Of a stretch of DNA of 64,000 nt, positions 1-64,000 are shown one piece after another. The position numbers and the translations under genes are program-made. Source of the DNA: Macrotis lagotis (lineage: Eukaryota > Chordata > Mammalia > Peramelemorphia > Peramelidae); NCBI RefSeq assembly GCF_037893015.1, contig NC_133665.1, positions 105,119,937-105,183,936 on the forward strand. Reading direction: 5' to 3'. The notes under the pieces are model-generated. The model saw only the letters and a program-made list of their open reading frames with translations, had not been told where the DNA came from and searched no databases. Numbering within the stretch: the first letter of the stretch is position 1; every line of letters begins with the position of its first letter.

Positions 1-1861
1 ACATCCCAGACCCAGGAAGGAAAATGAAAGGCAATAGGCAAGGAAAAGTTCTTCAGAATTGTCAGTAGGCATCCACAGATAATTTTGGGAACAATTTTGT
101 AAGTAATACTTTTCTTTAAAGATTTACACTACTTCAGGTTTATATTTTCTTATACCTGCCCCATCAATAGAAGACTAAGTGGCTCATGGTTTAATGTAGT
201 TAAATAAATTCCTTTTTTCTGGGTTGCTTTTCACATAGTAGCTTCACTGAAACACATGACTTATCTCTGGGAACTTGGGGTGTGCCAAAAGGATACAATG
301 ATGATATAATACTTCCTTATCCAATATCCCTGGGTTGGTGTTTATGTAGAGGAATTGAAGTCAAGCTGACTAGATCAGAATAGAGGAGAAAAGCTTCATT
401 GATAGCATCTAAACTGGATGAATTGGTCAGTGGAAGTAACTTGAAAAAAATTTATAGCTATATTTTATTTTTTCAATGCCTTCATTTCTGAATACAGTTC
501 TCTGCTCCCCCTCTACCTAGTGAACCATCTAAGGAAGAATTAAAAAAAAAGAGCAGTCTAACATAACCATCCATCCCTTCAACCATGTCTATACTCATCA
601 CCTAGAGTGCCCTGCCTCAGCAAATACAGGAGGCAGGTCCATTTAAAAGAAACTTGAATTGTGAATGGGGAGGGAAAAATTGGAAGACTATCAAGAGGTT
701 CATGTTTAATATAGTTACAAGCTCATATCCTAGTCAAAGGGTAACCCTTTGGGCAAACTCCCTTCATTGGTTTCCAGTTTTCTCTTCTTAGATAAAGGTG
801 GATTAGACTCAATGATCTCTAAAATCCTCTCTAAAACCTAAATCCTATATTCAGATTTGTAATTATTAGGGTAAAAGGGTTTTTGATTCAGGATGCCAAC
901 ATCTGGAACCTCTAAAGGTGCTGATCACATGTATGCTGCTGAAATTGGAAAATGAATTTAGCAACTAATTAGTTAAAATATGAAGGAATCAGTTGGTTCT
1001 TCCTCTCCATGTATTACACTCTCATTCCTGGATGACTTCCCTCATAACAGCCACAGCAATTCCCAGGGTTTCTCCTCCATTTAAGACTATGTCCTCAAGT
1101 TCAACTTCTGTCTGACAAAAGTTCTCTTACCTAAATTTTGAAAAGTTGATTTGAGGCTTTCTAATAATAATATTCTGTTCACTCCATCAAACATTTTGGG
1201 GGGATTGACTGAGGCATTAGAATATCTAGTTAAACCTATAATCTTTAGGTTCTATTTATATTTAATTTTCTTGGTTCTCTTGAGTTAACATGTAATCAAT
1301 TAGTAGAATAGCCACAGAATTAAGGTGCCGGACAATTATGTAACTAACTGGTTATAGATAGGATAGGCTCTTACCCAAGATCCAACTAAAGCACTTTTCA
1401 TCATCTCCCAAGGAAGGAAAGTGAACAGCTGGAGTAGCTGCTATTGCCTCTGTTTGAGATGATTAAACCTGAAAAGACAAATGCACTGTGGTCAGCTCCT
1501 TGTTGCTTAGATACCAGATGAGTTGTGACTGCACAATCCTGATTGTTGGAATGAAAGATGGCTTTCTTTGCTCTATTTTCCTTTGTGTTTTCAATTCTCC
1601 TCTAGACAAGGTAATCTTGAAAACAGCTGTCCCTGGAAGATCATCATATATGAATCCATGTAATATAGAGGAGATGAAATTAAAAGTAATATCTGATTTA
1701 GAGAATTGTCTGAGTTCCATTGGCTTAAATATAAAAGAATGTCAGGAAAAATTTGCATTTCTAAGCCCGACTCTTATACAGGCAGGGATTCTAATTTTAG
1801 AAACAGTTCCAAGGGAGCCAGAAGAAATGTTAAAAGGGATGGGAAGGGTTTCTTTTTTATA
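1..1861. other. Intergenic sequence, no gene recognised
   Basis: AT-rich sequence with no recognisable exon, RNA gene or clear repeat. An open frame at about 1488-1862 (+) looks somewhat protein-like but matches no family I know and runs into an L1 3' end, so it is not called as a gene. Confidence 0.5.
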
Positions 1862-2180
1862 ATTTTTTAAATTGTTTTTTTGAATTGTACAATTTTTCCA
1901 CCAATATTGCTTTCCTTCCTCCTCCCCCCACAAAAGGCAGTCTGATAGTCTTTACATTGTCTCCATGTTATACATTGATCAAAACTGAATGTGTTGAGAG
2001 AGAAATCATATCCTTAAGGAAAAAATAAAATATAAGAGATAGCAAAATTACATAATAAGATAACTTTTTTAAAAATTAAAGGTGATAGTCTTTGATTTTT
2101 GTTTAAACTCCACAATTCTTTCTTTGGATACAGATGGTATTCTCTATCGCAGATACCCTAAAATTGTCGATGGGAAGTTC
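1862..2180 (-). mobile_element. L1 LINE 3' end, 5'-truncated
   Basis: Reverse-strand copy of the marsupial L1 3' untranslated region. Hallmarks are the C-rich block followed by cagaaggcagtctgatagtc-type sequence, then ctttacattgtctccatg, and the tccacaattctttctttgg segment. The same block recurs at 24048, 29095, 36570, 51225 and 56815, always antisense to IHO1 in the introns. Confidence 0.75.
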
Positions 2181-2309
2181 TTAAAAGGTTAAACTTAACA
2201 GTGAGTTCCTGTTAGCCGGCAAGAATTCTAGGATCACCAAGACTCCCTGATAAGTCAAGTTAATAAGAATTTATTAGCACCTAAGATGTCCTAAGTGCTG
2301 GGGCTATGT

Positions 2310-2505
2310 TGTTGTTCAGGTTTTTCAGTTGGATCCAACTCTTTATGACTCCATAGGTTTGCTATTCCCTTCTTCAGCTCATTTCGAAGGTAAGGAAATT
2401 GGATTAAGTGACTTGCCTATGCTAGTATGTGTCTGAGGTCCCATTTGAACTCAGATCTTCCAGAATCCAGACCAGATACTTCTCTACTGAGCCACCTAAA
2501 GGAGT
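2310..2505 (-). mobile_element. CORE-SINE (MIR/MAR-type)
   Basis: Begins with gttgttgttcagg and ends with tctctactgagccacctaa, which is the reverse complement of a tRNA-derived CORE-SINE running from its A-box end to a gactgaaacaactgaacaacaac tail. It is nested in the L2-type LINE. Confidence 0.6.
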
Positions 2506-2627
2506 CTACACAATCCAATGGGAGAGACATTATGCAAACAACTAAATACTAATAAGCTATATACAGGATAAATTAGGTATTATCAAAGAAATAAGATACT
2601 AGTTTAAAGGGCAACTAGGAAAAGCTT

Positions 2628-2734
2628 TTTTTTTTTTTAATTTAGGGCAATGAGGTTAAGTGACTTGCTTAAGGTCACACAGGTAATTAAGTGGCTGAGG
2701 TCCAGTGCTCCATCCACTGTACTGCCTAGCTACC
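2628..2734 (-). mobile_element. WSINE1-type SINE
   Basis: T-rich start, gcaatgaggttaagtgactt, and a 3' end matching the SINE head in reverse. Near-identical 13-bp flanks (ctaggaaaagctt at 2615 and ctagaaaaagctt at 2735) are target-site duplications. Confidence 0.75.
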
Positions 2735-3050
2735 CTAGAAAAAGCTTCTTGAAGAAGGTAGGATGTTAAGTTTAGAAAGGAAGTTAGAAAATCCAGAAAG
2801 TAGAGATATGGAGGTAAAGAAATCCAGGCAAATGGGGGGATGGAACAGGGCTGACATTCAAGTGAAAATTCGTGGATTCTAAAGATGGAGTGTTTTTATG
2901 TGAGGAAAAGCTGGGAGATCACATCACTGGATTATAATAGAATATACAGGGGGAAATAAAAAGTAAGAAGACTGGAAAGAAAGGTAGGAAGAGGCCAGGT
3001 TATGAAGGACTTTAAAAGCCAGATGAGTTTATGTTTCATTCTGGAGATAA

Positions 3051-3091
3051 TGAAGAGTCACTGGAGTTTACTGAACTCCAGTGACTCTTCA
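3051..3091. repeat. Perfect 18-bp inverted repeat (hairpin, 5-nt loop)
   Basis: The left arm 3051-3068 is the exact reverse complement of the right arm 3074-3091; the loop is tactg. The left arm belongs to the L2-type LINE sequence, while the right arm replaces what that LINE normally has there, so the right arm looks like a copied inverted patch. Confidence 0.9.
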
Positions 3092-3157
3092 CATTACTGA
3101 ATGTAGGATGACATGGGGATAAATGCTTTACAAAGATCATTTTGTTAAGATTAAAAT

Positions 3158-3356
3158 ACCTACTTTGGTACCTTTTAGTTTGGAAAAATACAATGGGATG
3201 CTAAGGAAAAGAAAAACCTGCCAGAAAATAATACATTATATAAAACACTCCTAACAATCTCCTCTCCCCCTGCTTCCCAACTTCAATTCATTCAGTATCT
3301 ATTAAATGTCTGCTAAGTTCCTCATCTGTAAATGAAGTAGATAAGGAAATGGCAGG
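3158..3356 (+). repeat. Local duplication unit, copy 1 (head only)
   Basis: Shares the segment from tactttggtacctttta to ggaaatggca with 4222-4410 and 5655-5850, with only scattered mismatches. Similarity stops abruptly at about 3353. Confidence 0.85.
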
Positions 3357-3849
3357 TATTACAGTAAACCAAGTGAACTTGTCAACAATGAAGTGACAAA
3401 GGCCTGCACCAAAATAGTGGCAGTGTTAGAGAAAAGAAGGGGATGGATATGAGAGGAGATAAGAAGGCAGAAATGGCAGGACTCAGCAACAGATTGGATG
3501 TAGGAGAAGGGCAAGAATTGTATATTTAGGATGATGGTAGAAATTTAATTATACCAGGCCTTATTAATTCTATGTTTCCTCCCTTCCTCACCTTTGTTTA
3601 TTTCCAAATAATCTTTTAACATCAAAACAGTAAGGATTTACTAGGAGGGAAAGGAAAAAAATGTACCTGGACTCTAAAAATATTTTTTTTCTTCTTCAGT
3701 CATGAATAGACGTCTGTTTTCTCAGTGTCTCCCAGAAAGCACACAATCAAATATTCCTAGGTCAAAGCTCTATTCAGAAGGTATGAAATTAATGAAGTTC
3801 AAGTGAAGGCTGAGAGTATAACAGAACCCTAGAAAAGATAGGTAGTACA

Positions 3850-3955
3850 ATGGACAAAGCACTGGTTTTGGAGACAGAACAGACCTAAGTTCAAATCTAA
3901 CCTGTATGACCCTCAGGGCAAGTAACCGAAACCCTATTGCCTCCTCCCTCCAAAA
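3850..3955 (+). mobile_element. tRNA-derived SINE, diverged
   Basis: ggtagtacaatggacaaagc, then a variant of ttcaaatcta (B-box region) and a gaccctcagggcaagt tail follow the SINE order, but it is older and more diverged than the WSINE copies. Confidence 0.5.
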
Positions 3956-4117
3956 AAAGAAAAGAATATCTACTGTACATGAAAGAAGATCCATTCCAAT
4001 CTCCATGATTGCTAGTCAATTAAAATTAGATCTGCCTGTTATGAAAATCACTGTTTTTGTTTAATTTACCTATAAATGGAAGAAAACAGTAACAAATTTC
4101 TTTTAAAGATGATGAAC

Positions 4118-4166
4118 TGAAATGACAATTCAATATGGCATCATGCTAGGTGCGATTAGTACAAAG

Positions 4167-4201
<35 letters not shown>

Positions 4202-4480
4202 GACAACAGTCACTGCCCTTTAAGGTTGGAAAAATACAATGGGATGCTAAGGAAAAGAAAACCCTGGCCAGCAAATGATACATTATATAAAACACTCCTA
4301 ACAATTTCCTCTCCCCCTGCTTCCCAACTTCAATTCATTCAGTATCTATTAAATGCCGGCTAAGTTCCTCATCTGTAAATGAAGTAGATAAGGAAATGGC
4401 AAACCATTCCTTTGCCAAGAAAACCCCAAATGGGGTCACAAAGAGTCAGACAAGACTGAAATGAAGAACAATTCAATATG
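4118..4480 (+). repeat. Local duplication unit, copy 2 (tail joined to head)
   Basis: The tail portion (4118-4218: gacaattcaatatggcatca, the CA repeat and cagtcactgccct) is followed directly at 4222 by the head portion. This is a tail-to-head junction as expected for a tandem array. The head carries the 3' part of a CORE-SINE (cctcatctgtaaatgaagta to agactgaaatga). Confidence 0.85.
4166..4201. repeat. (CATA)n(CA)n microsatellite
   Basis: Three catacatacata-type units run into about 12 CA units. The tract is shared in position with the CA tract of copy 3, so the microsatellite pre-dates the duplication. Confidence 0.95.
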
Positions 4481-5654
4481 TATCCTAAGTTTATTGAAAA
4501 AAAAAAAACTAAATGTAAAGTTCCAGCAGATAAAACAATCTAGATCTGGAATTCTTAACCAAGTGTTAAATGTTCATGGACAAATTTCAGGGAGGTCCAT
4601 GCATTGGATGCAAAAATACATTTTAAACCAAAATTGGACATTTCTTTCTATTATGAAAGTTGTGTAATAAATCTTTATTCTGAGAAGGGTTTCATTAGGT
4701 TTCATGAGACACAAAAAATGGTTAAGGAAGCCCTGGTACAGAGTGTGTTAAGGAGTTGAGTTAATAAGGGTTAGGTAGCTCCTCCATGTATAAAGGATTA
4801 ATGGTATTGCTGTAGGGAGAATAGGAAATTTCCCTATATTTGGAAGTATTCTATATTTGGAGTTTCACTTGGAGCAGCACAAAAGCTATGTAGAGGGGCA
4901 CAGGGAGATAGATAGGTGTAACTACCCAGAGGCCCTTCTGGATCCTTTCTTCCTAGTGTCCTGAACCAGGATACATTCAATTTGGCCTAGGATTTATTGT
5001 ATTCTCATACAATAATTCATCAATCTATGTTTTTCCTGCCCTCTGGGAAAATTTCTGAATACAGTTTATGTACCATTTTTCCATTAAGGTACTTAGCTTC
5101 TTCTCAAACTTCCCCAAAAGGAAAAAAAAACACTTGCATTATAGTTTAAAATATATTTTCTGCATGAAATCAGAATTTATAAGATACAATATAAATAAAC
5201 TTCCCAAGCAGCTGGCAGTCTGCTGTTTCCATCAGGTCTGAACTCCCAATTCAGTTCACAACTTACTTTTGCCAAGGGAACAAATGCACCCTGGAGCTGT
5301 TGGCAGAGGAGACCAATCATTTGCTCCCTTCCCCAAATCAGTCCTAAACTGGTAAAAATGCCATCTTGCCACCAGTGACAATCATACTTAACTCCTGTAG
5401 AGGCAGCTGTTGCTCCCTGATGTATGCTAGGCAAACTCTGGAGGCTGAAGCTCACTATGGATGCCTCAGTCATTTCCTCTGTACTTCCTACACTAAGGAC
5501 CAGGCCCCCAGGAAATTACATTTTAAATTCATCCATGACACTTCTCATCAGCTCAGTCTCTCTTAGTTTTCAGTATTCTACTGTAGTAGATAATGTTGTG
5601 ATAGAACTTTTTATTTTAATATCCTAAGGTTGTACAAATGCCAAAAATATTTCC

Positions 5655-5957
5655 CTACTTTGGTACCTTTTAGGTTGGAAAAATACATGGGATGCTAAGG
5701 AAAAGAAAACCCTGGCCAGCAAATGATACATTATATAAAACACCCCTAACAATTTCCTCTCCCCCTGCTTCCCAACTTCAATTCATTCAGTATCTATTAA
5801 ATGCCTGCTAAGTTCCTCATCTGTAAATGAAGTAGATAAGGAAATGGCAAACCATTCCTTTGCCAAGAAAACCCCAAATGGGGTCACAAAGAGTCAGAAA
5901 AGACTGAAATGATGAACAATTCAAATATGGCATCATGCTAGGTGCAATTTGTACAAA

Positions 5958-5994
<37 letters not shown>

Positions 5995-6027
5995 CAGTCA
6001 CTGCCCTCAAAGAACTTACATTCCCCT
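5655..6027 (+). repeat. Local duplication unit, copy 3 (complete)
   Basis: The only copy that runs from tactttggtaccttttagg through the CORE-SINE tail and the CA repeat to cagtcactgccct without interruption. It is about 95% identical by eye to copy 2 over the shared head. Confidence 0.85.
5959..5992. repeat. (CA)n microsatellite
   Basis: About 16 uninterrupted CA units inside duplication copy 3. Confidence 0.95.
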
Positions 6028-6043
6028 TTAACCATAGTAGGAA

Positions 6044-6211
6044 CGGGGGCAGCTAGGTGGTACAGTGGATAGAGAACTGGCCCTGGAGTCAGGAGTACTT
6101 GAGTTCAAATCCAGTCTCAGACACTTAATAGTTACCTAGCTGTGTGGCCTTGGGCAAGCCACTTAACCCCATTGCCTTGCAAAAACCTAAAAAAAAAACC
6201 CAAAACAAAAA
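6044..6211 (+). mobile_element. WSINE1-type SINE, full length
   Basis: gggggcagctaggtgg head, B-box gagttcaaatcc, and ccttgcaaaaacct tail with poly(A). It is flanked by a 16-bp exact duplication, ttaaccatagtaggaa, at 6028-6043 and 6212-6227. Confidence 0.95.
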
Positions 6212-7326
6212 TTAACCATAGTAGGAATGGTCCCATATGTTTTCCATGAACCATGCTTATCTCTAACTTTGTTTATGTTGGTTCCTGTCTGGAACCAACA
6301 AAATAGGTGGTTTAATATATCCCTAAGCATACTAAATTTTATCTCTTTAAAAAAATTATTTGAAGGCAATGGGATCTAGTGATTTGCCAAGGTCACACAG
6401 ATTTTATCTTCTCTAAGCACCAAATATAGTGATCTGCAGAGAGTAGGCACTTGAAACATTTGAAAGGACTGTCCTGTCCTTTCAACCGATATGAATCTTA
6501 GCCCATAATTCCTACTCTATAATTTGCCAGCAAAGACATTTCACAACTTCCCTATTAGTAGATGAATTGCCCTTGTGTAGTTCCCTGGAAGTGCTGGATT
6601 TTCTTAGCTTTTACAAAGAATGTTTTTCTGTTAAAATGTCAGAGGGAAAGGGGGTAAGGTCACATGAATAAGAAGTAAAACAAGGAGATCATAACTCTTA
6701 GGTAGTTAAGACGTCCAGAGACAGAGCCTAGCCCCATATCTCTGTTTCTGCTTTTACTAAAAATAAATCTGGCTTATTTCCAGGTAGGACTATGATTAAG
6801 CTTTCTATTTTTGTTAAAATGAGAGTCTGTTTTTCTTTGGTTATATAGACTGTGTATATTTAAAAATCCATGTAGCAACAATGCTAAACTCACTCAGGTT
6901 TCCTTCTGTGCATGGGACAGCTAGAACTAGGTAAAGAATGTACTCTTTAGTGGAGATCTGCTGTATATTTCAGCTGCCCAAATACAGTCTTTTACAGACT
7001 AGTAGAAAATATAGTATAGATTTCTCATAATATACAACTGAATGTTTTGGCTGAGCTTAGATGCCAAAGCTTTTGGATGGATGCTGGGCTACTGTTATTT
7101 GCTTAAATAATCAGCTCATCTGTTTTCTGGTTGTTTGAACATATGGCAGAAATGTTCTTTCTTCTGTCTTCTGTTTCTCAGTAGAAAACATTACTTTTGA
7201 GCTATGGTACCAGCCTTTTGGATAGGGATTAACTATGAATTCAGATGGGGAAGCTCTTGAAAGCAGAGGACATATCTTTTTTTGGCAGCCACCAGCTCTG
7301 GGAACCTGGTACAATAAAAATACTGT

Positions 7327-7352
7327 ATAATAATAATAATAATAATAATATA
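7327..7352. repeat. (TAA)n microsatellite
   Basis: Eight to nine TAA units. Confidence 0.9.
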
Positions 7353-8239
7353 AATTTCTGTTGTGTTAAGAGTTTTCAAAGGGTTTTTTTCTCTCACATC
7401 TATAGACTCCTTTCAATTGAACATTTATTAAGTGTATATCATGTTATTTTTGCAGCAAACCCTGGAATACTGCAGGACTTTATCCAAGACCACTCAAAGA
7501 GATTGGTCAAACAACTCAACTTCAGGAAGAATGTATATTGCTAAGATTGTGGTGTGAAGTTAGCAGGTGATTAATCAACTTGATGTTACCTGCTGAGTAT
7601 CACCTTCTGAGCATCTGGCTAGGGAGAGTTAAAGTTATTCTAATACTTAGCTAAGGGCCCTGCTTCCAGCCTGGGACCAACAGTCTTCATAGCTAAAGGT
7701 CAAGTGGTCACTAACCGCCATCAAAATCATCAGTCTAAGATGAAGTCAATTCTTTGAATTTCCTTACTTCCAGTTAACTGCTCAAGGTCCTTGGCTCCAT
7801 CACATCCTCTCTCCAACATTCATGCCTTTATTATGAATACCGACTGAAAAAATTGCTGATATTTTTGCAATGTTCTGGACAACACAAAAGCTGGTGTTTT
7901 GAGTGGAAAACTAGAGATTGAGAATGGGGCCTATCTCTGTCTTTCTGTATTTTCAGTATTCTTTACATAATAAATCTTTAATAAATGCTTCTTTACTCAT
8001 TCAGAGGCAGAATCACAAGTTTAAATTAAGGGAGTGTTGAGAGAGAAGAATGAATTAAAGATGATTCAAAAGTTATTAAAGTGGGTTTGGAAGAATGGCA
8101 ATTCTCCAGAATTTGGAGAAGAGGTGGGTGAAGGAGAAATGAGTTCTATTTTGAATATAATGAATTTAACCTCAGTAATCTACCATAAACATAGCCATAT
8201 TGAAATCTCCCTATCACTTCTGATCAATAGCAACTAAAC

Positions 8240-9720
8240 TAAAATAGTAGTTGTATGAGCAGAGATAAGGAGATTGCCATAAGAATAACTGCAAAATGAG
8301 CTGAGATGCCAGGAAGACATACAGGTGGAAATGTAGTTCAGGAAGGAGTCTGGGGTTAGCTATAGAGCTGGGTAGTCATTTGTAAAGAGATGATAGCTGA
8401 ATAAATAAACTAATGGGATCACAGAGAGAACATGTTTTAGGACCCTGAACTTTTTTTCCAAATGAGTCAGGATTGTTCTTAGGATTCAAAGAAATTGAGT
8501 GAAGAGAAGTCCTTATCAGATTTTCCTCTTTGCTTTTAATGATAATTGCCTTCTAAACAAGCAATTTGTGATAAGACTTTCATACCCAAGAGAAAAACAC
8601 AAAAAACAAATGTATAAAAATCTATCAATTTAAAATGTAAATTATATCCTTGGTAGCTAATAAAGGTCTTTGAACAAGTTAATATGAGATGTTCTGCAGG
8701 TTCATGTCCTGTATTGGAATTCAACCTGTTATCTGAATAGACTAGCAGTCTCATATGAGTCGGTGGGAAGGAATATAGTTGGGAGAGAATGTGGTTAATA
8801 AAGGAGTTAGTTGGCATTAACTTCAAGAGTTCCTAGAAGAGTAGAGAGCAGTGAAAAGGTCTGCTGTTACAGGTTGATTGTTTGGCCCAGTAACATCTCA
8901 AAACCTTTTTCCAGAATATCTAGGAGGAGAGGTAGTTGGCAATGAATGGCAAAAGATGCAGAGAGGATTAAGAAAAGGGCAACAGATTTCACAGTTAATA
9001 AATCACAGTTCCTTTGGAGAGAGTTATTTCATTTGAATGGTGGAGGTCTGAAGTCACATTGCAAGGAGGCAAGATGTAGGAGGTGAAGAGTAAAGAGAGT
9101 GGGTAGAGATTTTTTTTTCTAGGAATTTGGCTGTGAAATAGAAAATTCATACCGGAGAGTTTAAGGGAATGGCAGAGTCAAGTTAAGATTTTTTTTTTTT
9201 GAGGATGGAAAAGACTAAAGCACATTTGTTAAATTAACATAAGTTAAGAAATTAAGGAAAAGTCAGTAGCAGATAAGTAGAGATTAAAGATTAGAGAAGG
9301 AAAGATCAAAGGGACAATTTATTAGAGGAAAGGGGGAGAACAGGGATCAAGGTGCAAATAGAGGGGCTGGTTTTGGAGGAATAGGCTACCTTTTCTCTGA
9401 CACCTAAGCAGAAAGAGATGATAAGGGGAAATGATACAAAAGGACTTTCAGAGGTGGAGAAGGGAAAAAAAGAAGGCATCCATAGCAAATGGCCTTGATT
9501 TTCATAGAGTCATTTGGAAACCAGGTTCTCAGTTGAGAGAGATAAAGAGGTGATAAAGGTACTGGGGGTGGGGGTTGAAAAAAGAAAAAAAATCTGGATT
9601 TCTTTGGCAATTAATATAGAAGGTCAATCAGGAAAGAACAAAAGTGTTTCCATGCTCAAGAAAATTCTGCTGAGATTAGATAACATAATTGAATAGAGGA
9701 TCGATTCACAGTAATGTGGT
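8240..9720 (+). mobile_element. L2-type LINE remnant
   Basis: A long run of diverged but ordered segments that I recognise from a common mammalian LINE: a tagagatgatagctgaa-like segment, the gaggtctgaagtcacattgc segment, the tttggctgtgaaa segment and ggccttgattttcatagagt. Its reading frame is destroyed. The family name is tentative. Confidence 0.4.
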
Positions 9721-10229
9721 TTTTTTCCTAGTAATATTCAGCAACATTTAGCTTTGAGAGAAGATATACATTAGGATCACAGAGTTAGATTTGGAAGAGA
9801 TCTCAGAATTGAAGTTTGACATGACATTTGCAACAGAGAGGATAAGAGAAAGATTCAAGAGCAGAAAATAGTTGCATAATTGAACTGAGTTCAAGATTTC
9901 AGGATATATTATGTTTTAAAACAATTCAGTACTATGATTTAGATATAAAGGATGACATCATAAACAATTAGAGGAGCTGAGAAGAAATCACCAGTCAAAT
10001 CTCTGAATAGGGAATGAATATGACCAAACAAGCAATGGAGAGGTTCACAGGAGATGAAAAGAAAAATTTTTTTTTTGACACAAAATTTAAAACTCTTTGT
10101 ACTTGGAGCTAAAATTAGAAGAGAAGCAGGAAAATGGGGGGAATCTTTGCAGCAAGTTTTTCTGATAAAATCTCATTTATAAGACATAGATAGGGAACTG
10201 ATTCATAGTTATAAGACTAAGAGCCATTC

Positions 10230-11140
10230 CTCAATTGACAATTATCAATTTCAGACAAAGTAATCTTAGCTATCAATAGCCATATGAAAAAAAATGTTCT
10301 AAATCACTAATCTAAATCAGAACAAACTGGGAGATATTACTTTTTATCCACAAAATTGGCAAAATTGACAAAGAAAAAAATGACAAATGTTTGAGGGGCA
10401 TTGGGAAAACTGGTACAATAATGTACTACTGGTTGATTTGTGAACTGGTTTGGTCATTCTGGAAAGCAATTTGGAACTATGCCCCAAAAGTATAGTTCAT
10501 ACCCTTTGATCCAGTGATAAACTATTATGGGGCTTATGCCCCAAACAGAACAAAGAAAAATGAAAAGGATCCATTTATACAATAATATTCATAACATCTC
10601 TTTTTATGGTGGCAAAGAATTAGAAACTAGGGGAATGGGATGTTTATCAATTGAAAAATGACTAAATAAACTATGGTATATGATTATGATGGAATATTAT
10701 TGTGCTGTAAAAAATGATTTCAGAAAACCCAGTAAGACACAAATTGATGCAAAGTGAAATGAGCAAAACTAGGAGAACAATTTATACAAAAATAGCAATA
10801 TTATAGATATTGATTTGTTTGATTAGCTCTACAATTTCTATAATCAACTGTGAAAGGCATAGTAACTGATCAACACAAAGACCCCCCCATACTTCCAAAG
10901 AACTCATATTAAAAAAAAATGGTTATCCACCAGTAGAGAACTGATGATTCAAGAATGCAAATTGAAGCAAATTTTTTTCTTGCCTTCCCCCCTTCCCCAG
11001 AACATGATTAATGCAGAAATTTGTTTTTAATAATTTTGTATTTGTAATGGGTTTTTTTTTTTGCTTTCTCAATGGGTGGGGAAGAAAATATTTGGAAGTA
11101 TAAAGTTTGGGACTCTCAATAAATAATTTTCTAAAAAAAA
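10230..11140 (+). mobile_element. L1 LINE 3' end
   Basis: Sense copy of the marsupial L1 ORF2 C-terminal coding region and 3'UTR. Recognisable parts are ttggaactatgccccaaaag, ggctgaa-equivalents replaced by gactaaataaactatggtat, gagcaaaactaggagaacaa, and a final A-rich aataaa stretch near 11120. It is diverged and has stops in all frames. Confidence 0.75.
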
Positions 11141-11213
11141 TATTTGTTCAAGATGATACACAGTAAAAGCCTGATTCCCAAAGCTAATTCTCTATTACAC
11201 TTCATTGCCTTCT

Positions 11214-11361
11214 TTTTTTTTTATTTTAGTTTTTGCAAGGCAATGGGGTTAAGTGGCTTACCCAAGGACATACAGCTAGGTAAGTGTCTGAGGCTGGATT
11301 TGAACTCAGGTACTCCTGACTCCAGGGCCAGTGCTCTATTCACTGCACCACCTAGACGTCC
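11214..11361 (-). mobile_element. WSINE1-type SINE
   Basis: Reverse copy with a poly(T) start and a gcaccacctagacgtccc end. The 16-bp flanks cacttcattgccttct at 11198-11213 and 11362-11377 are identical. Confidence 0.95.
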
Positions 11362-11896
11362 CACTTCATTGCCTTCTAATCTAAGTTGTGGACAAGTATG
11401 GGTTTGGCGTCCCTAGATTTAGCCCCGGAGAAGGGAACCAGAATACCAGCATCCTTAACTGAAGCTGACAGAAGGCAGAGGCATTGTTTACTCAGGTGGT
11501 TCTCTGAGGCAAGGGCAGATAGAGGGGTATTTCCTCCAAAGATTTTAGTACTGTTCATGAGAAGGGCTGAATCTGGAACCCCACCTTTTGGGGAGGGTGA
11601 GAAGGGAGGAAGGGGTCTTTATTAAGTCAGGATCACCCCCCCACCTGGGTGGCTAAGGTGATGATGGGAATGGGACAGAGAGCCCCCCTGCCTGGCTCCA
11701 TTGTCATACCAGTTACATGAGCCTCAGCCACATCCATTGAGGGTTCTGGGTTCAGATCCTCTGACCATTACACTCTGTGTCCCAGGGTTTCAGTAAAATG
11801 GGAGGGTGGGACTAGCCCCTCTATAGATCCTTCCAGCTCCAGGCCGCCTGGAATCACAAACACCCCGCTTTCAGACAAATTAAAATTGCAGGTTAG

Positions 11897-11980
11897 AAGC
11901 ACCAAGAGAAAAAAAAATTAAAAATATAAAAATAAAGAAAAATTAAAAAATTAAAAAATAAAAAGCACCAAGAGAAAAAA
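11897..11980. repeat. 18-bp direct repeat flanking a tail-only A/T insert
   Basis: aagcaccaagagaaaaaa occurs at 11897-11914 and again at 11963-11980. The 48 bp between them are almost only A and T and contain aaaataaag and aaaaataaa. The structure is that of a target-site duplication around a poly(A)-type tail with no element body. Confidence 0.7.
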
Positions 11981-12029
11981 TGAGAGCACCTGTCTGTCCT
12001 CAGGGGGCCTATAGTTTTTTCATGAACCA

Positions 12030-12850
12030 CTTCCCCTTATGCTGTCCACTGTGGAACGGAGATCATCATGAGCGTCCAGGGCTAGGCCTCTTCACCCCTG
12101 ATGGGAAGGCTGGGGCCCCTAGTCCTTCACTGAAGGCCTTTCTCTAGGGGGAGGAAAAAGAGGGGCCCCGACCTTGGGGATGCAGCCAGCTTCTGGTGTT
12201 TCCCCAGGCTTCCCCGGATGGGCCTGCGCCAGGCCACGTGCTTGTTCCTGCCTTTTGATTGGTTGCTTCCTGGAGAGGGAAACCTGATCACGTGGGAGGC
12301 CGATGGGCGGGGCCTCTTGTGGAGGTGGGGCTCAAGTGTCACACAAAGGGTGAGGCTGAATTTCCCCCCACACCTCCCCCCAGGTTTAGGGGTTGCGGTT
12401 CCGACTTGAGGGGAGTTCCGGGGGCAGCTTTTTGAGGTAATCCTTCCGAGTTGATCCTGTGAGAAATGAGCCCCCCCCCCCCCAGATTGCAGGGTGGGGC
12501 GCTCTGGAGAGCAGGCCCCTGGCTTCGCGCTTCCCCTCCCGGCCTTTGCCCCGCTTTCCCGCGCTACTAATGCTGCGCAGGCGCAGCTCCTCCCTCATCC
12601 CCTCCCTCTCCTGGACCCTTGGTCTATGCGATGGAAGCTCCTTGAGGACAAGTATTTTCGAATTTGGTACTTGTTAAAAGTAGGCCCCCGTCTCCGCGAC
12701 CCCTCCCCCCCTTACCCACGGAGGTCGCGGTCTCGAGATCTATGCAGCCCATTCCCCCAGCCGTCGTGCCCTAGACCCAGCGTGGGGAGAGGAACCCGGG
12801 TTCACTTTAACTAACCCCTGTTTCTTCGTCTGTAAACCGAGTCATCTGGA
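12030..12850 (+). promoter_or_regulatory. IHO1: CpG island, probable IHO1 promoter
   Basis: The only strongly GC- and CpG-rich block in the window, about 9 kb upstream of the first coding exon. It contains two palindromic E-boxes CACGTG (12235-12240, 12289-12294), an inverted CCAAT box (ATTGG at 12258), a GC box gggcggggcc (12305-12314) and an NRF1-like site TGCGCAGGCGCAG (12574-12586). A possible 5'UTR exon donor is gag|gtaatc at 12436/12437. No TATA box is evident, which fits a CpG-island promoter. Assignment to IHO1 rests on orientation and proximity. A divergent transcript to the left cannot be excluded. Confidence 0.6.
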
Positions 12851-13021
12851 TAAGAGTTGGCTTAAATGATAGACCTACTAACACTAATGCTAGGCTTTAG
12901 ATGCATGAAATGAAGAAGAAACAGATCCTACTTTCTTTACAATGGTTTTAACCCTTCTCCCCCTATATTTCTCTACCATCTTCCCCTCACCCTTTGAGAT
13001 CTCCCCTCATGTATGGGCACA

Positions 13022-13025
13022 TATG

Positions 13026-13056
<31 letters not shown>

Positions 13057-13080
13057 TATATGTATGTATGTATATATATC
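13022..13080. repeat. (TA)n/(TATG)n microsatellite
   Basis: Alternating pyrimidine-purine tract with TATG interruptions. Confidence 0.95.
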
Positions 13081-13275
13081 CTCCCTTTATATACTCCACA
13101 GAAATATATGCACAAAGCAGTGCTGGGGTTCAGTCAGTTCTAATGGGTTCCACAGAATTGGTACTTAATTTTTTGTTGTTTCACAAATGGGTTGATTTAT
13201 TTGAACCCCACCACTGATATATGTAGTTGTATTTTAATATATATGTCTACACATATGTAAATATGGTATACTTGG

Positions 13276-13400
13276 GGTTTTTTTTAGGTTTTTGCAAGGC
13301 AATGCAGTTAAGTGACTGGCCCAAGACCACACAGCTAGGTAATTATTGAGTGTCTGAGGTCCGATTTGAACTCAGGTACTCCTGACTCCAGGACCACCTC
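13276..13400 (-). mobile_element. WSINE1-type SINE, head missing
   Basis: Reverse copy from the tail (aggtttttgcaaggcaatg) to cctgactccaggacc. The sequence then stops, so about 25 bp of the SINE 5' head is absent. Confidence 0.85.
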
Positions 13401-14747
13401 ATATATACTGTAAATGCATACAACATCTCTTCCCCAAAATATATAGTAAGCATAGATATATAAGCTGCGGAAATGATAAGGAAAACGTCTTTGAAGTAGT
13501 AAGACTCAATAATCTTTGGACATATAGGTGCTGAATAAGCATTTTATTAAATACTTTCTGCATGGAGCATCTGGCTGATGCTAAGTAAAGAAGGTGAAGA
13601 AAGCAGATCCAGGCTTTCTGAGAAGACTTGCCATCATTGAGGGTGAATACTTAATTACAGACTTAAGTAGTCCATTACATTCAGATAAAGTTTAGTAACA
13701 TAAGTGTAAATAAGGTAAGTGCCATGGAACTTCACCTGTTTGTTTAAAGTTGTGATCTGCACCCCCCTCCCATTTTTACTTAAATCAGCTTAAATCAGAG
13801 TGAGTAACAGTAGCAGATTGAAATGTAGGGCTAGAGGAGCACTGTGATATAAGAAGCAAATGTATTTAGCTCTGATTATAGGAAAGGAAGTATCTAGGTG
13901 AGGAGTAAACAGGAAAATGGGGGATCCAGCATTTATGTAAATACACTCACCATTCCTTCAACTTGATCAGTCTTGTGTGGCAGTGCAAAGTGTAGTTTAG
14001 TGGGAAAATGTAATTCCCACTCATTAGTGAAGAGACAAAATCCTTTGCTATATATACCATTCTGATTTTGTTCTTGAGTATAGTAGATATTTTTATAAAA
14101 GTTCTTGAAATTTTATTGTGAGCTGATTTTAAAAGTAGCAACAAATTTATTTTCCTTATTTTAGGATAATTATTTCAAGTAATGTAAAAGAACTGGAAAA
14201 TGATTGTATTTTTTTTCCCTCAAAATCTTTTTTGTCTTACTTTTTTAGAAAGAAAGGTGACTGAAAGGGTCAGAGAGTGGTAGAAAAAGATGGAAGAAAT
14301 GACTATTTTGTAAATGAGTTTGTAAAACATATAGTTATATTTTTTTAAAAAAGGTGACAGGAAAATCTGAAGTTTTTTTATGTATTATGGGATGACTTGA
14401 CTAGGCTATTACTTTGCTTAATTCTTCAAACAAATAAATGATCACACTTCTTATAGGGGTTCCTTAGATTATTAAATATTAGCTATTTGTGAATAGGTTT
14501 CTATTTTACTGATGCTAGAATAACACCTGCTACATAGCTTAGAAACTTACCAATTAAAATGTTGATTACTTCTCAAAAAACTTAACTCCTTTTTAATCCA
14601 CATAATCTGCTTGGCATCAGTTTAATTTAAAATTACCTTGCCTCTGGACTCCAAAAAAAAAAAATCTGCATTTCTTTTTCTTGCCAAGTGTTTACATATC
14701 TTACTGTGTTTACATATCTAGAATTTTGTTTATTTTTTTCCTTTCAG

Positions 14748-14827
14748 ATCTGTGACATCTTTAGTGTCAAGAACTCCTGGTGTGGAAACTCTTCTACCAC
14801 TTCAACAGCTATTCTGCAATTCTGCAG
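14748..14827 (+). other. IHO1: Putative non-coding 5'UTR exon
   Basis: An 80-bp segment between a strong acceptor (tttttttcctttcag, AG at 14746-14747) and a donor (ctgcag|gtcaga). It has no ATG, as expected of a 5'UTR exon, and lies between the CpG island and the first coding exon on the same strand. It is supported by splice signals only. An RNA-seq junction to 21638 would confirm it. Confidence 0.4.
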
Positions 14828-14844
14828 GTCAGAGGGCTGCCTGG

Positions 14845-14955
14845 GCCACCAAAAGGTTAAATGATTTAGCTAGGATTATACAATCAGTATGTGCCAGGGA
14901 CTAACTCAGACTCATCTTTTTGATCCTGAGACTCCATCCATTATGTTGTGTTGTG
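14845..14955 (-). mobile_element. CORE-SINE remnant (MIR-type)
   Basis: ggttaaatgatttagctagg to gagactccatccattatgtt is the degenerate reverse of a CORE-SINE, just downstream of the putative 5'UTR exon. Confidence 0.45.
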
Positions 14956-15792
14956 GTTCTTGCATATATAATTTTTGGTTCTATGATAACTTCACTGTTA
15001 TGAACTTTTAAATGTTGCTGATGTCCTTTGACTTTGGTTTGAATGTTTGAACTTTGTGAGTATAGAATGCCTTCTGGGTTCTCTCTATCCCAACTCCCAC
15101 AAGCATTGTGTGGGTTAGGTTTCCATGAAGCATTCCTCTCCCAAAAAGAACCATGTGGTATTGAGGTTGGTTTTTGTACTATTATTACTCACAAGTTCTC
15201 ATCTTATGTACTCCCAGATGATAACTAGCCAACCAAACTTAGATTTTAGAAAGGAGTATTTACTGAAATGCCATAGAAAAATGGTATAAACAGAAACTGG
15301 GGTGCTCTCTCTCCCACAAGTACATAGAGTATAAGGTAAAGTGGAATCAAGCTTACAGAAACACATGTAGCAAAGTGGTAACTCACAGCTCAACCTGGGA
15401 ACACAAGTCCTTTTTGCCTCCAATGAGAATTCCTGAAGTTCCTCTGATGGATGTGTGGCATTCTGCTGGACCTTAACAGTAGGGACCCTTGAGTCCAGTT
15501 GCATTTTTGCATTATTTTTTCTTTCACAAAAAAAGTCACTTTCCTCAACCAGCCTTTCTTCAGGAGGTATACTTTGTCCTTTCAGCTTTGAGATGGATGT
15601 ATTGTTTGTACTAGTTCAATCTCTTTGATGACCAGTTTAATGCGAGGAAGGTGACAATACTCCCTCTGGACTTACCTCCACCCTTTTGCTGCTATGGTTA
15701 CAGTGTGTACAAGGATCAGATCTTAAAAAAACTCCCCAAACTTTCCTACTTTCCTACACTCCTGCTTGAATCCCTTTGTGTTTGTATGTTTA

Positions 15793-15793
15793 G

Positions 15794-15853
<60 letters not shown>
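15793..15853. repeat. (TG)n microsatellite
   Basis: About 29 nearly uninterrupted TG units, a likely polymorphic and Z-DNA-prone tract. Confidence 0.97.
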
Positions 15854-15855
<2 letters not shown>

Positions 15856-15974
15856 CAAATCGGTGAAGGGATTCAAGAAGGAATGTGGGTAGACTGGGAG
15901 TGTTATATAAATACATATACACATATGTTCAGAATGTGTGTTTTATTCTTTAACTAATTTGATGTCATTTAATT

Positions 15975-16105
15975 GGGTAACTAGGCGTCACAGTGCATAG
16001 AGTGCCAGGCCTAGAGTCAGAAAGACTCATGTTCCTGATTTAAAATCTCACCTCAGGTACTTACTAGTGTGAGCTTGGGCATGTACTTGACTGAACAAAA
16101 AAGAA
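15975..16105 (+). mobile_element. SINE, diverged
   Basis: gggtaactaggcgtcacagt head, diverged internal promoter and a gagcttgggcatgtacttga tail. The order matches the SINEs, with substantial decay. Confidence 0.6.
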
Positions 16106-16572
16106 AAATTTCATCTAATGACTTGCATTTCTCTACTTGCATCTAGTTTATATCTTTGATTAATTGATTCAATAGTGATATCTATGAATTGTCCATACCT
16201 AATTTATAGATTTGATTGATTGAAAGAAGCATACTTCATTTTCACCTGATGGCTATATCAGTGTACAATGCATCTTGTTAGTTACTTAATTGGGGCTCAG
16301 GTGAAGTGTGTAAAACATTTCTGTTACATGGGCTTGTAAACTTTTTTCTTTTGATCCATGAATGAGGCAAGATTGTGGCAAGATTTGAGAACTGCAGTTC
16401 TATCTAATGATGAGTTTGTACCTTTAGAATAAATACCTGTGGTCAATCCATCAGGATTTGGTGAATTTAGATAACCCTCTTTGGGGAGTATAGAAAGGCC
16501 TCCTGGGGAGCTAGGACTATGACCCCAAGCACAGTGTGTGGGATAACAATCCATTTTAAAAAATAGAGACTA

Positions 16573-16732
16573 GGGGTGGCTAAGTGGCATAGTGGACAAA
16601 GCACCAGCCCTGGAGTCAGGAGTACCTGGGTTCAAATCCGGTCTCAGACACTTAATAATTACCTAGCTGCATGGCCTTGGGCAAGCCATTTAACCCCGTT
16701 TGCCTTGCAAAAAACCTAAAAAAAAAAAAAAA
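16573..16732 (+). mobile_element. WSINE1-type SINE
   Basis: Complete head-to-tail copy (ggggtggctaagtggcatag to ccttgcaaaaaacct plus a 15-A tail). Confidence 0.93.
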
Positions 16733-17310
16733 GACTCCTCTAAGAAAAAAAGAAAGTTTATTTTGGCTTTTCTGGAGAAAAGGGCATACTTAAAGTTTCA
16801 CAAAGGTAGTGAAAATCAAGGAGCTGCCTGATGTGACAGTCAAGCAAGATTATATAGCCTGTCCTGTCCCCCCCCCAGCCCCCTCTTCCAACTTGATTAT
16901 TTAAGGTTTTCAGTTACAATCTTTTACTTGAAAAATCTCCCCTTTAACAAAGAGAAGAATAAAATGTTTTAAAAGAATATTACCTCACCATCCAGATGGG
17001 CCACCTAGCCGCCCTGGAATATTAACTCTTAAGAGGGAATATTCCACTTAACTGGTAGGAGTCTAAGTGAATTCCAGTTTATCATTCTTGACCTTTTCTG
17101 TTTCATGGGCTAAACTTTTCCTGAACTGTTTTTGCTGTTTGAACTATAAACTTCCTTTAAGTGTGAGGCATTTAATAAATGTTCAAGTGAAGCTAGATTA
17201 TTAAAAAAATAAACTCTTTTCTTTCTGCTTTCATCTCATTTAGTTTTGTTATTTATTTATTTACTTTGTAAGAAGAATCATTTGGTGAACTCCTTTGAAA
17301 TTAGAGTACA

Positions 17311-17466
17311 GGGGCAGCTAGGTGGCATAGTGGATAGAGCACTGGCCCTGGAGTCCGGAGTACCTGAGTTCAAATCCAGCCTCAGGCACTTAATAATTAC
17401 CTAGCTGTGTGGCTTTGGACAAGTCACTTAACCCCATTGCCCTGCAAAAAAAATCTAAAAAAAAAG
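17311..17466 (+). mobile_element. WSINE1-type SINE
   Basis: Complete copy flanked by tagagtaca at 17302-17310 and 17467-17475. Confidence 0.95.
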
Positions 17467-17847
17467 TAGAGTACAAAGAAAAAATTAATATATCCCTGTA
17501 TTCAGACAAGTTGAAACTAATTAATTGCTGTATTTAGTAAAAACTAACCAATTTTTTTCAGATAAGACAAATGTAACTTAGAAGATAGTCTTTTGCTTTT
17601 ATATCACCTCCATTTCCAAAGATATTCCTTCCCCTTGCTCCCCAGAGAGCCATTCCTTATTAAAAAAAAAAGAGAAAAAAATGGGAGGAAAAAAAAGCTA
17701 TTCACCAAAGTTAGCCAACACCTCAACTGAGTCCCATAGTATATGCAATGTTAATGTATTCCTTTAGTTCCCTACCTCTTCAAAGAAGGGAGGGAAATGC
17801 AGGTTAGTCTTTTAAATAATAATCACTTAAATTAGAACACAGTGTTC

Positions 17848-18004
17848 TTTTTTTTTTTTTAGGTTTTTGCAAGGCAAATGGGGTTAAGAGGCTTGCCCAA
17901 GGCCACACAGCTAGGTAATTATTAAGTGTCTGAGGTTGGATTTGAACTCAGGTACTCCTGACTCCAGGGCCGGTGCTCTATCCTCTATACCACCTAGCCA
18001 CCCT
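17848..18004 (-). mobile_element. WSINE1-type SINE
   Basis: Complete reverse copy, poly(T) start, ending accacctagccaccct. Little diverged. Confidence 0.95.
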
Positions 18005-19589
18005 GTAAATGAACTTTTGAGACAAAGAAAAGCAATTAAGAAAAATGTCAAATCTGATAATATAGACCAAATGCTAGCTGCTGCAGTTGTCCTTCCAACT
18101 TTATAAAGAGAGAGAAGAGGTAGGTTTCATTATATATTCTCAGGGAGTTGAATTGATTTTTTCCATTACAAAGACTTGAAGTTCTTTTGTGTGATCTTTT
18201 CATTTTCATTGTTGTAGTCACTATGTTTATTATTTCTTAGTTTTGCTTATTTTCCTCTTCATCAGTTCATATAAATTTTCTTGTTTCTCTGAATTCCTAA
18301 TGTTAAACCCAAAGAGCAAGACAGAAACCAAAATTTGATAAGTTTTGGAGATTATTACCTGACTATGTGGAGTTACATTTTCCCTCAAATTGCATAACAC
18401 CGAGTGTCCAAAGAACAAGGTTTTTATAGTATTGGGGGGGTATTGTGAGTAAGCAGGATACAGAAACAGAGATAGCAGTTAGATATATTTCCTTGTTAGA
18501 CTATTACAAACATATGCAAACATATGGCCTAGTATAGCTCTTGCTTTATGTCTTAACATGTTTCCCAAGACAGAGGGAGTCACATATTCATGGGCTTCCC
18601 ACAGATTCAAGGAGAGTGGAATTTACTATCTTATGGTTCCAGCTGCATCGGGAGGAAGGGGAGGAGTCTTGGGAGAAAGCAGGAATTTTATAGATACAGT
18701 AAAATGATTAAGTTAACAAGAGCATTTTGCAAGTTTCAGACAAGTTTTTGGTATATCTCTTGAACCCAGAGTCAACCATTTGGGTACAGTCAGAATGTTC
18801 TCAGACCCAAAATGGTGCCTACCCAAAGTTATATTTCTCAGGAGTTTCTTGGGGCCCAGAAAAGTGTCAAGGACCCCTTTTATACAAGGATTACACAAAT
18901 ATTAATATTGTACTTCACTTATATGCCTCATACTGCACTATAATGGTCCATTATAGTCACATACTGAAATTCATTCAATCATTCTTCATTTGATGGGCAT
19001 ACATTTAGTGTGCTACAACAAAGAGTGGTGTGGAAGATTCTGCACCATTTAGTATGTTGGATCCTTGTTTTTGTATTTGATTTCCTTGAATTATATGCCC
19101 TAGGCCAAAGGGTATGGACAATTTAATCATTTTTCTTGCTTAATTAGGATATTAAGTTTTAGTGCTAGATTATCATCCATTTTCTGAGAAAACTGAGATG
19201 TACTCAGAAGATTAGGCGACTTCTTATAGTCACAGGGCTAATAATTTTAAAGAGAGAACCAGATATTTTTGAATTAGTTTTTAGATTATGAAAATCGAGG
19301 AAAAGGAGAAAGTGATGTGTATAACCATTTTTGACTAGTGTTTAATTGTAAAGTCAAGACCTTATAACTTTGTGGTTTCTGAATAATGTGTTTGTCTGCT
19401 GGATTGCATTACTGTTTTAGAATAAGAAACAGGCTTGGAATGCCCAATTAAGTTCTATCTATTTTAAAAGAATTGTTTATATTTTAGTATAATAAACTTC
19501 CCAAAATAGATGGTATAAAATACAAATGTTAATATTTACTCTCAAATGTTTCAGTATGTATTTAGTGTTCTGTATGACTCTAGTCAAGT

Positions 19590-19740
19590 CACTTTATCTG
19601 TTTGTCTTAGTTTCCTCATCTGTAAAATGAGCCCAAAAGGTGGTATGGCAAACCACTCCAAACCACTTATCTTTGATAAGAATACCCCCAATGAAGTCAC
19701 AAAAAGTTGGACATGATTGAAAAAACGATGGAACAACAAA
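19590..19740 (+). mobile_element. CORE-SINE, 3' half
   Basis: agtcaagtcactttatctgt, tttcctcatctgtaaaatga, ggcaaaccactcc and gaagtcacaaaaagttggac form the sense 3' half of a marsupial CORE-SINE. Confidence 0.65.
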
Positions 19741-19839
19741 GAAATAACTATTACTGCTTCTTACGTATTATCTCAGTACCTGTATGTCTTCTACACATTT
19801 GTTGAAGTCAGTGTTAATCAGAGTTAAATCAGTTAAAAT

Positions 19840-20300
19840 TAATCATTGTATAAATATTTATTAAGCACCTGCTTTGTAACAGACACTGTGTTAAGAACCA
19901 GGGATACAAAGAGAAGCAGTTCAAGTCCCTGTTCAAGGAGATCACAATCTAATGGACGAGATGCAAACAACTATTTGCAAACAAGTTTTATGCAGCATAA
20001 ACTAGATATAATCAACATAGAGAAGGTCTTAGAATTAAAGAGAATCAGGAAACACTTCTTTATATGATAGGATTTTAGTTTGGACTTGAGGGAAGCCAGG
20101 AGGTGGAGATGATGAATATTTCAAGTCTCAGGGAAACTAGGCAGCAAAAATTTGGAGTCTTGTAAATGGAGTTGAATTGTGCACGGAAAAGGAAGGAGAC
20201 CAGTGTCACTGGATCTCACAGTTCCTGGAGGCTGAAGAAGGCATCTAGGAGGGTTATTACAAAGATAATATATTGTAATCATTTGTATGTTATTGAATCT
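19840..20300 (+). mobile_element. L2-type LINE remnant
   Basis: atttattaagcacctgcttt, cagacactgtgttaagaacc, ggagatcacaatctaatgga and gaccagtgtcactggatc follow the order of the LINE also seen at 2255 and 8240. Interrupted downstream by a SINE. Confidence 0.5.
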
Positions 20301-20324
20301 CTCTTAGCAGAACACAAGCTTTCT

Positions 20325-20482
20325 TTTTTTGCAAGGCAAATGGAGTTAAGTGGCTTGCCCAAGGCCACACAGCTAGGTAATTATTAAGTGTCTGAGGTTG
20401 GATTTGAACTCAGGTACTCAGGTACTCCTGACTCCAGGGCCAGTGCTCTTATCCACTGTGCCACCTAGCCGCCCCTGAAAAT
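20325..20482 (-). mobile_element. WSINE1-type SINE
   Basis: Reverse copy with near-consensus sequence. Flanks aagctttct at 20316-20324 and 20483-20491 match. A gtactcaggtactc stutter duplicates seven bases inside it. Confidence 0.93.
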
Positions 20483-21648
20483 AAGCTTTCTGATGGCAAG
20501 ACCTAGATTTTATTTAGCATGCTATAAGGAAAAGAATGCTGAACCTGGGCTTGAATCCCACTGCTGAAATTTCCTAGTTTTGTGACCTCATGTCATCTCT
20601 TGTGTTAACTATAATTTCCCTTTGGCTAAAATGAAACAACAAAGTTAGTTTTATAAATGAAGTTTAACTCTCTAGGATCTTACCAAAACCCATGGGTGTA
20701 TGGCATCCTTACAAATGCCAACACTGACTCAATATTTTGGGGGAATTTTTATACAATTTGAACATGTAATAATAAAACTTAGGTGGCCAACCAATGAGAT
20801 TTCACATAGATGACATGATTTTACCAAACAATTCTCTCAAATCTTATAATATTTACTGAAAATTCCTATTGACAAGAATTCCACTTATGTTGAAGAGTAA
20901 ATGTTTACAAACAACAATAGGATTTTCTCTTTTCTTATCCAGGATGTCTCTTATCTTAAAGTTTGTTGATCAGGTACTAACATTGAGATAACTGGATAGT
21001 ATTGATATAGGTGTAGTCAACATTGCGGGAGACAGGCCTTACATAACAGAATAACATTTTATAAATCTTAGTTAAAGGTTAAGAGACTAACTTCTGATTA
21101 GTAATATATAGATCAAGAAATGTTAATTCCATCTTAAAGATATCATACTAGACCCTAGGATTATTGCTTTTTTCAGTTGTAAAATGAAGATAAATTGTAA
21201 TAATCTCTCACAGGATTTTGTGATCATACATTTAGAGCTGAATGAATCACAGAGATCATTTGTCCCAAATCTCTTGTTTTAAAAATGAGGTTTAAAGATA
21301 TGAACTGTCATGTTCAAGGTCATGTAACTGATTAGTGACTAAGTCAGAATTCACATGTAGGCCTGGTCAACTAAATAAACATGGAATTTTGACTGAATTA
21401 GCTGATGATAGATTAGAATACTTTCTATTTTTTTTTCTCTATTTCAAAGCAACCAAAAATTCTTCCTAGGGAAAGGTTTGTGCTTGTTAAGATGGTAAAG
21501 AAAACGTCTTGATGGAAATATAATATAGATACTACTGTTAGGACATCCTGGTTTCCACAGAATAGGCATTTGTTAATTGTTTTTGAAAAAATTACTCTAA
21601 ATTGGTATAATTAATGATTTTTCCTTATTTCTAATAGAATCTTAAGAA

Positions 21649-21704
21649 ATGAACTCTAATATCTGGAATGTCAAAGAGATGTTCAGTGTCCCTCTGGGCC
21701 CAGG
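21649..21704 (+). CDS. IHO1: IHO1 (CCDC36) coding exon 1, start codon
   Basis: The exon begins at 21638 after a ctaatag acceptor and has 11 nt of 5'UTR. ATG at 21649 is in good context (aagaaATGa), and the exon ends at 21704 before gtaagt (phase 2, 18 full codons). The encoded start, MNSNIWNVKEMFSVPLGP, closely resembles the N-terminus of mammalian IHO1 as I recall it, including the conserved W-N-x-K-E-M core. IHO1 binds HORMAD1 on unsynapsed meiotic chromosome axes and recruits REC114-MEI4, so that SPO11 can make double-strand breaks; it is the animal counterpart of yeast Mer2. Expression is expected in early meiotic prophase germ cells. This exon alone is short; its identity is secured by the two following exons, whose phases chain with it. 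Confidence 0.9.
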
Positions 21705-22151
21705 GTAAGTTTTATAAATATATACTCTGTAGATTAAGGAAGATCTTGTGGCTGCATTTATTATCTTATTTAAGGAGAAAATTTAATTCAGTAAATATAT
21801 CCATTAAATAATACATGACTGACATTGTTTTAGGTACTATGGGCAGATACAGATAAAGTATAAAACACAGTCCAGGTTATTCAAATTCTTTATAGTCCAA
21901 TTAAAGAAACAGTTTAATTCAACACGTTTGTTCAATAAGTAATTACTTAGTGTCCAACTCTGGTTTAGATATTACAAGAAATACAGAAACTGGACATATG
22001 GTCTCTCATATCTAGGAACTAAAATCAATTGAATGAATGAATGAAAAAGCATTTATTAAAGAATTTTCTATTTGCCAGGCACTGTCATGCACCCTGATGA
22101 TACAAATTCAAGTAAGCAAGGCAATCCCTGGCCTCATGGAGCTGACATTTT

Positions 22152-22212
22152 GAATGTGGGTCCTCCTGACTCCATAGTCTGTGGTCTATCCGCTTTGCCA
22201 TCTACCTGCCCC
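22152..22212 (-). mobile_element. 61-bp tail-less SINE fragment with perfect target duplication
   Basis: The insert gtgggtcctcctgactccat to ccatctacctgcccc is the head half of a SINE in reverse, with no tail or poly(T). It is flanked by an exact 14-bp repeat, ggagctgacatttt, at 22138-22151 and 22213-22226, inside an L2-type LINE. Confidence 0.8.
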
Positions 22213-22324
22213 GGAGCTGACATTTTAATAGAGGAAGACAACATATCTAATTAGAAATAGGCAGAAAGTGGTGTGGGAACTGAGAACAGAACTAGATAAA
22301 GTGAAACCTCACCTATCAGAGGAC

Positions 22325-22530
22325 AGGGTCAAAGGGAATATAACTGAAGAAATAATTTCATTCACCAATCATTTATTAAACACCTACATTGTTCCCACAC
22401 TAAAATAGTAGATACTTTGGAGTGTAAAGGGTCAAAGGGAATATAACTGAAGAAATAATTTCATTCAGTAATCATTTATTAAACACCTACATTGTTCCCA
22501 CACTAAAATAGTAGATACTTTGGAGTGTAA
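22325..22530 (+). repeat. Tandem duplication, two copies of 103 bp
   Basis: 22325-22427 and 22428-22530 are identical except for a few bases around cattcaccaatc versus cattcagtaatc. The near identity suggests a recent event. Confidence 0.95.
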
Positions 22531-22535
22531 AGAGG

Positions 22536-22576
22536 ATATATATATATACATATATATATATGTATGTATGTATGTA
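22536..22576. repeat. (TA)n/(TATG)n microsatellite
   Basis: Abuts the 103-bp tandem duplication. Confidence 0.93.
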
Positions 22577-24047
22577 AAAAGATGTCCCTACTATTGAGGA
22601 CCTTACCATCTAAATGGGTAGATAAGACATAAACACACAATGAGCACATAGCATCATAAAATAGTTATATAGCTTTATGAAATTATGTGGGACAAACTCA
22701 AAAAGATAGAAGTTCATGATAGCTTTTAAATTGAACAAGTTAGGTATTATCCTGTCAGATATCCTAATCTGTGGACTGACTAGAGAAAATTTTCCAGCCC
22801 ACATAGACAAAGTAATTTACCTGTGAGCACATATTGGTACCTACCAGCTATGTCTTTTACCTAGCTTCTGTTTTAACTAATAGGTGAGAGGGTATTCTAG
22901 AAGTGGAGGGAAGAAATTTAAGAAATTTCTAATTGTCCTCCTGTATGAGTACTCATTGCATGATTGCTTTTGTCCAGACACTTACATGAAAATTCATTAT
23001 TAATATATCAGAAATCTACTGTTTTGTTCTCTTTAAGAAAAAAGTTAGTTAGTATTGAGTATGAAAAAAATTTACAATCTTTGTTTATTTCAAAACTTAC
23101 CTAAAATATGGGAATAGAGTGTGATTCAACTTGACCTTCTAATTTATTCCAGCTCAACTAATCACTGTGGCTTTGTGAGTGGGGGTGGGGAATCACAAAG
23201 ATCTATTTTGAACTACTATTATGCAACTTTTCATCTATATATGTATATACATTCATATTTACATATATACTCATATATATATTAATACTTATAGCTCTAT
23301 CTTTCCAGAGTGTATGGAGTTTGTAATTTATCATTATTTTTCATTAATGATATAAAATATTTTTCTTGCTTAGGATATGTATTATATTTATATACTACTT
23401 ATTTTAAATTTTATATTTTGAAAAGAATGACCTTTGTGGGTTTCGGATTTTTAAAATAATTTGATAGTACCCTATGGCACAAATAATCTATATTTCTCTT
23501 AAATTTGACATTAATACTCTCTTATTTGTTCAACCTATATGGTTTATTATATTCAGATGGAATTGACATTAATTTTAGTTCAATTTCATTAGTGCTTTTT
23601 GGGTTACAAAGTCTTCCCCCCAACAACCCTAGGAAGTAGGTAGAACAAGTATTATATCTCCAATAGATAAGTAATAAAACTATCACTTGCCAATATGCCT
23701 AGTGGTAGATTTGATAGAATCAGGGAGTCCAACTCAGCTCTATGACTTCCACTGTATGGCAGCACTGTGCTCCTACTGCTCCCTACATTCTTTAAGAGTT
23801 AAGAGAATGAATAATATTGCCAAATTCATTATAGGAAGATAATGAATGGAGTAACTTCCCACAGGAAATTTTGAAAGTTTCAACAATTGATAATTTCTTA
23901 TCCGAGTATCTTTTCTTTTTTTGTAAAATGAGAAGGTTGGACTAGATGATAGCTCAAGTCTAAAGGAGAGGGCAGTGATTCTTCTGAAAGCTGTAAGTGT
24001 ATATAAAATGTAAGTAGTCAAGAAAAATACAAAGACAGGAGTTTTTT

Positions 24048-24366
24048 TTTAAAGAAACATTTTATTTATTGTGAGTTTTATAATTTTTTCCCCTAATCTT
24101 GCTTCCTTCCCCCACCCCCCACAGAAGGCAGTCTGTTAGTCTTTACATTATTTCCATGGTATACATAGATCTAAGTTGAATGTGATGAGAGAGAAATGAT
24201 ATCCTTTAGGAAGAAAAATAAAGTATAAGAGATAGCAAAATTATATAATAGGATAAAGGTTTTTTTTTCCTAAATTGAAGGTAATCGTCGTTGGTCTTTG
24301 TTCAAACTCCACAATTCTTTCTCTGGATACAGATGGTATTCTCCATCACAGATAGCTCAAAATTAT
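24048..24366 (-). mobile_element. L1 LINE 3' end, 5'-truncated
   Basis: Near-consensus copy of the L1 3'UTR block in reverse, ending abruptly at about 24366, where a sense L1 fragment begins. Confidence 0.85.
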
Positions 24367-25292
24367 CAGGTTGGCCAGTATGACAAAAAAGGGAAATGAT
24401 CAATATTGAAGGGGATGTGGGGAAACAAATGTATTGTTGATGGAGTTGTGGACTTATCCAACCCTTCTAGAGAGCAATTTGAAATTATGCCCAAAGGCCT
24501 ATAAAATTGTTCATGTCCTTGGATCCAGTTATACTACTAGATCTGTATCCCAAGAAATCACAACAAAGGGTAAAAAAACCCACATGTACAAAAATATTGA
24601 TAGCAACTCTTTTCAAAGTAGTAAAGATTTGGAACTTGTGGGAGATGCCCATTAGTTGGGGAATGACTGAACAAACTGTGGTATATGAATGTGATGGAAC
24701 ACTATTGTTTTATAAGAAATCATGAGGACAGGACTTAAGAATAGTCTGGAGGAGCCAAGATGGCAACAAGAAGGGATCGAGTCTTAGGGGCTCTCTGAAA
24801 AAAATTTGAAACTAAGGACTCTAACTAAACTTTTGAGACACAGAACCCACAAAGGGACCCAGAGAGGCAGTTCTCCTACTCAAGGTAACCTGAAAAAGAG
24901 CAGAAAGGCTCTGTTCCCCCGGGGTTGGAGGGGGGGGCCCACCCCTCTGGTGGGCCGCCAGAGCGAAAGAACTTCAGCCTCCCAGAGGCAGCCCCAGGGC
25001 GCTGGGAGCTTCAGTTCACAGCAGCGGGGGAGTCTCCTGAGCTGCACCCCAGGGAGCACCGGGCACAAAGTGGGGGAACAGTGGGGGACCTCTGCCAGAG
25101 CGAGCACGTGGAGCCCAGCCCTCAGGGCACACAGGGAGCAGCATGGTCTTTCAGCAGCAGCCCTGTGGCAGAGGAGGGTGCTTAAGGTCATTCACAGACC
25201 AGGAGGGAGGACAGAGCCTCACACACTGAGACCCTTGTGGGAGTATCCCAAAAGCTCAGGAAGCACCGCAAAACCAGGCCCAGGCTGGGAAA

Positions 25293-26402
25293 ATGAGCAA
25301 GCCAAGAAACAAGAGGAAGACCATTGTGAAATATTTGCTTATGAGCCCAAGAAGGATCAAAATATTCAGTCTGAAGATGAGGAAGCACAAGCTCCTGCAT
25401 CTAGACTCCAAGAAAAACAGAAATTGGGCTCAGGTTATGACAGAGCTCAAAAAAAGACTTTGAAAATCAAATGAGGGAGTTAGAAGAAAAACTGGGAAAA
25501 TAAATGAGAAAGATGCAGGAAAAACATGAAAATGAAGTCAGCAGCTTAGTCAAGGAAGTACAAAAAAATACTGAAGAAAATAGCATGCTAAAAACCAGCT
25601 TAGGACAAATGGATAAAACAGTTCAAAAAGTTATGAGGAGAAGAATGCTTTAAAAAGCAAAATTGGCCAGATGGAAAAAGAGATAAGAAAACTCTCTGAG
25701 GAGAACAAATCCTTCAGACAAAGAATAGAATTCAGGGAGATTGATGAATTTACCAGAAATCAGGAATCAATACTTCAAAACCAAAAAAATGAAAAATTAG
25801 AAGAAAATGTGAAATATCTCATTGAAGAAACAACTGCTATGGAAAACAGACTTAGGAAAGATAATTTAAAAATTATTGGAATACCTGAAAGTCATGATCA
25901 GGAAAAGAACCTTGACATCATTTTCAAAGAATTACTACAGGAAAATTGCCCTGATATTCTAGAAGCAGAGGGCAAAATAGAAATGGAGAGAATCCACCAA
26001 TCCCCCCGAGAAAGAGATCCCAAAAAACCAACCCCTAGGAATATCATAGCCAAGTTCCAGAACTCCCAAGTCAAAGAGAAAATATTACAAGCAGCCAGAA
26101 GGACACAGTTCAAATATTGTGGAGCTTCAGTCAGGATCACACAGGACTTAGCAGCAACTACAGTGGAAGCTCGTAGGGCTTGGAATACAATATACTGGAA
26201 GGCAAAAGAGCTTAGAATGCAGCCAAGAATGAACTACCCAGGAAGGCTGAATGTCCTCTTCCAGGGAAAAAGATGGACTTTCAGTGAACCAGGGGAATTT
26301 TAGATGTTCCTTTTGGAATGGCCAGAGCTGAACAGAAGGTTTGATCTTCAGATACAGGACTCAGGTGAAGCATGGAGATTGGAGGAGAGGGGGAAAATAT
26401 GA
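25293..26402 (+). pseudogene. L1 ORF1p pseudogene in half-L1 copy 1
   Basis: About 369 codons in the original frame, from ATGAGCAAGCCAAGAAAC to a TGA at 26400. The N-terminus is basic, followed by a heptad-rich coiled coil, then the RRM-type part (LKIIGIPES) and the C-terminal domain with NIIAKFQ, KEKILQAARR, SVRITQDLAATT and QPRMNYPGRLNVLFQG. ORF1p is the trimeric RNA-binding chaperone of the L1 particle. It is broken by an early single-base frameshift near 25340, an in-frame TAA near 25501, another frameshift near 25636 and a premature TAG at 26301-26303. The longest intact stretch is 25671-26303 (210 residues). Confidence 0.88.
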
Positions 26403-26884
26403 GGGACTTAATGATGATGAACTGCATGTATTCCTGCATAGAAAAATGACACTGATAATACTCATATGAACCTTCTTAGTTAACAGAGCAGGTAGAGGGA
26501 GCTTTTATAGTTGAAGCACAGGAGAAAGCTGAATTCGAAGATAAAATATGGTGTAAAAATGGAGTCAATACAAAGAAAAGGGAAATTTAATGGGAGAAAG
26601 AAAAAGGAGAGGGGGAATAGGAAAGATATTTCATATAATAAGATTTTTTTATTACAATGAGCTATTGCAGTGATATGGAAGGGGGGAGGCAAGGGGGAAT
26701 GAGAGAACCTTTTCTCTCATCAGAGGTGGTTAGGAGAGGAAACAGCATATATACTCAATGGGGTATAGGCATCTGGAGTAAGAAGGAGGGGGGAGCAGGG
26801 GGAAGGGGTGGGGATATGAATAAAGGAAGAGAGGATGGACCATGGGGGGAGAGTGGTCAGATACAACACATTTTCTTTTTTACT

Positions 26885-27024
26885 TCTTTCAAGGGGCTGG
26901 GATTGGATAGCCTGTCCAGGACCATGGGGCCAGGTGGATTCTGGGCCTAAGGGGTGTTATGGGGGCCCAGGGCTTCTTGGCCCCAGGACCAGGGATCTGT
27001 CTGCTGCACCACTCAGCTACCCTA
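26885..27024 (-). mobile_element. Embedded SINE-derived module A (copy 1)
   Basis: aaggggctgggattgg at the tail end and ctgctgcaccactcagctac at the head end align with the antisense WSINE sequence, strongly diverged. The matching module in copy 2 lies at 32957-33095. Confidence 0.65.
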
Positions 27025-27227
27025 CAGCAGAGTCAGAGTGAAAGGAAAGAGAAAATATAGTACATGGTAGTGGAGAAACAAGAAAGGAGGGAGTTGTGAT
27101 CAGCAATGGCAAAGTTGGAAAAATATGGAAGTAACTTTTGTGATGGATTTATTATAAAGAATATGATCCACCCATGACTGAGTTGTTGGTGTTGGAACAA
27201 AGACTGAAGAACATTTTTTATTATTAT

Positions 27228-27328
27228 TATTTGGGGGAGGGTACAGGGCAAATGGGGTTGGGTGGCCTGACTGGGGCTACATAGCCTGGCTCAAGGGCCA
27301 ATGCTCTGTCCACTACCCAGCCACCCCT
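27228..27328 (-). mobile_element. Embedded SINE-derived module B (copy 1, internally deleted)
   Basis: cagggcaaatggggttgggt and ctctgtccactacccagcca are antisense SINE ends. About 45 bp of the middle, present in copy 2 at 32607-32745, are missing here. Confidence 0.75.
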
Positions 27329-27374
27329 ACTATTATTACTACTTTATTTTATTTTGGGTCTTTTTTTTTTCTTC

Positions 27375-27520
27375 GTTTTGGTTTTTGCAGGGCAGTGGGG
27401 ATCGGGTGGCTTGCATGTCACACGGCTGGGTGATTGTTGGGTCTATGGGGCTGGACGTGGGCTTGGGTGCTCATGGCTCCAGGGCTGGTGCTTCATCCAT
27501 TGCGCCACCTGGCCATACCT
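27375..27520 (-). mobile_element. Embedded SINE-derived module C (copy 1)
   Basis: ggtttttgcagggcagtggg through to ccattgcgccacctggcc is a full-length antisense SINE. Most differences from the genomic SINE are A-to-G on this strand. It is nearly identical to 32415-32565 in copy 2. Confidence 0.85.
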
Positions 27521-28609
27521 ACAATTATTAGTATTATTTTTTTTTATTTTAATTTTTTTCTCTCCCCTTTACTTTATCGCTCAATCAAGTCTATATTCAT
27601 GAGGGGGAAGAGGGTATTTTGTTTACTCTTAAACAAGAGTATTTTATTAATGTATAAAAAAAGCATTTGTACAAAATGAGAATAAAAAAAAAAGAATAGT
27701 CTGGAAAGACTTGCATAAACTGACGCTGAGTGAAGTGAAAAGAACCAGAACATTATATACACTAACAGCAACATTGGATGATGATCAACTATGTGGTCTT
27801 GTACATTTCAGTAGTGTAATAATCAAAGACAATTTGAGAAGACTTGTGATGGAAAAATGTCATCCATTTCCAGAGCAGGAACTGTGGAATTTAAATGTAG
27901 ACCAAAATTAATATCTTCAATTTTTAAAACTTGTTTTATGTATTATGTCTTTTGTTTTCTCTCTAATATTTTTTCCTATATGGAGTTGATTCTTCTTTCG
28001 CAACATGATTAATATGGATTTATGTTTAGCATGATTATACATGTATACCTTATATTAAATTGCTTTCAATTGGGGGAGGAGAGGGGAGTGAGGGAGAAAA
28101 ATATAAAACTCAAAACCTTGCAAAAATGATTAGTAAAAATTATAATTACATGTAGTTGGAAAAATAAATAAATAAAATATTTTAAAAATTATTCTAAAAC
28201 AATACCAGGAATTCTCTTGATATTTTATTAATAATGATTATTGTAGTTTAAACGGATACCTAGTGGAATGCTGGTGGCACTATACTGAGGATGAAGAAGA
28301 CAGTAGTGAAATGGTTGTTTGTCAATTAGATATGTTTGGAAACAGCATTGAATTTGGAGCCTAAGAGCATTCAATTATAAATTTATTGCTTATATTAGAA
28401 TGTGAATTCTTTGAGAACAGACTGTCTTGCTTAAATAGGTGCTCAATAAGTACTTTTTAAATTCATTCATTCGGTATCCTCTGGTTAGCTTATAAATAAT
28501 TTTCCTTGTCCATTAAATGAAGGGTTGAACTCAATGATCTCTAAATACTGTGACTCCAGAATTTAATTGGCTCAAAATATCTCTTAATTTGAAGCATATA
28601 TTACTCTTT

Positions 28610-28774
28610 TTTTTTTTTATTTTTTTGCAAGGCAATGGGGTTAAGTGGCTTGCTCAAGGCCACACGGCTAGGTGATTATTAAGTATCTGAGGTTGGATTT
28701 GAACCCAGGTACTCCTGACTCCAAGGCTGGTGCTCTATCCACTGCGCCACCTATCCGCCCTATTTTTTTTTTTA
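28610..28774 (-). mobile_element. WSINE1-type SINE next to an IHO1 splice acceptor
   Basis: Reverse full-length copy flanked by atattactcttt at 28598-28609 and 28775-28786. Its boundary is 30 bp from coding exon 2, so the duplicated target now forms part of that exon's pyrimidine tract. Confidence 0.95.
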
Positions 28775-28804
28775 ATATTACTCTTTATTTTTATTTTATT
28801 CCAG

Positions 28805-28976
28805 GACCAATAAATCATCTAGCTGGAATAATAATGTTGATTGCTCCAACCTCACTGATTCCCAGTTCCTCTTTGGGTCCCAGTTCTATCCAGAGAATTC
28901 ACAATCAATTTCAGCACCTTTGGACTTCAATCCCTCCTTGAGACATGCCAAAACTTCACAACAGAATTCTGAGGAT
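28805..28976 (+). CDS. IHO1: IHO1 (CCDC36) coding exon 2
   Basis: 172-nt exon between attttattccag (AG at 28803-28804) and gtaagt at 28977. Entering phase 2 joins GG of the first exon to G, giving glycine 19, followed by 57 codons (residues 20-76) and a phase-0 end. The reading frame is fully open. The product contains S-W-N-N-N, a conserved block DSQFLFGSQFYPEN, then SAPLDF and a serine/glutamine-rich end (TSQQNSED). This agrees with the N-terminal region of mammalian IHO1 as I remember it, which is disordered and low-complexity upstream of the coiled coil. Because the length is not a multiple of three, skipping would shift the frame. The exon lies between two large inverted half-L1 copies and directly downstream of a SINE. 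Confidence 0.92.
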
Positions 28977-29094
28977 GTAAGTCTGATTTACATAATTTGT
29001 TTGCAATCATTTCACCATTCTTATGGAAAGTAGGATATATGTTTTTTGTTTTGTTTTGTTTTGTTTTTGCAGTGGGAGACCTTGATCTTTTATA

Positions 29095-29255
29095 TCTGAG
29101 GTCTTTAAGTTTTACAATTTTCCCCCTATTCTTGCTTCCCTCCCCCCTCACCCCCCCACAGAAGGCAGTCTGTTAGTCTTTACATTGTCTATAGTCTATA
29201 GTCTATACATGGTATACATTGATCTAAGTTGAATGTGATGAGAGAGAAATCAAGT
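29095..29255 (-). mobile_element. L1 LINE 3' end fragment
   Basis: Antisense L1 3'UTR block beginning 120 bp downstream of coding exon 2. A small ctatagt triplication near 29190 is private to this copy. Confidence 0.8.
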
Positions 29256-29827
29256 ATGTATGTTTTTTAAAAATTGTTTAAATAGTCTTAGGAAGTATAC
29301 ATCTCAAAGAATAATATTTCAAGAGAATTTACTAAATTGATGAGTGATTTGCTTGCTTAGATGTAATGGAAAAACAATTTATTTTTGTAGTTACTTTTGT
29401 TATGTAATAATGGAATTATGCCAAATATGTTTGGGCTTCAGCTTTTCTTGGGGAAAGTCAAATATTGCATTACTTTTTCTGAGACCAGTAATGCAATTTT
29501 GCTTATAAGATTTTGTAGAGGGAGGCTTACTGAGAGGTGCTTGGTAATATAGTAATATGTATTTTTCTTCTTGACAACAAAATTTTCTAAGAAGCTCCAG
29601 GTGATTTGTAGACTTTAGATATTGCCTCTTTCTAAAAGATTCACTTAAAGAAAGTGAATATTCAGAGGAGACAAATGAGACATAGTGGAGAGATTTGTCC
29701 ATTTATATTATGTGACTCAGTACCTATACCCAGAATAGCTTCTAAATCTCTTAAATCTTTAATCATTGTTAATTAGTCTGTTTTTTTGCTCCCTAGTGTT
29801 CACTGTTGCACCGATTAAATTGAGAGA

Positions 29828-29874
29828 CAGAAAGAGAAAAGGAGAGAGAGGAGGAGGAGGAGGAGGAGGAGGAG

Positions 29875-29938
<64 letters not shown>
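29828..29938. repeat. 111-bp pure purine tract, (GGA)n(GA)n
   Basis: From agaaagagaaaagg through eight to nine GGA units and about 25 GA units to gagaaa, the + strand has no pyrimidine. Mirror symmetry makes intramolecular triplex formation possible. Confidence 0.95.
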
Positions 29939-29941
<3 letters not shown>

Positions 29942-30400
29942 CATGATGCATTTGTGTGGGACAAATGCCACTTAAATAAATTTTGGAGATCTCTCAAGGT
30001 ATGAAGAGAACGGGCCATAATCAATCACAGAGATTGAAGCAAAAGCAAAAGGCCCAAGAATCACATTTATCCTAACTCAATTCCAGCCCCACACTGACCC
30101 ACCCTCATTAATGAGGAATGTGGTTTTACAATCTAGACTGCAAGATAATCTAAGGAAAAGAGCATAAAATTCAAACTGAAACCAGATAATCTCTTCAACC
30201 CCAGGGATTGAATGGTCATCCCAACTTCTACAGATAAAGTGGGGTTAGTTGACTCTTCACCAATATTCCAGAGGTTGCTTTGTCAAGGGAGGAGAGACAC
30301 ATAGTTATCTATTCTCCAATCTATAATATTCAACTGAAGAAATCTCAGACTTTATTCCACTCACATTGGAAATAGCATTGGAGGGTGGTGAGGTGATGAG

Positions 30401-30550
30401 GTGGTGAGGTGGCGCAGTGGATAGAGCACTGGTCCTGGAGTCAGGAGTATCTGAGTTCAAATCCAGTCTCAGACACCTAATAATTACCTAGGTGTGTGGC
30501 CTTGGGCAAGCCACTTAACTCCATTTGCCTTGCAAAAAAAACAAACAAAC
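30401..30550 (+). mobile_element. WSINE1-type SINE
   Basis: ggtgaggtggcgcagtggat to ccttgcaaaaaaaacaaaca. The first bases are altered by a small gaggtggtgaggtgg stutter. Confidence 0.92.
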
Positions 30551-31644
30551 CAGGAAATGGCTTTGGACTTGGTTTCAGGAAAGCTGGGTTCAGTTCTTTG
30601 CTCTATTACTTCCTGGTTTTGAGTAAACTATTTTCTAAATTTTAATGCCTCAAAGAAATGTAAGTTATCATTTATTATAATATTTTTCAGGTTCACCTTT
30701 GCATTTGATGAAGGTTTAGTGACTTAAGGACCTAGATCATAAACTAAACCCTCCAGAGGAATTTCAGTGCTAAAATTGAGACCCAAGTTAATGTACTTCT
30801 CAAGGCATATAAACTTTGAGTTTGGATTATGAAGGCAGAAAAGAAACTTGTCAATTGTGTATGTCATTGAGATGTTTTTGATAGAGACCTATCAACACAA
30901 TTACTGAGTTGCATCTGAGCAGGAGCAATTAAAATTAAATAAATACATGAAATGTAACCTACCACTTTCCCAAACACTACTATTAAGAATTCACTGTTGT
31001 TTCCTGAAATGTATACAGTTGGCATTAAGCCATTTCATCTGAAAGATTTTTACATCCCTTAGTACTGCATTAGAAGCTTAACTGGGCAAAAAGAGCTCCA
31101 TTTCATATTTTTTCAATTAACAGATATTTGTTTTTTCTAAAGTTCCCTCAATCTCCATACAATCCCCTTTTTCTAGTCCCATCTGAAAAAAAGAGAAAAA
31201 CAAAACCCTGTAACACAACATGTATAATCAAGCAAAACAAATGTACTCATTGGCCATATCAAAAATATATGCCTTAATTTGAATCTTAAGTTTATCACCA
31301 TTCTTGGCAGGAGTTGTACAGCATGTTTCATCATAGGTTCTCTGGAATTGTAGTTGTTCACTGTGTTGATTAGAGTTCTTTTTAAGATCCTTCAAAGTTG
31401 TTTGCCTTTATATTGTTGTTGTACTATATATTTGTTTTATTGGTTCTGATTACTTTATTCTACATTATATCATGTAAGTATTATCATTTCTTATGACCCA
31501 ATAATATTCCATTATATTAATGTACAATAATTTGCTTAGCCATTCTTCAGTTGATGGATACTTCCTTATTTTCCATTTCTTTGCCATTATAAAATAGCTA
31601 CCTGCTATTTGCATATAAAGATCCATTACCTTTTTAATTTCTTT

Positions 31645-32174
<530 letters not shown>

Positions 32175-32414
32175 TCAAAAACTGTACCAGTTAGTGCCTT
32201 TTAATCATAGTAGCTCAACCAACAGTTCATTAATTTTCCTGTTTTCTTTTTTCTTTTTTATTCTCATTTTGTACAAATGTTTTTTTACATCAATAAAATA
32301 TTCTTCTTTAAGAGTAAACGAAATACCCCCTCGCCCATGAATATAGACTTGCTTGAGCGATAAAGTAAAGGGGAGAGAAAAAAAATTAAAATAAAAAAAT
32401 TATACTAATAATTG

Positions 32415-32565
32415 TAGGTATGGCCAGGTGGTGCAATGGATGAAGCACCAGCCCTGGAGCCACGAGCACCCAAGCCCACATCCAGCCCCCTACACCCAAC
32501 AATCACCCAGCCATGTGACATGCAAGCCACCCAATCCCCACTGCCCTGCAAAAACCAAAAAGAAG
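32415..32565 (+). mobile_element. Embedded SINE-derived module C (copy 2)
   Basis: ggccaggtggtgcaatggat to ccctgcaaaaacc on the + strand. It shares nearly all its derived changes with module C of copy 1. Confidence 0.85.
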
Positions 32566-32606
32566 AAAAAAAAAAGACCCAAAATAAAATAAAGTAGTAA
32601 TAATAG

Positions 32607-32745
32607 TAGGGGTGGCTGGGTAGTGGACAGAGCATTGGCCCTTGAGCCAGGAGTACCCAGGTCCAAATCCAGCCTCAGACACCCAAAGATCACCCTGTTT
32701 TGTGGCCCCAGGCAGGCCACCCAGCCCCATTTGCCCTGCACCCCC
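32607..32745 (+). mobile_element. Embedded SINE-derived module B (copy 2, full length)
   Basis: ggggtggctgggtagtggac to gccccatttgccctgcac, including the middle part missing in copy 1. Confidence 0.85.
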
Positions 32746-32956
32746 CAAAAATAATAATAATAAAAATTGTGCTTCAGTCTTTGTTCCAACACCAACAACT
32801 CTGTCATGGGTGGATCACATTCTTTATGGTAAGTCCATTGCAAAAGTTACTTCCATATTTTTCCAGTGTTGCCATTGCTGATCGCAACTCCCTCCTTTCA
32901 TATTTCTCCACTACCATGTACTATATTTCTCTCTCCTTTCACTCTGACTCTGCTGT

Positions 32957-33095
32957 AGGGTAGCTGAGTGGTGCAGCAGATAGATCCCTGGTCCTGGGGC
33001 CAAGAGGCCCTGAGCCCCATACCACCCCTTAGGCCCAGAATCCACCTGGCCTTATGGTTCTGGACAGGCCTTCCAATCCCAGCCCCTTGCAAGAA
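32957..33095 (+). mobile_element. Embedded SINE-derived module A (copy 2)
   Basis: gggtagctgagtggtgcagc to agccccttgcaag. It interrupts a half-L1 3' region that is continuous in the older relative near 40240. Confidence 0.7.
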
Positions 33096-33579
33096 GTAAA
33101 AAAGAAAATGTGTTATATCTGACCACTCTTCCCCCATGGTCCATCCTCTCCTCCATGACTCACATCCCCCATCTTCCTCCTGTCCCCCCCTCTCCTTCTT
33201 ACTCCAGATGTCTATACCCCATTGAGTATATATGCTGTTTCCTCTCCTAGCCACCTCTGATGAGAGAAAAGGTTCCCTCATTCCCTCTTGCCTCCCCCCT
33301 TCCATATCATTGCAATAGCTCATTGTAACAAAGAAAAATCTTATTATATGAAATATCTTGGCCTATTCCCCCTCTCTTTTTTCTTTCTCCCATTACATTT
33401 CCCTTTTTTTCTATTGACTTCATTTTTACACCATATTTTATCTTCGAATTCAGCCTTCTCCTGTGCTTCAACTATAAAAGCTCCCTCTACCTGCTCTATT
33501 AACAGAGAAGGTTCATATGAGTATTATCAGTGTCATTTTTCTATGCAGAAATACATGCAGTTCATCATCATTAAGTCCC

Positions 33580-34695
33580 TCATATTTTCCCCCTCTCCTC
33601 CAATCTCCATGCTTCACCTGAGTCCTGTATCTGAAGATCAAACCTTCTGTTCAGCTCTGGCCATTCCAAAAGGAACATTTGAAATTTCCCTGGTTCATTG
33701 AAAGTCCATCTTTTTCCCTGGAAGAGGACATTCAGCCTTCCTGGGTAGTTCATTCTTGGCTGCATTCTAAGCTCTTTTACCTTCCAGTATATTGTATTCC
33801 AAGCCCTATGAGCTTCCAATGTAGTTGCTGCTAAGTCCTGTGTGATCCTAACTGCAGCTCCACGATATTTGAACTGTGTCCTTCTCACTGCTTATAATAT
33901 TTTCTCTTTGACTTGGGAGTTCTGGAACTTGGCTATGATATTCCCAGGGGTTGGTTTTTTGGGATCTCTTTCTCGGGGGGATCGGTGGATTCTCTCCATT
34001 TCTATTTTGCCCTCTGCTTCTAGAATATCAGGGCAATTTTCCTGTAGTAATTCTTTGAAAATGATGTCAAGGTTCTTTTCCTGATCATGACTTTCAGGTA
34101 TTCCAATAATTTTTAAATTATCTTTTCTAAGTCTGTTTTCCATAGCAGTTGTTTTTTCAATGAGATATTTCACATTTTCTTCTAATTTTTCATTTTTTTT
34201 GGTTTTGAAGTATTAATTCCTGATTTCTGGTAAATTCATCAATCTCCCTGAATTCTATTCTTTGTCTAAAGGATTTGTTCTCCTCAGAGAGTTTTCTTAT
34301 CTCTTTTTCCATCTGGCCAATTTTGCTTTTTAAAGCATTCTTCTCCTCAATAACTTTTTGAACTGTTTTATCCATTTGACCTAAGCTGGTTTTTAGCATG
34401 CTATTTTCTTCAGCATTTTTTTTTGGATTTCCTTGACTAAGCTGCTGACTTCATTTTCATGTTTTTCCTTCATCTCTCTCCTTTCTTTTCCCAGTTTTTC
34501 TTCCAACTCCCTCATTTGATTTTCAAAGTCTTTTTTGAGCTCTGTCATAGCCTGAGCCCAATTTCTGTTTTTCTTGGAGTCTTTAGATGCAGGAGCTTGT
34601 GCTTCCTCATCTTCAGACTGAGTATTTTGATCCTTCTTGGGCTCATTTGCAAAATATTTCTCAATAGTGTTCCTCTTATTTTTCTGCTTGCTCAT
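33580..34695 (-). pseudogene. L1 ORF1p pseudogene in half-L1 copy 2
   Basis: The original frame spans about 371 codons. Four readable pieces in order are: the basic N-terminus plus first coiled coil (34695-34393), more coiled coil (34399-34190), the RRM-type region with LKIIGIPESHDQ (34173-33892), and the C-terminal domain with AAVRITQDLAATTLEA and QPRMNYPGRLN, then a tail ending GEAWRLEERGKI (33888-33580). Frameshifts near 34395 and 34180 and a stop near 33890 separate them. The tail here is intact, which shows that the premature stop in copy 1 is private to that copy. Confidence 0.88.
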
Positions 34696-35777
34696 TTTCC
34701 CAGCCTGGGCCTAGTTTTGGGGTGCTTCCTGAGCTTTTGGGATACTCCCACAAGGGTCTCAGTGTGTGAGGCTCTGTCCTCCCTCCTGGTCTGTGAATGA
34801 CCATAAGCGCCCCACTCTGCCACGGGGCTGAGGTGGGGGGGGGGCCCTGCTGTTCTATGGGGGGGGGGGGCCTAGACTGGGATCAGGATCTGAATGTGGT
34901 CAGAGCCCCAGAGTCCTGTTCTAGGGGCAGAGGATAGAGCTCTGCTATCTCTTGTCAATCCCCTCCCTCAGCTCAATGGGCTCGTGCCCTGAAGGCTCCT
35001 GCTTACCAGCTCCACCTGCTTCTGTTTCTGGATCTGGGCTGCCAAAAGACCAAGCTGCTTGCTGTGTGCCCTGAGGGCTTGGCTCCACTTGCTTGCTCTG
35101 ACAGAGGTCCCCCTGCTGTTCCCCCACTTTGTGCCCAGTGCTCCCCAGGGTGTAGCTCAGGAGACTCCCCCACTGCTGTGAGCTGGGGCTCCCAGCTCCC
35201 TGGGGCTGCCTCTGGGAGGCTGAAGTTCTTTCGCTCTGGCAGGCCACCCCTCTGCTGGGCCACCCCTCCGACCCCGGGGAGCAGAGCCTTTCTGCTCTTT
35301 TCCAGGTTACCTTGAGTAGGAGAACTGCCTTTCTGGGTCCCTTTGTGGGTTCTGTCTCCTGAAAGTTTAGTTAGAGTCCTTAGTTTAGAAGTTTTATCAG
35401 AGAGCGCCTAAGACTGAATCCTTTCTTGTCTCCATCTTGGCTCTGCCCCCCAACAATTCAATTTTCCTGTTTTCTTATAGTCCCTCCAATATTTGTCATT
35501 TTTATATGGTTATTAAAGACTTAGATTAAAGGCTTTGAAAATTATCCCTTTATAATCTTCCAATTCTGGAATGACTTGCTTTCTTATAAATTTGAATTAG
35601 TTCCTTATTTATGTTAGAAATGAGATTTTTATCAGAGATGCTTGCTGCAAATACTTTAAGCAGGAAACTCTTTGGTTTTATGCAAAAGCTTTTAATCATT
35701 CACAGTTTTAAGTGTTTATTGTGTAACTACCCTCCATCCTATTCTTTTATATTTTTTCTTTTCTTGGATCCCCCTTC

Positions 35778-35915
35778 TATCTTCTTCTTTTTTTGTTGGT
35801 TTTGTTTGGCAAATGGTCACACAGCTAACTAAGTATTAAGTGTTGGAGGATGGAATTGAACTCAAGTCCTGACTCTAGGGTCAGTTAGTGTATCCAAAGC
35901 GCCACCTAACTGCTC
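35778..35915 (-). mobile_element. SINE, internally deleted and diverged
   Basis: ggcaaatggtcacacagcta to cgccacctaactgctcc in reverse. About 15 bp around the usual ggggttaagtggcttgccca are missing. Confidence 0.75.
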
Positions 35916-36569
35916 CTCTTCCTTTATAAAAAAGAAGAGAATGGTAAGTAAGTAATATGCAAAGCCCTGGCAATTTATGCTTTATGCAATCTACATATCA
36001 TGCTTAATCATAGATTCTTATCTTTCTTGCCCCTTAAAACCCTTTACAATTAAATATCCACAGGTGAAATTTCTTTTGATTATGACTAATATCTCCTTCT
36101 TATTTCCCTCCTCCCTCTTTTGTTCCCTGTTGAGTTGATTGTACCAAAGTTTTTGCATGTATTCTACTATCCTTTGATTCATTCCAGTGAAAGTTATGTT
36201 CTAGAGATGTCTGTTTATATACCTAGATTATGTGAGATATCAAGTTTTCCTTTCTTCTCTTCCTTTCTTTCCCTCTTTTTTGTTTTTTAATTTTTATTGG
36301 CTCTCCTATTGTTTTTATTATTTACATGACAAAAATATGAAACCTATTGAGGTTTCACAATGATGCTTAATCTGTGCCAAATAGTGTCTATTGAAGACCA
36401 TCTGATCAAACCCCACTCCAGACTTGTAACAGACTTGAAATAAAACCTAGACCTCAAAAAATCCAATCCATGTCAGTTTTAAGTATATTATATATATAAT
36501 ATATTTTATTCAATAACAATTCAATATTCAATAACCTTATATTCAATAACATCTTTGATTAACCCCTTT

Positions 36570-37358
36570 CTTTTTTATTATATAACTATTTTATTTGTTT
36601 TCCAATTACATACAATGGTAGTTGCTACCAGTCATTTTTTGGTAAGGTTTTGAATTTTACAATTTTTCTCCCTCCCTCCTTTCCCTACCCCCACAGAAGG
36701 CAATCTGATAGAGGCTTTACATTTGCATCCATGATAAGCATAGATTGAAATTGAACTTGTTGTGAGAGAAGAATCAGATTAAAAAAGGAAAAAAGAAAAC
36801 ATTTGAGATAGCAAAATTACATATAACATAAAACTTTTAAAAATTGGAGATAATAAGCTTTGGTCTTCATTTAAACTCCACAGTTTCTTTGGATACAGAT
36901 GGCATTCTCCATCACAAATCCCTTAAAATTATACCTGATTATTGTACTGATGGAATGAACAAGTCTATCAAGGTTGATCATCACCCCATGTTGTTGTTAG
37001 TGCATAGTTGGTTCTTCTGGTTCCGTTCATCTCACTCAGTATCAGTTAATGCAAGTCTTTCCAAGCTTTTTTGAAATTCCATCCCTTATTATTTCTTAGA
37101 GAGCAAAAGTGTTCACTCACATATATATCCCACAATTTGTTCAGCCATTCCTCAATTGATGGGCATCCCCTCGATTTCCAATTCTTTGCCATACAAATAG
37201 AACTACTAAGAATATTTTTGTACATATGGAATTTTTACCTTTTTTTCATGATCTCTTCAGGATACAGACCCAGTAATGGTATTGCTGGGGCAAATGGTAT
37301 GCACATTTTTATTGCCCTTTGGACATAATTCCATATTGCTTTCCAGAAAGGTTGCTTT
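36570..37358 (-). mobile_element. L1 LINE 3' end
   Basis: Antisense 3'UTR and ORF2 C-terminal end, including the gggcatcccctcgatttcca and ttcaggatacagacccagta segments. It is truncated at about 37358. Confidence 0.88.
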
Positions 37359-37380
37359 CTCTTTTTAAAAAAATCATCAA

Positions 37381-37562
37381 AGGGGCAGCTAGGTGGCACA
37401 GTAGATAGAGCACCGGCCCTGGAGTCAGGAGTACCTGAGTTCAAATCCTGTCTCAGACACTTAATAATTATCTTGCTGTGTGACCTTGGGCAAGCCACTT
37501 AATCCCATTGCCTTGCAAACAAACAAACAAACAAACAAACAAACAAATAAATAAATAAATAA
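37381..37562 (+). mobile_element. WSINE1-type SINE with (AAAC)n(AAAT)n tail
   Basis: Complete SINE; its poly(A) tail has become about seven AAAC units followed by four AAAT units, a microsatellite born from the tail. Confidence 0.95.
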
Positions 37563-38072
37563 TCATCAAACAATAAAAATCATTTGAGGTCCTCTGTTTC
37601 AACTAATTCCTTTATAACTCTCTTGATGATATAAGAAATCTGAGGAAAAAACTTAGGTCTTCTACCCCTTTTTGAATGTAAATATTTAATCCTTATATAG
37701 GTCTTTCTAATTGCTCAAATTTTACTTTCTTTTGATTCTTATGTTCATATTAGATCATTTATAATAAGAATTTGGGGTTCAACCCCTTATTAGTGATTTC
37801 TTTCTTAAATCACAACCCTTGTTACTGACATAACTACTGACTTTTTCTTCTATCAAGATTTTTACTTTCTCATGATCAGAGACATGGACATGTCTTATTT
37901 TCCAGGTTTATGTGGTGCATATGTCAACTTTCTGATGTCTTTTACTACTTGCCTATTGACATCTATCTTTAGGCAGCAATTTGATAGATTCAATTTACCA
38001 CAAACTCCTCCTCCAATCAGCAGATTTGTTTGTATGACTTGGCCAGCCAGGAAGTTGAGGCCCTAGCTTTCT

Positions 38073-38254
38073 TTTTCTTTCTTTTTTTCTTTTTCTTTTC
38101 TTTTTTTTTTTAGATTTTTCAAGGCAATGGGGTTAAGTGGCTTGCCCAAGGCCACACAGCTAGGTAATTATTAAGTGTCTGAGGTCGGATTTGAACCCAG
38201 GTACTTCTGACTCCAAGGCCAGTGCTCTATCCACTGCGCCACCTAGCCGCCCCT
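38073..38254 (-). mobile_element. WSINE1-type SINE
   Basis: Reverse copy inserted in the retroviral remnant. Flanks gccctagctttct at 38060-38072 and 38255-38267. Confidence 0.95.
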
Positions 38255-38269
38255 GCCCTAGCTTTCTAA

Positions 38270-38600
38270 TTGGTAATTTTTCCACTACAACTTAGAATCT
38301 AATCAAGATATAAATTGGGCTTCCATAGTCCCAACTCCCATCCTGTGCCCAGGTGGTAGGCCCTTAAGTCTAGATAACAACTCCCTGACCAACCCTTTGG
38401 ACAAATGGGTATAGGCAATAATCCCACAAATCCAATAATGTCCCTTTAGTGCTGGTTGGTCTTCCTGGAATATAGTTTCCAACAAATGGACAATACTGTT
38501 CATCCTTACTTCCAAGGAGCCCTCCTAAAAAAGCCATATAATCATCATGATGATAGTTATATTTCCAAAGTTGCTGCATTTCCTTCCACTGGCAAGTTTT
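38270..38600 (-). pseudogene. Endogenous retrovirus env remnant (surface-unit part)
   Basis: On the minus strand two overlapping frames carry pieces of a gammaretrovirus-like envelope surface subunit, including a Y-W-I-C-G motif followed by an aromatic/leucine spacer typical of the end of that subunit. A frameshift near 38390 and lack of a start, signal peptide and complete transmembrane subunit show that it is dead. The neighbouring 38600-39900 is probably more of the same envelope region but is too decayed for me to place domains. The order relative to the LTR at 45457-45725 (env downstream on the minus strand) fits one provirus. Confidence 0.55.
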
Positions 38601-38809
38601 TATACCAGTGTCTTTAGATAGATCTTCCTGGCTCCAAAATTGATCAAAATAAATCCCTGATTTTGTGCCATTGGACTTATCCCAAGAATAGCTATTGTAT
38701 CTAGTGATGTTCCTTTAATTATTTTTCTTGCAAATGTCCATTTCTGTACTTTCCTTGCAAGTCCATACTAACTCATAATCACAGTTTCCTCCCCAATTTT
38801 TCATCTTTT

Positions 38810-38961
38810 TTTTTTAAGGTTTTTGCAAGACAAATGGGGTTAAGTGGCTTGCCCAAGGCCACACAGCTAGGTAATTATTAAGTATCTGAGACCAGATTTG
38901 AACCCAGGTACTCCTAACTCCAGGGCCGGTGCTTTATCTACTGCACCACCTAGCCACCCCA
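38810..38961 (-). mobile_element. WSINE1-type SINE
   Basis: Reverse copy flanked by tttcatcttt-type duplications near 38799 and 38963; it splits the env-like region. Confidence 0.92.
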
Positions 38962-39939
38962 AATTTCATCTTTAAAAGGATTCAAGTATCATCATTACAT
39001 CTCACACGAGTCTCAGTCCATTTATCTCTAAGTCCAGAATATATGTACCCTGCTTCTGGACATGTCCAGACATTTGCCACTCCTGACCAGACCAGTATAA
39101 ACAATAGTCATCCTGAATTGACTCAGGTCATATGCCACTGGAATTTTTCTCCTCTGAATCAGAATCCTGTGTCACAGTGCACCTCTGACCAGGAACTGAG
39201 AATTTAGGCCAGACCCAAGGGGACTGGCCCCCAAGGAGTACCTGGGTTTAAATCCAGTCTCAAACTGCTGTGGTCTGCCAAAACTCCAATAGTTAGCCAC
39301 ACCACAAGACTGGACAATGACTTCTGTCAGCTAGATTCTTCTCCCACTATTATTAGTAATACCCTGTTCTCTTAATCAGAGATAGGACTCTCCCTAGATA
39401 GGATATACAGACTTATGTAGGATGTAATCATGCCACCTAATAATCTCCCTCCTTTTCTCTCAATGGAGAACATCTTTATCTCTCCTCCTCCTTTCCATAG
39501 GGAGAGGAACCTAAGTAGGGGTGTCATACTTATAGAATTAAGGGGGAATTTCAGGTACAGATTCCCTGACTAAACAATATACACATAGGTGAGAGATGGT
39601 AGAGATGAACTGGTCCAGTATCACTCCTCTCTTCTCTTCTCCCCTGGAAACATCCAGTGTCCTTCTGCATCTCCTGAATCAGTTCCAAAAAGTCCTCTCC
39701 AACTCAGGTGACTTGTTAAATCCTTGTCTTTTGGTAAATAAACTGCTTAACATTTTACTCAGATCAAGACACATATTTTCATCACAAGACAATGAGATTT
39801 TGGAGTTTATTACAATTTGCATTTTGCCTTACTGTCCTATTGACATACATACTTAACTTTAACACAATAAACTTCCATTAATGTTTTACTACATGAGCAG
39901 TTCCACTGAGAATTACCACATTAACTTAAGCTTGTAATA

Positions 39940-41895
39940 GTTTTTTTTAACTGACTTTTTTTGGTTTATTTTATATTATTACAATAATATTGTTGTGAAA
40001 GTAAACATAAATCCCCCTCCCCCCAGTAAGATGAGAAACTTCAAGAATAGTGAGAGAGAAAAAAAGTGTACTTTGGTCTGTGTTCAGATTCCAACAGCAC
40101 TTTCTCTGGAATGGGTTGGCTTCTTTATCATAAGCCCACCAGACAAGTTTGCTTCAATATTTTTCCCACAGTTGCTATTACCAGCTGTATTTCCCTCTAC
40201 TCTATTCCTCCCCGCTCTTATTTATTCCATTCTCTCATTCTGTCCTTGTTCAAAAGTGTTATATCTCAGTACCCTCTCCCATGATCTTCCCTCTCTTCTA
40301 TCATCTACTCCTTCCTTTCCTTCCCCCATTCTCCCTTACTGCATACCTTTCCTCTCATTTTTCTCTAGGGTAAGATAGATTTCTGTACCCTATTAAATGT
40401 GTATGTTATTTCAACTCTGAGCCATTACTAATGAGAATGAAGGCTCACTCATTGCCCCTTGCCTTCCCCAGTTCCACTCCATTGTGAAAGATTTTTCTTG
40501 ACTCTTATATGAAATACTTTAACCCCTTCTTCCTCTCCTTTCTCTTCCTCCCAGTACTTTCCTTTATCACCCACTTTTTGCTATATTATACTATTATATT
40601 ATTCCCTCCTATGCCTTATATATGTTCCTTCTAACTGCTCTTATAAATGAGAAAGTTCATATGAGTTATCAGTATTTTCTTCTCATACAAACAGTTCAAC
40701 ATCATTAAGTTCTTCATAATTAGTCCTTCTCATCCACCCCCTCTATGGCCCACCTGAGTCCCATACTTGGAGCTCAAACTTTCTCTTCAGCTCTGGTTGT
40801 TTTAATAGGAAAGCTTGAAAGTCCTCTGTTTCATTGAAAGTTTATCTTTTCCCCTGAAAAAGGATGTTCAGTTTTTCTGGGTAGTTGATTCTTGGTTGTA
40901 AGCCAAGATCTTTTGCCTTTCCAAGCCCTTAATGTAGATGCTGCCAGATCCTGTGTAATACTGCCTATAGAGCCATAGTAGTTGAATTGTTTGTTTCCTG
41001 GCAGCTTTTAGCATTTTCTCTTTGACTTGGGAGTTTTGGAATTTGACTATAATATTCCTGAAAGCCTTTCTTTTGGAATCTCTTTTGGAAGGTGATAGTG
41101 AATTCCCTCAATTTCTATTTACCCTCTCCTTCTAGGAACTCAGAGCAATTTTGCTGTATTATTTTTTGAAAAATGAGGTCTGGGCTCTTTTCATGGTTGT
41201 GACTTTCAGGTATCCCAATAATTTTTAAACTATCTCTTCTGGATCTGTTTTTGAGGTCAGTTGTGTTTCCAATGAGTTATTTCACATTTTCTTCTAATTT
41301 TTTTTTTGGTACAGTTTTATTTCTTCCTGATTTCTTGCAAAGTCATCAACTTCCTTTAGTTCCATTCTGCACTTGAAGGAGTTATTTTCTTCAGAGAGCT
41401 TTTTTATCTCCTTTTCCAGCTGCCTAATTCTGCATTTTGAGGCATTCTTCTCCTCATTTGCCTTTTGGGTTGCTTTTTTCCATTTGGCCTAAACTGGTTT
41501 TGGACATATTATTTTCTTCAGTATTTTTTTGTATTTCTTTCACCAAGCTTTTGACTTGGTTTTCATGATTTATCTGCATTGCTCTCATTTCTCCTCCCAA
41601 TTTTTCCTTTACCTGCCTTAATTGCTTTTCAAAGTCTTTTTTGAACTCATTTATAGCTTGAGCCCATTTTTCTATTTCTCTTGGAGGTTTTGGATACAGA
41701 AGCTTCAACTTTGTCATCTTCTGAGTATGTATTTTGGTCTTCCATGGTACCAAAGTAATTTTCTATGGTCATATTCTTTTTTTATCCTGTTGTTTGCTCA
41801 TTTCCTCAGCCTATGACTGATTTACCACACTTCCAAGGCTTTGGGAGGTTTTAGGGATAATCCACAGGGACCTTAATTCCTTCAAGGTCTTGTGA
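39940..41895 (-). mobile_element. Older half-L1 relative (copy 3), 5'-truncated
   Basis: Collinear with copies 1 and 2 but far more diverged: a partial 5'UTR (to about 41895), ORF1 remnant, then a 3' region directly, with no ORF2. Shared 3' landmarks with copy 2 include tccaacagcactttctctgg versus ccaacaccaacaactctgtc, gttatatctcagtaccctct versus gttatatctgaccactcttc, and ccattgtgaaagatttttct versus the cattgtaacaaagaaaaatc equivalent. SINE module A is absent at the homologous site. Confidence 0.75.
40790..41810 (-). pseudogene. L1 ORF1p pseudogene in half-L1 copy 3
   Basis: A heptad-rich fragment is readable at 41753-41454 (WAQAINEFKKDFEKQLRQV, NHENQVKSLVKEIQKNTEEN, SLGQME), matching the coiled coil of the other copies. 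The RRM-type and C-terminal parts (about 41280-40790) are recognisable only in pieces, with many frameshifts and stops. Confidence 0.75.
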
Positions 41896-42129
41896 GTATT
41901 AAAGAAACTTAATTCTTATCTCAACATGTAACTGATAGCAGGTGTCTGAGCCACATTATGGCTATTAAATCCAATTCACCTAAAACTTCTTTTTCTGGTT
42001 TGCTTAGTAACTAAAAAGATCTAGGACATCAAAGGACAGTTCCTTTATAGACATAATCACTGAATGTCAGTATCCAGGCAGAGATCATATGGGTAGTCAA
42101 ATGTCTTCTGCCAGATTTACTGTACAAGT

Positions 42130-42308
42130 GGGGGTGGCTAGGTGGCGTAGGGGATAAAGCATTGGCCTTGGAGTCAGGAGTACCTGGGTTCAAATCTGGC
42201 CTCAGACACTTAATAATTATCTAGCTGTGTGGGCTTGCCCAAGGCCTATTTAACCCTATTTGCCTTGCAAAAAAAGAAAACCCCTAAAACCTAAAAAAAA
42301 CAAACCCC
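42130..42308 (+). mobile_element. WSINE1-type SINE
   Basis: Complete copy flanked by agatttactgtacaagt at 42113-42129 and agatttattgtacaagt at 42309-42325. Confidence 0.95.
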
Positions 42309-42967
42309 AGATTTATTGTACAAGTTAAACATTATCCATATGTCAGTTATTGGAAAATCCCATCAAAATGGTCCAGCCTCAGGTCATATAGAAAAGCCAC
42401 CCCTTCAACTGCACATCCCTGTCACTTGACATCTTCAGCCCATTGGTTTCCTTGGCTTCAACAGCATGACATTGATCCAGCAATATTTCCTTTTTGCTGA
42501 CTATTCTGGTATCTGACATAAGAAGAGAAAATTGATTAAAATTCTCATCATCTAAAATAGTTGTTTTACCTAATTAGAATTTCCAGTGAATCCAATTCAC
42601 TAAATTCCAATTACAGTTTTAAATGGGGTCCCAATTAATGACTCCTCTACCTAAAGCTTGGAGTGTCATTCCTGGGTCTTTGCTAAAACTAGGAATTCTA
42701 ACTATGGTTGGCCCTACAGGCCTCATCTCCTAAATTCTCACCTAACAATTAAACTAAATATTGTCACAGAAAGATCTCAAATTATCTTGTGTTTATCTTT
42801 CTCATATTACAAAAGTGCTTTTATTTCAAAGCAAACACCCACAGCTTTGGAATACATACATACATATCTAGAGATCCAATATTCCCAGTACAAACACACA
42901 CACATATACCTAGAAACTTCTATACATAAACTTGTTTAGCTACTAGCCATTCTTAACATATAAATTA

Positions 42968-43118
42968 TTATTTTTGTTTTTGCAAGGCAGTTGGGGTTAA
43001 ATGACTTGCCCAAGGTCACACAGCTAGGTAATTATTAAGTACCTGAGCTTTATTTGAAATCAGGTCCTCCTGTCTCCAGGACCAGTGCTTATTCCACTGT
43101 GCTACCTAGCTGCCCCCA
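42968..43118 (-). mobile_element. WSINE1-type SINE
   Basis: Reverse copy (ttttgcaaggcagttggggt to gctacctagctgccccc) with flanks catataaatta and catacaaatta. Confidence 0.93.
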
Positions 43119-43119
43119 G

Positions 43120-45430
43120 CATACAAATTACTTTCAGAATTCTTTAAAACCATTAGAATTAGGTGACTTTAAATTTCCAACATGCATTATTAATTCTAAT
43201 ATAACAAAACAGCAATAAGAATAACACATAAATTACTAGATTGTACAAAGCAATATTTCTATTATTACATTATTCATGAACCCACAGATCTATCCCAAAA
43301 GGGGTCATAATTTTTGGTATTTCCCTTATTGCCCTTCAAAGCAAATTTAATTTCAGGCATTAACAATATTTAAATAACTATATATTCATAAGAGATAGAC
43401 AAATATTGTAAATATAATCTCTTTGAAGTTACAAAAGAATATCTAATAACTGATAAATTCATCTTGTTCATCGATAAGTTACCTTACAGTGGGATCACAC
43501 AGTTGTTATTTGTTCAGTCATCAGTTAGAGCCCCCCCACATCAGCTGTCTGCAGTTACCAAGAGAGAAGTCCACATTCTTGATTCCTTTAAAATTTAATT
43601 ATTAATTCACATTAAACATAAGATTCTTATTTAAACATCTCAATTCCCTTAGAATAGGAGCAAAATGAATATCCCACTATCTTTAAACTTTTGTCTTCCA
43701 GACCTCTTTACCCAGATCCTCTAGAATCCAATCTCATACATATGATAACATTCATTTAAAATTCCAATTTAATTTCAACTAAATTTCCCAACAGTTTAGT
43801 TTGATAAAAACTTTAGAGTACCTTTTACAGAGAATCCAGCCCTCATATTCCAAAAACTCCATCCAAAATAAAAATACAGTTGTTAGTATTATTAGGCTTA
43901 ACATTAAAATGAATTAGAGCATTTTCCCAAAAGAAATCAGTAAATATCCCTGATAACACGTATTTTTCTCCTTAGTTAATCCAATACCACTTTCCTTTGA
44001 CTCAAAGGTATTACAATAGAGTTCAAGATCGGGCAGCTAGGTTTGCCTTGCAAAAACCTAAAAAAATAAAAAATAGAGTTTAAGATCTCAAATTAATTAA
44101 ATAATCTGGGTTATTTAATTCCTCCCATTCTGTACAAATTTTGTCAGAATGTAACAATACTAATAACCCTTTTATAAAAACCCTCAAGAGTGATTCCCAG
44201 AATTCCAATTCTCAAAGGGGTCCTCCTTAAAAACAGAGTGAGTCATCACTTTTAGGCCATGTGGCCAAAGCAGAGGCATTCATCAAACATGATTTCCTTT
44301 CAATAAATGTGTCTCCTAAGCCCTGGATTTTATATTTTCTTCCTTTCCCAATCACATATCCCACCTGTAGCAGGGTCTCTTTCCCTTTAAGGCTTAAGTA
44401 CTTTGTCTCCTGCCCCATCCCCCCACCCCCACTCCACCCTCCCACCCCACCCACCCCCTCTCCACAGATGGGTGGGTCACTCCTCATCTGAATTTAGCTT
44501 AGAGTTCAAGTCTTAACAAAATGGCAGATGAGATCAAGGCTACCATGTGTCCAAACCCCCCACCCCCTTCCTCCAAACCCAGGGATGGGATCTCTCCCAG
44601 ACAATCATAAGGATAAGAGATGTTCCTCCTATAACTTCTCAATCTTTCCCTTAAAAGTTCTTTCTCTCTCTCTCTTCTAAGCTCTCCCCAAACCACAGCT
44701 TTTTCTCCTTAAGAATCCCCCCTTCCCTTTTCTCTTTAACTCTACACACCAGCACAGTTACAACCAGCTCAATGAGGGAGGGGTTGATTTCCATGAGGAG
44801 AACTACAGACTTACCTCTTCTTCCCCCCCCCTTCTGAAACACCTCTGCCCAACTTCCAAGTCTCCCAGTTTAAAATTTAGATGGAGTCCCCAGACCCAGA
44901 AATAACTAACACAGAGCATTTACACAAGATAGGACATAGAACAAACACAAACACACACACCCCTGCACAGGAACATTCAAACTCACTCATACATCAGACT
45001 GGATCCAATCGCCTTCCTTACTTCTAGCTTACGTGGCTTCTGACTACGGGCCATGTGGCTCCCTTGTCTCCCAAGTCAGGAGGCAACCTTTCCCCTTTAA
45101 GATTTTTGGGAAATTCCTGAAGAGGGAACCAAAATCCCCCTTCCCTCTTTCAGGGCACTCTATTATCCTCTGGCCTCTCCTTCAGGATAGATCTTCCACC
45201 TGGAGTACTTCTCAGCTAGTCTAGTGTGGTTCTGATCACCAATGCCACCCTAGAGATCTCCCCTTTATCATGTTTTACCCTCAAATATTTTAATCATTCT
45301 CAATTCCAAACTTGGGCCAATCTTCCCAGGAATCTCTGAAATATTTTCTCCAGCAAAGAACACCATGAAAATGGGCTTGAAATCAAGCCATTTTTTGTGT
45401 GTATTATTACAGAAAAAGAGATTTACATTA
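43120..45430 (-). other. Probable retroviral internal sequence, no readable gag or pol
   Basis: Lies between the primer-binding-site end of the LTR and the env-like remnant. Pyrimidine-rich and unusually C-rich on the + strand at 44380-44880. I find no intact or recognisable gag or pol motif. It may be the leader and decayed gag, or unrelated intron. Confidence 0.3.
44031..44071 (+). mobile_element. 41-bp micro-SINE (head joined to tail)
   Basis: gggcagctag (SINE head) is fused directly to gtttgccttgcaaaaaccta (SINE tail) plus poly(A); about 110 bp of body, including most of the internal promoter, are missing. Flanked by aatagagttcaagatc at 44015-44030 and aatagagtttaagatc at 44072-44087, so it was inserted in this short form. 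Confidence 0.88.
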
Positions 45431-45725
45431 TAATATCCCAAACGAGTCACCAAATTGTTATAAAATGGTTTTTATTAAGATATCTTAACAAAATGGCACA
45501 CCTCCCTCATGGTGGCAGACAGGAACAAGAAATCCCAGAAATGAAAGGTCTTTTATGAAGTTTGAAAGGCTTTGTTCCTGCCCTCTCATGCCAGTTATAG
45601 GCTGGGGTCACAATCTTATTGATACATGGGCTCCCATACATTTCCCCCATCCTCCTCATTATACTAATGAGCAAAAACAGCTAGATCTTCTTGAGCATGT
45701 GCAAAGTGTTTATAATGTAAACTAA
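45431..45725 (-). mobile_element. Endogenous retrovirus LTR with adjacent primer-binding site
   Basis: 45457-45725 starts tgttataaaatgg and ends gtaaactaaca on the + strand, so its reverse complement is bounded by TG and CA like an LTR, about 270 bp long, with an aataaa near the 3' side. Immediately next to it, 45437-45455 in reverse reads TTTGGTGACTCGTTTGGGA. By eye this matches about 14 of 18 bases of a proline-tRNA primer-binding site, as used by many gammaretroviruses. No second LTR was found in the window. Confidence 0.5.
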
Positions 45726-45743
45726 CAATCCTCCCTTTGCATT

Positions 45744-45894
45744 TTTTTTTTTTAGTTTTTGCAAGGCAAATGGGGTGAAATGGCTTGCCCAAGGCCACAC
45801 AGCTAGGTAATTATTAAGTGTCTGACCCAGGATTTGAATTCAAGTATTCCTGACTCCAGGGCCAGTGCTCTATCCACTGTGCCACCTAGCTGCC
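45744..45894 (-). mobile_element. WSINE1-type SINE
   Basis: Reverse copy flanked by cctccctttgcatt and cctcccttcacatt, inserted at the outer edge of the LTR. Confidence 0.93.
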
Positions 45895-45924
45895 CCCTCC
45901 CTTCACATTCTTGTGGAATCCAAA

Positions 45925-46540
45925 TACCCACATATTCCTCACATTAGTTTCTACATACTTTTTTTAGTCATTCCATCAGGAATGTTTAGAAATTCTCCAT
46001 TTCATTAAAGATCCATTTTCCTCCCTGTAGTATCATACTCAGTTTTATTGAAATATCATATTCTAAGCTTTCTCCTTTATTGTGGTAGCTGCCAAATCTT
46101 GTGTGAAACTGATTTGAATTTAATCTCTCTAGCAGCTCAAAGTGCTTTTCTTTTCTTTTTATCTTTTTTTTTTGCCTAGAAGTTCTGGTTTTTGCCATGT
46201 TGTCACTGGGAATTTTCATTTTGGGATTTCATTTATCAGGTGCCTAGTAGATTATTCAATTTGCCCTCTGCTTCTAATAACACTGGTAAATTTTCACTTA
46301 TAATTACTTGAGACTTGTTTGGGGGGTCATAGTTTTATATGACTTTCATATAGTGAATGATTCTTAGATTTTTTTTCTCTTTGATTTGTTTTCAAGATTA
46401 GTTATTTTTTATATGAAGTACTTTATAATTTCTTTCTTTTTTTAGTCTTTTAACTTGTTAAAAACTTTTTTGTTATTTCATGAAGTCATTAATTTCTATC
46501 TGGACCATTCTAATTTTCAGGGAGTCTGTTACTTGGGTAG
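45925..46540 (-). mobile_element. L1/half-L1 ORF1 remnant
   Basis: Antisense, strongly decayed ORF1 C-terminal domain (a frame at 46219-45986 keeps FHTRFGSYHNK and a GGKWIFNEMENF end, comparable to KRWTFSEPGEF) and part of the preceding region. Confidence 0.6.
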
Positions 46541-46612
46541 TTTTGTACTTTAAAAAAAAAAGTATTTTATTTCTTCCCAAGTATATATAAAGTCAGCTTT
46601 TAGCATTCATTT

Positions 46613-46776
46613 TTTTTTGTTTATTTTTTTTAGATTTTTTGCAAGGCAAATGGGGTTAAGTGGCTTGCCCAAGGCCACACAGCTAGGTAATCATTAAGTG
46701 TCTGAGACTGGATTTGAATCCAGGTACTCCTGACTCCAGGGCCTGTGCTTTATCCACTATGCCACCTAGCCGCCCC
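46613..46776 (-). mobile_element. WSINE1-type SINE
   Basis: Inserted in the old L1; flanks tttagcattcatttt at 46598-46612 and 46777-46791 are identical. Confidence 0.96.
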
Positions 46777-47577
46777 TTTAGCATTCATTTTACAAAATTC
46801 TGAGTTCCAAATTTTTCTTCTTCCCTCCAAATGGTAGGCAATTTGATATAGAGTATATGCATGTGAAATCATGTAAGACATATTTTCATATTAGTCACAA
46901 TTTTGAAAGAATAAACAGACCAAAAGGAAAAAAAATGAAAAAAAAAAAGTAAAAAGTAAAAAGAGTAAGCTTTGATCTGCATTCAGTTCTTTACCTGGAT
47001 GTAGATAGCATTTTTCATCATGAGTCCTTGGTAACTGTTTTGGATCACTGTGTTGCTGAGAAGAGATAAGTTGGTCATTAAACAATGTTGCTATTACTGC
47101 AGACATTGTTCTCCTGGTTCTGCTTATTTCCTTTTGTGTCAGTTCATACAAGTCTTCCCAGGTTTTTCTGAAATCTGCTTGTTCATCATTTCTTATTGTA
47201 TAATAGTATTCCATTACATTTGTATACTGCAACTTGTTCAGTCATTCCAATTCCCTAATTGACAAGCTATAAATATTTTTTGCACATGTAGGTCCTTCCC
47301 TTTATTTATGATCTTTTTGGGATATAAAACTAATAGTAGTATTGCTGGATCAAAAGATATGCAGAGTTTTGTTTTCCTTTAGTCATAGTTCCAGATTGCT
47401 CTCCAGAATGGTTGGATAAGTTTAGAATTCCATCAGCAATGCATTAGTGTCCCAATTTTCCCACATCCTCTCTAACATTTATCATTTTCCTTTTTTTATC
47501 ATATTAGCCATTTTGATAAGTTTGAGGTGGTACCTCAACAGTTGTTATAATTTGCATTTATCAGGTCAAAAGTGGTT

Positions 47578-47727
47578 TGGGTTTTTTTTTTGTTTTGTTT
47601 TGGCAAGGCAATAGGGTTAAGTGATTTGCCCAAGGTCACACAGCTAGGTGATTATCAAGTGTCTGAGGTCAGATTTTGAACTGACTCCAGGGCTGGTGCT
47701 CTATCCACTACACCACTTAGCTTCCCC
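47578..47727 (-). mobile_element. WSINE1-type SINE, diverged
   Basis: Inserted in the old L1; flanks aaaagtggttt and aaaagtgattt. Lacks about 8 bp around the usual caggtactcc. Confidence 0.9.
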
Positions 47728-47908
47728 TAAAAAGTGATTTTTTAAAATACAACTATAGATAGCTTTAATTTCTTCATATGAAAATTGTCTGTTATAACCT
47801 CTGACCCATTTCTCGATTGAAGAATGGCTTATATACTTATAAATTTTATTCAGTTCTTTTATCAGACATACTTGCTGCAAAAATCATTTCTGAGCTTTCT
47901 GCTTTCTT

Positions 47909-48050
47909 TTCTTTTTGCAAAACAATGGGATTAAGTGACTTTCCTTAGGTCACACAGCTGGGTAATTATTAAGTGTCTGAGTCTGGATTTGAACTCAGGT
48001 ACTCCTGACTCCAGGGCCAGTGCTCTATCCACTGCACCACCTAGCTGCCC
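47909..48050 (-). mobile_element. WSINE1-type SINE
   Basis: Inserted in the old L1; flanks agctttctgctttctt (47893) and aactttctgctttctt (48051). Confidence 0.94.
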
Positions 48051-48840
48051 AACTTTCTGCTTTCTTACTAATCAAGGTTGTACTGGTTTTGTTTGTGGAA
48101 AACCTTTTAAATTTAATAGAATCAAAATTATATATTTTATATCTTATAATACTCTGTATCTCTTGTTTGGTTATAAATTCTTCTCCAGAGATCTGACAGG
48201 TAAATAATTCCTTGCTCTCCTAAATTTGCTTTTAGGTATCTAAATCATGTACTTATTTTAACTTCATCTTGGTATAAAGGGTAAGATGTTTGTCTATACC
48301 TAGTTTCTGCCATATTGTTTTCCAGTTTACCCAGCATTTTTGTCAAATAGCAAGTTCTTTTTCTTTTCAAAACAGTTTTCTTTATTGCTAAATTTAAACA
48401 CCACTTTCCAGACATAAAAACATTTCCCATACTGCTATCTATTTAATTCTGTACCTGCAATTCAAAGCTGCTCTCCTTCAAATTCCTAGTTGAATTTTTG
48501 AATTTAAATGTTACAAGCCTTGTAGAGATTATTACGATTATTACATTTTAGAAGTTTCTCTTTGCCCTTTCTATTTCTAAATGAAAAAACAAAAGAGGAC
48601 TTCAGTGGGGTTGAGTTGTAAAACAATCAAAATTAATCCAGACTAAGTATGTCTCAAAATCATTGGCTACTTTTTTCATCTTGTGTCCATCCCTTTTGCC
48701 TGAAGATAATTTCCTCAAGGTCAGGTCTTCTGAAGCCTTGTTTAGTTGTATTCTTTAGTTTGAAAGTTTTCTGCATTGTTGGTAATATCTTTAAATTTAA
48801 TTTTGCTTATTATGTATCAGTTCACACTACCCAGGATTCT

Positions 48841-48998
48841 TTTTTTTTTTTTAGGTTTTTTTGCAAGGCAAATGGGGTTAAGTGGCTTGCCCAAGGCCAC
48901 ACAGCTAGGTAATTATTAAGTGTCTGAGACCGGATTTGAACCCAGGTACTCCTGACTCCAAGGCCAGTGCTTTATCCACTACCCCACCTAGCCACCCC
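48841..48998 (-). mobile_element. WSINE1-type SINE
   Basis: Nested in the half-L1 3' region; exact 16-bp flanks cactacccaggattct at 48825-48840 and 48999-49014. Confidence 0.96.
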
Positions 48999-49303
48999 CA
49001 CTACCCAGGATTCTAAGAAGACCTCTCATCCTTTTCTGTTGTGAAATATTCCATTATATTCACATATTATTTAATTCATGCATTTTCCAATTGTCTCAAG
49101 CTATCTAAAATACCTCAGATTCTAGTTAAATTTAATTTTCCCCCCTTTGGAAACAAGAAATATTTCCATTATCACCCATGAATTTAAAACATACTCCACC
49201 ATAATTATTTTCAAAAATATTAACAAACTTTCTTCCCGCTCCCCAATTAAAATGCTACCATTATATCACACAACTCCTAATTTTTTCCAATAAATTTACC
49301 TTT

Positions 49304-50183
49304 CTAGATTTCACTGACCTCTTCTGATTCTATTCCAAATTTCCTACTCAGATCTGGTCTTTCTATCAAAAAATCTTCAAAATCTTCTACTGTATTAAAT
49401 GTCCATTTTTTCCCATGTATCATTATACCCAGTTTTGCAGGGTATTTTATTCTTGGCTGTAAGCCCATGTCTTTTGCCTTTCTAAATATTTTATTCCAAG
49501 ATTTCCCTCTCACTTATAGTGGAATCTGCAAAGTCTTACATGATCCTGACTGTCACTCCTTGATATTTGAACTGCTTGATTTTGGATTCTTGTAATATTT
49601 TATCTTTGACATGGGGATCAAGAAGTTTTACTATGACATTCCTAGATGTCTTTATGTGGTGATTTATTAGAGGAGGTGACCTATGAATTATTTCTATATC
49701 TCTTCTACCTTCTGGTCTTAACAAACGTGGGCAGTTCTCACTTACGATTTCTTGAGATATAGTATCCAAGCTTTTGATTATATCAATATTTTCAGGGAGA
49801 CCAATTATTTTTATATTATCTCTTCATGACCAATTCTCTCTGGTTTTAGATACCAGATATTTCACATTTTCTTCTTCATGTTTTTCAATCTTTTCACATT
49901 GTTCTACCATTTCTTGCTGTCTCCTGGAGTCATTCAATTCTATTTGATCTATTCTTCTTTGCATTGACACCATTTCTTCATTGATGTCTACCACTTTCTC
50001 TTTTAAGTTGTTTATTATACTTCCAATTCTTTCTTGTAGATCTTTTATTTCATTCTTTATATCTTGCTTCATTTCTTCTAGGAATTCCCGAAGTCCTTGA
50101 GGAAAATCCATTTCTTCCTTTACTGTGGAATTTCTTCCTTCTTCTGGGATATCTTTAGGTTTGATACTGGTTGTTGTTTTCAT
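49304..50183 (-). pseudogene. L1 ORF1p pseudogene, second half-L1 type
   Basis: Three readable parts in order: coiled coil with EFLEEMKQDIKNEIKDLQER and MQRRIDQIELNDSRRQQE (50183-49824), an RRM/linker part with RNVIVKLLDPHVKDKILQE and FKYQGVTVRIM (49769-49536), and the C-terminal domain with QPRIKYPAKLGIMIHGKKW (49513-49304). Frameshifts and stops lie between them. Total about 290-300 residues, shorter than the 370 of copies 1 and 2. Confidence 0.85.
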
Positions 50184-51224
50184 CTTTGATGTATCTATTT
50201 CTCCAGATTTAATTTCTGAATTGAGGTTTTGTGTTAGGGTCCTATTATGTCACCTAACATATTGCTTCTGGGTGGGTTGACTAGCCAAGAAGGGTCTTGC
50301 CTTTAATCCCTTGGGTTCTTGCACTGACTTGCACATTCTGTGATTATTGGAACTATTTGGATCTTTGAGGTTTGTAAGTTAAATACTATTGGCCTTCTTC
50401 CAGGTCTCAGAGTTCCTGAACCTGGGTTGTCTTGGTATGATATCTGTGAGTACCTATCACCACAGTATTCTTCCAATGGGTTTTTATAATGGAAAAAAAA
50501 TTACCTGGATGATTTGGGGGGGTGGGGAGAAAAGGGTCAGTTCTCAGACAGAAGTCACTGAAATGCAATTTCTCGCTGGATTTCAATGAAGAGAGAAGCC
50601 TTTAGGGATTGTTGGAGCAGATATACAGGAGATATTTGGTCTTTTTTGAATCTCAAAAGTCCAGAGATGATCTTCAACTCTAGGAACTTCTTTGAAATGT
50701 TGTAGGAATTCTTGTCCAAATATGAGCTGCCTTAGATGACTTCTTCGGAACTATGAGACTCTTTGAACTACTCAAAAAGAGCAAGTTTGGTAGCTCCTCT
50801 TCTCTCTGGTGTCAGAAGAATTCCTATTCCAAATTCAGTTTCCCAAAAAAAGTCAGGTCCAGTGATTTTTTAGACCAGAGGAAATCACAAGATTCGACAG
50901 AGTTGGAATTTACCTTTCTTCCTTGGTAGGTAAGCCACCTCTCCAGCAAGGCTTTCCTTCACCCAAGCAACTCCCTCCTTATCAACAACCTCCCCCACTC
51001 CTTAAGTAGTGAGTTCTTATCCCAGAGGTTGGGGTCTTTGGATTTATCAAACACTAGGTTATTATGGTCATTTACTACAGTATCTTATACTCTAATGGTG
51101 AGTGGGATATTCTTTGAAGAAGTTTTTGCAGGGTATTTAGCGTTTTGGCTGAACTGTAGGATCTCCATCTGCTGTGGTAATCAGGCCAGAGTTGAGAAAG
51201 CAGACACTTTTTAGGACACCTTTT

Positions 51225-52024
51225 ATTAAATATAAATGCTTTATTTGTTTTCCAATTATTTACAATGTAGTTTCTACCAATCATTTTTTGGCAAGGTTTT
51301 GAATTTTATAATTTCCCCCTCCCCCAACAGAAGGCAATCTGATAGTCTTTACATTTATTTTCATGATATGCATAGATCAAAATTGAATGCATTGAGAGAA
51401 AAAAAACATATCCTTAAGGAAGGAAGAAAATATTAGAGACAGCAAAATTAGGTAAGACATAAGATGACCTTTTTAAATTGAAGGTAATAATCTTTGTTCT
51501 TCTTTTAAACTCCACAGTTCTTTCTCTGAATACAGATGGTATTCTCCATCACAGATCCCCTAAAATTTTCCCTGATTATTTCACTGATGGAGTGAGCAAG
51601 TCCATCAAGGTTGTTCATCACCCCATGTTGTTAGGGTATACAATGTACTTCTGGTTCTGCTCATTTCACTCAGCTTCAATTCATGTAAGTCTTTCCAAAC
51701 TTCTCTGAAATCCCACCCCTCCTGATTTTTAATAAAACAATAGAGTTCCATCACATACATATACCACAGTTTGTTTAGCCATTCCCCAACTGATAGGCAT
51801 CCCCTTGATTTCCAATTCTTTGCCACTACAAACAGAGCTGCTATGAATATTTTTGTACATGTGATGTTTTTACTCTTTTTCATGATCTCTTCAGGATACA
51901 GACTCAGTGGTGGTATTGCTGGATCAAAGGATATGTACATTTTCATTGCCCTTTGGACATAATTCCAAACTGCTCTCCAGAAAGGCTGGATCAGTTCACA
52001 GCTCCACCAACAATGCATCAATAT
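51225..52024 (-). mobile_element. L1 LINE 3' end, young
   Basis: Near-consensus 0.8-kb L1 3' end nested in the RTE element. The ORF2 C-terminus is open for 138 codons (52021-51605), with YVQRAMKMYISFDPAIPP and a CTKIFIAALFVVAKNWKSRG segment. Flanks taggacacctttt (51212-51224) and tagggcacctttt (52025-52037). Confidence 0.93.
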
Positions 52025-52944
52025 TAGGGCACCTTTTCTAGCACCTTCCTCACATCAGGTAAGCAGTGTGATCCTTAAAAGGGCTGCTCAGTCCCCAGGG
52101 GACTGTCAAATCCCACTGCTGCTTTCAATGGGGAAAGGACCCTATGGCCTGGACCACCTGTGTTGAGGGTTGTGACTACAGCTCCCAGTGTATCGATACC
52201 TGCTGCTTCATCACTTACCTGTCACCACAGGACTTTAAGGAATGGTAAAGTGGTATGGGTGATGTCTTTTGATGCATGTATAAATTGGATTTGAGGTAGA
52301 ATTGCACGAAGTCATCGACCTCTCCCTTTCTTCCAAAGTCATCATGATTCAGTGGCAAGACAAGTGGCTCTAGATGCAGTGGATGACCTTGATGTCTTCA
52401 ATGCCTACCCAAGCTCAAAGTACTCCATAGCACCTGCTTCAACTGTCTTCATGGCCTTTGGAACAGAGTGCTCTCATCTGCCCATTCCACCAGTGGAAGA
52501 TTTCACATGCTTGGGGTCAATACTACTGACAACTTACCAATGAGTTTGAGACTCCCTCGATTATTCTCAACTTGGTTCTGGTTTAGCTTGACTGCCAAAA
52601 TAGTTGGGTCTGACCACTATGCATGCTACAGCTTCTTGGAGCCACAGATGAGAATTAGGTGACTCAAGTGAACATCAAAGATGGAAAGCAGCATTGAAAA
52701 GGACTCAGCAGCCCTCACACCAGAGGTACTGATCTTCCTTGAATATACCCTACACCCCTGAAGTTCCAATGGAAAATAAATTTTGAATGCTCTTAGGCTC
52801 CTTTTAAGTGGCAAAGCATCTGGTGATTATTCTATTCCAACTGAGATCTGCAAAGTGGGGAGTCCATTGCTCATCCAAAAGCTGACTGAAATTTCCCAGG
52901 TTGTATTACATGAAAAGGTTATCTCTCAAGAATTCAAGAATGTA

Positions 52945-53112
52945 GGGGCGGCTAGGTGGCGCAGTGGATAAAGCACTGGCCCTGGAGTCAGGAGTACCTG
53001 GGTTCAAATCCAGTCTCAGACACTTAATGATTACCTAGCTGTGTGGCCTTGGGCAAGCCACTTAACCCCATCTGCCCTGCAAAAAAAAAAAACACACAAC
53101 CTAACAAAAAAA
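52945..53112 (+). mobile_element. WSINE1-type SINE
   Basis: Complete sense copy (ggggcggctaggtggcgcag to ctgccctgcaaaaaaa) interrupting the RTE element. Confidence 0.95.
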
Positions 53113-54074
53113 GACTATTTTTGGAGAACTCACACAGGGCAAGTGCTCACAAGGGGGTCAGAAGAAGTGATACTGGGACACCCTGAGGGTCTCTTAAGAA
53201 CTTTAGAATTGATTGTACAGCATGGAAGACACTGGCCCAGGACCACCCAGCATGGCGTCACCCTTATCAGAGAGAGTGCTGTGCTCTTTGAGGAAAGCAG
53301 AATTGGACCAGCTCAAAGAAAATGTGACATACATAAGTTTAGAGTAAGCACCCCCTGTGTTCACATGGACTTTTTGTGCCTAACTGTGGTATAGCATCCT
53401 GAGCTCGTATTGGTCTGATCAACCACAATTAGACACAATGCAATTTGTGTCAAACATAGTGATGTCATTTTGGACTTCTCTGATAAGGAAAGGCAAGAAT
53501 TAACCATAGTGTCTTATATACTTAATCTCTTCCAAGGATCCATCATTCTCTTTCTTAGCTTTCACTAGATTATTTTGATGATTACTATGTTATAATATAG
53601 TTTGAGATCTGATGTTACCAGGCTACTTTCCTTTGCATTTTTTCCCATTAATTTACCTTGATATTCTTGACCTTTTGTTCTTCCAGATGAATTTTTTGTT
53701 ATTTTTTCTAGCTCTGTAAAATATGTTTTTGGTGGTTTGATTGGTATAGCATTAATGAGTTAATTAATTTAGGTAAAATTGTAACTTTATTATATTGACT
53801 TGGCCTACTCATGAGCAATTAATGTTTTTTTAATTGTTTAGATCTATGTTCTGTAAAATTGTGTTCATTTAGTTTCTGGGATTGTCTTGTCAAGTAGACT
53901 CCCAAGTAATTTATATGATTTGCAGTTATTTTATATGGAATTTCTCTTTCTATCTCTTGCTCTATTTTGTTGGTAATATAGAATTGCTGATGATTTATGT
54001 GAACATTTATTTTATATTCTGCTACTTTGCTAAAGTTGTTAATTATTTCAGCTAGTTTTTTAGTTGATTCTCTT

Positions 54075-54266
54075 CAGGTGTCTCCAACTTGTGGGCTGCA
54101 AAAGACCCTCAAAGCCCATTCCTGATGCATTATTACGCTTTCTTATTATACTCATTGGTAGTGTGGGTTACATTGTAATCATAAATGTTCAATTCTTTTT
54201 GCAGCTCTTGACAAGTTTTTGTTGGGCTCTGTGGCCCAGAAGAGCTAAAAGGTTGAATACCCATGA
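54075..54266. mobile_element. Possible hAT-type MITE
   Basis: A 190-bp insert in the old L1 starting caggtgtctccaacttgtgg and ending ggttgaatacccatg. The ends are imperfect inverted repeats of the CAGGGGTGTCCAAC type seen in hAT elements. GATTCTCT occurs on both sides (54066, 54269), though the parent L1 may already contain that octamer twice. Confidence 0.4.
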
Positions 54267-54494
54267 AGGATTCTCTAAGAATACCATTCTATCATCTGCA
54301 AAGTTTTGTTTCCTTTAATTTCTTTTTTCTTCTCTTCGCCATAGCTAGCATTTCTAGTACAATATTGAATTATAGTGGTGATAATGGGCAGCCTTACTTC
54401 ACCCATTATCTTGATTGGGAAGATTTCTAGCTTATACCCATTATGGAGAATTCTTGCTGACAGTTTTAGATAGATGCTGTTAATCATTTTGGTT

Positions 54495-54643
54495 TTGGTT
54501 TTGGTTTTGCAAGGCAATGGGATTAAGTGACTTTGCCCACAGTCATATAGGTAGGTAATTATTAAGTGTCTGAGACAAATTTTAACTTAGGTCCTCCTGA
54601 CTCCAGGGCCAGTGCTCTATCCATTGTGTCACCTAGCTACCCC
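54495..54643 (-). mobile_element. WSINE1-type SINE, diverged
   Basis: Reverse copy in the old L1, from gttttgcaaggcaatgggat to gtgtcacctagctacccc. Confidence 0.9.
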
Positions 54644-55936
54644 TACAGTTTATCATTTTAAGGGAAGATTTCCCATGCGCACTAGTGTTTTTAATAGGAA
54701 TGGGTACTATATTTTGTCATAAGCTTTTTCTGCATTTTTTGAGATAATCCTATAATTTCTGTTAGTTTTGATATTGATATGGTCAATTATACTGATAGAT
54801 GAGTTTTTAAAAAAATATTTAACCAACCTACATTCTGGCTATAAATACCTGATCATAGTGTATGATCCTTGTGACACATTGCCTTAATCTCCTTGCTAGT
54901 ATTTTATTTAAAATTTTTGCAACAATATTCATTAGGAAAATTAGTCTATAGTTTTCTTTCTGTTTTAGTTCTTCTTGGTTTAGCACCATATTTATGTCAG
55001 AAAATAAATTTAAATGATGGGACTCCTTTTTTGCCTTTTTTTTTTACAAATAGTTTCTATATTACAGGAATTAAGCATTCTTTAAATGTTTGATAGAATT
55101 CACTTGTGAACTCATCTGATCTTGAGAATTTTTCCTTAAGGAATTCATTGGTGGCTTGTTCAATTTCTTTTTTTTCTAAATGTTGTTATTTAGGTATTCT
55201 ATTTCCTCTTCTGTTAATCTGGGCAATTTATAGTTTTGTAAATATTCCTCAATTTTATTCCTTTTGTCATATTATTGGCATATAATTGGGCAAAATATTT
55301 CTTAATGGTTGCTTTAATTTCCTCTTCATTGGTGGTAAATTTACTCTTTTCATTTTAGATATTGGATATCTGGCATTGGTTATTTTGATATTGGATATTT
55401 TCTTCTTTTTAAGTCAAATTTATCAAGTTTATCTATCCTAATGTGTTTTTTACCATAAAACAATCTCCTAGTTTTATTATTAGTTGAAGAGTTTTCTTAC
55501 TTTTGATTTTTAGTTTTTTAGCTTTTCCAGTTTGATGCTCAATTGGGAATTTTTAATTTGTCCTTTTTCCTATAATGGAATGCCCAATTCTGCTCTTTCT
55601 CTCCTTTGTTGATATAAGAATTTAGAGAAATAAAAATTTCCCTAGGTACTGCTTTGACTACATCCCATAAATTTTGCTATGTTGTTTCATTGTTGGCAAT
55701 CCTTTTAGTGAAATTACTTATTGTTTCTCCAAGAGCTTTATTTTCAATAGACAATGTCACTTTTATTTTTTCTGGAGAATCTATTATGCCAAGACTAAAG
55801 TGAAGTGCTCAAAGTTACAAAATTACATGTTTGGAATCATGTTGTGTGTGGAAATGGTCCTACTTTGCAAATAACTGGGAATGTTACAAGTACTTTGCAT
55901 CTGAGTGTTATGAAGATTTCTTTCTATTTCCAACAG

Positions 55937-56100
55937 AGTGAACCAAGTATTTTCACAAAGTATCAGGCAAAACCTCAGCTTTTTGGGGGAGATGCAAAGA
56001 ATAGAAACTTACATCTTTCTCATTTGCCTACTGGAAAATCAAAAGGTGTCTTGGAGCAGTTTGAGGAGAATAAAAAGAGAGCACAAGATAAACAGGACAG
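55937..56100 (+). CDS. IHO1: IHO1 (CCDC36) coding exon 3
   Basis: 164-nt exon after tttctatttccaacag and before gtatgc, phase 0 in and phase 2 out: 54 codons, residues 77-130. It begins SEPSIFTKYQAKPQLFGGD, the segment of mammalian IHO1 I recognise best, then passes a less conserved stretch (KNRNLHLSHLPTG) to KSKGVLEQFEENKKRAQDK, the start of the predicted coiled coil through which IHO1 oligomerises like Mer2. The next exon should start with C or T to complete a serine codon; I find no such exon before 64000. The acceptor lies about 145 bp downstream of an old L1. A second donor-like gtaagt at 56127 follows in an alternative frame and is probably not used. Confidence 0.95.
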
Positions 56101-56565
56101 GTATGCAAACATACCCAAAGACAGGTAAGTGAAGGACAATTCATTTCCTTGAATAGAAGAGGAAAATGACTACCATCAAAAGTTTTAAGTTTAAACCTGT
56201 CACATGTGGGCAAAAGAATATGTGTTCCTGTTCCATGATTGCTGCTGATTATAGATTTAATTGAATAAAATATGCCCTCTGCTTTAAAACTTTAGGGTTA
56301 GAATGGGTAATGCAGATTTTTGCCCATTTTGGAAAAAGAATGCTTGAGGATTTCCTATGAAAGGAATGGTAGATGCAAGCTCAATAGCCTAAATGCTTTC
56401 TGAAAAATATTCCCATTTTCTTTCCCAGGAGAAATGGCATGTGATTGGCTACCTGTTTTAGGAGAAGAAAAATGAAGGGTTTTGAGCTGCATTTCCAGAA
56501 GAGGTTCAATAAAGCACAAGACTGTTTATTGCTGACTTTCCCAGTGAGAAACTGGGGATTTTTTT

Positions 56566-56721
56566 TAGGTTTTTTTTTTTTTTTGGCAAGGCAAATGGGG
56601 TTAAGTGGCTTGTCCAAGGCCACACAGCTAGGTAATTATTAAGTGTCTGAGGTTAGATTTGAACTCAGGTACTCCTGACTCCAGGGCTGGTGCTCTATCT
56701 ACTGTACCACCCAGCTGCCCC
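56566..56721 (-). mobile_element. WSINE1-type SINE
   Basis: Reverse copy; flanks aaactggggatttttt and aaattggagatttttt. Confidence 0.94.
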
Positions 56722-56814
56722 CAAATTGGAGATTTTTTTAAGACCTGAAGGTCCATTGGTTTTACTTTGTGAAGTGGTTGATGTTGTATCTTGTTATTTT
56801 ATCTTGATTAAATT

Positions 56815-57155
56815 TATTTTTTTTTAAAGATTTTATTTATTTTGGGTTTTACAATTTTCCCCCATTCTTGCTCCCCCCCACCGCAGAAGGCATTCTGTTA
56901 GTCTTTACATTATTTCCATGGTATACATTAATCTCAGTTGAATGTGATGAGAGAGAAATCATATCCTTAAGGAAGAAAAATAAAGTATAAGAGAGAGCAA
57001 AATTACATAAGATATTTTTTTTCTAAATTGAAAGTAATGTTCTTTGGTGTTTATTCAAACTCCACAATTCTTTCTCTGGATATAGATGGTATTCTCCATT
57101 GCAGAGTCCAAAATTGTCCCTGGTTGTTGCACTGATGGAATGAGCAAGTCCATCA
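56815..57155 (-). mobile_element. L1 LINE 3' end, young
   Basis: Near-consensus 3'UTR block in reverse, flanked by atcttgattaaattta on both sides (about 56801 and 57158). Confidence 0.92.
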
Positions 57156-57774
57156 TATCTTGATTAAATTTAGGAGGTAAATTAGAACTTTTAAATTCAA
57201 TTTATAGGTAGTGAAGCTTAAGGTCCAGAGCTCAGAAAGTAATTTGTTGAGTTTTTGGCATCCACCTCCTAATAGTCATGATTATCCTTTAGTTGTGGTC
57301 TTAATCTCATGCAATCACAGTTACTAGAGTATAAAAGGGCTCTTTGAAATTATCTACTTCAAACTTCTTACTTTACAAGGAAATTGAACCCTTTATAAAT
57401 TCAATTACCCCAGTCACATAGGCCAGCAGCAGCAAACCTAGGATTTGAACTGAGATCCTCTCTCTATTAGTGTTCTTTCCACTAAGCTTGCTAAAGCTTG
57501 CTGATCTATTCCACATACCAGACATATTTTTACACTTGACAAGAGATAGTGACATAGTTTTATCCATTAGTGACATTATGACAATAAACCTATATATATA
57601 ATTCAGTTTACATAGTGATAGTAATTCTTCCTTACTCTGAATATTAGTTGCTTAATTATGTTTGTTTTCTTCACATTGGTTGGGGAAAAAGGTAAAAAAA
57701 AAATGTCTTTCTAAGTTGCTATAGGCAACTAGACACAAGATTGTAGGATTAACCTGACCCCTTCAGTTTACAGG

Positions 57775-57885
57775 AAAAAGTAAAATGAGGCCGACAGAGG
57801 AAAAGGGACTTGTTCAAGGTCACACAGGTGGATCAGAGCCAGAAATGAACCCAGTATCTCTAACTCCAAATGAACTTAATTACTA
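57775..57885 (-). mobile_element. CORE-SINE/MIR remnant
   Basis: aaaatgaggccgacagagga, gggacttgttcaaggtcaca and gaacccagtatctctaac follow the reversed MIR order. Confidence 0.5.
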
Positions 57886-57889
57886 TTGA

Positions 57890-58000
57890 GGGCACCATCA
57901 TCCTTCTTGTTATCCAATTCCCTAACCTAAGAATCATCCTTCACATCTTACTCTAGATTTCTCACTCTCACTCACATTCTAATTCTATTTGTGTGTATGA

Positions 58001-58032
<32 letters not shown>

Positions 58033-58600
58033 ACAGACAAACATATATACAATATGTAGTTATACATAATATATATTACATATAATATGAATCATATATT
58101 ATATAATATGTAATACACACATATACACACACAATCATTTGCCAAGTCCTTCTTCACAACATCTCTTGGATGCATCACCTTTTCTCTACTCACATGACTA
58201 TCACCCATGGTCAGGCCCTTGTCATTGCTGACCTAAACTATTACAACAGCCTTCTCACTAGTCTTTTTGTCTCTAGTCCTAACTCCAAGTAAATTCAAAT
58301 GGCTCCCCCTTACCTCCAGATCAAGGTTGGTATTTAAAGTTCTTTTTACCATGACCTTCTTTATATTAATCCAGTTTCCTTCTACATTGCTTCACTGACT
58401 TTGTTATCTTGGCTGTGTTGGCTTACTTGCTGCTCCTCATCCATGATTCTCCATTCCTGACCTCTGCCTTTACCCTGGTCATTTTCCATACCTGGAATGC
58501 TAACTTTCTGGCTTCTGCCTTTTAGACTCCCTGGCTTAATTTACCACTTATGTCAAGTCCAAATTTTTTAGCCCTTTCCTGGTCTCCTTTTCCTTTTAAG
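57890..58600 (-). mobile_element. L2-type LINE remnant
   Basis: Antisense of the LINE seen elsewhere in sense: cagcccttgtcattgctgac-like and aactattacaacagccttct, then ccagatcaaggttggtattt, ttccatacctggaatgcta. Split by a TA-rich microsatellite. Confidence 0.45.
57993..58135. repeat. (TA)n and TA/CA-rich simple repeat
   Basis: gaatatatatatatatat followed by degenerate TATA/CATA sequence to cacacacaatc. Confidence 0.9.
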
Positions 58601-58624
58601 TTTTACTTATGTATGTGTTTTGTA

Positions 58625-58840
58625 CATGGCTCAGAGTCAGGGAAGACCTGGGTTAAAATGTGACCTCAGACACTAGCTATATGACTCTGGGCAAGTCACT
58701 TCAACTCTATCTACCTCAGTTTCCTCATCTGTAAGATGAGGATAATGTTAGCACCTACTTCCCAGCGTTGTTGGAAGGATCAAATAAGTTCATAATTGTA
58801 AAGTACTTATCATAGTGGTGGGTTAGTTATTTTATTATTT
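58625..58840 (+). mobile_element. MIR-type CORE-SINE
   Basis: gactctgggcaagtcacttc, ctcagtttcctcatctgtaa and gttgttggaaggatcaaata are the sense CORE-SINE order. Confidence 0.75.
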
Positions 58841-60264
58841 ATCATATCTGTATGTGTTGTTTCCTGAACTAGAATGAAGTTCCTTGATAGAGGACTTTCG
58901 CTATTTTGTTCCATTTCTTAGCCAAGTGCTTTTCACAGGGTAAACTCATAATGATTGCTTAATTGATTTCCATTATACTTTCCTCTCTCTCCTCACTCTC
59001 CAAGAGCACTTAATTAGAGCTTTCTCCTGCCTATGTGTCTTCCTCTGGGATGCGCATCTCATAAAGAATGGTGCTTGTCAGCCAGCTTCCCCCCAGGGTC
59101 ATTGTATAATCCTGACCTTCAGAAGGGCACTGGTGCATGAGTTAAGTCAGGCTGAGTCCTTTGAGATTTGAGACCAGCATCTTTCCCAGAACTACTGTCT
59201 ACCTTTCAGATGAATTTGGTATAGATCATTCATACTGACACTGCTGAAGACAAGCAGCTTCTTTCAGATTGAGGCTGATGGTTAGTGCATCTCTGCTCCC
59301 TGCAGATTCCTCATCTCTTTTCTGGCCTAGTTTGTGTTTTGCAGCTTATCTCTTTCCTGGCACTGGCACTGTCATTCTTTTTGCCCCCTTCCCCTCCAGG
59401 CCAAATCAGTCAGCTTTCTTCTTAAACCTCTCAGCTATAAGTCGTATACATGGCCACTGATTTTCTTTGTATACCCTTGCAACTGAAAAAAAAAAGGCTG
59501 AAAATATCCAACATAATTTTTTTAAAGTATAGCACCTCCTTATCAAAGTAACTATGCTGGAGGATTTGTTTGATTTAATTACTACTTTGACAGTTAATAG
59601 TTATCATTCATTTTACTTTTAATAGCTGCAAGATATATATATTTTTATCCTCAAAAGGACAAATGGAATTTCTAAGGGCACTCTGAGGAGATGATTTCTT
59701 TCTTTTCCTTCTATTTGTAGTTGTCTTTCCTTTAGAAATAAAAGCAACAAACTTGCTATTTATAGGACCTTTGCCTCTTGATTAATACATATTTTAAGCC
59801 ATTGATTGATGGGTTTTTTTTTCTCCAGGTACTGTGTCTCTGCATTTCCTCTGCATTTTCTATCATCTGTTCAATACAGTTTACATAATTTTCAGAACCA
59901 TTTAACATTCAGTGAAAATAGAGAACAAATTATGAACTTTCTGTTCTAAGAATGTCTCAAAGAAGTTAAGAAAAAAGTCAGGACTCTATTTAGAAACATT
60001 CAAGAATAAGAAATTGTATCCCATAATTGAGGAATAGGAAAGGATAGTTATAATAAATTCCATTTCAGTGTAAGTTCTTGCTTTTAGTTTCTTGTTTTCT
60101 GTCAATGAGACCAATTCATAATGTGGTGAAAAAGAAATGAAAAAATGAAGGAGAGGGGAGAATGCAAAGATGGCAACTTTGGCATTAGAGAAGGAATAAT
60201 ATTGAGTCCAGTGTTCAAACACAGTTCAGTTCAGGTAAATGTTAGGTTAGCTTTAAAAGAATAG

Positions 60265-60670
60265 CATTTGATCAACCTTAATGGACTTGCTTCATTACAA
60301 TATTCAGGGACAATTTTAGGGTATCTGCATTGGAGAATACCATCTGTATCCAGAGAAAGAATTGTGGAGTTAAAAAAAAGGCCAAAGACTACTATACTTC
60401 AATTAAAAAAAGTTGTCTTATGTACTACATAATTTTTCTATCTCTAATATTTTATTTTTTTCCTCAAGATATGTTGTTTCTCTCAACACATTTAATTTTG
60501 ATCACTGCATAGCATGGAAACAATGTAAAGATTATCAGACTGCCTTCTGTGGGTGGTAGGGGAAGGGAAGGGAGATTGGGGGAAAAATTATAAAATTGAA
60601 AACATTATAAAAATGATAGGTAGAAACTAATGTTGTGAATAACTGAAAAATAAATAAAATATTTATATTA
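60265..60670 (+). mobile_element. L1 LINE 3' end
   Basis: Sense 3'UTR (accatctgtatccagagaaa, tgtaaagattatcagactgc, aaaaataaataaaatattt) flanked by aaagaatagcatt and aaagaatggcatt. Confidence 0.92.
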
Positions 60671-62777
60671 AAAAAGAATGGCATTATAGCATGCCCTTTG
60701 ATCACACTGAAGTTTTTTAATTTATAGTTATATTTATGGATAATCACAGTAAGGGGATATAAAAATCAAAGATTCTCCAAAGAAACCTGAATATTTAGAT
60801 AATGGTGATAGTGAAGCTATTGATGTTCTTTTGGGAGAAATAGATTAATTAGCCTCATTAAGCACATAACAACCAGTGATTAGATCAAAGAAAGATTATT
60901 TCTGTCTGTGAAGAATTACTCAGGATTATGATGAAATTAAACTGCGGTAGATTTAATGGTTGTATTCAATGACAAACCTTGTTTTCACAGCAAAATAGCA
61001 TACAAAGACCAGATTCAAACCTCGTGACCATTCCTCACTATGCCCAGGTCCCCTGATGGTCATTCCTGGATCTGTGACCCAGAACTGAGTAGTGAACAAC
61101 AGAGCTGCCGATTGGCGTCTGTTCCTATAGCCTTAATGAGGTTAGGAACCTTCTGCATGAGACTAGGATTCTGGCTCTGGAGCACAGCCTCTATCCTCTC
61201 TCAGCTCTCATACTCTAGAATCTGCTGCAGCTGCATTGCTCCTCACAAAGCCCAATCCCAAATGTCCACAAGCCAACCTGAACTGGAATTAAGACTCATT
61301 TTGTTTTTTTTTCCCTTTGATTTCCTGCTTAGGACTGCAAGCAGCATCATGAAGTTCATCAGTTATCTTAGATCTGATTAATACCTATATCTTACTTAGG
61401 GAGATGCAATTATATAGTCAGTTCTTTGTCTTGTTTAGAAGATATGACTGTTTTCAAATGGACTAATAGAATTTCCTAATTTGTTCTTTTTCCTATAGAA
61501 AAGGTTAGATTATACTGATAGCCTTTAGGTGTTCAAAGTAATAGTTTTTTTTTTCTTTGAACAGAGTAAAAAATTACTTCAATGGACATAAAGATCATAG
61601 TATCTCAGCGTTGGAATCTCAGGGTCCTAGTCTAACATATACCTAAACAGGAATCCCCTAAAAGTAATGAAAAATTAATATTCCTAAGTAATTTATTCTT
61701 TAATTTGGAGGTATAAAATGAGCTCTGAACACACAGATAATGAAGTTTATTAAGGAACCTCTGATCAAGCTAATTTATCTCCCCACTACCCTTAAGGTGA
61801 CACCTGGTTCAGTACCCCACAAAACCTCTGAACTTAACAACCCAGAGGAGTCAGTTTTGTTTTCTGGCCATGTCTCTACTTCAAGATAAAACTATGCAGA
61901 AATCTCTAAGACAAAAGTTAAATGTGATTTTTGCATATTTCTTTATATGTGGTCAATAACCACCACAAAGATAGGTAAAGAATTAAATATACAACATGTT
62001 TATAGGCTCTAGTCTTTTTTTCCTCCACCACAAAAACTCATAAGATACAAAAGACTCATAAGTATGTATGAACAATATAGGAAACATAAGCACTTAATGA
62101 GTATATTATACTGTCTCAGAAGGTTATATACACTTTATATACACTTATATACACTTTAGACAGAACAAATTCTCTCCATTTATTCATTTACTTATGACAA
62201 CATGATGGAGGGCTGGCAAGGTCTTCATGAATGGCTCTATTCCTTTATCTTTAGGGTTCTTCTGTTGGTGGACCTCTTTCCCTCAAAGTATATAGTAATA
62301 AAGCAGCTAATACATGACTCTCAAACTCACGATTCCTCCCACAAATTGGAAACATTCGTTCTCAGGATTGATGGTCTCTAATTTATGACCCAAAAGAAAA
62401 ACAAAAGCAGAGGCAAGAATTTAGGATTAGGAAATCTGGGTATAAGCATATGTTTCCCTCTGCCATGTGTTTCTGCTGTAAATTGCCATTGATTCTTCTG
62501 TTTGGAGGTAGAGGAGCGAGATCCCCTTCCCTCCTTTTATGGTATTCTGTTCCTGAAATTCAGGGGAAAGAAAAAAAGAAAAAAGTTCCAAGTGGTGGGC
62601 TGTTCTATGGCTTACTCTTATAGAACCCAGGGAAGGTAGTTCTTCAGACAAAAGTCCAACCTATTGGACTTTAGTAAGTCAGTCATCAGGAGGCAGCTTC
62701 AGATATTGGGGACCATTCAGACCATTGTGTTCTCTCATAAAGAGTCTAGGGCCCATGCCAACCTCCACAAAAGATGA

Positions 62778-62895
62778 CAATAATTAATAATAATATAATA
62801 ATAATAATAGCTAGCATTTATAAAGTGCTTTAAATATGGCAGAACTCTTTGCAAATATTAACCAACTTTATCTTTATAACACTCTGGGATAGTGT
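62778..62895 (+). mobile_element. (TAA)n followed by a MIR-type fragment
   Basis: Imperfect TAA repeat, then tagctagcatttataaagtg, ctttgcaaatattaacc, typical of a mammalian MIR 3' part. Confidence 0.5.
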
Positions 62896-63359
62896 TTGAG
62901 GCTTGACTACAGGTATAGCCTCTATCTTATCTTTCTCTCTACCTTCTCCAACCTATAATCTCATTTTAAGGTCAATGATTTATGAGCTCATCAAGTAAAT
63001 GTGGGGACTACCCAAAGGGAATGATCAAAGACTCCCTTGATTCATCTCAGCCTTTAGTTCCTGTTCCATAAAATGAAATGGCACCTATGTTAAGGATTGT
63101 TGTGAGAATCAGAAATGGGACCTTTTTTATTTTAATAGTTTGCAGTGACTCACAAGTTGACATTTCAAATCTAGATAGATAAGTTTGAACATTCTTAAGA
63201 AGTTAAATTAAAGGGAATCAACAAATCATGTTTATAACAAGTATAGAAAGAATTTACATTCTTTTTCTATGAGTTTTAGGTTTGGATATGCAGATAGTGT
63301 TTTCAGAGATAGTGTTCAAATATCTAGAATATATTCTGAAAATAAAGAATCAGCCCATG

Positions 63360-63640
63360 TTTGGTGATGTGATTCAGTTGTTACTTTTAATTAATCTATA
63401 TTCAAGCATTTTTTAAACATTTTTAATGTTCCAGGTAACTGTACACAAAGTACAGAGAATGAAACAATCTCTATTTATATGGAGCTTATAATTCTAATAG
63501 GGGAGACAAGTACATATATAAGTAATTACATATATAAACAAAGTCATTAAATATAAGGCAGTTTGAAAGAGAGGGAACTCACAGTTGGGGGAGGGATCAG
63601 GAAAGATTTCTTGCAAATGCTGGTATTTGAATGGCATCTT
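63360..63640 (+). mobile_element. L2-type LINE fragment
   Basis: ggagcttataattctaatag, gggagacaagtacatatata and a gatttcttgcaaatgctggt-like segment match the LINE at 2255 and 19840 loosely. Confidence 0.35.
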
Positions 63641-63659
63641 AAAGGAAGATTCTCTTCTA

Positions 63660-63957
63660 TCTTATTGTTGTTTTTGTCCTTATTTAAGAGAAGAATGACA
63701 CCAGAAAGGTGATGTTTTGACTTGCATTGGATTTAAGTGAAGCAGGGCTGTGCCTCACTGTGTCTAGTGGCAAGCTATAGATCAGGGTGATTGGAGATGG
63801 CCCTGGATGCAGTGGGAGACCCTTTTATTTTTATTTATTTTTATTTTTTTATTTTTTTTTGGGGGGGAGATCCTTTTAAACTAAGATTTTTAACAGATCT
63901 CAGTTTGTCTGAGGCAACACCTATTCAGTGATTAAGTCAAGGTAAGAAATGAGGTCA
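63660..63957 (-). mobile_element. RTE-related marsupial repeat
   Basis: attgttgtttttgtccttat, gcagggctgtgcctcactgt, ggagatggccctggatgcag and cagtttgtctgaggcaacac follow, in order, an RTE-derived repeat common in marsupials. A T/G-rich run near 63830 interrupts it. Confidence 0.6.
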
Positions 63958-63958
63958 A

Positions 63959-64000
63959 AGGGGTGGCTAGGTGGTGTAGTGGATAAAGCATCGGCCCTGG
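63959..64000 (+). mobile_element. WSINE1-type SINE, cut by window end
   Basis: aaaggggtggctaggtggtg to ggccctgg is the first 40 bp of a SINE. Confidence 0.9.

What the first reader, a model, noticed from the sequence alone, without database searches (positions are those of the whole stretch)
24751..35459. Two full-length ORF1-only retrotransposons define a composite half-L1 family
Seen: both copies have a YY1-type 5' end, target-site duplications, a 370-codon ORF1 ruin, no ORF2 at all, and the same 1.3-1.5 kb 3' region containing three antisense SINE-derived modules. Known: HAL1 elements are L1 derivatives with ORF1 only. Inference: fusion of a half-L1 with several SINE modules makes a composite non-autonomous element, comparable in logic to SVA, which I do not know to be described.
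Basis: partly seen in the sequence, partly recalled or inferred. Interest (0 to 1): 0.85.

Follow-up and report, generated by a model that had tools for sequence, protein, structure and literature searches.

The report
Half-L1 retrotransposon carrying edited SINEs
Two jumping-gene copies in this marsupial window belong to a family that keeps only the first LINE-1 gene and carries three captured short repeats, which look as if its RNA had been enzymatically edited before being copied back into DNA.

Summary
Both copies are HAL1 (half-L1) elements: L1-type 5' end, target-site duplications, decayed 370-codon ORF1, no ORF2, and three antisense SINE modules (A, B, C) in the 3' region. The window's assembly, very likely greater bilby, could be searched, and the architecture is a family trait. 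Of 22 copies read, 22 have ORF1, 20 have A, B, C and tail, 15 a clear target-site duplication. A tail 30-mer has 2,902 genomic matches (control 0). In 30 loci fetched by the 3' end alone, none has ORF2 between ORF1 and tail. A related older family, with a member in the window at 40.0-41.8 kb, lacks all modules, so WSINE1-type SINEs were captured later.

Of 52 WSINE-type copies outside the modules none has more than 1 of the 11. This is an ADAR-like (A-to-I editing) footprint, fixed by retrotransposition. New variant of a known kind. No RNA data; Repbase and Dfam not available.

The parts
24751..27691 (+). HAL1 copy 1: 5' region, ORF1 relic, 3' region with modules A, B (incomplete), C, A-rich tail
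24737..24750 (+). target-site duplication, left (AAGAATAGTCTGGA; the last base or bases may be element)
27692..27705 (+). target-site duplication, right
25293..26402 (+). ORF1 relic of copy 1 (broken; family reading frame 370 codons)
26886..27024 (-). module A, antisense CORE-SINE, most diverged
27231..27327 (-). module B, antisense WSINE-type SINE, about 46 nt missing in this copy
27380..27514 (-). module C, antisense WSINE-type SINE
32248..35447 (-). HAL1 copy 2, full length, all three modules
33580..34695 (-). ORF1 relic of copy 2
32957..33093 (+). module A of copy 2 (SINE sense is +)
32609..32750 (+). module B of copy 2 (SINE sense is +)
32422..32556 (+). module C of copy 2 (SINE sense is +)
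32232..32248 (+). target-site duplication of copy 2, one side
35460..35476 (+). target-site duplication of copy 2, other side
39980..41823 (-). older module-free HAL1 relative: ORF1 relic plus the same 3' region without A, B, C

Best explanation
A HAL1 lineage (L1 ORF1, no ORF2), very likely in the greater bilby, took up three antisense WSINE1-type SINEs in the 3' region of its source elements and went on amplifying as a composite of about 3.2 kb. Shown: shared architecture, target-site duplications, A-rich tails, intact ORF1 in some copies, no ORF2 in the copies read, a module-free older family, and a one-sided A-to-G change in the modules. Inferred: L1 ORF2p moves it in trans; ORF1 was kept because it serves its own RNA; the SINEs entered one by one; and, early on, the antisense SINE part of the HAL1 RNA paired with sense SINE RNA (or with a sense SINE in the same transcript), was A-to-I edited by ADAR, and an edited RNA was reverse-transcribed into the copy that founded the later family.
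For: Family: 22 of 22 copies have ORF1, 20 of 22 have A, B, C and tail, 15 of 22 a clear target-site duplication; 2,902 tail matches, control 0; 0 of 30 3'-end loci and 0 of 22 elements with ORF2 inside. Before capture: 37 of 40 scored hits of the module-free relative span the region without modules. L062 has A and B but no C. ORF1: intact 370-aa frames in L020 and L023, Pfam hits, dN/dS 0.11 against an L1 ORF1. Editing: in the majority modules A, B, C G stands at 53, 53 and 62% of WSINE A's, against mean 3.7% and maximum 11.1% in 52 WSINE-type copies outside the modules. In 8 modules of five more distant copies A>G is 114/238 and T>C 3/247. B ancestor: 11 A>G and 1 T>C; the 11 are all 7 TA and all 4 AAG sites. 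Outside the modules the 3' region shows no such one-sidedness (A>G 57/267, T>C 30/173). All 149 module-like SINE places in the held sequence lie beside HAL1 sequence.
Against: No RNA or protein data. The WSINE consensus (22 window copies) is assumed to stand for the SINE that inserted. The TA/AAG rule was seen after the fact. Module A is too diverged to show it cleanly (7 of 11 rule sites are G, but so are 9 of 19 others). C has 5 further A>G, 3 of them after G, which ADAR disfavours; pooled, A's after G are changed 8/12 in the majority modules and 15/32 in the more distant ones. CA sites are little changed there (8/85), which needs CpG decay or site preference as an extra assumption. Copies were chosen as best matches, not at random. 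Only 5 of the 40 hits of the module-state query could be read. Variants shared inside the family give no clear sign of selection on ORF1 (ratio 0.85).
Confidence: 0.78

Rival explanations
1. The modules came from a distinct SINE subfamily that already had these states; no editing took place in HAL1.
For: Modules B and C share 11 A>G sites, and C's set contains B's, as descent from one source would give. Only 5 of 40 hits of the module-state query were read, so a rare free subfamily is not excluded.
Against: Of 209 SINE places in 304,539 held bases, 149 are closer to a module than to WSINE, and all 149 have HAL1-specific sequence within 450 nt on the right strand. Of 52 WSINE-type copies, 39 have none and 13 have one of the 11 states. 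The 5 hits read all carry the HAL1 3' tail or its flanking stretch. A SINE lineage evolving 11 changes of one class on one strand would itself need a cause.
Confidence: 0.15
2. Selection, not editing: the family lost UpA dinucleotides or duplex-forming ability in the modules by ordinary mutation.
For: All 7 TA sites of the module B ancestor are gone.
Against: In the majority modules 21 TA dinucleotides became TG 14 times, CG twice, CA once, others 4. In the more distant copies 54 of 56 A's of TA are G while T>C is 3 of 247. The 4 AAG sites are not UpA. A-to-G leaves G-U wobble pairs, a weak way to break a duplex.
Confidence: 0.07
3. Ordinary nesting: unrelated SINEs fell independently into two dead HAL1 copies.
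For: SINEs do fall into old repeats; the window holds over 20 WSINE copies.
Against: Same sites, same order, same orientation and the same derived bases in 20 of 22 copies from several contigs.
Confidence: 0.01
4. An autonomous L1 first captured the modules, and these copies are its ORF2-deleted derivatives.
For: HAL1s in general derive from L1; ORF1 is 71.7% identical to a bilby L1 ORF1 over 569 nt.
Against: 0 of 30 loci fetched by the 3' end holds ORF2 inside the element; the module-free relative already runs from ORF1 straight into the same 3' region; the one L1 3' end read here (L059) shares nothing with HAL1 apart from a neighbouring SINE.
Confidence: 0.05

Closest known systems
HAL1 (half-L1) retrotransposons of mammals (Bao and Jurka 2010, not held; seen only as cited in passages of PMC5753468 and PMC5322556)
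   Same: L1-type ORF1, no ORF2, A-rich tail, target-site duplications; dependence on L1 inferred
   Different: Three captured antisense SINEs fixed in the 3' region of a family with 2,902 tail matches, with directional A-to-G change
SVA and LAVA composite retrotransposons of apes (abstract starts, passages)
   Same: Composite, non-autonomous, presumably L1-moved
   Different: Keeps an L1 ORF1; its SINE parts lie antisense in the 3' region; SVA is built of Alu- and HERVK10-derived parts and tandem repeats (passage)
WSINE1 CORE-SINE of Australian marsupials (PMC3403934, passages)
   Same: Nearest relative of the modules: tRNA-related part, CORE, poly(A) (naming from that paper and recall; no library match was run)
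   Different: Modules lie antisense inside HAL1 and are A-to-G changed in HAL1 sense
ADAR editing of inverted SINEs in 3' untranslated regions (PMC5974252, PMC5192505, passages)
   Same: Antisense SINE in a 3' region, A-to-I type change, 5' neighbour preference
   Different: Here the change is fixed in the DNA of a retrotransposon lineage and inherited by later copies

Membership tests
HAL1 | Encodes an L1-type ORF1 | tested here: met
   370-aa frames in L020 and L023; PF02994 E 3.3e-11 and 1.3e-13, and PF17490
HAL1 | No ORF2 | tested here: met
   0 of 22 elements and 0 of 30 3'-end loci with ORF2 between ORF1 and tail (query lacks the N-terminal part of ORF2)
HAL1 | Poly(A) tail and target-site duplications | tested here: met
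   15 of 22 with a clear duplication, 7 of 22 without; A-rich tails
HAL1 | Depends on L1 reverse transcriptase | not testable with these tools
   needs a retrotransposition assay
SVA-type composite | Non-autonomous mosaic of parts from different repeats, amplified as a unit | tested here: met
SVA-type composite | VNTR, hexamer and SINE-R parts | not tested
   no such parts were looked for; not filed as SVA
WSINE1 (modules) | Sequence relation to the genome's WSINE-type copies | tested here: met
   62% (A), 73% (B), 73% (C) identity to a consensus of 22 window copies; up to 88% in more distant HAL1 copies
ADAR editing footprint | Cluster of A>G on one strand with few changes of the reverse-strand class | tested here: met
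   114/238 A>G against 3/247 T>C in 8 modules of five more distant copies
ADAR editing footprint | 5' neighbour U or A favoured, G disfavoured | tested here: inconclusive
   Met in the B ancestor (TA 7/7, AA 4/8, CA 0/11, GA 0/4). In pooled counts T is strongly favoured, but G is not the least favoured: GA 15/32 against CA 8/85, GA 8/12 against CA 10/32
ADAR editing footprint | Double-stranded RNA substrate and editing seen in RNA | not testable with these tools
   no RNA data held

The most novel reading that the evidence does not exclude
A-to-I editing created the founder: the captured antisense SINEs made HAL1 RNA form double-stranded RNA with SINE RNA, ADAR rewrote them, and the edited copy, now poorly complementary to SINE RNA and so less visible to double-stranded-RNA sensors, was the one that spread. 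RNA editing would then have acted as a heritable, adaptive mutation step in a mammalian retrotransposon lineage.
Probability: 0.35. Interest if true: 0.88.

Novelty: new variant of a known kind. Interest (0 to 1): 0.72.

Why it matters
It gives a readable case of the assembly of a composite retrotransposon: a module-free family, a copy with A and B but not C, and the complete state, all in one genome. If the editing reading is right, it is also a fossil of RNA editing passed into the genome and multiplied to thousands of copies. That would make the question whether ADAR editing shapes retroelement evolution, and not only their RNAs, directly testable by sequence.

Tried and rejected
Ongoing editing: not supported. 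Private changes in 22 copies show no A>G excess in the modules (A>G 1, 3, 0 against T>C 3, 2, 7 in A, B, C), so the change predates the spread. APOBEC-type change: rejected, since it would be G>A and that class is low. Purifying selection on ORF1 inside the young family: not shown (ratio 0.85 for shared, 1.02 for private changes). HAL1 3' region derived from the L1 inter-ORF region: suggestive by eye only; alignment scores do not clearly exceed shuffles (27 against mean 25.8; 36 against mean 27.2 with maximum 51). The 'breaks' near query position 2280 looked at first like copies with something else after ORF1; reading ten of them with copy 2 as query showed that seven run on to the tail, two end early with an A tail, and L013 is rearranged or L018 broken in its 5' part. 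My first form of one argument, that none of 60 free SINE places is closer to a module than to WSINE, was circular, because the 60 were picked by that score; one search replaced it: all 149 module-like places lie beside HAL1 sequence, while 4 of the 60 WSINE-like places do too and may be among the 52 used as comparison. Bao and Jurka 2010 is not held. Genome searches did not complete because the machine stayed busy: a 5'-part query (not repeated); a search for copies with A but without B and C (not repeated); module junction counts (and 79, not repeated); the count of the module core over the genome. Others were busy at first and answered later: answered at 11; 28; 46; 77; the RT-domain search was answered at 48, where I asked for no loci.
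Full report
What is in the window. Copy 1 (24751-27691, +) and copy 2 (35447-32248, -) are inverted to each other; BLAST pieces are 88% (first 400 nt) and 92% (the rest) identical. Each starts with the L1-type GAGCCAAGATGG, has a broken ORF1 frame (25293-26402; 34695-33580), no ORF2, and a 3' region with three antisense SINE-like modules ending in an A-rich tail, between target-site duplications. Copy 1 lacks about 200 nt of 5' region and about 46 nt of module B. Copy 1 sits inside an older L1: sequence on both sides matches the ORF2 end and 3' part of the bilby L1 L059.

Which genome. The window is G000:C8:105119937-105183936 in an assembly of 3,655,600,598 bases and 607 contigs, with C1 of 934,355,481 bases. 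The greater bilby paper (PMC11239497, passages read) reports 3.66 Gb, 609 scaffolds and chromosome 1 of 934,426,298 bases, so this is very likely Macrotis lagotis. That paper gives L1 as 20.91% of the assembly, and the term HAL1 occurs 0 times in its main text.

Is it a family? With copy 1 as query 40 places were scored out of 26,624 first-look candidates. I fetched 20 of the 40. Together with the two window copies, ORF1 is covered in full in 22 of 22. Modules A, B, C and the tail are found in 20 of 22 (B incomplete in copy 1; L013 rearranged; L018 weak in B and without most of the 5' region). L009 and L016 stop before module B with an A tail and a target-site duplication. A clear target-site duplication was found in 15 of 22. 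The mean difference from the majority sequence is 4.35%, including L018 at 12.8%, whose 5' part is not element; mean pairwise identity is 92.6%. At the rate of 0.0045 per Myr used for WSINE1 in the Tasmanian devil (PMC3403934, passages) this would be roughly 9 to 10 million years, a rough figure. These copies were the best matches, not a random sample.

Test from the other end. A 333-nt 3'-end query gave 40 scored places of 3,155 candidates; 30 were fetched, the two window copies among them. In 23 of 30 the match runs from the tail into ORF1 up to, or within 8 nt of, the edge of the locus. L032 also reaches ORF1 but has a deletion over part of module A. Six are 5'-truncated, L045 with a further small deletion. 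ORF2 similarity occurs in 8 of the 30 loci, outside the element in each (in L036 it begins some 27 nt before the end of the element's match), never between ORF1 and tail; L038 is a 5'-truncated copy lying inside an L1 ORF2. A tail 30-mer with up to 3 mismatches has 1,447 + 1,455 = 2,902 matches, against 0 for the reversed control.

ORF1 and L1. L020 and L023 hold intact 370-aa ORF1 frames with the L1 domains PF02994 and PF17490. Against the ORF1 of an L1 whose RT domain was found nearby (L060, 3' part of the frame only) the DNA identity is 71.7% over 569 nt and dN/dS is 0.11, with dS near saturation. So ORF1 was kept under selection over much of the separation, though this does not say on which branch; inside the young family no selection is visible. 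Among 150 scored RT domains (65,591 candidates) the longest listed open frame is 860 aa, so no complete L1 ORF2 was seen in that list. L059, the one L1 whose 3' end I read, has a different 3' end from HAL1.

How the composite was built. At 41823-39980 (-) the window holds a related element with ORF1 and the same 3' region but without A, B or C. It stands for an older family: of 40 scored places of its 781-nt 3' part (10,961 candidates; the query's own place included) 37 span it from position 17 or less to 771 or more within 776-816 bases, so without room for modules; all but the query itself are 80-83% identical. L062 has part of A, a B-type module and then the tail, without C; this is either the state before C or a loss. 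The modules are relatives of WSINE1, described as a CORE-SINE with poly(A) tail (PMC3403934, passages; the name rests on that paper and recall): 62, 73 and 73% identical to a consensus of 22 window copies. SINEs were therefore captured, all antisense, by HAL1 source elements that stayed active; that it was one by one is likely but rests on L062.

The A-to-G signature. Read in HAL1 sense, the majority modules A, B and C have G at 53, 53 and 62% of the WSINE adenosines, while T>C is 23, 23 and 13%. In 52 WSINE-type copies of at least 100 nt, A>G on the same strand has mean 3.7% and maximum 11.1%. In the HAL1 3' region outside the modules, the comparison with the older relative shows A>G 57/267, T>C 30/173, G>A 37/189, C>T 17/75, so no such one-sidedness. 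By 5' neighbour, the majority modules have A>G at T 17/18, A 15/22, G 8/12, C 10/32. Private changes in the 22 copies show no A>G excess in the modules, so the process ended before the family spread.

Did a free SINE already have these states? I searched with the WSINE consensus carrying the module states: 40 scored candidates of 5,133, each with a match at 90-93% identity, five with a second match at 85-89%. I could read 5 of the 40 (L061-L065). All 5 carry the HAL1 tail or its flanking stretches and are only about 70-79% (short stretches up to 88%) like the young majority, so of older or more distant type. In their 8 modules A>G is 114/238, T>C 3/247, G>A 9/271, C>T 19/254. By 5' neighbour, A>G is T 54/56, A 37/59, G 15/32, C 8/85. 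CA sites that were edited would become CpG and may have decayed back, so the C class is hard to judge. In 304,539 held bases, 209 SINE places were found: 149 closer to a module, and all 149 have HAL1-specific sequence within 450 nt on the right strand; 60 closer to WSINE, of which 4 also lie near HAL1.

A conservative ancestor of module B, taking the WSINE base wherever at least two of five members keep it, differs from WSINE by 11 A>G and 1 T>C and nothing else over 127 columns. The ancestor of C, made the same way, has the same 11, 5 more A>G (3 of them after G) and 5 other changes. The 11 sites are all 7 TA and all 4 AAG adenosines; the other 19 adenosines are unchanged. The rule was noticed after the fact, but it is like the known ADAR preference: upstream G is depleted at editing sites (PMC2873906, passages), ADAR1 and ADAR2 share a 5' preference and only ADAR2 has a 3' one (PMC5192505, passages); the order U, A before C, G and the 3' G are recalled. 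Of the 52 WSINE-type copies, 39 have none and 13 have one of the 11 G's. The members of both modules keep most of the 11 (10 or 11 of 11 G in the more distant copies, with one site missing in L063; 7, 10, 10 in the young A, B, C).

Mechanism. An antisense SINE in the 3' region of a Pol II RNA can pair with sense SINE RNA or with a sense copy in the same transcript; inverted SINEs in 3' regions are edited by ADAR and activate MDA5 when unedited (PMC5974252, passages). Inosine is read as G by reverse transcriptase (general knowledge), so one edited HAL1 RNA, once retrotransposed, would give the B ancestor. That the edited copy succeeded because it had lost complementarity is conjecture. Against: no RNA evidence; module A is too diverged to judge (7 of 11 rule sites and 9 of 19 others are G); C shows changes after G; ADAR1 has been reported to restrict L1 without editing it (PMC5192505, passage).

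Literature. Ten searches of the held open-access library were made: 7, 8, 13, 61, 63, 64 on HAL1, marsupial and composite elements; 70 and 73 on ADAR and retroelements; 40 and 80 on the bilby. I saw the listings (titles and starts of abstracts) and passages of some papers; none of what I saw describes a HAL1 with SINE modules. Bao and Jurka 2010 is not held. PMC5753468 and PMC5322556 (passages) describe HAL1 as ORF1-only and L1-dependent. Zaranek et al. (PMC2873906, passages) expect integration of edited retrotransposons back into the genome to be rare. Absence from print or from Repbase and Dfam is therefore not shown.

Verdict. A real composite HAL1 family, a new variant of a known kind, with an unexpected editing-like footprint that deserves a full genome scan.

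Noticed in passing
window 31719-32102 (-): Processed pseudogene of ribosomal protein L27 (Pfam PF01777, E 3.5e-35), next to HAL1 copy 2; a stop follows at codon 129.
   Followed up: partly
window 24366-24727 and 27701-27823: Older L1 3' part that HAL1 copy 1 split by its insertion.
   Followed up: yes
L009 and L016: Two copies end before module B with an A tail and a target-site duplication: early polyadenylation or internal priming, so B and C are not needed for insertion.
   Followed up: partly
L062: HAL1 copy with A and a B-type module but no C: either the state before C or a loss by recombination between B and C.
   Followed up: partly
genome G000, RVT_1 hits: Among 150 scored RT domains the longest listed open frame is 860 aa; no complete L1 ORF2 was seen in that list, so L1 activity in this species is worth checking.
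   Followed up: no
window 49394-49894 and 48359-47085 (-): Another L1-type ORF1 piece and ORF2 pieces, rearranged, with SINE insertions.
   Followed up: no
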